Notes under the pieces: model-generated
Told to the model about the DNA's origin: nothing
The model's database searches: none
What the model saw: the letters and a program-made list of their open reading frames with translations, nothing else
Shown here: positions 1-35,383 of the stretch, one piece after another
How the letters are laid out: each line of letters begins with the position of its first letter
Numbering within the stretch: the stretch's first letter is position 1
Made by a program: the position numbers and the translations under genes
From: an uncultured Candidatus Poseidoniales archaeon
Lineage (GTDB): Archaea > Thermoplasmatota > Poseidoniia > Poseidoniales > Poseidoniaceae
Length of the DNA stretch: 35,383 nucleotides
Direction of reading: 5' to 3'
Assembly: GCA_905182635.1 (NCBI GenBank)
Contig: CAJJCM010000043.1
Coordinates: 1 to 35,383, forward strand

Positions 1-11
1 CTAGGGTGGCC

Positions 12-371
12 ATGGAAGTGAGCGAGTGCTACATAGCAACCAAAGGCCAAGATTGGAGAAAGATTGACGAGTGTAACGTTCACATGAATGTGAAACGCCG
101 ATTGCAGCGAACTATAATTCGGGGCAACGAGGGTGACGATCTCATGGATGAGGGTGCAGAATCAGCAGTTTACACGATTACTGGAAAAATGACAATGGTG
201 GACTACAAGGAAATTCCAGGAATTTTCCGAACAGGCCAACCTTACTTCCACGACCCGTTCGAAGACCGCCAAATGAAAGTGGTATTCTCAAGTATAGATT
301 ATGAGAGTGCAACAGGAACTTTTGAATTCATTTTATATGAAGATGCAGAGCAATCTGAGATAAAATCTTAG
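12..371 (+). CDS. Hypothetical small beta-rich protein (possibly 5' partial)
   Basis: I do not recognise this protein. From the ATG at 12 it is about 119 residues, acidic at the C-terminus, with alternating hydrophobic and polar stretches that suggest beta strands (for example VYTITGKMTMVDY and GTFEFILYEDAE). There is no signal peptide or membrane segment. A GTG at 6 is an alternative start, and the frame is open to the window edge, so the true start may lie outside. AGGGTG just before the ATG could act as a ribosome binding site. The downstream gap to selO is about 118 bases and holds a T-rich stretch, so the two genes need not be co-transcribed. The function is unknown. Confidence 0.6.
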   Translation: MEVSECYIATKGQDWRKIDECNVHMNVKRRLQRTIIRGNEGDDLMDEGAESAVYTITGKMTMVDYKEIPGIFRTGQPYFHDPFEDRQMKVVFSSIDYESATGTFEFILYEDAEQSEIKS

Positions 372-489
372 ATCGTGTGAAATCGCAATGAGACTAAAAT
401 AACAATTAGCATCGTTCTTTTGTTTCTAATCTCTTTGGCCCCGTATTCGAACATGAAGTCCAATCGGTCATCGTTTGTTCCTCCAACCC

Positions 490-2109
490 ATGGGTGAAAT
501 ATCTTTTGAAACGTTGCCACTGTGCTTCGAATTTGACTGTGCATTCGACGAACAGGTTCAAAATAGACGTACTGCTGCTCAATACATGGGCACACTGGAA
601 TCACTTGTGTGGCTCAACCGCTTCGTCGGTGAAACGCCTGGAGATTCAGAAATTGGTGGCTCCTCTCGGCAAGTTCCTCATGCTTGTTGGTCTCGTGTTC
701 TGCCGACACCATCACCTTCACCAACTCTTGAACTTTGGTCGAAGGATATGGCTGCTCGTTTGGGCGTGCAACGTGGAAATACTGAGGTATTGGGTGGAGG
801 TGTTCCAATCAAAGGTATGGACAGTTATGCTCAACGTTATGGTGGTCATCAATTCGGAACTTGGGCAGGACAACTCGGTGATGGCAGAGCCATTACTTTG
901 GGTGAAGTGGAATGCCAAGATGGGGTTGTTGAATTGCAGTTGAAGGGTGCTGGAAAAACTCCTTATTCACGATTTGCAGATGGTAAAGCAGTTCTTCGTT
1001 CATCGATTCGTGAATTCCTTTGCAGTGAAGCAATGCACCATTTAGGAGTTCCTACGACTCGAGCCTTATCGTTGGTAGCCACGGGTGAACCGATTATGAG
1101 GGATATGATGTATGATGGTAACCGAGCATATGAGCAGGGTGCAATTGTCTGTCGCGTAGCGCCGAGTTTCATTCGTTTTGGAAGTTTTCAAATCCATTCT
1201 TCAACGGGTGATGTCGAGACGCTGAAGACATTGGTCGAACATACCATCCGAACTCATTTCCCGTTCCATTCACACGGCAATGACGCCGGACTCATTGCAT
1301 GGCTCTGTCAAATTGCTGAAGATACAGCGTTGATGGTCGCTCAATGGATGCGTGTTGGTTTTGTTCATGGTGTGATGAATACCGATAACATGTCAATACA
1401 TGGTCTTACCATTGATTACGGCCCTTATGGATGGCTCGAAGACTATAATCCAGGTTGGACACCCAATACCACTGATTCTTCAACACGAAGATACCGCTAT
1501 GGACAACAGCCACAAATCGCTGCGTGGAATATCGCGCGATTGCTTGAAGCAATGGTTCCATTGATGGCTGATGCTGAACAATTGCATGGTGTACTTTCAT
1601 CTTTCACAACCTGTTTTGATCAACACCACAATCAAATGTGGTCTGATAAATTGGGATTGACCGAATTTCGTAGTGATGATGAAGACCTAGTTCGCAACCT
1701 CAACAGTCTCTTACAGGAAGTTGAAACCGACATGACGATCTTTTTTAGATTACTTTGCTCTCTTCAATCACCAGATGCTGAGGCTCTTACCTCTGCCTTT
1801 TATGATGAAACTACAATCCCTAAACAAGCATGGAATGAATGGCTAGAAGCCTGGTGGTCTCGAGTTGATGGTCAACCTGTGCGTGAGGCAATGCTTCAAG
1901 CGAACCCAAAATATGTTTTGCGCAATTGGATGGCACAACTTGCCATTGATGCTGCTGAGAAGGGTGACTTTACGGTGTGTGAATCTCTCCATGAACTTCT
2001 TCAAAACCCTTACGATGAACAACCAGAACATGAAGAGCAATGGTTCCAAAAACGACCTGAATGGGCCCGCCATCGAGTCGGTTGCTCAATGCTGTCCTGT
2101 TCAAGTTGA
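490..2109 (+). CDS. selO: SelO/YdiU family pseudokinase-fold protein AMPylase
   Basis: SelO proteins use a kinase-like fold with flipped ATP to transfer AMP to protein hydroxyl groups, and are linked to redox stress. The full-length signature is visible: RQVPHACWSRVLPTP near residue 60, YAQRYGGHQFGTWAGQLGDGRA, QLKGAGKTPYSR with the likely ATP lysine K152, SSIREFLCSEAM, the metal pair D299/N300 in NTDN, and D309 in DYGPYGWLED. The 10-residue spacing from D299 to D309 matches the family. The protein ends in SCSS, where the cysteine aligns with the selenocysteine of human SELENOO, so this is the Cys form. Length is 539 residues from ATG 490; an upstream TTG at 475 is less likely. SelO is common in bacteria and eukaryotes but patchy in archaea, so transfer is possible. 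Confidence 0.93.
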   Translation: MGEISFETLPLCFEFDCAFDEQVQNRRTAAQYMGTLESLVWLNRFVGETPGDSEIGGSSRQVPHACWSRVLPTPSPSPTLELWSKDMAARLGVQRGNTEVLGGGVPIKGMDSYAQRYGGHQFGTWAGQLGDGRAITLGEVECQDGVVELQLKGAGKTPYSRFADGKAVLRSSIREFLCSEAMHHLGVPTTRALSLVATGEPIMRDMMYDGNRAYEQGAIVCRVAPSFIRFGSFQIHSSTGDVETLKTLVEHTIRTHFPFHSHGNDAGLIAWLCQIAEDTALMVAQWMRVGFVHGVMNTDNMSIHGLTIDYGPYGWLEDYNPGWTPNTTDSSTRRYRYGQQPQIAAWNIARLLEAMVPLMADAEQLHGVLSSFTTCFDQHHNQMWSDKLGLTEFRSDDEDLVRNLNSLLQEVETDMTIFFRLLCSLQSPDAEALTSAFYDETTIPKQAWNEWLEAWWSRVDGQPVREAMLQANPKYVLRNWMAQLAIDAAEKGDFTVCESLHELLQNPYDEQPEHEEQWFQKRPEWARHRVGCSMLSCSS

Positions 2110-2180
2110 GTTTATTGCCCCTCAATTCCGGTGGAAACTATCTATATGAGGTGCATTTCGATTCATCATGAGGAATGTGC

Positions 2181-3521
2181 ATGACAAAAGGCAAAAGTTT
2201 CTGGGATGACATTGAGCCTTCGAGCGAAACAACCCCTGAACACAAACTTCCGCAAGAACCGGAGATTATCGAGCCTTCGAGTGAAACAGATTATGTCGCT
2301 CGAGCTCCAAAAGAACTTTCGGTAAGGGTAATTCCATTCGGGGTGTTGTTGATGTTTTTACTACCAATACTCCTCTTCTCTCTACCTTTTACCCTCTCGC
2401 AAGATTACACAGGGTGTTTTGGCTCTTTTGAATATATGGAAGATGGAGAACTTCATTGCGTCGAAGGTGATACGTTTCAAGCAGACTATACTTTCAGTGA
2501 AAACCACGTGACAATTTCGAGTTATTTTGGTGAAGATATTCGATGGGAGCAAATTGGAGAGGGAGGTGTTCTTGGGTATGCATATCTCGACTCAAATTAT
2601 GATGACATAAATGCTTGGTATGCATACAATCTGTGTGAATGGGAAGCCGGTAATGAGTTGGGCGATGAACTCTGGTACTGTACTTCCGATAAGGAAAAGC
2701 GTTCTGAATCCGAGTACGTACAATCGTATTGTGAATTTCAAGATGTCCATTGGTATTGTACCGACTCTTTTGGTCAAAATGCAAGTCATTCTGACACTTC
2801 GAATGAGACTCGTGCAGGTGTTGAAGTTCAATCTCTTTGGACTTATTATTGTGAGAAAGTCGTACCCTTCAATCCATCCGATAACACTTCAATCAATCGG
2901 TTTATAGAAATAGAAGCCGGTATTGTACTGCCCGCTTGGTGTTTTACATCACCGGTGTTCACAGTGAATGAAAGTATTGAGCAAATCCTTCCGTTCAATG
3001 GAACTGCAGTCTATTTGTATCCAATGTATTTCTATGAAGATTCAACTGAATATGGGTCGATTGAACGGATACAATACACTTCTTCTTCAATGAGTTGGCA
3101 AACAGTTTCAATTCATACCTACAATGAAGATGGGTCACTGACAGTGGAGATCGAACAATCTCTAACTGGAATTGTCCTCCCGATTCTATTCTATTCAACG
3201 GTCGTAGTTTTGTTCTATGCTCTTTCAACAAAAAAATCTCATATCGAACACCTCGGGACTGAAAACACGCTTGTCGTTTCCAAAAGTTGGCTGAACAAAC
3301 CAAGAAAAATCAAGAAAACCATTTCTTTAGATTCAAGTTCCTTGTTGGAATTGTACACTTCAACTCATACAAGTACAGATTCAGATGGTCACGGTTCCAC
3401 TACAACCTCTCATCATCACAAAATCACCCATTCCGGTCGACCAGAAGACCAATTACCAAACGGCTTTAAGACCTCTGAATTGATAAAAGTAACGGGCCTT
3501 GAACGTCCCCGAGATGACTGA
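2181..3521 (+). CDS. Hypothetical two-helix membrane protein with large extracytoplasmic domain
   Basis: I do not recognise the family. ATG 2181 is preferred because GAGGA at 2170-2174 lies six bases upstream; the ATG at 2175 directly abuts that site. The 446-residue product has a short acidic N-terminal tail in which the phrase IEPSSET occurs twice (near residues 11 and 30). A hydrophobic helix follows at about 50-72. Next come some 250 residues rich in Tyr, Trp, Cys and N-glycosylation sequons (NAS, NET, NTS, NES, NGT), then a second helix at about 330-351. The tail is about 95 residues, Ser/Thr/Lys rich and presumably cytoplasmic. The stop overlaps the next gene by 8 bases, which suggests translational coupling. 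The middle domain is presumably outside the cell. Confidence 0.75.
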   Translation: MTKGKSFWDDIEPSSETTPEHKLPQEPEIIEPSSETDYVARAPKELSVRVIPFGVLLMFLLPILLFSLPFTLSQDYTGCFGSFEYMEDGELHCVEGDTFQADYTFSENHVTISSYFGEDIRWEQIGEGGVLGYAYLDSNYDDINAWYAYNLCEWEAGNELGDELWYCTSDKEKRSESEYVQSYCEFQDVHWYCTDSFGQNASHSDTSNETRAGVEVQSLWTYYCEKVVPFNPSDNTSINRFIEIEAGIVLPAWCFTSPVFTVNESIEQILPFNGTAVYLYPMYFYEDSTEYGSIERIQYTSSSMSWQTVSIHTYNEDGSLTVEIEQSLTGIVLPILFYSTVVVLFYALSTKKSHIEHLGTENTLVVSKSWLNKPRKIKKTISLDSSSLLELYTSTHTSTDSDGHGSTTTSHHHKITHSGRPEDQLPNGFKTSELIKVTGLERPRDD

Positions 3522-3750
3522 TTTCATCCAAACACATGTTTATTATCTTCACTCGTGTGCGAAATCTGTTCCTATGTCTTTCCGAGTTTGTATTGCTTGC
3601 CATGGTTTTCGAGTTTACCCTTATGTTGGGTTCATGACAGGGCAACGGTATCAGTGCCAGGATTGTTCAGAAATGATGGTTATTCCTCTTGAATTTGAAA
3701 ACGAGGCAGACTACAAAGAATACCTCGAAATCATTTCTGAAGGGAAATGA
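3514..3750 (+). CDS. Small zinc-ribbon protein
   Basis: This 78-residue protein has two CxxC knuckles, C26/C29 (CIAC) and C48/C51 (CQDC), about 18 residues apart, as in a treble-clef or rubredoxin-like zinc ribbon. An acidic helix follows (LEFENEADYKEYLEII). There is no membrane segment. The ATG at 3514 overlaps the stop of the preceding membrane protein gene, a normal coupled arrangement; a start at 3574 (MSFRVC) is also possible and would keep both knuckles. The partner or nucleic acid bound is unknown. Confidence 0.75.
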   Translation: MTDFIQTHVYYLHSCAKSVPMSFRVCIACHGFRVYPYVGFMTGQRYQCQDCSEMMVIPLEFENEADYKEYLEIISEGK

Positions 3751-3795
3751 ACAGTTAAGGCCAAACAATATAACAGCCTGCTTCAAGTCCACTCT

Positions 3796-4935
3796 ATGGA
3801 TGTGGAAACTCCTCCTTCGCATCTCAACTTTGATGATGTTCCTGCTGCACCAAATCTGCCGCCGGTTGGTGGTTGGAAAAAAGCCATATTTTTGCGTTTA
3901 CTGGCGGCAATAATTATCGGTTCAGGTGTATTTATTTCACTTGAAGGAGTTACTATCGTAATTTTCTTGTTCATTATAGTCGTTCCATTTGAAAGATTAT
4001 TCCCTCGCCAGAAGCATCAAGGATTCAAACGTCCACATTTGGATTTGGACATTGGTTATGCAATGGCTGCACCATTTCTCAATATTATAGCGCTTACAGT
4101 TGGCATTTTTGTTGGAATCGTTTCTTTGGCATGGATTCCAGGATTATTGATTGCACCCTATGTGGCAATGATACCGAGTCAATACAAATTGATTGTTGGC
4201 ATTTTATTATTCGATATGACTACTTATTGGGCTCATCGATTCTATCACGAAATTCCAATACTATGGAAATTTCATTCCATTCACCACTCCACCGAACATA
4301 TGGATTGGGTTTCTGGTTTTAGGGCTCACCCCTTCGATGGAACATTGATTGTACCAGCAATATTTTTCCTTATCGCAGCGGGTTTCCCAAATGAACAAGT
4401 TGGGTTTCTTGCGATCTTCCAAATTGTGTTCGGATTATTCTTACATGCCAATGTACGCTTCAGATTCAAGATATTCCACCGATTCATTATGACGCCAGAA
4501 TTCCATCACTGGCATCACTCAAATGAGGATGATGCCATATGGTCAAATTATTCAACATTCTTGCCCCTGTGGGATATGTTATTTGGTACTTACTTCATGC
4601 CAAAGGGCGGTAGAAGGCCACAAATTTATGGCGTGGATGAAATTGTTCCGATGACTATGGCCGAGCAACTAAGGTATCCATTTGAAGGCAAAAAAAACCC
4701 ACTCAGATTCCTTCGCCATCCTCTGCGCTCGATTTGGTCACTTATTCGGCACCCATTCCGTTCCATGGGGAGAGGATTAAAATTCACAGGAAGAATGATC
4801 AAGGGTTATTTGGCAATTATGAAATTGATGTTCAGGTCTGCAACAAGGCCTTGGGGTGAAAAGTATCCGAATGCTGCTCGCCATATTGAAAGAGTTGATG
4901 GTTATACCAGAAAATCCATCACAATTGATGATTGA
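3796..4935 (+). CDS. Sterol desaturase / fatty acid hydroxylase superfamily membrane di-iron enzyme
   Basis: Members of this superfamily use a di-iron centre held by histidines to hydroxylate or desaturate lipids in the membrane. The histidine clusters are all visible: H147-H151 (HRFYH), H160/H163/H164 (HSIHH), H217 in HANV, and H237-H241 (HHWHH). Hydrophobic helices lie at about 30-62, 90-122, 130-145 and 183-215. The 379-residue length is longer than many members because of a basic C-terminal extension of about 100 residues (RHPLRSIWSLIRHPFRSMGRG). The substrate cannot be read from the sequence; membrane lipid or isoprenoid modification is plausible. A hairpin follows the stop. ATG 3796 lies 45 bases after the zinc-ribbon gene. 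Confidence 0.88.
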   Translation: MDVETPPSHLNFDDVPAAPNLPPVGGWKKAIFLRLLAAIIIGSGVFISLEGVTIVIFLFIIVVPFERLFPRQKHQGFKRPHLDLDIGYAMAAPFLNIIALTVGIFVGIVSLAWIPGLLIAPYVAMIPSQYKLIVGILLFDMTTYWAHRFYHEIPILWKFHSIHHSTEHMDWVSGFRAHPFDGTLIVPAIFFLIAAGFPNEQVGFLAIFQIVFGLFLHANVRFRFKIFHRFIMTPEFHHWHHSNEDDAIWSNYSTFLPLWDMLFGTYFMPKGGRRPQIYGVDEIVPMTMAEQLRYPFEGKKNPLRFLRHPLRSIWSLIRHPFRSMGRGLKFTGRMIKGYLAIMKLMFRSATRPWGEKYPNAARHIERVDGYTRKSITIDD

Positions 4936-4947
4936 GTGTATGATTCA

Positions 4948-4973
4948 CAAGTAAAAACGCCATTTTCTACTTG
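4948..4973 (+). terminator. Imperfect hairpin after the desaturase gene
   Basis: CAAGTA at 4948-4953 pairs with TACTTG at 4968-4973. Inside this, an A-run at 4954-4957 can pair with TTTT at 4963-4966, leaving one bulged base. It lies 13 bases after the stop at 4935 and before an unrelated small gene. Archaeal termination usually depends on U-runs rather than hairpins, so the role is only suggested. Confidence 0.3.
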
Positions 4974-5025
4974 AAATGACGGGGAAACTTCATATTGGCA
5001 CCAGCGAGGCTGTTAATTGGATGGG

Positions 5026-5529
5026 ATGCGTATGGTTGAGCGAAAGCAGGATTCTTTGAGCACTAATTTCCTTTTAGGATTGATGGATAATGAACAAAAT
5101 TCGAAAGATGAAATCCACATAGATGTGCGTAAAGCACCGAATGTAAAAGGCGATCAATCTCTCTCACATCTTGCAAATCGAATTGTCGATGAAGTTCGTG
5201 TGACAACACCTCGTCAGCGTGCGCAAAGTGTGCTTGACAATGTCGGCCTTCATTCGAAGCCGAATGTATCTCACACACATAACAGTCACCTTCAGCATGT
5301 TGGTCAGCGAGCTCGAAAGATTTCATTGAATGAAGAACCCGTTCGACGGGTTCGCCGAGTCAAGAAACGGCCTGAAAGAACACAACGTAGTCGCTCGATG
5401 GGAAGTCCAACTCAACCGGCCCGTTCTCGGCCCGTACTTGGTTCGAAGGATGAAGTCCGGCGTTCTGCTCGTTCAGATACGAATTCCAAAGGCAAACAAC
5501 GAAAACGGCGTAGCATGTTTCGTCGTTAA
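5026..5529 (+). CDS. Hypothetical basic, probably disordered protein
   Basis: I do not recognise this 167-residue protein. The N-terminal half is mixed-charge and could form short helices (HLANRIVDEVRV). The last 60 residues are strongly Arg/Lys/Ser rich (VRRVRRVKKRPERTQR, then GKQRKRRSMFRR at the very end), which is typical of a disordered nucleic-acid- or membrane-binding tail. There are no cysteines or membrane segments. Starts at ATG 5026, ATG 5032 or TTG 5017 are all possible, and no ribosome binding site decides between them. It is followed 61 bases later by the acyl-CoA dehydrogenase gene. The coding call rests on the long open frame and gene spacing. Confidence 0.6.
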   Translation: MRMVERKQDSLSTNFLLGLMDNEQNSKDEIHIDVRKAPNVKGDQSLSHLANRIVDEVRVTTPRQRAQSVLDNVGLHSKPNVSHTHNSHLQHVGQRARKISLNEEPVRRVRRVKKRPERTQRSRSMGSPTQPARSRPVLGSKDEVRRSARSDTNSKGKQRKRRSMFRR

Positions 5530-5590
5530 AGGCCGCATATACAACAAAGGGTGAAAAAGGAGAATCATACCCGCACAATGGGTGAGACCA

Positions 5591-6784
5591 ATGGATATAG
5601 GGAATCCTAGTGAAGAACACGCTATGCTGCGTGAAATGGTTCGTGATTGGACAAAAGAGCATGTTGAGCCTCAAGCCTTAATTCACGACCGTGAGGAGAA
5701 GTTCAATTTACCCCTCCTTCGTTCAATGGGTGAACTTGGTCTTTTAGGGCTGAGTGCAGAAGAGAAATACGGTGGCGCAGGACTTGATGCTACCGCTTGT
5801 GCGATTGTTCACGAAGAACTCTCAGCATCCGACCCAGGATTTGCTCTTGCTTATCTCGCTCATTCAATCCTGTTCGTAAACAATCTTGCATTCAACGGTA
5901 ATGAAGAGCAAAAAGCCCGTATTCTACCTCGAGTCTGCTCGGGGGAATGGATTGGTGCTATGGCAATGTCTGAACCAGATGCCGGTACAGATGTACTTGG
6001 ATTATCAACGACAGCCGTTCAACAAGACGATGGCACTTGGCTGCTCAACGGTCGAAAGATGTGGATTACCAACGGTTGTCTCGATGATCAAGGCACTCCT
6101 GCTGATATCGTTTGGGTCTATGCCAAGACCGGTATCGATGACAAAGGGCGTGTCCAAATGTCTACTTTCCTTGTCGAGGCTGGAATGCCCGGCTTCAGTG
6201 TCGGTCAAAAAATAATCGATAAAACGGGTATGCGTGCATCGAATACCGCCGAACTTGTCTTCCAAGACTGCATCGTTCCAGCATCGAACCTTGTTGGAGA
6301 TCCTGGTGAATCACTCTTGCACATGATGGGGAATTTAGAAGCCGAACGTTTGACACTTGCTGCCATGGCTTTGGGAATCTCTCGTCGCTCACTCGAAGAT
6401 ATGAATCGTTATGCAACGGAGCGAACTGCGTTTAAATCACAAATCAGAGATTTCGGACAAATGCAACGCTATATTGGCGAATCGTGGGCGAAATACCGTG
6501 CAATGCGTGCTTACATCTATGACACTGCATCACATATGACACTTGGGAAACCAGGCCATAGACTTGATTCTGATGGTGTTAAATTGTTTGCAGCGACCGC
6601 AGCAAAAGAAATCGCTGACGCTGCTATGCAAGTCATGGGTGGCTACGGCTATGTTGGCGAATATAACGTCGAACGCCTTTGGAGAGATTCAAAACTTTTA
6701 GAGATTGGAGGCGGAACAATTGAGTCGCATCACAAGAACATCACGCGTGACCTTTCGAAAACTCCTGATGCAATCACTCGATGA
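5591..6784 (+). CDS. Acyl-CoA dehydrogenase, isovaleryl-CoA dehydrogenase-like
   Basis: This FAD flavoenzyme oxidises an acyl-CoA to the 2,3-enoyl-CoA and passes electrons to ETF. The family pattern is complete: AMSEPDAGTDV and MWITNG (FAD/substrate motifs), a C-terminal FAD domain with QVMGGYGYVGEYNVERLWRD, and IGGGTIE near the end. At the position of the usual catalytic Glu (E376 of MCAD, in YEGT) this protein has Gly. A Glu is instead present in NLEAERL (E252), the location of the base in isovaleryl-CoA and long-chain dehydrogenases. A branched-chain (leucine) or long-chain substrate is therefore likely. Length is 397 residues, normal. ATG 5591 follows a GGTGAG ribosome binding site; GTG 5582 is less likely. 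The 3' end overlaps the convergent gene by 11 bases. Confidence 0.92.
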   Translation: MDIGNPSEEHAMLREMVRDWTKEHVEPQALIHDREEKFNLPLLRSMGELGLLGLSAEEKYGGAGLDATACAIVHEELSASDPGFALAYLAHSILFVNNLAFNGNEEQKARILPRVCSGEWIGAMAMSEPDAGTDVLGLSTTAVQQDDGTWLLNGRKMWITNGCLDDQGTPADIVWVYAKTGIDDKGRVQMSTFLVEAGMPGFSVGQKIIDKTGMRASNTAELVFQDCIVPASNLVGDPGESLLHMMGNLEAERLTLAAMALGISRRSLEDMNRYATERTAFKSQIRDFGQMQRYIGESWAKYRAMRAYIYDTASHMTLGKPGHRLDSDGVKLFAATAAKEIADAAMQVMGGYGYVGEYNVERLWRDSKLLEIGGGTIESHHKNITRDLSKTPDAITR

Positions 6785-7742
6785 TTTCAATAGTGCTTCG
6801 AATTCCAACTAATTTTTTGGTTGTTCTCCATGCAGTTGCTAACATGCTACTTCCGAGTAAGAGTGCTATTGCAAGAATCGTACCCCAGGTCCAAACATTC
6901 GATACTGTCGACATAGAATCATCATTCATCATCAACCCCATGAGCGTAGTAATCCCAACGGCCAATGATGCTTGAGTTCGAATCAATAGGGGCATTTTTA
7001 ATCCAGACTTTCCTAATCGAAATAAAAGATACATGACCCAACTAAAAGAACCTACGGACCATAGAAGAAGATCCACAGGATAAGTTGAAGTAAGCATCAA
7101 TTCTCTTTCTGTAACGAACTTATCAAGACCAATAAGGGCGACAATCCATAAAAGTGACGCTCCAAGAATATGGAGCATTTCTCCCATTGCCTCGCTTGTT
7201 CCAATCATTTGATTAGAGTCATCCTCAATTGTGTTTGTATCCAATGGCCCCTCAAATACCGGAATGAGTGATGAGTCCGTATTTTTTGCCAATATTCGTT
7301 GTCTTCGTTCCATCGTATCCATTCGAGAAGAAAGCCTCTGCATTTCTTCGAGTAAAAGAAGTTGATTTGTTTGTTGTTCATTCACGACCAGAATACGTTG
7401 ATTTTCAAATTCAGGGAGTGTAACCATTGGTGGGACGTCATCAAGAATAGGGCTTGATGATAATTCCTCTTTTATCTTCTTCACATTCGTTTCACGCTTT
7501 TGGTCACGCTTCGTTTTCGAATCTTGAACAACTTTTTTGACAGCATCATTCGTCTTTGAAACTGCACTTTTACTTATTTTGGTCGCAGATTGTGCAGCAT
7601 CGATACTTACTTCAGTGGTTTTTATAACGGCACTCTTTGTTGCAATAGCGGCTTTTTTCGAAAGTTCTGCTAATTTCGAACCAGTAATATTGAGGCGTTC
7701 CGTTAGCGTCGGACCATCGTTTGTATCTTCGCTCATATTCAT
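6774..7742 (-). CDS. Hypothetical membrane protein with Ala/Lys helix and coiled coil
   Basis: I do not recognise the family. The 322-residue product starts MNMSEDTNDG. Residues about 15-85 are rich in Ala, Lys, Thr and Ser (SAVIKTTEVSIDAAQSATK) and would form a long amphipathic helix resembling LEA or apolipoprotein-type repeats. A Glu/Gln/Leu-rich coiled-coil segment lies near 110-150 (NEQQTNQLLLLEEMQRLSS). Four hydrophobic helices follow at about 185-203, 222-243, 252-272 and 283-305. The N-terminal part should be cytoplasmic. The gene is convergent with and overlaps the acyl-CoA dehydrogenase by 11 bases. It lies 35 bases downstream of the glycosylase gene on the same strand, so the two probably share a transcript. 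Confidence 0.7.
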   Translation of the reverse strand: MNMSEDTNDGPTLTERLNITGSKLAELSKKAAIATKSAVIKTTEVSIDAAQSATKISKSAVSKTNDAVKKVVQDSKTKRDQKRETNVKKIKEELSSSPILDDVPPMVTLPEFENQRILVVNEQQTNQLLLLEEMQRLSSRMDTMERRQRILAKNTDSSLIPVFEGPLDTNTIEDDSNQMIGTSEAMGEMLHILGASLLWIVALIGLDKFVTERELMLTSTYPVDLLLWSVGSFSWVMYLLFRLGKSGLKMPLLIRTQASLAVGITTLMGLMMNDDSMSTVSNVWTWGTILAIALLLGSSMLATAWRTTKKLVGIRSTIEIIE

Positions 7743-7777
7743 TCGTCAGCGTGACACATTGTCAAACCTTCGATTCA

Positions 7778-8389
7778 TTAGTATTCGACAGGTACTGGGT
7801 CAAGCATCCGCCATAAATACCAGCAAGCAGCTGTTCTATACGGTGCCCATCGTGTGGAAATTCGCAAAACTTTCTCCTTTGTATCTGCTTCTGGAACCAA
7901 TTGCTGAACAGCACGAATCAAACTAATATCACCTATGCTAAAGACATCTGGGCGCATCAGAGTGAAGATGAGAATCATCTCTGCAGTCCAAGGCCCGACG
8001 CCTCGGAATTGGGTGAAATGTTTGAGTAACTCTTCATCTGTGTGGCCATTCCAATCTTGAAGTAACAATGCCTTTGACTCCAAGGCAAGACCATAGATAT
8101 AGCTTGATTTTGGGCGAGAAAGACCGCATGAAGCCAGTTCTTCAGGCGAGTGTGCACGTATTGCGTCCGGAGTAACTTCCCCAATGCACTCGACTAATCG
8201 TCCCCAGACAGCATCAGCAGCAATGACTGAAATTTGTTGACCAACGATCGAACGAATCAAGGTCGAGAACAGGTCACCCCTGCCATTAAGGCTTTCATTT
8301 GGATATGAACGGACAACAGCGCCAAGAATCTCATCTTGGGATAGGGCTGTGAATGCATCATCCCACCATGTCGGCTTACCGGTCTTCAT
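7778..8389 (-). CDS. DNA-3-methyladenine glycosylase (AlkA/HhH-GPD family)
   Basis: This base-excision enzyme removes alkylated purines from DNA. Visible features are the FSTLIRSIVGQQIS helix (41-54) that precedes the substrate pocket, the helix-hairpin-helix FRGVGPWTAEMIL (128-140), the catalytic aspartate D154 in FSIGDISL, and the closing RWAPYRTAACWYLWR typical of AlkA-type proteins. There is no FeS cluster cysteine set, so an endonuclease III or MutY role is unlikely. At 203 residues it lacks the N-terminal domain of E. coli AlkA and resembles the short archaeal/Mag-like forms. It is divergently arranged with the HD phosphohydrolase about 50 bases away. Confidence 0.92.
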   Translation of the reverse strand: MKTGKPTWWDDAFTALSQDEILGAVVRSYPNESLNGRGDLFSTLIRSIVGQQISVIAADAVWGRLVECIGEVTPDAIRAHSPEELASCGLSRPKSSYIYGLALESKALLLQDWNGHTDEELLKHFTQFRGVGPWTAEMILIFTLMRPDVFSIGDISLIRAVQQLVPEADTKEKVLRISTRWAPYRTAACWYLWRMLDPVPVEY

Positions 8390-8439
8390 ATGACCGAATT
8401 AGGCGTTGAGGTTTTGAGGTCTTGTCTCATGGCGTAACC

Positions 8440-8913
8440 ATGCGAGACCAACTCAAAGAGATTCTAAGTTTGAAAAATGTCCTACGAACAGGTTGGGTTC
8501 GAGCAGGAATTCCTTCACCTGAATCAGTTGCTGCACATTCATGGGGTATGTCGATGCTTGCGCTTAAACTCGCTCCAAAGGAATTGGATTTAGCTCGAGT
8601 GCTCTCACTGTGTATTGTCCATGATATTCCAGAAGTACGTGTGGGCGACCTCACTCCACACGATGATACATCGACAAAAGCGGCTGATGAGTTGAAGGCG
8701 ATGACTGAAATGGCACCCGAATGGGTTGCATTGTTTGAAGAGTATGAACAAGGCAAAACACCCGAGGCAAAATTTGTCAAACAACTCGATAAATTGGACA
8801 TGGCCCTTCAAGCCGAAAGATACCAGGATGAGTATGGACTTTCACTCGGTGAATTTATTGAAAGCGCACGACTGCGAATCGATGATGAGGATTTACAGAA
8901 CCTTCTTATTTGA
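8440..8913 (+). CDS. HD-domain phosphohydrolase (YfbR/HDDC2-like, probable 5'-deoxynucleotidase)
   Basis: HD proteins of this group remove the 5' phosphate from (deoxy)nucleoside monophosphates. The metal ligands are H33 in SVAAHSW, H61-D62 in CIVHDIPE, and D117 in KQLDKLD, with the supporting E65. The RTGWVRAGIPSPESVAAHS opening is typical of HDDC2/YfbR relatives. Length is 157 residues from ATG 8440; a TTG at 8422 would add six residues and is less likely. It is divergent from the AlkA-type gene and precedes tRNA-Gln. Nucleotide pool cleansing is inferred from the family, not from the context. Confidence 0.85.
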   Translation: MRDQLKEILSLKNVLRTGWVRAGIPSPESVAAHSWGMSMLALKLAPKELDLARVLSLCIVHDIPEVRVGDLTPHDDTSTKAADELKAMTEMAPEWVALFEEYEQGKTPEAKFVKQLDKLDMALQAERYQDEYGLSLGEFIESARLRIDDEDLQNLLI

Positions 8914-8974
8914 TTAATTTTGATAATGGAGTTCCGACAAAAACAAAAGGGTGAGTCTACCGCCTGTGTATCAT

Positions 8975-9047
8975 AGCCCGATAGTGTAGGGGTCCATCAT
9001 AGCGGGTTTTGGTCCCGTTGACCTCGGTTCAAATCCGAGTCGGGCTA
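8975..9047 (+). tRNA. tRNA-Gln (anticodon UUG)
   Basis: The acceptor stem AGCCCGA (8975-8981) pairs perfectly with TCGGGCT (9040-9046), with discriminator A at 9047. The T arm is CTCGG-TTCAAAT-CCGAG. The anticodon arm is GCGGG-TTTTGGT-CCCGT, giving anticodon TTG at 9009-9011. The D stem GTGT/TCAT has a G-T wobble and one T-T mismatch. The genome continues CCT, so CCA must be added after transcription. I see no intron. Confidence 0.93.
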
Positions 9048-9147
9048 CCTCTTCCACAGTTGTTCAGCGTATTCGCTTGACAAAATCAAGTCGGGTCTTT
9101 GGGCAAGTTCATCAATTGATTCGTGTTGGCGTTGAACAGTGAGTGAG

Positions 9148-9996
9148 ATGAGTATCGTCAAAATAGCAGTTCTTGGAGCCGGACAGATGGGGAATGGAAT
9201 TACACAAGTCGCTGCTTGTGCGGGTTACCAAGTCACCATGATTGATATTCAACAAGAATACGTCGATAGAGGAATCGCTGCGATCGAAAAGTCTCTTGCA
9301 AAACTCGTTTCAAAGGAACGGATGACTCAAGAAGATGCTGATGCTTCACGTGCCAGAATCTCCCTTTCGATTGACCGTGGAGTCTGTGCGGATTGTGACC
9401 TTGTCATCGAGGCAGTGCCGGAAATACTCGACCTCAAAGTCAGTATTTTCCAAGAACTTGACAGCATTTGCAAGCCTGAAACAATTCTTGCATCAAATAC
9501 TTCTTCAATCTCTATCTCAACAATTGCTGAGGCAACAAATCGTCCTGACAAAGTAATCGGAATGCATTTCATGAACCCAGTTCCAATCATGAAGTTGGTT
9601 GAAATTATCAACGGTAAAGCGACCAGTGAGCAAACAAATGCAACAGTCATACAAGCATCGGAGCAGATGGGGAAAACCGCGCTTTCATGCAACGACTCGC
9701 CAGGTTTTGTGTCCAACCGTATTCTGTGCCCAATGCTGAACGAAGCAATATTGACCTTTCAAGAAGGTGTAGCCCAACCTGAGGCAATTGATGGCATCAT
9801 GAAACTCGGAATGAACCACCCGATTGGTCCATTAGCACTTTGTGACCTCATTGGACTGGACACAGTTCTTCACATCATGAATGTATTACACGAAGGCATG
9901 GGCGATGATAAATACGCACCAGCACCACTTCTCATCCAAATGGTTGCTGAAGGAAAACTCGGTCGTAAAACGGGTCAAGGTTTCTTCTCATACTGA
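9148..9996 (+). CDS. 3-hydroxyacyl-CoA (3-hydroxybutyryl-CoA) dehydrogenase
   Basis: This NAD(P)-dependent enzyme interconverts 3-hydroxyacyl-CoA and 3-oxoacyl-CoA in beta-oxidation or in C4 metabolism. The N-terminal Rossmann motif GAGQMG is at 10-15, with D33 at the end of the second strand (NAD preference). SNTSS is at 116-120, the catalytic H140 lies in GMHFMNPV, and [11 protein letters not shown] leads into the C-terminal dimer domain. Length of 282 residues matches the stand-alone Hbd/PaaH form, not the fused FadB form. ATG 9148 follows GTGAGTGAG. With the acyl-CoA dehydrogenase 2.4 kb upstream, it supplies a second beta-oxidation step in this neighbourhood. The next gene starts 3 bases after its stop. 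Confidence 0.92.
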
Positions 9997-9998
9997 AG

Positions 9999-11078
9999 GT
10001 GAAGCGTTTGGGGCTCAAGGATACGTTACAATTCTGGGCGATTGGCCGTTTTCTTTCAACAGTTGGAACCTCACCCGAACAAGCAATTCCAGATCGTAAA
10101 GAGGCAGACTTACGCATGGATAAGTTGACCAGACTAGTCGTAATACGTGCAGGACTTTCAGGACTGATTTCAGGATTTATCGTTGTTGGAATGGCCTTTT
10201 TCCTATCGGATTGGGAAGGTGCTGAAGGTTTGAGTGGTTGGTGGTTCATGATTATCATTGCACTCACCAGCACTCTAACAACTGCATTTGAATTGATGTT
10301 TCTTTATCGTGATTCATTGAGTACTGCTGCACGTATGGCGAAAATACTTGGAATACCACAAGAAGAACTTGAACAAGTTGAACTTGAAAATTCCATACCA
10401 CACTGGCTCGTACATGCAGCTTTAGGGGCTCCAGGATTCCATGGTAGCATGTTTGGAATCGACCCTTTGGCAAAAATTGGTAAAATGGGATTGTTGATTC
10501 GTAAAGTACTCAAAAAAGTAAGAATTTTGGTAAGTGCGGCCGTATTTAAAATGATTTTGCGACGGATGTGGGTTCGGCTTCTTGGAAGAGTATCGATTCG
10601 TGCTTATGTCGAATTGGTTTCTTTACCAATCTTTGTTCTTCTCAATATGCTTGGAATGAATGGAATGATAAGAGATATGCGCTCTCGTTTAGTCGGTCGT
10701 GAACTGACACCCAAACTAATTGCACATGCTTTCCCCGAGGGATTAGAAAACTTACAACCAGGGCTTAGAAACGCTGTTCATGCCGGAATGGAAGAACAAA
10801 TTACTACAGCACGTTTCATTCACCCAAATCAAATTCGAGTTCTAGAATTACTTGGTGAAATTGAAAGGACCAATGATTTGGCGAATGAAGAACAACAACG
10901 ACGAGCAAATCGGTTCTTATTGGCAGTATTTGCTATGTCAGGGAAGAATTCACTGCGTTGTAGAAAATTGATTGGTCAATTAGAACTTCAATTAGGTCAA
11001 GAAGAATATAAACTGGTACGTCAAGAAATAGATGACTCAATACATAATTTGACTCCACTGGTGCGACCGTGGAATTAA
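9999..11078 (+). CDS. Hypothetical membrane protein
   Basis: I cannot assign a family. The 359-residue product begins with GTG 2 bases after the hydroxyacyl-CoA dehydrogenase stop, and AAGG lies just before it. Two clear hydrophobic helices occupy about 48-70 and 82-104, and another lies near 205-225 (VELVSLPIFVLLNMLGM). Between them is a basic, amphipathic region (KIGKMGLLIRKVLKKVRI). The C-terminal 130 residues look soluble and helical, with charged stretches such as LELLGEIERTNDLANEEQQRR. It may be a membrane-associated helper protein. The tight spacing suggests co-transcription with the upstream enzyme, but no functional link can be shown. Confidence 0.75.
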   Translation: MKRLGLKDTLQFWAIGRFLSTVGTSPEQAIPDRKEADLRMDKLTRLVVIRAGLSGLISGFIVVGMAFFLSDWEGAEGLSGWWFMIIIALTSTLTTAFELMFLYRDSLSTAARMAKILGIPQEELEQVELENSIPHWLVHAALGAPGFHGSMFGIDPLAKIGKMGLLIRKVLKKVRILVSAAVFKMILRRMWVRLLGRVSIRAYVELVSLPIFVLLNMLGMNGMIRDMRSRLVGRELTPKLIAHAFPEGLENLQPGLRNAVHAGMEEQITTARFIHPNQIRVLELLGEIERTNDLANEEQQRRANRFLLAVFAMSGKNSLRCRKLIGQLELQLGQEEYKLVRQEIDDSIHNLTPLVRPWN

Positions 11079-11123
11079 TACTGAAAGAGATAACTTATTA
11101 TTCGCCGAGCCTTAGGACATTCG

Positions 11124-14100
11124 ATGAGCCCCCTTACCGATATATCTACCCGTCGCCAAAGTTTACTTCTTACTTTCATCTTATTGTCCTCAGGAATATT
11201 GGGCGTTCTTAACATTCCTAATTCCGATGCCGCCTCAGCCCGTTCAAATGGAAATGAAAGTCTAACAGTTGATGTTCTCAGTGATTATTATGACCGGGGG
11301 TCAAACATTACCCTTTCTGTTATGGCAACAAATTTAGACCCTGTTACAGAATATACATTGGAATATTCACTTTGTATTCTTGAAGGGAACTGGAATTCTG
11401 AGGCTGAAATAATGGAACTGGAATGTGAGTATGAATTCCCACAGATGACTGGTTCCATAGATATTGGTTCAGGAAACATGTTCACATTAACAACGCATTC
11501 AATAGAAGACCCTGGTTGCTGTGGGACAAGTTCATCCTCGAACCTATTTGACAATGGGACTATGAGAGTTGATGTGAGTATTACTTCACAAAACGTCACC
11601 ATTAATTCCGCATTCAGCAATGTCTTTGTTTTAGGAGGGGGTGCTGATGCAGCAGGTATTTCTTCGCCCAATGTACGTGGCCTCTTGGTCGGAATGAGTT
11701 ACGGTGTTCATTCATTCTTCCAATTAGAATTCCCTATACTGGAAATTCTTACATTCACAACGAACTGTTCCCTGTTGAATGCGAACAATGAATCCATCAC
11801 CTCATCCCATTCGACTTGGTCTGGCGGCGGCGACCTTGTCGACCCCTTCTTCCACTTAGAAGTGAGTGTTGCAGGTGATTATCGTCCATATTGTACCCTC
11901 ACACGTGATTTTGATAATGCTGTTTTGGCAACTCAAACAGGGGCGAACTTTTCAGTTTTTGATGCGAACTATACTGGACTTGAAGCGTTCACTGCAGAAA
12001 CAGATGAACAGTATTATGACCACAACTCAGAAGTTTCACTTTATGTTAATCTGACCGATTTGTATCCTGGTACGGAATACGCATTGACATACTCACTTTG
12101 CAATTCCCAAGTTTGGTATTCTGATGAGATCTCCAATTATGTATTCGAATGTGGTAGTGAGGTCGTGTATGGCGTTTCTGATGATGCCTCGACAACTACG
12201 GTAAATGAATCTGAAATCATTGAGATAAATGGAGAAATTATTTTCACACCAACAACTTCCTCTCATTCTGAAGTGATTACCGTTTCAATTCCTGATTGTT
12301 GTGGCGATTCGTATGAGTATTATCCAACGCACGGGATGTTGACGGTTGATTCTCTCCCCAACTCCTCGTTAACATTTGATGTCCATCTCGACATTTTGGG
12401 TGTGGAATTGTTCTCAGAATTATCAAATGTGTTTATACTTGGTGGCGAACTCTTGAGCAGTACTACATCCAATGATCGTAGTGCGATTTTAATCGGAATG
12501 TCTTCAACCGCACAAACGACTTGGTATCTTGATACGAACAATCGTTTTGTTCTTGCTTACACCATTGAGTGTGATTTAGTGAATTCGACAGGGGCAATTA
12601 TCTCAACGCAAAATCAAACTTGGAGTCACAATGGTAGACCAAATGTACACATCACCCAAACCCCAATATCTGCAGGTGAACATCATGTCGAGTGCTCACT
12701 TACTCGTGACTTTGACAATACATTAATGGGGACACAAACAGGTGACACTTTCATGGTCATCGATGCCAATTATACCGGCAATGAACAGCACACAGCAGTA
12801 ACAGATGCAATCTACTATCCTCATAATTCAACCATCCAACTCAGTATCGTTGCAACCAACTTGTATCCCGATACCACCTATACTGTTGCTTATTCATTAT
12901 GTAAACTGGCAACTGAATACCAAGAAAATGGTTTGTTTGAAACCTTTTGCGCTGGAACACCTTGGTGGTATTGGGTCAATGTGGCACCGGAAGACCAAGA
13001 TATAATTTCGGGAGAAGTTGATTTCACACCAACCAGTTCTTCCTACACAGAGGTCATCAGTATCGCCATTCCCGACTGTTGCGGAGATTTCGCAGATAAC
13101 GTGACATGGGAACTTGAAAATGCTTCAATGGCTTTTGAATCGAAACTACTGATTCAAGACGTTCGATTAGATGGTGCAGATGAAGAGAGCAGTTACTTTG
13201 TGATTGGTGGAGAAGTCGTTTCTGCACACATGCTTCACCAACCGCAAATATTGTTGAATATGAATCTTATAATCGACATGAAATGGGAACTGGATCACCG
13301 TAACGAATTCATTCTCTCGTATGTCGAAGTTTGTAATTTAATCGATGAGAGCACACTCCTCGTCATTGATTCTATGACTTCTACTTGGAATCACAGGCCT
13401 GAACATGTCAACACTCAAAATTCAGTCTTTACACCGGCATCGGAAGGCGATTACCGTGTGGAGTGCTCATTGACACGACAAACTGATTCCATGCTGATGG
13501 CGAACTTTAGCAGTTCAACAATCACAGTTCTACCTGAAATGGTTAACCAAGATGATGCTACAGTATCCGCAATTGCGCAGCTTCAACCTGATGGTTGGGG
13601 CTCCGTATCAGTCTCCATGGAAGCCTTAGATGCTGGTCAAAGTTACACCATCGAGTGGGAAGTTTCTGATGTATCATCGGGTATTCTGACATTAATGGAT
13701 TCTGGAGACTTTACCTGGGTCGAAGGTACAGACTCTGTTGAAGAGCATTTATTGGAGTTCAAGGCTTTAGCAGACTCTTCAAATGCATGCATCGCTGTAG
13801 ATTTGTATGCGGTTGACGCATTGATTGATTCTGCAGTTAACAGCGCATTAATTAGTACATTATGTTGGGCACAAAATTCAATATCGGATGTTGATGCAGA
13901 TGGAGTTTATGATAAATTCGACGAATGTCCGACAACTCCGACCAGTAGTATCGTTGATGCGACAGGCTGTTCAGATAGTGACAATGACGGATGGGATGAC
14001 AGCATCGAAATTGAATGTGGTTCTGATACCCAAAACCCAACTTCAATCCCAATTGATTTCGATAGCGATGGTACATGCGACTTACTTGATACCGATGATG

Positions 14101-14648
14101 ATGGTGACGGATTCGCAGACGAAATCGAATACCTTCGTGGAACAAATCCATATGATGTGACTGATTTCCCAACCAATCAATTACCCGTCTGTTCGATTTA
14201 TTACACCCTTGAAGTCGATGGTTTACCGGTCGATATTACAGGCGACACAGTCGTTTCTACTTTGGTCATCGGGGCTTCTTCTGTCCAAGGCTTAGGGACG
14301 GGAATCTCTCCAATTATTACAGTTCCTTCTGGAAGTTATTTCATTGTAGCAGTTTGCCAAGATATTGATAACGACCCGATCACGCTTTCAATCAATGATG
14401 TATCAGTCGGACCAGTCGTCGGAGAAGTAAGTGCTGCTGCAATTATAATGCTCTCTGCCGATGTCGACGAATCAATTGAAGCAACCATTACATGGAGCGA
14501 TGGCACGAATTCAGCAACAACTCTTGTTACAGTTAATCTTGAAAATACGGCTTCTTCTTCGAATGTCCCAGGCTTTACTGCTGCTCTTGGTATTGTTGCA
14601 CTCCTTGGAGCTGCGTTTGTATCTGTTAAAACTAAGAATGAGTTGTAA
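11124..14648 (+). CDS. Giant secreted surface protein: three six-Cys modules, calcium repeats, PGF-CTERM-like anchor
   Basis: The 1174-residue product starts with a signal peptide (hydrophobic LLLTFILLSSGILGVL, residues about 14-29). Three related modules follow, at about 65-290, 300-560 and 565-805. Each has YSLC (C84, C326, C593), a CC pair (132/133, 392/393, 652/653; IPDCCGD in modules 2 and 3) and C(S/T)LTR (C257, C524, C781). A partial fourth unit follows at 806-900. Residues about 920-1015 hold thrombospondin type 3-like, Asp-rich calcium repeats (DVDADGVYDKFDECP, DSDNDGWDD, DTDDDGDGFADE). The C-terminus has PGF at 1149-1151, a hydrophobic helix and KTKNEL, matching the PGF-CTERM plan for archaeosortase processing and lipid attachment. 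The many N-x-S/T sequons fit a glycosylated surface protein. Its ligand is unknown. Confidence 0.85.
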   Translation: MSPLTDISTRRQSLLLTFILLSSGILGVLNIPNSDAASARSNGNESLTVDVLSDYYDRGSNITLSVMATNLDPVTEYTLEYSLCILEGNWNSEAEIMELECEYEFPQMTGSIDIGSGNMFTLTTHSIEDPGCCGTSSSSNLFDNGTMRVDVSITSQNVTINSAFSNVFVLGGGADAAGISSPNVRGLLVGMSYGVHSFFQLEFPILEILTFTTNCSLLNANNESITSSHSTWSGGGDLVDPFFHLEVSVAGDYRPYCTLTRDFDNAVLATQTGANFSVFDANYTGLEAFTAETDEQYYDHNSEVSLYVNLTDLYPGTEYALTYSLCNSQVWYSDEISNYVFECGSEVVYGVSDDASTTTVNESEIIEINGEIIFTPTTSSHSEVITVSIPDCCGDSYEYYPTHGMLTVDSLPNSSLTFDVHLDILGVELFSELSNVFILGGELLSSTTSNDRSAILIGMSSTAQTTWYLDTNNRFVLAYTIECDLVNSTGAIISTQNQTWSHNGRPNVHITQTPISAGEHHVECSLTRDFDNTLMGTQTGDTFMVIDANYTGNEQHTAVTDAIYYPHNSTIQLSIVATNLYPDTTYTVAYSLCKLATEYQENGLFETFCAGTPWWYWVNVAPEDQDIISGEVDFTPTSSSYTEVISIAIPDCCGDFADNVTWELENASMAFESKLLIQDVRLDGADEESSYFVIGGEVVSAHMLHQPQILLNMNLIIDMKWELDHRNEFILSYVEVCNLIDESTLLVIDSMTSTWNHRPEHVNTQNSVFTPASEGDYRVECSLTRQTDSMLMANFSSSTITVLPEMVNQDDATVSAIAQLQPDGWGSVSVSMEALDAGQSYTIEWEVSDVSSGILTLMDSGDFTWVEGTDSVEEHLLEFKALADSSNACIAVDLYAVDALIDSAVNSALISTLCWAQNSISDVDADGVYDKFDECPTTPTSSIVDATGCSDSDNDGWDDSIEIECGSDTQNPTSIPIDFDSDGTCDLLDTDDDGDGFADEIEYLRGTNPYDVTDFPTNQLPVCSIYYTLEVDGLPVDITGDTVVSTLVIGASSVQGLGTGISPIITVPSGSYFIVAVCQDIDNDPITLSINDVSVGPVVGEVSAAAIIMLSADVDESIEATITWSDGTNSATTLVTVNLENTASSSNVPGFTAALGIVALLGAAFVSVKTKNEL
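11315..13530 (+). repeat. Three tandem six-cysteine protein modules
   Basis: The coding sequence repeats a module three times with conserved landmarks: YSLC codons at 11364, 12090 and 12891; the CC pair at 11517, 12297 and 13077; and the C(S/T)LTR cysteine at 11892, 12693 and 13464. Spacing between copies is about 240 and 267 residues. DNA identity between copies is low, so the duplications are old. Confidence 0.75.
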
Positions 14649-14659
14649 TCGAGGCTTGA

Positions 14660-14676
14660 TTGAACATTGTGTTCAA
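14660..14676 (+). terminator. Short perfect hairpin after the surface protein gene
   Basis: TTGAACA (14660-14666) and TGTTCAA (14670-14676) form a 7-base stem with a TTG loop, 11 bases after the stop at 14648. No strong U-run follows, so a terminator or RNA 3'-end stabiliser role is only suggested. Confidence 0.3.
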
Positions 14677-14721
14677 CCTTTACTGGGTCATAATCAAAAA
14701 CCCTCAGCACTGGCTTAGAGT

Positions 14722-15468
14722 ATGGCTCAGGGTCCTTATGTTGTCACAGGTGCTTCCAAAGGCATTGGCAGAGCAATTTCACAACAACTTGCAGCCCAAG
14801 GCTATCCTGTAGTTGCCCTTGCTCGCCCATCGAGAGAATTAGATGAAATCGGTGAGGAACTTGCCCTTTGTTGCCCCGGTTCTTTCGCTATCGCATGTGA
14901 TTTATCTCAACCCAATGACATTAAGCAGGCGGCTGAACGAATCTGTCAACACTTTCCTTGGATTGCTGGCTTGGTTCATAATGCTGGTACAATATTTCCC
15001 GTTTCGCCACTTGCTCAGATTGAAATCAATGATTGGTCGCATTCAATCGATGTCAATTTGATCGGTGTTCAAGATTTGACACAACGCCTCATGGCGAATA
15101 TGGGTGGTGCACAACAATCCCGAGTGACGACCATCTCAAGTGGAGCAGCATTGAGTCCTGTTGAGTCGTGGTCGGCGTATTGCGTTGCAAAAGCAGGCCT
15201 CGATATGTGGACTCGTTGCTTAGCAATTGAAGGTGCACAATCGAACATAAGCGCCATTTCAATCGCCCCTGGAATTGTCGATACAGGTATGCAATCAGCT
15301 CTACGTTCTGTGGATCCAATCGATTTTCCTCGGCATGCTGATTTTGTTAACTTTCATACTTCAGGCCAGCTTGTTCCAAGCGATGAGGTCGGCCTACAAT
15401 TATGCCCACTTATACTCAACCATTCGATGGAGCAGTCTGGTCAACGCTACGATATACGTGAACTCTAA
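14722..15468 (+). CDS. Short-chain dehydrogenase/reductase (SDR), sepiapterin-reductase-like
   Basis: This is a classical SDR, an NAD(P)-dependent oxidoreductase. Motifs are the TGASKGIG cofactor loop (9-16), an arginine after the second strand (ALARPSRE) that suggests NADPH preference, D60 in ACDLS, NAG (87-89), N112, serines 139/140, and the catalytic Y153-xxx-K157 in SAYCVAKAG. APGIVDTGMQ then matches the PGxVxT motif of the nicotinamide site. Length of 248 residues is typical. The overall look (short-loop pattern, VDTGMQ) resembles the sepiapterin reductase/benzil reductase branch, but the substrate cannot be decided. It lies between the surface protein and aIF5A on the same strand. Confidence 0.9.
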   Translation: MAQGPYVVTGASKGIGRAISQQLAAQGYPVVALARPSRELDEIGEELALCCPGSFAIACDLSQPNDIKQAAERICQHFPWIAGLVHNAGTIFPVSPLAQIEINDWSHSIDVNLIGVQDLTQRLMANMGGAQQSRVTTISSGAALSPVESWSAYCVAKAGLDMWTRCLAIEGAQSNISAISIAPGIVDTGMQSALRSVDPIDFPRHADFVNFHTSGQLVPSDEVGLQLCPLILNHSMEQSGQRYDIREL

Positions 15469-15532
15469 TTCAATTCAAAAAAGAGCGAAGGGTGATAAGC
15501 CAGCACCTTGACAGCGCAAATAGAGGGATTCT

Positions 15533-15913
15533 ATGCCAGGAACAGACCGTGTTGAAATTCGAACTTTAAAAGTTGGACGCTTTTGCGTTGTCGACGATCA
15601 TGCCTACAAAATCTTGAGCATTTCTACGTCAAAACCTGGGAAGCACGGTTCTGCAAAGGCACGTATTGAACTGGTATCTTTGTTCTCTTCGAAGAAAATC
15701 TCACACGTTGGCTCAGTCACCGATAGTATCAATGTTCCAATGATCGAAAAAGGCAAGGCAATGGTTACCCACATCGATGGTGAAGAAGTTCATGCAATGA
15801 ACATGAAAGACCACACAATGATGATTCTTCCAATGGACTCCGAAATCGAAGTTGCATCTGGACAAGAAATTCTTTGGATGGAAGCCCTTGGCCGTTACAA
15901 AATCGAAAGATGA
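15533..15913 (+). CDS. Translation initiation factor aIF5A
   Basis: aIF5A binds the ribosome near the P site and relieves stalling at polyproline and other difficult sequences; it works after hypusination or deoxyhypusination of one lysine. The site is K37 in the TSKPGKHGSAKA loop (32-43). The N-terminal SH3-like domain is followed by an OB-fold with the usual acidic, Met-rich strand (MMILPMDSEIEVASG). Length of 126 residues is normal for archaea. GAGGG at 15523-15527 precedes ATG 15533. No deoxyhypusine synthase gene is in this window. A perfect inverted repeat follows the gene. Confidence 0.96.
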   Translation: MPGTDRVEIRTLKVGRFCVVDDHAYKILSISTSKPGKHGSAKARIELVSLFSSKKISHVGSVTDSINVPMIEKGKAMVTHIDGEEVHAMNMKDHTMMILPMDSEIEVASGQEILWMEALGRYKIER

Positions 15914-15929
15914 AGTGACTCCTTTCAAA

Positions 15930-15952
15930 CAAATTGTGAATCTCACAATTTG
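15930..15952. promoter_or_regulatory. Perfect 10-bp inverted repeat, candidate operator or hairpin
   Basis: CAAATTGTGA (15930-15939) and TCACAATTTG (15943-15952) are perfect reverse complements separated by ATC. The element lies 17 bases after the aIF5A stop and 51 bases before the MFS transporter start. On DNA it has the two-fold symmetry of a dimeric regulator site. As RNA it would make a 10-bp stem, but a 3-base loop is tight and only ACTTTT follows. Its place just before a transporter gene favours an operator or a promoter-proximal control site. Confidence 0.5.
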
Positions 15953-16002
15953 AACTTTTGACCGGTAATGTATTCATAAGCCAAGTGGGTTCTTGACAGG
16001 TT

Positions 16003-18051
16003 ATGTCCGATGTTGGAACAGCAACAGCAACAGAACCGTTTTCAGTTAAGTCATCCATGGAAAATATGAGTGACCCAGATAAAAAAGCATTGAAGGGTTG
16101 GTATTTCTTTGATTGGGCAAACCAAGCTTATGCGCTCACTGTGATGACGGTCATCGCTCCTCAAGTGATGTCTGGATTATACAACTATGCAACAGGAACA
16201 CAAACTGGTGACGCATTCTATGCGAAGGTTCTGACATTTTCGATGCTTTTCGTTGTGGTAACTGCTCCTGCTCTTGGTGTGATTGCAGACAAAATGCCGA
16301 TTAAGAAAAAGTTACTCAAATGGTATACCGTTGCTGGTGTTATTTTCACCGCACTGATGGGGGCTGCACCTTACTTTGGTTCTGAAGGCTACAAAATTAT
16401 GGCAGTCATGTATGTGATAGGTACGGTTGGTTTTACCGGTGGTAACGTCATTTACTATTCCTTCATGCCTTATTTGGCTGATAAGCGAAGTATGGACCAC
16501 GTCTCTTCGAAGGGCTATGCCTATGGTTTCATGGGCGGTTCTATGCTGCTCATATTCCACCTTATCATTCTCTTGGGTCCTTTCGGCTGGGATGGTAACT
16601 TCCGTCTCTCAACCATCTTCGTCACCTCCGCACTCTGGTGGTGGGGCTATGGATACCTCATGTTCAAGTGGACTCCAGAACCTGAAATCCCCAATGAGAT
16701 GGAATGGGGAGGGCTTAAGGATGCTACCAAAGTTGCTTATGGGCAAGTGTTCACGACATTCAAAGAAATCAAAAAGTTCAAGATTTTGGCAATGTATCTT
16801 CTTGCGTATCTTTTGTTCTATGACGGCGTCAATACCATTGCCAGCATGGCAAGCGCATACGGAGATTCCGTACTTCGTTTGAGTCTTCAATTGAATATCT
16901 ATTTGCTTCTCACAGTTAACATCGTGGCAATCCCGATGACGTTGTTATTTGGTAAACTCGCCACTGCCAAGGGTACAAAATTCGCATTGATGCTTTCCTT
17001 GATGATTTATTGCTGTGTAGCCGTCGTTGCTGCAGGATTCGCACCTTTGGAACTTGATTCTTCTGTGACTGTTGATGAGAAAGGACAGCCGCAGGCAGCT
17101 GATGCAGAGCGGTACGACTTCACTTTCACTTGGGATAACGAGACTCAAATGTATAACCTAACGACACTGTACGATAAGGGATATGAGGGCTGGATCAGTG
17201 AAGAAGGTACTGGTGATAATGAATTCCGTGATGCTTATCAGGCTTATTTCCCGACGAATTCTACTGATTATGTTTCGACCTCTACGTCCTCTGGGTCGTT
17301 GGGTGCAGGAATTCTCATGTGCATCGCTATTCTTGCCATTCTGGCTACCTTTGGTGCAGGTATCCTCTATATTCAGAATCTCGAGATGGGTTGGAAAGGT
17401 GCTTTACTTGCTTTCCTACTTGTCGGCTCCGGTATATTTGGCATATCCATGCTCATTGATGGACAAGCGGATGAGACAGAAACGCTTTATTCGATTGATG
17501 CTGAAAATGCTTCGGCAATCGTTGCGGCCTTTAATGGCACCAATGACCATCGATGGTCTATTCTCTTTGTAGGAGGCCCCGAAAGTGGTAGCGACGAAAT
17601 TGGTGATACACATCCAACCAACGTTGACCAAGGTGGCCTTGCTGATGGTTATGCTTCTTGGATGCGCTCAAACGTCTGGGCTCCACTCGGAATGGGTGTT
17701 ACTGCCCAATGGATTACACTCGGTATGTTTGTCGGTGTTGCAATGGGTGCTGCAGGTGCTCAGGCTCGCTCGATGTTCACATTGTTGATTCCTCAAACAC
17801 GAACTTCAGAATTCTTTGGATTCTTTGGATTCCTTGGAAAGTCCGCTGCAATGATTGGAACGTTCTTGTATGCGATTGCCAGCACCCAATATGACAGCCG
17901 TGTGGCGATTTTGACCATTACGATTGTCATTCTTTTGGGAACCTTCATCACCAGCCGTATCGATCTCGACGAAGGTATACGTGTTGCTGAGGAAGAAGAC
18001 CGAATTGCTCGAGCGAATGGTGTCTCTTCTGAGACCACTCCACTCGAGTGA
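16003..18051 (+). CDS. MFS transporter, UMF1 (Atg22-like) family, with large extracytoplasmic inserts
   Basis: The opening KGWYFFDWANQAYALTVMTVIAPQV is the signature of the UMF1/Atg22-like branch of the major facilitator superfamily; yeast Atg22 exports amino acids from the vacuole. The C-terminal SEFFGFFGFLGKSAAMIGTFLYA is also typical. At 682 residues it is much longer than the usual 420-480. The extra length comes from two hydrophilic, acidic loops, at about 350-425 (YDFTFTWDNETQMYNLTT) and 485-560 (AENASAIVAAFNGTNDH), both with N-glycosylation sequons and so presumably outside. About 12 helices are visible. The substrate is unknown. The inverted repeat upstream and the OPT and DMT transporters downstream make this a transport block. 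Confidence 0.85.
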   Translation: MSDVGTATATEPFSVKSSMENMSDPDKKALKGWYFFDWANQAYALTVMTVIAPQVMSGLYNYATGTQTGDAFYAKVLTFSMLFVVVTAPALGVIADKMPIKKKLLKWYTVAGVIFTALMGAAPYFGSEGYKIMAVMYVIGTVGFTGGNVIYYSFMPYLADKRSMDHVSSKGYAYGFMGGSMLLIFHLIILLGPFGWDGNFRLSTIFVTSALWWWGYGYLMFKWTPEPEIPNEMEWGGLKDATKVAYGQVFTTFKEIKKFKILAMYLLAYLLFYDGVNTIASMASAYGDSVLRLSLQLNIYLLLTVNIVAIPMTLLFGKLATAKGTKFALMLSLMIYCCVAVVAAGFAPLELDSSVTVDEKGQPQAADAERYDFTFTWDNETQMYNLTTLYDKGYEGWISEEGTGDNEFRDAYQAYFPTNSTDYVSTSTSSGSLGAGILMCIAILAILATFGAGILYIQNLEMGWKGALLAFLLVGSGIFGISMLIDGQADETETLYSIDAENASAIVAAFNGTNDHRWSILFVGGPESGSDEIGDTHPTNVDQGGLADGYASWMRSNVWAPLGMGVTAQWITLGMFVGVAMGAAGAQARSMFTLLIPQTRTSEFFGFFGFLGKSAAMIGTFLYAIASTQYDSRVAILTITIVILLGTFITSRIDLDEGIRVAEEEDRIARANGVSSETTPLE

Positions 18052-18113
18052 CGGATTGATTCAACCGTGACAATCCTCGATGTCGTGTAGCGTAACATTA
18101 TCAAGTGAGCCTT

Positions 18114-18119
18114 GGAGGA
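18114..18119 (+). promoter_or_regulatory. Strong Shine-Dalgarno site GGAGGA
   Basis: GGAGGA lies six bases before ATG 18126 and so fixes that start over the upstream in-frame GTG at 18105, whose reading would run through this site. Most genes here have weak or no such site, so it stands out. Confidence 0.7.
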
Positions 18120-18125
18120 AATAAC

Positions 18126-18848
18126 ATGAAGACCTTTCAATTCCTCCAAACAGTAGGCACTTTTATTGTGATTGTTGTCATGATTCTGGTCTGGGGAGTA
18201 CCTCTTGCGCCTACAATCGTCTACTATCACTGGGCGAATGACTTGATATCTTTTGAACATGAATGGGCTCAAGCTCTCGTAACTGGACTTGTTCTTTCAA
18301 GTTCTTTTATTGTCTACACGCTCAGCCTTTTGGCCTTTTCAGCAGTGTTACAATTTATTCTTCACATTCGAATAAAGGAGAAAACTATTGTTTCTTTGAC
18401 ATCGTTCACGACATTGCGCTGGGCTTTCTGCGGACAAGTTCTACGTTCGACTCAACCTTGTCTTCAACACTTTGTACCTTCATTTTTTGCAAATGCCTAT
18501 TTCCGAGTATGTGGCGCTAAAATTGGTAAAAATACTCAAATCAATACCTTTCGATTAAATGACCCTGCATTGATTCGAATCGATGATGACTGTGTGATTG
18601 GTGGGGGCGCAATCATGAATGGCCATTTGGCGGAAAAAGGACAAATGATTTTTGCTCCGATTCACATGAAGACAGGTTCACTGCTTGGTACAGGAGCCAC
18701 AGTCCAGCCAGGCGTTGTCATCGAAGAGCATGCTGTTGTCGCCAGCAATGCTTTGGTTCCTAAATATCGTACGATTCCAGCCGGAGAAGTATGGGGCGGT
18801 TTACCTGCTGTTATGATTCGTGAATCTTCGACTCGAGAAGAATTTTAA
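18126..18848 (+). CDS. Membrane-anchored left-handed beta-helix (hexapeptide repeat) protein
   Basis: The 240-residue product has two N-terminal hydrophobic segments (about 8-36 and 50-80). A C-terminal hexapeptide-repeat region follows from about 135: AKIGKNTQIN, ALIRIDDDCVIGGGAIMNG, GSLLGTGATVQPGVVIEEHAVVASNALV, ending PAGEVWGGLPAVMIRES. The last phrase is the common closing coil of LbH acyltransferases (xGNPAKxIR-like). The architecture resembles the membrane LbH part found at the C-terminus of some peptide synthetase-type proteins. I see no certain catalytic histidine, so the activity (acetyl or acyl transfer to a cell-surface molecule) is an inference. It lies between two transporter genes. 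Confidence 0.75.
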   Translation: MKTFQFLQTVGTFIVIVVMILVWGVPLAPTIVYYHWANDLISFEHEWAQALVTGLVLSSSFIVYTLSLLAFSAVLQFILHIRIKEKTIVSLTSFTTLRWAFCGQVLRSTQPCLQHFVPSFFANAYFRVCGAKIGKNTQINTFRLNDPALIRIDDDCVIGGGAIMNGHLAEKGQMIFAPIHMKTGSLLGTGATVQPGVVIEEHAVVASNALVPKYRTIPAGEVWGGLPAVMIRESSTREEF

Positions 18849-18858
18849 ACATTGAACC

Positions 18859-21264
18859 TTGGCTGAATCAGCCACGAACAACAGCAACCTATTCAAACGG
18901 ATTGCCTTACCTTGGGATATACGCGTAGCGTATGCGGGTGTGAAATCAATGGGTGTCGAAAAATCAGCATACCGTCAACCAGTCACTCCTCAGGGTTTGA
19001 AAGCGATCGAAGAGGGTACGCTTACATGGCTTGATAATGACATGTACAACAACCTCAACACCGGTGTGTTGGAGCAATATTTAGAAGAGAAAAACGTCAA
19101 AGAATCCTTTGAAGTATCCCATTGGAGCACACCTAAGGTGATTTACGGCATTGCGATTGGAGCAATATTTTCTGGAGTTACTGCCTATATCGGTCTCAAG
19201 TTAGGGTTGGCAATCTCTGCTGCTTGGTATATCGCCTACCTCTTGGGTATGGCGCTCAAATGGTCACCCTCTGAAGTCAACATCGCAACCTCTGCTACGA
19301 CCGGGGCAACCCACGCCTCGACCGGATTCATCTTCACCTTCCCGGCCATTTTCCTTTTGGCATCAGACCCACGGTATTTCTTAGCTGATGGTCCACTGAT
19401 TACCAATGCTGATACGTTTAATCTGGCTTTTGTTGGAATTGTAGCAAGTATGTTTGCAGGGTTCCTTGGAATCATGTATTTTATTATTTTTAGACGGGTA
19501 TGGTTGGTTGAAGACCCCTTGCCACTGCCTGGTTTTGAAGCAACCCTAAAGATGCTGGATATCGCATCTGATGTCAATACCGGTGCGGTTGAACATGCCC
19601 GTGCATCACTGAAAACCATTGGTTGGTGGACAACAATCACCATGGGTGCGTTATTCCTTATCGAATATCCATTGGTGTGGATTGACGGAAAGAAAATGGC
19701 GCTTCTTGACTTCTTAGCAGAATCCGGACACATCGGTGACTATGGGCTTGCAAGTTTTTACTCACATGGTAAAATCCATCAACCGAGTGGAATCGAAGAC
19801 GGCGTTTCACTCAATAATACACATTGGTCCGCCGAAACTGCGTGGAATCCATTTGCCTACACCTACATTGGTGTAGCACTCACTCCCTCGATGTTTGCTA
19901 TTGGCTGGTTCATGAAAACTCGAGTTGCTTTCCTTGTTAATCTCGGAACTTTGGTCGGCTGGTTCTTCTTGGTGCCCTTGGTTGTCTACTTCAACTTCCC
20001 AATTTATGACGCAACCCTACAAGCCAATATCCCAATTCAAGACTATGCCGCCGGAGGTTCCGCTCCATTGCAAATGATTGCTTTCTCAAAGTCCGTTCGA
20101 ACCATTGCCATTGGTTCAATTGTTGGTGGTGGAATGTTTGGATTGGCAAAAATGTGGAAAACATTTGTCAACATCTTTGCTGATATCGGTGCTGCATTCA
20201 AGGGCGAGGGGAGCCAAGAATACATGGAAGGAAAAGGCTGGTATGAATGGCCTCTCAAACATATTCCAATCTTCATGGGTATTACATTCCTCGCTATGAT
20301 CATCATCTTTACAGTCGGTGGTTTCTCCGTTCTCGCCTCACTTGTATTCGCCACAGTTTTGATTCTGACGACCTTTTTACTCGGTGCGATTGCGGTTCGA
20401 GTCATGGGCGAAACTGGAATTGAACCCGTATCTGGAACTTCTTTCATTGTTCTTCTCATGTTATTAGGTGTGTTCTTGAATGCTCAAGACCTGCTTCAAC
20501 TCGATACTCAAGATGCAGTGCTTCTTGGTCTGGTTGGAACAACGGTCTTCGGTTCGGCAATTTCAATGTCCGGAACAGTGATTGGGGATTACAAAAACAG
20601 CCTCTACATCGGTAACCGCCCGTACCACATCTCGAAAGGAAACATCATGGGCGTTATCCCTGGTGCAATTATTGGAGCAGGAGTTGCAATTTTCCTTTCC
20701 AAACAACTTGCAGATGGAACCATCGATTTGATGGCGCCCCAAGCCAATGCCTTTGCAACATTCTCAGTCATTTTTGCTGAAGGACAAGGTGACATGAAAT
20801 TGTTAGCACTTGGATTCCTGCTTGGAATGTTTGTTGAATGGGGAACTGGAATGGGTACTTCGTTTGGACTTGGAATGTATCTGGATATCCCTCACACATT
20901 ACCAATGCTCATCGGCGGTTATTCTCGAGATAAGTGGGAAGATAAACGTCTTCGTCCAAAGATTGAAGCAATCAAAGAAAAAGATGGTGCGACGATCGCT
21001 GAAAAGCAACGAGCCCTTCTTTTGTTGAGCACCTTTATGGTCGCAGCCGGTCTACTGACGGGAGAAGCATTCTTTGGAACCGAGTCAAGTATTCTCTCCT
21101 TTGTTGACACATTGGTAAGTGACCCGAACAGCCGTTCATGGTATTTCGCTCGAATGGTTGGATTTATCGGACTTAACGTTGCCATTGGTGGCGGAATCTA
21201 TCTCTTGTTCAAGCGTGCTGGCGTCATCGGTGGAGACAGTGTCGACGCTGTGCTCGAAAACTGA
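18859..21264 (+). CDS. OPT family oligopeptide transporter
   Basis: OPT proteins take up small peptides or metal chelates by proton coupling. The 801-residue product has about 14-16 hydrophobic helices. OPT-like phrases include KVIYGIAIGAIFSGVTAYIG in the first helix, GETGIEPVSGTSFIVL in the middle, and a closing helix ending LLFKRAGVIGG. The soluble N-terminus of about 90 residues is unusual but acceptable. The start is uncertain: TTG 18859 gives MAESATNN, the next in-frame ATG is near 18949, and no ribosome binding site supports either. Gaps of 10 bases upstream and 2 (or 11) downstream suggest one transcript with the LbH and DMT genes. It fits a protein-degrading lifestyle. Confidence 0.88.
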   Translation: MAESATNNSNLFKRIALPWDIRVAYAGVKSMGVEKSAYRQPVTPQGLKAIEEGTLTWLDNDMYNNLNTGVLEQYLEEKNVKESFEVSHWSTPKVIYGIAIGAIFSGVTAYIGLKLGLAISAAWYIAYLLGMALKWSPSEVNIATSATTGATHASTGFIFTFPAIFLLASDPRYFLADGPLITNADTFNLAFVGIVASMFAGFLGIMYFIIFRRVWLVEDPLPLPGFEATLKMLDIASDVNTGAVEHARASLKTIGWWTTITMGALFLIEYPLVWIDGKKMALLDFLAESGHIGDYGLASFYSHGKIHQPSGIEDGVSLNNTHWSAETAWNPFAYTYIGVALTPSMFAIGWFMKTRVAFLVNLGTLVGWFFLVPLVVYFNFPIYDATLQANIPIQDYAAGGSAPLQMIAFSKSVRTIAIGSIVGGGMFGLAKMWKTFVNIFADIGAAFKGEGSQEYMEGKGWYEWPLKHIPIFMGITFLAMIIIFTVGGFSVLASLVFATVLILTTFLLGAIAVRVMGETGIEPVSGTSFIVLLMLLGVFLNAQDLLQLDTQDAVLLGLVGTTVFGSAISMSGTVIGDYKNSLYIGNRPYHISKGNIMGVIPGAIIGAGVAIFLSKQLADGTIDLMAPQANAFATFSVIFAEGQGDMKLLALGFLLGMFVEWGTGMGTSFGLGMYLDIPHTLPMLIGGYSRDKWEDKRLRPKIEAIKEKDGATIAEKQRALLLLSTFMVAAGLLTGEAFFGTESSILSFVDTLVSDPNSRSWYFARMVGFIGLNVAIGGGIYLLFKRAGVIGGDSVDAVLEN

Positions 21265-21275
21265 GCGTGAAATGT

Positions 21276-22265
21276 ATGTCAGAATCACCCAAGGCCCCGC
21301 TCTGGGTGTGGGGCTTACTGATTGCAGCAGTATGCGGCGTTTCCAGTGCAGGCGCCCTATTCCAGCATGTTGACACAGTTCCACCCTTGCTTCGTGCTTC
21401 TTGGCGCTTACAACTCACATCGCTTGTTTTAGCACCCTTTTTTGTCTACCAATGGCGGAAACAAGAGATTACGGTGAAAGCAAGAATGTTTGAACCGAAA
21501 ACGATTCTCATCATTCTTGCCAGTGGCTGTGCATTAGCCTTACACTTTGGTTCATGGGTTGCCAGTTTAGATGCGACTTCTCTGACTCATTCACTGTTAT
21601 TTGTCACAGCACATCCGTTAATCATCATAGTTGGAATGGCATTGTTGGGTACTTTTTTCATTGGTCACCGTCAACCAAATCGTCTTGAGGTTCTTGGTGC
21701 CTTGGTTGGTTTTTCTGGTGCTGCGATCACATTACTGGACCAAGGCCATCAGCAAGGCGACCACATCGTCACGATTTGGGGTGATGCACTGGCTTTCTTT
21801 GGAGCTGTATTTGTGGTCGGCTACATCATCAGCGGTCGAGTACTTCGTGAATGGATGCCAATTTTTCTTTACGCATTTCCCGTTACACTCTTCGCTTCGC
21901 TTCTCCTTCTCCCTGCGTCGTGGGCCTTGGAGCCTGAGTTTGCATCCTTTGGGATTATTGGGTGGACAGATGCCGAATATTTCCCATGGTTTTTGGCACT
22001 GGCCTTGATTGCAGGTTTACTCGGGCATACAGGGCTGAATACATGTTTGAGATACATATCTCCACTTATCATTTCAACAAGTGTTACACTTGAGCCTTTA
22101 CTTGGTTCATTGATTGGCTGGGCTTTCTTCGGAAGTGGAGTTCCGGGGCAATGGACATGGGTTGGTGGACCCATTCTTGTCGTGGGGGTCCTCTTGGTCA
22201 TCTACGGTGGAATCGATAAAGACAATACGAACAATCAAACACACCCGCCAACCGCGGAAGAATGA
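21276..22265 (+). CDS. DMT superfamily (EamA) transporter
   Basis: This is a ten-helix drug/metabolite transporter of the EamA/RhaT type, generally an exporter of amino acids or other metabolites. It has the two related halves of five helices: the first from LWVWGLLIAAVCGVSSAGAL, the second from DHIVTIWGDALAFFGAVFVVGY. The phrase LVGFSGAAITLLDQG is typical of the end of EamA domain 1, and ISPLIISTSVTLEPLLGSLIGWAFFG of the end of domain 2. Length of 329 residues is normal. ATG 21276 is chosen; a GTG at 21267 adds three residues. It directly follows the OPT gene. Confidence 0.9.
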   Translation: MSESPKAPLWVWGLLIAAVCGVSSAGALFQHVDTVPPLLRASWRLQLTSLVLAPFFVYQWRKQEITVKARMFEPKTILIILASGCALALHFGSWVASLDATSLTHSLLFVTAHPLIIIVGMALLGTFFIGHRQPNRLEVLGALVGFSGAAITLLDQGHQQGDHIVTIWGDALAFFGAVFVVGYIISGRVLREWMPIFLYAFPVTLFASLLLLPASWALEPEFASFGIIGWTDAEYFPWFLALALIAGLLGHTGLNTCLRYISPLIISTSVTLEPLLGSLIGWAFFGSGVPGQWTWVGGPILVVGVLLVIYGGIDKDNTNNQTHPPTAEE

Positions 22266-22274
22266 GGCGTAGTG

Positions 22275-23264
22275 ATGTCAGCAACAAATCAACAAGGTTG
22301 GATTTTACTTACCAACGATGATGGCATTGAAGCACCAGGATTTCGATTACTGGTTCAAGCCTTGAACAAAGCCGGTCATCGAGTTGTGGTTTTTGCCCCA
22401 CATGAAAACAACTCTGCTGCTGGAATGCGAATCAATCTGGGAACTCCAATGGAACTACGTCCAAGAGACGACCTCGTGACGACTTGGGGCTTGGATACTG
22501 AGAAAGCAGAAGCAAAATTGTTTGAACTGCAAGGAACTCCTTGTGATACCATGATTGTCGCTCTTGATGGAGGCCTTGAACATGCACTTCCGGGTATTCA
22601 CCCCCGTCTCGTTGTATCAGGTGTCAACCTTGGTCCGAATATGTCTCAGGATTCGTATCACAGTGGGACGATGGGTGCTGCAAGAGAGGCTGGATTGTAT
22701 GGAATGCCAGCAATCGCTTCATCCTTTACATCTTTCGAATTAGAAGGAATGGAAGATGCGATTAAAGCAACGGTAGAATTGATCGAAGTAGCACTTGGTG
22801 TTCTTCCCAATGAACCCAAGAATCTCCGACGACCTGAAGTGGATTTATCAGCCACACACCTTAGCCGGTGGCCAGAGGTTCCTGAACATCCAGCGTGGGA
22901 AAGTGACCCTAAATCTGCCCTTCGTACAGCATTCCAACAAGGAGAATTGATGTTGAACCTCAATGTCCCTCCAGGCTGGAACGGTGAAGTTTCAACGACT
23001 CGTTTGGGTATGCGTTGGTATCGTGATGCAGTATCATTTAATTCTATAGAGTCGGATGAGACGGCAACATTTACTATTGGAGCTGCTTCAATCGACCATT
23101 CCCAAGTCGCTCAAAGTGACTGTGATGTTGTAGCAAAAGGAAAGGCGAGTGTTTCATGTTTACCGGTTTGGCCACAAACTCATCCGCTTGCTCTTGATGA
23201 AAAACTCCTGACATGGGCCTTAAAGTCCTGTGAAGGTGGTTACCCTGCTTGGCTTTACGATTGA
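22275..23264 (+). CDS. surE: 5'/3'-nucleotidase SurE
   Basis: SurE is a metal-dependent phosphatase acting on nucleoside monophosphates and short polyphosphate. Its motifs are clear: LLTNDDGIEAPG (NDDG at 14-17, metal aspartates), APHENNSAAGMRI (serine metal ligand), and SGVNLGPNMSQDSYHSGTMGAAREAGLYGMPAIA (asparagine ligand and the conserved YSGTVGAA-type phrase). Length of 329 residues is longer than the typical 250, with an extra C-terminal portion that ends AWLYD. GAGGCG upstream supports ATG 22275 over GTG 22272. The 3' end overlaps the convergent trmY by 10 bases. Confidence 0.95.
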   Translation: MSATNQQGWILLTNDDGIEAPGFRLLVQALNKAGHRVVVFAPHENNSAAGMRINLGTPMELRPRDDLVTTWGLDTEKAEAKLFELQGTPCDTMIVALDGGLEHALPGIHPRLVVSGVNLGPNMSQDSYHSGTMGAAREAGLYGMPAIASSFTSFELEGMEDAIKATVELIEVALGVLPNEPKNLRRPEVDLSATHLSRWPEVPEHPAWESDPKSALRTAFQQGELMLNLNVPPGWNGEVSTTRLGMRWYRDAVSFNSIESDETATFTIGAASIDHSQVAQSDCDVVAKGKASVSCLPVWPQTHPLALDEKLLTWALKSCEGGYPAWLYD

Positions 23265-23920
23265 GTGAGGTTGAGGCTGGCCCCTTGGTCGAGCAAAAAA
23301 TGGCAAACTGCAATGGCCATGTGACCTTGTAGCCATGTATCTCCGAGAGACCGAAGCGACATATTTTCTCGGAGGACATCCTCTGGTAATGGTTTGTCAT
23401 CACTCAGAACAAAACCAATATCGATACCCGATAGTGTAATATCTCCAAATTCGCCTATCGAAGTCGAATGTGCAATGCCTTCCATTGGTAAGGGTTCATC
23501 TGCTTGCCAGAGTCGAGGTGCTGCAGCATCGAGGCAAACGATAGTTACGTCATTCCATTCAGCAATTGTGTGACTGATATCACCACCGCTATCGAAAATA
23601 CCCGCAGAACGTTCGACCCAATGTCCACGTGCAGGAGTAGGTAATTTGAGGACTTTAGCGATCTGTCCTCCAACAGCTCGTTCTTCAGCATGGACTCCTC
23701 TGAGTAATGAGCCGACAAATTTGATTCGACGAGGAGGTCCAGGTCCACCCATCAAATGGAGGGTGACCTCAGTATCATGGCGAATTCCATGGCTTGTCAA
23801 TAATCCAGCCATTAATGCACGTACAAGCACATCCATTCGTCCAGCAGCACCAGCCATGTCATTGAGTGGCACCTTTCCTTGTGACATCGCACGATGACCA
23901 ATGATTGCAAAGCGACGCAT
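23255..23920 (-). CDS. trmY: tRNA (pseudouridine(54)-N(1))-methyltransferase TrmY
   Basis: TrmY is an archaeal SPOUT-class enzyme that uses SAM to make N1-methylpseudouridine at position 54 of tRNA. The start MRRFAIIGHRA, the GRMDVLVRALMAGLLTSHGIRHDT helix, and the knot region with FVLSDDKPLPED and SLGDTWLQGHMAIAVCHFLLDQ match the family (DUF358). Length of 221 residues is close to the usual 195-210. It lies 9 bases after the CoaBC stop on the same strand, so the two are probably co-transcribed. It converges on surE with a 10-base overlap. Confidence 0.93.
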   Translation of the reverse strand: MRRFAIIGHRAMSQGKVPLNDMAGAAGRMDVLVRALMAGLLTSHGIRHDTEVTLHLMGGPGPPRRIKFVGSLLRGVHAEERAVGGQIAKVLKLPTPARGHWVERSAGIFDSGGDISHTIAEWNDVTIVCLDAAAPRLWQADEPLPMEGIAHSTSIGEFGDITLSGIDIGFVLSDDKPLPEDVLRENMSLRSLGDTWLQGHMAIAVCHFLLDQGASLNLTQS

Positions 23921-23929
23921 GGTGTTCCC

Positions 23930-25165
23930 TCAGATGCCTCGTTCGACGAACGTTCGAATTGCTTCACACATCTTGTGTGTATTTTCCAAAACAAAGTGAC
24001 TTCCGAGTGAATCTACCAAGTATCCTCTTGGTTTATTTTTATCACCGAGGTCTTCGAGGCGGTTGGCGATAACTGCTGTCATTCCTGCTTTTTCAATTTG
24101 AGCAGTTGCACGGTAAATCAAGTCCTTCTGTTTTATTCCTGATTCGAGTTTAAATCCGATACGTACAGCACCTTGACATAATTCCTTGAGTGCTTCAATA
24201 TGCTTCTCACCTTCGATAAGTTCGATGTTCAATGTGCCTTGAAGGCTTGCTATTTTTCCTTCCGCAGGTTTTGCTACAAGGTAATCAAGAACTGCCGCAG
24301 TATGAATCCACGCATCGATCGAATCCTTTGCTAAAACTTGTAATTCTTTGAGCATGGTGTGGGGTTCAGGAGTTTTGAGGACCAATGGTAGCCATTTGTG
24401 TGCTGGAACCGACGTCACACCTGCAACGCAAGTCACATCGTGTCCATGACGGTACAAATCATCTGCAATTGCAAACCCCGTTGCTCCCGAACTGGTATTC
24501 TGAACGAATCGAATATCATCGATTGCAGAACGAGTTGCTCCTAAAGTGACAACAACCTCTTTGCGGTTTGATTTGACACAATTCATATGGTGTGCAAATC
24601 GTGCTACAATTTCTTCATGGTGAGGCGTTTTCCTTTTCCCTTCTTCTTCAGCACCCCAGTATACATGGATTCCATGCTTTCTGACTTCGTCGACAATATC
24701 GTCAGTTACCGGGTCCTTGGCTAAATCCAAATGCATACTCGGTATCATCATTACTGGACAATTTCTACTCCGTGCGACACTAAGTGCCATCATCAATGGC
24801 CCGTGTTGTAATCCGTGGACATAACTCGCCATCGTATCTCGAGTGGCTGGAGCGACCAAGATTCCATCGACTTGGTCAAGGACTTCCATGTTTCCATCCC
24901 AATCGGTAATCACTTCACCTTGAGTCGCCCATTCAACAGCGAGTGGAGTGATGATTCGTTGGGCCGAATGGGTCAGTGCGACACGTACATTCGCACCATG
25001 GCGGCGTAATTCACGTGCTAAGCGGACGGTATCTACAGCAGCAATTCCTCCTGATACACCGAGTAAGACCGTTTGTCCAGCAAGGCTATCGCCTCGCATG
25101 CTGACATCGGTATCGCGAATCCCCATGGGTAGTGGGAGAATGGTCTCCATCATGACTTCTTCCAT
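23930..25165 (-). CDS. coaBC: Bifunctional phosphopantothenoylcysteine decarboxylase / phosphopantothenate-cysteine ligase
   Basis: CoaBC makes 4'-phosphopantetheine for coenzyme A: CoaB joins cysteine to 4'-phosphopantothenate and CoaC decarboxylates the product with FMN. The CoaC half shows LLGVSGGIAA, LVAPATRDTM and IPSMH; the CoaB half shows TLGATRSAIDDIRFVQNTSSG and HTAAVLDYLV with a C-terminal GFKLESG. Relative to E. coli, the CoaC active-site His75 position reads Asn (N92, in DGNMEVLD) and the PAMN Asn125 position reads His (H145). No cysteine matches Cys158. The start at ATG 25165 (MEEVMMETI) leaves room for promoters to the divergent gene; an upstream start at 25210 is also open. Confidence 0.9.
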   Translation of the reverse strand: MEEVMMETILPLPMGIRDTDVSMRGDSLAGQTVLLGVSGGIAAVDTVRLARELRRHGANVRVALTHSAQRIITPLAVEWATQGEVITDWDGNMEVLDQVDGILVAPATRDTMASYVHGLQHGPLMMALSVARSRNCPVMMIPSMHLDLAKDPVTDDIVDEVRKHGIHVYWGAEEEGKRKTPHHEEIVARFAHHMNCVKSNRKEVVVTLGATRSAIDDIRFVQNTSSGATGFAIADDLYRHGHDVTCVAGVTSVPAHKWLPLVLKTPEPHTMLKELQVLAKDSIDAWIHTAAVLDYLVAKPAEGKIASLQGTLNIELIEGEKHIEALKELCQGAVRIGFKLESGIKQKDLIYRATAQIEKAGMTAVIANRLEDLGDKNKPRGYLVDSLGSHFVLENTHKMCEAIRTFVERGI

Positions 25166-25227
25166 TGGCGTTCTTCTCAGTTCATAGGTCGAGCAATGCT
25201 CAAACACCATGAGCAGTAGGATTCACC

Positions 25228-25851
25228 ATGGCAGGCCGGGCAGACGAGATGGTCATTGCCGGCATGAAGCCTCATTCTATTGCCAACAGTGCCAATCCAT
25301 TTCTTGCACTCCATAGAGGAATTTCATTTATTCTCTTTGTTGATAGCCTTATCATTTTACTGATTGTTTCACAATTGGTATATGGTTTTTCAAACAGCAC
25401 TCAAACGACTGTTATGGGTGTATTGGCAGCATTATTGATGATCAATTGGCTGGCTTATCGTAACCGCCATCCGATGGTCTATTGGTTGGGCGCAGCAGTC
25501 ATTGGATTGGCAGGTGCTTTCTTTGCAATCAATGCACTTACGGCACTTTACTCAGTCATCACAGGTAATGTCTCATCACTTTTATGGGTGTTTTTGTTTA
25601 CTTGGGCAATGTTTGGCTCTTTTCGACGTTCGCTTTCACACTTCCATCCCGGTTACAAAAATGCATACGCAGGTCGTGTGGAAGAGATTCCAGGTCTTGA
25701 GTTAGAACCAGGCGAAATGTTAGCAGCATGTCCACATTGTATGGCAGTACTTGCTATACGTCCGGACCTTCTGAATTCAAAAGATGACTGTCCTTACTGT
25801 AAATTACCGTTGGTGAATTCACAATTAGCGTCAAAGTATGAAGAAGAGTAA
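25228..25851 (+). CDS. Membrane protein with C-terminal zinc ribbon
   Basis: I do not recognise the family. The 207-residue product has four hydrophobic helices, at about 32-54, 62-78, 84-110 and 115-132. A soluble tail follows with CPHC (C168/C171) and CPYC (C188/C191) spaced like a zinc ribbon. The ribbon should face the cytoplasm. ATG 25228 lies about 62 bases from the divergent coaBC start. The stop lies 3 bases from the stop of the convergent esterase gene. A ribbon on a small membrane core could serve as a docking or sensing element, but nothing in the context settles it. Confidence 0.75.
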   Translation: MAGRADEMVIAGMKPHSIANSANPFLALHRGISFILFVDSLIILLIVSQLVYGFSNSTQTTVMGVLAALLMINWLAYRNRHPMVYWLGAAVIGLAGAFFAINALTALYSVITGNVSSLLWVFLFTWAMFGSFRRSLSHFHPGYKNAYAGRVEEIPGLELEPGEMLAACPHCMAVLAIRPDLLNSKDDCPYCKLPLVNSQLASKYEEE

Positions 25852-25854
25852 GTC

Positions 25855-28578
25855 TCACTCCTTAAATTGGAATGCATCTGCTGATGGGGGTGCTGTTGGC
25901 CTTTGCGAATCTGGTTCTTCAGTTTCCATGAAGTGCTGAGTTTGGTCTTCAAAAACATCTAATTTCATACCCTCAGACGTTGCTTTTTGCCTTTGGAAGA
26001 AGTTTATTCCTCCAGCAACCAACCCAACGAGAATGAGGACTCTAAGAATTAAATCAAACCAAGAGTCCATGTTGGCATTTCCGGGAAAGGGGTCATGAGC
26101 ATTGGCTATTCCATCACCATCAGAGTCGTATTGTGCTTCGGCATCAAAAGGGAATAAGTCGGTGTTATCACCCATGCCATCACCATCTGAATCGAGCCAT
26201 TCAAAGGCACTTGTGGGGAATATGTCGGCGTTGTCTCCGACGCCATCAAAATCTTGGTCATAACATTCCAGCGAATTATTTGGCCATACATCGATGTTAT
26301 CTCCGCAACCGTCCTGATCGGTATCAAGCCATTCTGTAGCATCAAGTGGGAAGACATCAGAATTGTCACCTACACCATCACCATCCGTATCGTTCCATTC
26401 ACTTGAATCAAAGGGAAAGAAGTCACGGTTATCGCCATATGTATCGTTATCTCTGTCAGCCCAATCACTCCCATCATCTGGAAACAGGTCTGAAAAGTCA
26501 CCGACTGAATCGTTATCTCGGTCACTCCACTCATTTTCATCAAGTGGAAATGCATCAACGGTATCACCAAACCCGTCACCGTCACTGTCAATGCATCCGA
26601 GTGGAATGAATGCATACCCTTCAATCAAAGGACATTCATCTCTATTGTCGCCATAACCATCAGCGTCAGAATCTGCCCATTCGGTACTATCGATTGGGAA
26701 GGCATCGGCATTATTGCCAACACCATCTTCATCGACATCGCTGCAATCCAAGGCATCGAAAGGGAACAGGTCAGTATTATCACCGCATCCGTCGCCATCG
26801 GAATCGAACCATTCGCTTCCATCCAGTGGAAACGCATCATCTCCATCACCATAAAAATCATCATCGGTATCGAAATCTCGTTTGTCGGAACCAATTGCAT
26901 CCTCTTCAGCATTGGTCAAACCATCACCGTCCAAATCCACATCTTCGCTATCATGGCAACCATCACCGTCTAAATCAGCATCATGAACGCCAATCAAACC
27001 TTTTGGACAGTTGTCGATGCTATCTTCAACACCGTCGTTATCGTCATCCAGATCAACTTCATCGCTGCACCCATCGTCATCAAAGTCGAATGATGAGAGA
27101 GAAAATGGACAAGGGTCGACTGAATCATTGAGGCCATCATTATCGGAATCTCTCTGTTCAGCAGAACACCCAACAGCATCGACTGTAGAGCCAAATGGGG
27201 TGCTTGGGCATAGGTCGAAAAGATTATCGACGCCATCTTGGTCTTCATCTTGTTGTTCCCAAGAACACCCTGTAAGATTGGTTGATGCACCAGATAGAGT
27301 CCATGAACACGTGTCATAGATGTTGATAATTCCATCTCCATCGGTATCTGGCTCACCAATACCTTCGGTCGCATATCTTCCGATGAAACGGTGCATGACA
27401 CGAGTTGGATGTGCTTTGTCAAAGAAAAGGTATTCATCGACGTTTGCCACAACAGTGTCTCCGTTGCTGCAAATTGGTAATGGGAGAAGTGAGACTCCAC
27501 CTGAACATGCAGCATCGTGAACATTGGTCAATCCCAGGGCTTCTTTATTTTGCAAAATATCATTGAAAATACTCCACGCATCAATGTAGTGAATCGTAAT
27601 ACCTAATTCAGCTGTCAGATTACTCGCAAGCCCGTCGAGTTTTTGGTTGTAAAGAACGACTTCAGTAGCAATGTTGTTTTGTTGATTTTGAGTTCGACTC
27701 ATCACCTCGGGAGTCATTTCCAATGGCGGGAGATTGGGGAGGAGGAATTCGTCTGCACCTGCTGCTTCGAGTTGACGGATGTGTGATTCCATATTAGCAA
27801 CTATTGTATTTGCATTTGCAGTGCCATAGAGGAAATCATTTCCGCCAGACCATAGGGATACAACGGCGTCCGAAGGAATTGTAGTTTGGACATTCGAGAG
27901 GTAGTTGTTAATTTGAGTCCCGACGTTTGGGAGCAACAAGTAAGAAAAACCCTGTCCAGTTTGAGAACCTCCAAAGGCACGATTATCGCCCGCAGCAGTA
28001 CCAGAACCAATCGTTGTCGTAACTCCATAAGAGTCCGACATGTATTCAAGCCAAACTCGGCCGTTGGAAAAGCGTCCTTGCCAATAAGGTGGAACATCAG
28101 GTACATTGAGTATTGAATTGTAGCCATTTCCCATGTCACTCAATGAATCTCCAAATGCGAGTAAATTGGAAATTGGCGGAAACTGAGCATTCTCAAAGAC
28201 CATGAAATGCTGCTGTTCACTGTTGATGATGTTATTTGAGGCATCAATAATTTCAACGTCGAATCGATAGAAATGAGAGCCGTTGTAAAAATGCTTCAAG
28301 GGCAAATCAAAAGACGTCACTGTTCCACTCGCTTGAAATTGATACGTGCCATTGAGAATGACAGCATCGTTTTCATCATATAAATTCCAGTGTGCGAAAA
28401 GGTCAACACTGTACGGAGCATTGGTAATCTCTACGCTAATAATAACCGTTTCATTTGAGAGCCAATCATACTTGGCAATGGAGAGATTTGTGCTTGCAGC
28501 CCTGCCTTCTGCTTGGACGAGACCTGTTGCACTCTGCAGCAATATCATCAGAATAAGGAAAAATACCGCCTTGCGCAC
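25855..28578 (-). CDS. Surface GDSL/SGNH esterase with long calcium-repeat stalk and C-terminal membrane helix
   Basis: The signal peptide is RKAVFFLILMILLQSATGLVQA; GTG 28578 is preferred because starts farther upstream overlap srp54 and delay the hydrophobic core. After a beta-rich domain of about 110 residues comes a GDSL esterase domain: FGDSLSDMGN with nucleophile S145, the block II glycine in FGGSQTGQG, WSGGNDF (Asn), and FDKAHPT with catalytic Asp/His. Next come about 15 Asp-rich thrombospondin type 3-like units. The last 11 or so have a regular 22-residue form, FPxDxxEWxDxDxDGxGDNxD. A helix near WFDLILRVLILVGLVAGG anchors the end, followed by a short cytoplasmic tail. It probably cleaves lipids or acylated polymers outside the cell. 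There is no PGF motif, unlike the 1174-residue protein. Confidence 0.88.
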   Translation of the reverse strand: MRKAVFFLILMILLQSATGLVQAEGRAASTNLSIAKYDWLSNETVIISVEITNAPYSVDLFAHWNLYDENDAVILNGTYQFQASGTVTSFDLPLKHFYNGSHFYRFDVEIIDASNNIINSEQQHFMVFENAQFPPISNLLAFGDSLSDMGNGYNSILNVPDVPPYWQGRFSNGRVWLEYMSDSYGVTTTIGSGTAAGDNRAFGGSQTGQGFSYLLLPNVGTQINNYLSNVQTTIPSDAVVSLWSGGNDFLYGTANANTIVANMESHIRQLEAAGADEFLLPNLPPLEMTPEVMSRTQNQQNNIATEVVLYNQKLDGLASNLTAELGITIHYIDAWSIFNDILQNKEALGLTNVHDAACSGGVSLLPLPICSNGDTVVANVDEYLFFDKAHPTRVMHRFIGRYATEGIGEPDTDGDGIINIYDTCSWTLSGASTNLTGCSWEQQDEDQDGVDNLFDLCPSTPFGSTVDAVGCSAEQRDSDNDGLNDSVDPCPFSLSSFDFDDDGCSDEVDLDDDNDGVEDSIDNCPKGLIGVHDADLDGDGCHDSEDVDLDGDGLTNAEEDAIGSDKRDFDTDDDFYGDGDDAFPLDGSEWFDSDGDGCGDNTDLFPFDALDCSDVDEDGVGNNADAFPIDSTEWADSDADGYGDNRDECPLIEGYAFIPLGCIDSDGDGFGDTVDAFPLDENEWSDRDNDSVGDFSDLFPDDGSDWADRDNDTYGDNRDFFPFDSSEWNDTDGDGVGDNSDVFPLDATEWLDTDQDGCGDNIDVWPNNSLECYDQDFDGVGDNADIFPTSAFEWLDSDGDGMGDNTDLFPFDAEAQYDSDGDGIANAHDPFPGNANMDSWFDLILRVLILVGLVAGGINFFQRQKATSEGMKLDVFEDQTQHFMETEEPDSQRPTAPPSADAFQFKE
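26080..27360 (-). repeat. Coding tandem repeats of thrombospondin type 3-like calcium units
   Basis: Within the esterase gene, DxDxDG units recur. From about 26850 down to 26080 they keep a 22-residue (66-base) period with FP, EW and GDN landmarks. Unit-to-unit DNA identity is moderate, so the order is stable enough to read. Earlier units (to about 27360) are less regular and carry CP pairs that could form disulfides. Aspartates at alternate positions bind calcium in this family. Confidence 0.85.
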
Positions 28579-28615
28579 AAACTGACCACAGGCTGTAAGT
28601 TGAAAGCAGTTCGCC

Positions 28616-29986
28616 TCACATTCCGAATGATGAAGGGTCCATGTCCATATCACCATCTTTCATCATTTTTCGCATTTGCTTGTTGAGTTTTCTGTTGCCG
28701 CCCATACCTTTCATCATCTTGCGAGAACGGTTCCATTGGGCGATGAGTTCACGAACATCTTTTTCTCGAACTCCAGAACCTCGTGCCACACGACGAATTC
28801 GGTCTGCTTTGATTTTGGCAGGTTCATTCTTTTCCCAAGCAGTCATACTGTCCATGATGGTTCGGTATCGGTCGAGATTTCCTTGCATGTCTGCTTTTTG
28901 ACTTTTCGACATCGCACCCATTCCTCCAAGCATATTTCCTGGGAGGAACGACATCAGTTTGTCAATTGTACCAACTTTTGACATCATTTCCATCTGTTTA
29001 TACATGTCGTTGAGGGTGAATCGGCCACTCATCAATCGTTGGGTGAGCCGCATAGTTTCTTCTTCATCCATGTCATCCGGTGCCAGGTCGATGAGCCCCT
29101 GTATGTCACCCATTCCAAGGAGACGAGAGATAAATCGGTCCGATTCGAATTTCTCCAAATCAGAAACATTTTCTCCAGTTCCGATGTGAACAATAGGCGC
29201 TCCTGTAGCTGCAACGGCGGATAATGCGCCACCGCCTCTTGCCGTTCCGTCAAGTTTCGTGATGACAATACCAGTAACGCCGGCAAGTGAATGGAACGAC
29301 GCTGCCACTGGTCCAGCAGCTTGACCGACTTGAGCATCGATGACAAGCCAACGTTCGCTTGCTCGAGTGATCGATGAAATTTGTTCTAATTCATCAACCA
29401 GTTCTTGGTCAAGTTGGTGGCGTCCTGCTGTATCTACAATGATTAAATCAGCAGCAGAACATGCTGCAAGGCCGTTTCGAACGATGGTTGGTGCATCTTT
29501 GGTATCGGGTTCACCATACACTTGAACGGTAGAATCTTCCAGCAATTGCGTCAACTGAGCATAGGCTCCAGGTCGATGCACGTCAGCCTCAATTACTGCG
29601 ACACGAAGGCCATGTTTACGCCGGTACCACTCTGCTAATTTTGCCGTTGTAGTGGTTTTACCTTGACCATACAGTCCGACAAGAAGTAAGGTTGCACCAT
29701 GGGGTTGAAATTGATGAGCGGGACCAAGCATTCGAACTAATTCGGTGTAGAGGATATTCATTGCATGCGTTTGCAAAGTGATTCCTGGTCGAGTTTCATC
29801 TTCTCGAAGACGCGCCTCAAGTTTCTCAACCAATTCCTTTGTTTGACGAACGTTGAAATCTGCTTCTTGTAATGCTCGACGAAGGCTACGGGTCATTTCC
29901 CGAAGTTCTTCTTCATCTAATTTACGTTTATTCTTGAGCAACCCAATGGAGCGAAAAATACCCTGTGAGAGGCCTTCGAGTGCCAT
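28616..29986 (-). CDS. srp54: Signal recognition particle GTPase SRP54
   Basis: SRP54 binds signal sequences and 7S RNA and, with FtsY, delivers ribosomes to the translocon. The domain order is normal: an N domain (1-90), then a G domain with G1 GLYGQGKTTTTAKLA (104-118), IEADVHRPGAYAQL, DTAGRHQLD, TKLDGTARGGGALS and HIGTGENVSDLEKF. The Met-rich M domain follows (MGDIQGLIDL, LNDMYKQMEMMSKVG, RSRKMMKGMGG) and ends DPSSFGM. Length of 456 residues is typical. G1 has GQGKTT where most SRP54 have GSGKTT or GSGKTTT. It lies 54 bases after the ArsA-like gene and 37 before the esterase, all on the minus strand. Confidence 0.97.
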   Translation of the reverse strand: MALEGLSQGIFRSIGLLKNKRKLDEEELREMTRSLRRALQEADFNVRQTKELVEKLEARLREDETRPGITLQTHAMNILYTELVRMLGPAHQFQPHGATLLLVGLYGQGKTTTTAKLAEWYRRKHGLRVAVIEADVHRPGAYAQLTQLLEDSTVQVYGEPDTKDAPTIVRNGLAACSAADLIIVDTAGRHQLDQELVDELEQISSITRASERWLVIDAQVGQAAGPVAASFHSLAGVTGIVITKLDGTARGGGALSAVAATGAPIVHIGTGENVSDLEKFESDRFISRLLGMGDIQGLIDLAPDDMDEEETMRLTQRLMSGRFTLNDMYKQMEMMSKVGTIDKLMSFLPGNMLGGMGAMSKSQKADMQGNLDRYRTIMDSMTAWEKNEPAKIKADRIRRVARGSGVREKDVRELIAQWNRSRKMMKGMGGNRKLNKQMRKMMKDGDMDMDPSSFGM

Positions 29987-30040
29987 GGCCTAGCGTGTTG
30001 GCTTTCCCATTTCAACCCACCCATTGTCGATAATGGGTTT

Positions 30041-31300
30041 TCACTCTTCAGTAAGCGGGATATCAAGTTGAAGGACATCATTTTCCAACTTGGCTTTAAC
30101 TCGGCTGGCTTTCGTAGGGACTTTGGTTTTGACTTCCCGTTCTCTACCATTGAGGCCAACAAAGAGAACTCCTTCATGACTTCGAAGCGAGAGTTCGTCG
30201 CGTATGAGACCCGGATAATGCAAATAAATCCGTTCAATATCACCTATGACCTCACGCTTCATACCTCGATGTATAGAATGTTTGAGCGCTTTTCCGATTG
30301 GATGAGGTCCAAGAGAATCGTCAATTGCTTTGACGTCACCATAGAGACTGATTCCTACATCTCTCAAACGTTCGAGTCCGACGACTTCCGTGTCCATCAA
30401 TTCCATTGTAGCGATTTCTACATTCTCCAATTCCAGTTTCAATTCCTCAATCCGTTCTAATTCCGCTTCGCGTCGGTTCAATAAAAATGGGTGATCGAAT
30501 TCTGGCGTAAGCCGGTTTACCAAACAATTTGGAACGGGTAGTTTGTACTCGCTGAGTGATTGATAGGCACGCAGAGTTTCATTAATTCCCATTCGTTCAG
30601 GTATTGTGACCAATGTAAATGAGGTGATTTCTTCGTTTGATAGAACACGTCGGACATGGAGGACTCGACGTCGAAAACGCTCCAATTCTTCTTTCATCGC
30701 CTCACTTTCTTTACGGCCAAAAAGCATCGAGCGTAATCCACCTGAAACTCGCATCATTCGAATAATTCGGTCGGACCATGATTCAATCAATTCAGGAAGG
30801 GAGAGGAAACGAAGCGTATGGCCAGTCGGTGCAGTATCAAACACAATTACGTCCCATGTTGGGTCCTCAACATGGCGTAATAATTCATCAAAAGCAAGCG
30901 CTTCATCAAGCCCAGGAATCACCATGTCAGACGTTTGGATTTCTGAGCGCATTTCCTTCATTTCGCTTTTCGCATTCGGGTCAAGCATCATACTTAGACT
31001 TCCAAGGCCACCCATGCCGCCACTGGAGCCCATATTGTTCATCATATCACCAAGTTTTGGTAGCACCGAAGAGATTTTTGATTCAGGGTCCATTTCCAGC
31101 CCAAATAAACCATCTACGCCTTCAATTGGAGTCGGTTCGGAGCCAATTTCAACTCCGAGAGAATCTGAAGTCGAGTGAGCAGGGTCGCTGGAAACAAGCA
31201 ACACACGAAGACCCGAGTCGGCAAGCCATACTGCAGTAGCAGCAGAAGTTGTCGTTTTTCCAACACCGCCCTTTCCACCAAACAACAAGAGTCGTGCCAT
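30041..31300 (-). CDS. ArsA/Get3 family ATPase with C-terminal HSP20-like domain
   Basis: This is a SIMIBI-class ATPase. The deviant P-loop GGKGGVGKTTTSA is at residues 8-20, followed by SSDPAHSTSDSLG (switch I) and FDTAPTGHTLRFLSLPE (switch II). VTIPERMGINETLRAYQSL precedes the P-x-C-L-V-N-R-L strand. Family members either energise arsenite efflux (ArsA) or deliver tail-anchored membrane proteins (Get3). No CxxC zinc pair of Get3 is present; there is one cysteine in NCLVNRL. The last 70 residues (IYLHYPGLIRDELSLRS to VLQLDIPLTEE) resemble the ArsA_HSP20 alpha-crystallin-like domain. ATG 31300 is chosen because it starts MARLLLFGGKGG; upstream codons overlap the divergent gene. Its place before srp54 favours a protein-targeting role over arsenite, and no arsenite pump is present here. 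Confidence 0.9.
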   Translation of the reverse strand: MARLLLFGGKGGVGKTTTSAATAVWLADSGLRVLLVSSDPAHSTSDSLGVEIGSEPTPIEGVDGLFGLEMDPESKISSVLPKLGDMMNNMGSSGGMGGLGSLSMMLDPNAKSEMKEMRSEIQTSDMVIPGLDEALAFDELLRHVEDPTWDVIVFDTAPTGHTLRFLSLPELIESWSDRIIRMMRVSGGLRSMLFGRKESEAMKEELERFRRRVLHVRRVLSNEEITSFTLVTIPERMGINETLRAYQSLSEYKLPVPNCLVNRLTPEFDHPFLLNRREAELERIEELKLELENVEIATMELMDTEVVGLERLRDVGISLYGDVKAIDDSLGPHPIGKALKHSIHRGMKREVIGDIERIYLHYPGLIRDELSLRSHEGVLFVGLNGREREVKTKVPTKASRVKAKLENDVLQLDIPLTEE

Positions 31301-31348
31301 ACCTTGTCGAAGGCGTGGTGGTCTTTGAATGCAGCGCTTCCACTCAGA

Positions 31349-32311
31349 ATGATGCAACGACTTGATGAAGGGAAACACAGCCCACGGCTCATGGCATCGA
31401 CCTTCCTGCTGTTTCAGGTCGCGAGTGTATCTGCTTTGATTGGCATGACGCTTGGCTGGCGAGGAGTCATGACACGCTATTCAGGTTTCTATGACCTTCC
31501 TACTGCTTGGAGTAATGTCTTTTGGGGGATCTTAATCGGTGGTTTTTATGGTTCCTTCACTCATAATTTTATTGTTGTACCCTACATTCAGATGGTGACC
31601 AATGACCAGGCAGCAGTGGTCAACCCCATCAACCTCCTTCTCCTCTGTATCATGGCCTCCGTTGCTGTTCACCTGCTCCTTCGTCGAGATCGGGTGAGGA
31701 AAGGCAGTTCTCAACCAACCAGTGGCTGGGCATTGGGTCTTGCGATGGGTGGGATGTTAGCAATGGTATTCACCCTACGAATTCTTGAGATGTACGAATT
31801 GAATCTTAAGCTGGTCATCACAATACTGTGTTTGTCAATCTTCGGGCCTCGTTGTGAGGCCCTTATTTCATCGTTCCAAGGCCACCTGATGCTCCAGGGA
31901 AAACGCTGGGGTTCAGTCCTTCGAGGGACATTCTGGCGTTGTGCATATGTGGTTATGTTTGCTTTTTCTCTGGTCAACATCTCTGCTTGGCTCTTCATCA
32001 TTCCAGCGGCCCTGATTTTCAATCGGTCTTCAGAAACATGGATTTGGGAATCTATTCCAAAGGAAGGAAAGAAAAGGCTTCGAAAGATTTGGGCCCGAAA
32101 TGCTCGTGAACTCGAAAATGCTCATTCCGAAGATGAATCCCTTGAAAAAACCATCATTTCAGGCGAAAATGAATCTTCTCCAATCGTTCAAAACATTCAA
32201 AATATCATCATTCAGGACTCTGTAATCATGGGTTCAGTTACTGATGTTTCTGGCATCGAAGAATCATCAATCGATGCCGGTGGCGACGGAGCATCTACAG
32301 AAGCCGAATGA
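31349..32311 (+). CDS. Hypothetical polytopic membrane protein with acidic beta-tail
   Basis: I do not recognise the family. From ATG 31349 (MMQRLDEGKH) it has 320 residues; ATG 31391 (MASTFLLF) is an alternative. About six hydrophobic helices are visible, from LMASTFLLFQVASVSALIGM through AWSNVFWGILIGGFYGS, INLLLLCIMASVAVHLLL, GLAMGGMLAMVFTL, LVITILCLSIFG and a last long stretch ending WLFIIPAALIF. The C-terminal 80 residues are acidic and include NIQNIIIQDSVIMGSVTD, alternating hydrophobics that suggest a beta segment. The gene is divergent from the ArsA-like gene about 48 bases away, and 115 bases precede the next coding start. Confidence 0.72.
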   Translation: MMQRLDEGKHSPRLMASTFLLFQVASVSALIGMTLGWRGVMTRYSGFYDLPTAWSNVFWGILIGGFYGSFTHNFIVVPYIQMVTNDQAAVVNPINLLLLCIMASVAVHLLLRRDRVRKGSSQPTSGWALGLAMGGMLAMVFTLRILEMYELNLKLVITILCLSIFGPRCEALISSFQGHLMLQGKRWGSVLRGTFWRCAYVVMFAFSLVNISAWLFIIPAALIFNRSSETWIWESIPKEGKKRLRKIWARNARELENAHSEDESLEKTIISGENESSPIVQNIQNIIIQDSVIMGSVTDVSGIEESSIDAGGDGASTEAE

Positions 32312-32426
32312 GTATATGCTTACTTATGCCCTATGTCACCTTTAGGTGCGATATAACCTCGACATTGCAAATAAGCATTATCGGGGTGTTCCGCACGCAA
32401 CCGTTATACAACGCCGACGAGAGCAA

Positions 32427-34037
32427 ATGGTTATGGGTTCCTGCCCCTATTGCCAAAGTGTCACCTATACGGGTGATACGATTTGCTACACCTGTGGTAG
32501 GATTTTGGCAAATATACGTTCCAGTAAATTTGCAATGGAGCAACAATTCCATAAAGGCAGTATGGATACAACCTACAAAATGACCAAAAAGCCAACGAAA
32601 GGAGGCATGGTTCAAACTCATCTTGGCCGTTCAATCAATATAATGAAAACACAGAGAAACCGAACTCGCCATTTGGTCTTACTGTTTTTTGTCGCTTTCA
32701 TAATGCTTTCACCTCAAGTTCGTGAAAACTTATTTCAAAAATGGGCCCCTGGCGTTCAAGAATATTTCCAGGGCATAGTTGCACCCTACCACCTCTATCC
32801 GAACGAAGCAACCTTTACGCTTGATCGAACTATTACCGTTGTGAATTCAAATTCAAATGGGTGGTTGCATGAAGATATTGTGATTCCATCTGATGTTGAT
32901 TCGCTAACCGGCGAAGACTACGATTTCAAATATGGCGATTCTGGAGTCTTGCCGAGTCCAACCACTAAAATTCAGAAAGTAGAGTCGATTAAGCTCTCTA
33001 TCGACGATGGGGATTCAATGATTGATGACCTCATTAATATTCCAACGGATGGTTCGTACCTGTCTTATGAAAACAAAACAATCACATCAAAAGGGCATTA
33101 TGTCTGGTGGCCAGGTTATGATGAATTAGATAATTTATCCTGCGGTGTAGGGAATTGCGTAAAGATGGAATTTAGACTTGGACCGGGCGAAATAGTAGTG
33201 TTTTCCTTCGAAGTTAAAATTACGAGCACATCGTATACCTGGTGGGATGCAAATCGCGTTGATTCTCGAGTTATCGGTGGGGATGAAGGTATTAACGTCG
33301 ACAACAGTGGTACTTTCAGTGATGCTGAACTCCGTGGCTCTGGTGAAAAAGTCCGGGATTTCTCAAACCCAACTTGGTATGATAGAGGCGTAAGAAATGG
33401 TGAAAATGCAGGATATGCAATCAACGCTCAGCATGAGCTTGTCAATTCAACTGCTTCACTGATCTCTGCAAGTTTACCAGAAGGTCTCAAAGACAATGCA
33501 TACGCATTTTCACGAGCTGCATTTGATTACTTGCACGAGCATGTGAGCTACGATAAGCAAGCACCGCTTATTGCGAGAAGTGGTCCACTTTGTCTTGAGG
33601 ATTCGACCGGTGACTGTGACGAACAAACCAATGCTTTCTTGTCTTTGCTACGGGTAAAGAATCTCCCTGGTTGGTATGTATTCGGTGCTTTGGCCGATGG
33701 CGACTATCTGCATTGGGAGGGGCACGCTTGGGGCTACATTTTACTCCCTATGAGTGAATCATGGTGTAACGACCGAAACATCGAATTGAATACATGTTTT
33801 GTTGAAGCATCAGTCGATGTCGTAAACAATAAGTGGCTGTTACACACTCCGAATGCCTACATTTCTTGGATTGAAGAGCCCGATAGTACGGGGACTCTTC
33901 TAAGTAATTATTACTCTCCTGCAAGGTATTCATCCAACGGACTTGACCGGTCACCTCCGCATTATTCGACTGTTGGTGATGTCGATATAGTCGGTGGCAA
34001 ATACCAAGTCAAGATTTTGGCAGAAAATTTACGGTGA
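32427..34037 (+). CDS. Zinc ribbon - membrane helix - transglutaminase-like protein
   Basis: The 536-residue product has an N-terminal zinc ribbon (C6/C9 CPYC, C20/C23 CYTC), a basic linker and one hydrophobic helix at about 82-98 (HLVLLFFVAFIML). A beta-rich region of about 250 residues follows, then a transglutaminase-like core. The core has C397 in TGDCDEQTNAFLSLLR and H433 in EGHAWGYILLP. The usual DPT with the third catalytic residue is not seen; D464 (VDVVNNKW) or nearby E could replace it. Topology puts the ribbon inside and the core outside. Such cores can be proteases, amidases or crosslinkers. Starts at 32427, 32433 and GTG 32346 are possible; GATATAAC at 32350-32357 could be a TATA box, which would favour 32427. 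TrkA follows after 5 bases. Confidence 0.82.
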   Translation: MVMGSCPYCQSVTYTGDTICYTCGRILANIRSSKFAMEQQFHKGSMDTTYKMTKKPTKGGMVQTHLGRSINIMKTQRNRTRHLVLLFFVAFIMLSPQVRENLFQKWAPGVQEYFQGIVAPYHLYPNEATFTLDRTITVVNSNSNGWLHEDIVIPSDVDSLTGEDYDFKYGDSGVLPSPTTKIQKVESIKLSIDDGDSMIDDLINIPTDGSYLSYENKTITSKGHYVWWPGYDELDNLSCGVGNCVKMEFRLGPGEIVVFSFEVKITSTSYTWWDANRVDSRVIGGDEGINVDNSGTFSDAELRGSGEKVRDFSNPTWYDRGVRNGENAGYAINAQHELVNSTASLISASLPEGLKDNAYAFSRAAFDYLHEHVSYDKQAPLIARSGPLCLEDSTGDCDEQTNAFLSLLRVKNLPGWYVFGALADGDYLHWEGHAWGYILLPMSESWCNDRNIELNTCFVEASVDVVNNKWLLHTPNAYISWIEEPDSTGTLLSNYYSPARYSSNGLDRSPPHYSTVGDVDIVGGKYQVKILAENLR

Positions 34038-34042
34038 TACGT

Positions 34043-35383
34043 ATGAGAATTATTATTGGCGGAGCAGGTCGAGTTGGAACCGACATGGCGCGTGCACTGC
34101 GTGCTGAGGACATGGATGTCGTTCTCGTAGATTCGGATTCACGCGCTGTAAAAAATGCACAGAGTCTCGACGTTCTCGTCATCCATGGTGATTTGCTTAC
34201 TCGAGAAAAATTGTATGAGGCAGGAATTGGCGAAGCCGAAGTGTTTGTTGCAGCTACCAATTCTGATGAACGTAATCTTCTTGCGTGTGCCCTTGCTCAC
34301 CATGCACACAATGAACAAAGTGGTCCAAAAGCAAAACCACTGTTATCCATCTGCCGTGTTCGAAATATGAATTATGTTCGCGAGCAAGATGAAGGTAAAC
34401 TTCAGGAATGGGCAAAGGTGCATCACGTTGTTAATCCACTTGAAGGTGCGATTCGCCGACTTCATTCTGGCTTGCGTTCAGCAGCCATCGAAGAGGTGAT
34501 TCCGTTCGGCCATGATGCGTTCATTGTCGAATTGGATGTTACCAGCAAGGCAACCCACGTTGTGTTCCAAAGCCTTCGTGATGCCAGCAAAATGATTGAG
34601 GGTGGAATTCCGTTAATTGTTGGTTTGAAGCGTGAAAGTGAAAAGAGCCTCGTACCAGATGGCGATTTCATGCTCATGCCAAATGATCGAATTGCGGTTG
34701 CTACAACAGGTCTTTCAAGTTTCAATCGAATTCTAAGTATTTTTGGTCATGAAGCAACGGATTTCCCAACTCAACCCCGAGTGGCGGTAATTGGTGCCAA
34801 TAAAACCGGTCAACGTATTGCTGACGACTGGTTAAAAGCAGGTGCTTCAGTAACTGTTATCGAACGAGATTTACAAGTTGCAAATACGTTATCTGGTACT
34901 GATATTGGTTCAAATCCGTTACTGGAAGTGATTCACGGCGACCATTTAGATCGTGACATTTTGACAGAAATTGGAATTTCAGAACATCATATTGCTATAG
35001 CGGCTCTTGAAGATGATTTGGCCAGCATTGCAGCAGCTTTGCTTGCCAGTGATATGGGTGTGCAACGCACAGGTTTACTTCTCTATGATGCGGACTTAGT
35101 GAAAGTAACGCAGAGAATGGGTATTACGTTTGCAGTCGACCGTAAACGAGTGGCCGTCGATAATATGTTAGCACAAATTCATACCAAAACTGCGGGCGGT
35201 TATGCAATCTTATCCAATATCCCAAACATTATTGGAGTCAGTATGCCCGTTTCAGGGGATGCAAAATTTGCAGGAAAGCGGATTCTTGAGGCATCGTTTC
35301 CTGATTGGATGCGAATTGCCTTTATTCAACGTCGAAACACGAACGGTACTTGGGAATCATTGCGACCTTCTCCGGACAAAACT
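34043..35383 (+). CDS. trkA: TrkA-type potassium uptake regulatory protein (3' partial)
   Basis: TrkA is the cytoplasmic NAD-binding gating subunit of Trk/Ktr potassium channels. ATG 34043 opens MRIIIGGAGRVGTDMARAL with the GxGxxG Rossmann motif (G7-G12), followed by VDSD at the end of the second strand and HGDLLTREKLYEAG. A second copy begins around residue 250 with VAVIGANKTGQRIADDW and IHGDHLDRDILTEIGI, so it has the duplicated RCK_N-RCK_C plan of E. coli TrkA (458 residues). The 447 residues in the window run off the right edge with no stop, so only the end is missing. No TrkH is visible in the window. It lies 5 bases after the transglutaminase-like gene. Confidence 0.92.
   Translation, partial: MRIIIGGAGRVGTDMARALRAEDMDVVLVDSDSRAVKNAQSLDVLVIHGDLLTREKLYEAGIGEAEVFVAATNSDERNLLACALAHHAHNEQSGPKAKPLLSICRVRNMNYVREQDEGKLQEWAKVHHVVNPLEGAIRRLHSGLRSAAIEEVIPFGHDAFIVELDVTSKATHVVFQSLRDASKMIEGGIPLIVGLKRESEKSLVPDGDFMLMPNDRIAVATTGLSSFNRILSIFGHEATDFPTQPRVAVIGANKTGQRIADDWLKAGASVTVIERDLQVANTLSGTDIGSNPLLEVIHGDHLDRDILTEIGISEHHIAIAALEDDLASIAAALLASDMGVQRTGLLLYDADLVKVTQRMGITFAVDRKRVAVDNMLAQIHTKTAGGYAILSNIPNIIGVSMPVSGDAKFAGKRILEASFPDWMRIAFIQRRNTNGTWESLRPSPDKT

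Follow-up and report, generated by a model that had tools for sequence, protein, structure and literature searches.

What kind of protein is encoded by the long open reading frame at 11124-14648 of the window (the whole 35,383-nucleotide stretch of DNA analysed, from a Candidatus Poseidoniales archaeon), and is the cysteine-rich module that it carries three times a new domain? No archaea are more abundant in the surface ocean than the Poseidoniales, which are uncultured. The original prediction, made from the DNA letters, described three copies of a novel six-cysteine module, each with cysteines enough for three disulfides, in an extracellular stalk or adhesin with calcium repeats and a PGF-CTERM-like tail. 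The frame and every motif named there are present, and frames of ~1190-1220 codons occur in the same place in at least seven congeneric genomes. The features are as follows:

11124-14648, forward strand: surface protein ORF of 1174 aa, an open frame with ATG; orthologs equal in length at the same site
11124-11231, forward strand: putative signal peptide, aa 1-36 (RR, hydrophobic stretch, small residues; this type is kept in orthologs), with cleavage predicted near SDAA
11253-11981, forward strand: module 1, aa 44-286; Ig-like A (C84, C101, CC132-133) and B (C215, C257)
11517-11522, forward strand: CC pair of module 1, E-F loop of A
11982-12782, forward strand: module 2, aa 287-553, the part modelled; Ig-like A (C326, C343, CC392-393) and B (C483, C524)
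12297-12302, forward strand: CC pair of module 2, E-F loop of A
12783-13547, forward strand: module 3, aa 554-808; Ig-like A (C593, C609, CC652-653) and B (C737, C781)
13077-13082, forward strand: CC pair of module 3, E-F loop of A
13548-13874, forward strand: unit 4, aa 809-917, a lone A-like beta domain by profile match to subdomain A, with its own pair C889, C914
13884-14174, forward strand: thrombospondin type 3-like calcium repeats, aa 921-1017
14178-14543, forward strand: membrane-proximal beta-like domain, aa 1019-1140, with one Cys pair (CSIYYTLE ... AVCQD), as read from the sequence
14556-14645, forward strand: PGF-CTERM tail, aa 1145-1174 (PGF, hydrophobic stretch, basic end)

The three modules proved to be homologous end to end with six cysteines each, at 37% (modules 1 and 2), 28% (1 and 3) and 40% (2 and 3) identity and BLASTP E-values of 6e-33, 6e-18 and 3e-45, respectively, far beyond chance. 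In modules 1/2/3, the YSLC cysteine (C1) lies at aa 84/326/593 and is followed by C2 (aa 101/343/609), which is present in every module as predicted but at a spacing of 16-17 rather than about 20 residues. The CC pair comes next (PGCCG in module 1, IPDCCGD in modules 2 and 3), then C5 at aa 215/483/737, ~15-17 residues ahead of a TWS/TWN segment, and C6 in C(S/T)LTR at aa 257/524/781. At the DNA level, modules 1 and 2 share no similarity, modules 2 and 3 a single 79-base stretch, and tandem repeat detection in the gene finds none; this near-absence of DNA similarity indicates that the module duplications are old.

That the modules are without a recognised sequence domain also held. Searches of Pfam, NCBIfam and PDB sequences with the single protein gave nothing credible within the modules, and Pfam and PDB searches with a 31-row module alignment left them equally without a credible match. 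The Pfam hits AGS_C (E 2.6e-4) and Phage_tail_NK (E 0.003) each came from one of the 31 members and were taken as chance. A weak likeness of subdomain A to the T-Q ester bond domain (PF18202; E 0.039-0.048), seen in only three of 31 copies, was likewise set aside, at 14.5 bits against a cut-off of 23.8.

The fold is another matter. AlphaFold2 modelling of module 2 with 30 aligned modules gave an all-beta structure (pLDDT 89, pTM 0.78), whose strand order fits two A-B-C-C'-E-F-G sandwiches; the strand letters here are our reading of DSSP order and not a measured topology. Judged by this model, a pair of Ig-like sandwiches in tandem, sharing the cysteines four to two, describes each module better than the single novel six-cysteine domain first proposed. 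Subdomain A (~130-155 aa) holds C1, C2 and CC and ends in NVFxLGG; subdomain B (~108 aa) contains C5, TWSHNG and C(S/T)LTR, in this order. Profile comparison revealed no sequence similarity between A and B, so that a duplication of A into B is unsupported. In the modelled A domain, strand C (33-47) carries C1, the adjacent strand C' (52-60) carries C2, and the loop linking strands E (95-102) and F (128-138), in which there are also two short strands, carries CC (106-107); in the B domain, strands C (193-201) and F (232-242) carry C5 and C6, respectively. Strands C and F adjoin in the Ig-like fold.

Comparison with Ig-like and cohesin-like folds had been suggested as a check on the original prediction. 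Foldseek against the PDB returned tandem Ig-like proteins (E 7e-9 to 2e-6, 7-14% identity, TM about 0.2-0.4, the low TM being partly due to differing inter-domain angles), including transglutaminase beta-barrels, PECAM-1 IgL1-2, complement C3, the Nitrosopumilus S-layer structure 8c8k and arrestin/VPS26 double sandwiches. No cohesin family appeared in the Pfam scans and none among the best 50 Foldseek matches, and a viral fold library gave generic beta-sandwich matches only. As far as DSSP order defines topology, the modules thus belong to the seven-strand Greek-key Ig-like beta-sandwich superfamily, and their fold class is therefore already known. They are not canonical I- or V-set domains, which have a disulfide between strands B and F and a Trp in strand C: by strand order, C5 lies on the third (C-type) strand and C6 on the sixth (F), C1 and C2 are on neighbouring strands, and no Pfam Ig model matches. 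Tandem Ig-like pairs in the PDB, among them complement MG domains, likewise consist of two successive beta-sandwiches, from which the present modules differ in placing their cysteines, by the model, on C/C' (A) and C/F (B) and in having CC in the E-F loop.

How the six cysteines pair can be approached by counting them across the family. All 28 full-length modules with CC contain exactly six cysteines and all 15 without it exactly four (n=43, though many of these modules are related and do not represent 43 independent events); none has three or five. Six per copy, as predicted, therefore describes all three modules in the window and not the distant copies, which have four. This parity indicates that the two CC cysteines are gained or lost as a unit. 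Within the genus, the six cysteines are among the invariant columns, except in module 1 of the most divergent ortholog (L047), which lacks CC and retains C1 and C2 at their normal spacing. These counts make it likely that C1-C2 and C5-C6 are structural disulfides, and the joint gain and loss of CC suggests that the pair probably forms a vicinal disulfide. An A domain rewired and cross-braced in its six-cysteine form, with CC bonded to C1 and C2 or cross-linking neighbouring chains, is possible and would draw on the C1-C2 spacing, which differs among four-cysteine copies (roughly 5 to 20 residues) and therefore leaves the C1-C2 geometry not strictly fixed, and on the location of CC within a loop that could be exposed to a partner. 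We nonetheless regard it as the less probable arrangement, given that every full-length copy without CC retains C1, a second cysteine nearby, C5 and C6, that loss of CC in the ortholog module leaves C1-C2 spacing unchanged, and that the CC cysteines come and go together. As for a possible catalyst, VKOR, an extracytoplasmic disulfide-forming enzyme, scores over cut-off in 15 of 20 relatives as well as in the genome from which the window comes; DsbB is absent and DsbD gave weak matches only.

The position of CC is also where other members of the family vary. Two homologues from genus g2 belong to the same module family by profile and share the C-terminal half of the window protein, but their A domain has an LDL receptor class A (LDLa)-like insert, seemingly at the place taken by the CC loop in the window protein:

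L055 3710-7861, forward strand: surface protein with LDLa-like insert (PF00057, E 1.5e-9, over cut-off)
L111 2524-6621, forward strand: surface protein with LDLa-like insert (PF00057, E 2.3e-4, just under cut-off)

Inspection of the sequences by eye places the insert between strands E and F of A, at the CC position. A speculative reading, to which we give rather little weight, is that A is an Ig-like scaffold with an exchangeable apical E-F loop (a plain DPG, a vicinal-disulfide CC loop or an LDLa-type calcium insert), an archaeal display scaffold in which binding specificity, or a redox- or force-sensitive switch based on the vicinal bond, is swapped between lineages while the modules are duplicated and homogenised.

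Downstream of the modules, unit 4 had been taken for a degenerate, cysteine-free fourth copy. It is instead a lone A-like domain, matching subdomain A in hhalign (probability 88%, P 3e-6, over 25 columns covering strands B-C), and its own Cys pair is kept in 17 of 18 among the homologues listed. The eight cysteines outside the modules are spread over unit 4, the stretch of calcium repeats and the membrane-proximal domain, and distant homologues have this last domain too, with both of its cysteines. The predicted calcium repeats are plain as a DxDxDGxxDxxD motif at aa 921-1017, a segment that also matches TSP3 regions of other proteins, though the Pfam matches to TSP3_bac (two stretches, E 0.0063) and to TSP_3 (E 0.016) stay below the cut-offs. 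TSP3-like repeats recur elsewhere in the window: a second secreted-looking protein of 933 aa (25855-28656, reverse strand) has a GDSL/SGNH-esterase-like part (GDSLSDMG), about a dozen such repeats and then a C-terminal membrane segment.

An extracellular location with a PGF-CTERM anchor is supported. The tail matches TIGR04126 (E 7.4e-5; 22.3 bits, just under the cut-off of 24.5) and PF18204 (16.5 bits against 18.8), its PGF, hydrophobic segment and basic C-terminus are all visible, and PGF is present in all orthologs listed. A search for ArtA (TIGR04125) in 20 relatives gave a match over cut-off in every one. The MAG that contains the window is 66% complete and has only a weak, partial exosortase/archaeosortase-like match below cut-off, at G000:C66:10135-10272; similar weak second matches occur beside a full ArtA in several relatives. 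The protein is strongly acidic (172 Asp+Glu against 25 Lys+Arg), and from residue 44 to the tail all 18 N-glycosylation sequons sit in modules (18 against 10.9 +/- 2.9 in shuffles, P 0.014) and none in the stalk.

In haloarchaea, PGF-CTERM S-layer proteins with Ig-like domains are anchored via ArtA (PMC8875312). With archaeal proteins of this type the window protein has in common the signal peptide, the Ig-like array, sequons, the tail of PGF, transmembrane segment and basic end, and ArtA in the lineage; it differs from the haloarchaeal S-layer glycoprotein type in being accessory, in its six-cysteine A-B modules and TSP3 spacer, and in a module family without a match. A structural role in an S-layer or matrix, instead of adhesion, is nevertheless worth weighing, since Ig-like arrays, PGF-CTERM and sequons are typical of archaeal S-layer glycoproteins (PMC8875312) and 8c8k is among the fold matches. 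The distribution of the gene argues against it.

The gene lies between g9999 and SDR in a conserved run (HADH, g9999, SDR, g15533, MFS, OPT), and the site is filled by the same gene in eight genomes, the window's included; in a ninth (G048), the gene is beside g9999 and the best SDR match is on another contig. In 13 congeners the site is empty and the neighbours adjoin directly, with gaps of 47-150 bp (one of the 13, G066, lacks g9999 too). On the flanking-gene tree, the filled genomes need three changes, a value that none of 500 shuffles reached, and the gene was probably gained once and lost twice, although the fork joining the window with empty genomes is weakly supported. Moreover, the protein is 54-56% identical to most of its orthologs, compared with 69-97% for the flanking genes there. 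Clean presence/absence and divergence beyond that of the flanking genes thus mark it as a surface gene that is accessory and evolves fast. Universal presence in the lineage would be expected of a main S-layer protein; with 13 clean empty sites, and the family in just 32 of the 319 genomes of the order, this gene is dispensable, which makes a main S-layer role unlikely, and we rate a structural S-layer or matrix function as quite improbable.

Two genomes stand apart at this site. In G053 (L157), roughly 6 kb that include large helicase-like ORFs (991 and 632 aa) stand in place of the surface gene; this is perhaps a general insertion site. In G080 (L047), the copy is 38% identical to that of the window, the flanking genes group this genome beside G043 (55%) and g9999 is missing; replacement of the copy by recombination is possible.

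Fast divergence with clean presence/absence is usual for surface contact proteins. The same pattern could arise if viruses used the protein as a receptor or were misled by it as a decoy, so that virus pressure and not adhesion decided whether it is kept: presence/absence at a single site, two losses inferred close to the window genome, rapid divergence relative to the neighbours, and near-identical tandem modules in paralogs, which suggest frequent recombination, would all suit it. However, this pattern fits adhesins equally, viral contigs contain no homologue and nothing links the protein to viruses. We consider such a receptor or decoy role unlikely, though compatible with the adhesin reading that we prefer.

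With somewhat more confidence than doubt, we thus propose that the gene encodes an archaeosortase-processed single-pass surface protein of Poseidoniaceae, in which disulfide-braced Ig-like pairs with vicinal CC would form a rod, stiff and N-glycosylated, that stands on a TSP3 spacer stiffened by calcium and is held by an ArtA-dependent lipid anchor, and which would act as a putative adhesin or recognition protein. After secretion, one disulfide would form per sandwich (C1-C2 in A, C5-C6 in B) and the vicinal CC disulfide would rigidify the E-F loop of each A domain; the rod of seven Ig-like domains would project from the cell on its spacer, ArtA would cut the tail and the lipid anchor would be attached, leaving exposed A-domain loops that may touch a particle, cell or polymer. 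A three-module AlphaFold model was poor (pLDDT 57) and not usable, and the rod shape is therefore one that we only infer. The stalk or adhesin role first predicted remains plausible, and genes for adhesion and of thrombospondin type have been noted as common across Poseidoniales (PMC6461757). The protein bears on how these archaea attach to particles or algae, as a defined surface protein that is lineage-restricted and optional and whose structure (Ig A, Ig B, CC loop) can be put to the test. Its clean filled or empty site is usable for population surveys across size fractions, and one of its loops allows a comparison of the CC, LDLa and plain forms.

The search of Poseidoniales genomes suggested with the original prediction found the family in these 32 genomes (~10%); all that match the module profile belong to the same family as the window, and they come from seven of 22 genera. 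Extending it to a sample of the phylum added only two weak matches, a short one in the sister family (E 3.8e-4), so that the family is essentially all Poseidoniaceae, and one in a further f1 genome. A collection scan found nothing with the single protein and ten loci with the alignment as query, and the named matching records are Poseidoniaceae or Marine Group II MAGs plus one isolate assembly, AG-333-I22. The family is thus lineage-restricted and without match in the databases searched, and its overall Ig-like PGF-CTERM design is familiar: the module layout is new and the CC loop is an optional feature of interest, the kind of surface protein is known.

Full orthologs always have three modules. 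Four-cysteine paralogs in Poseidoniaceae (e.g. L051, L054, L058) share the A-B module, unit 4, TSP3 and tail, but lack CC, and their adjacent modules are 83-91% identical in DNA, compared with little or no such similarity between the modules of the window protein. The four-cysteine and related paralogs comprise L050, L051, L054 and L058 together with the contig-end loci L048, L049, L052, L053, L105-L109 and L113-L121; that contig ends cut nearly all of them suggests that longer arrays of near-identical modules were broken by short-read assembly. A related protein at L104 (2129-4612, reverse strand) contains an internal direct duplication of 337 bp whose copies are 98.8% identical.
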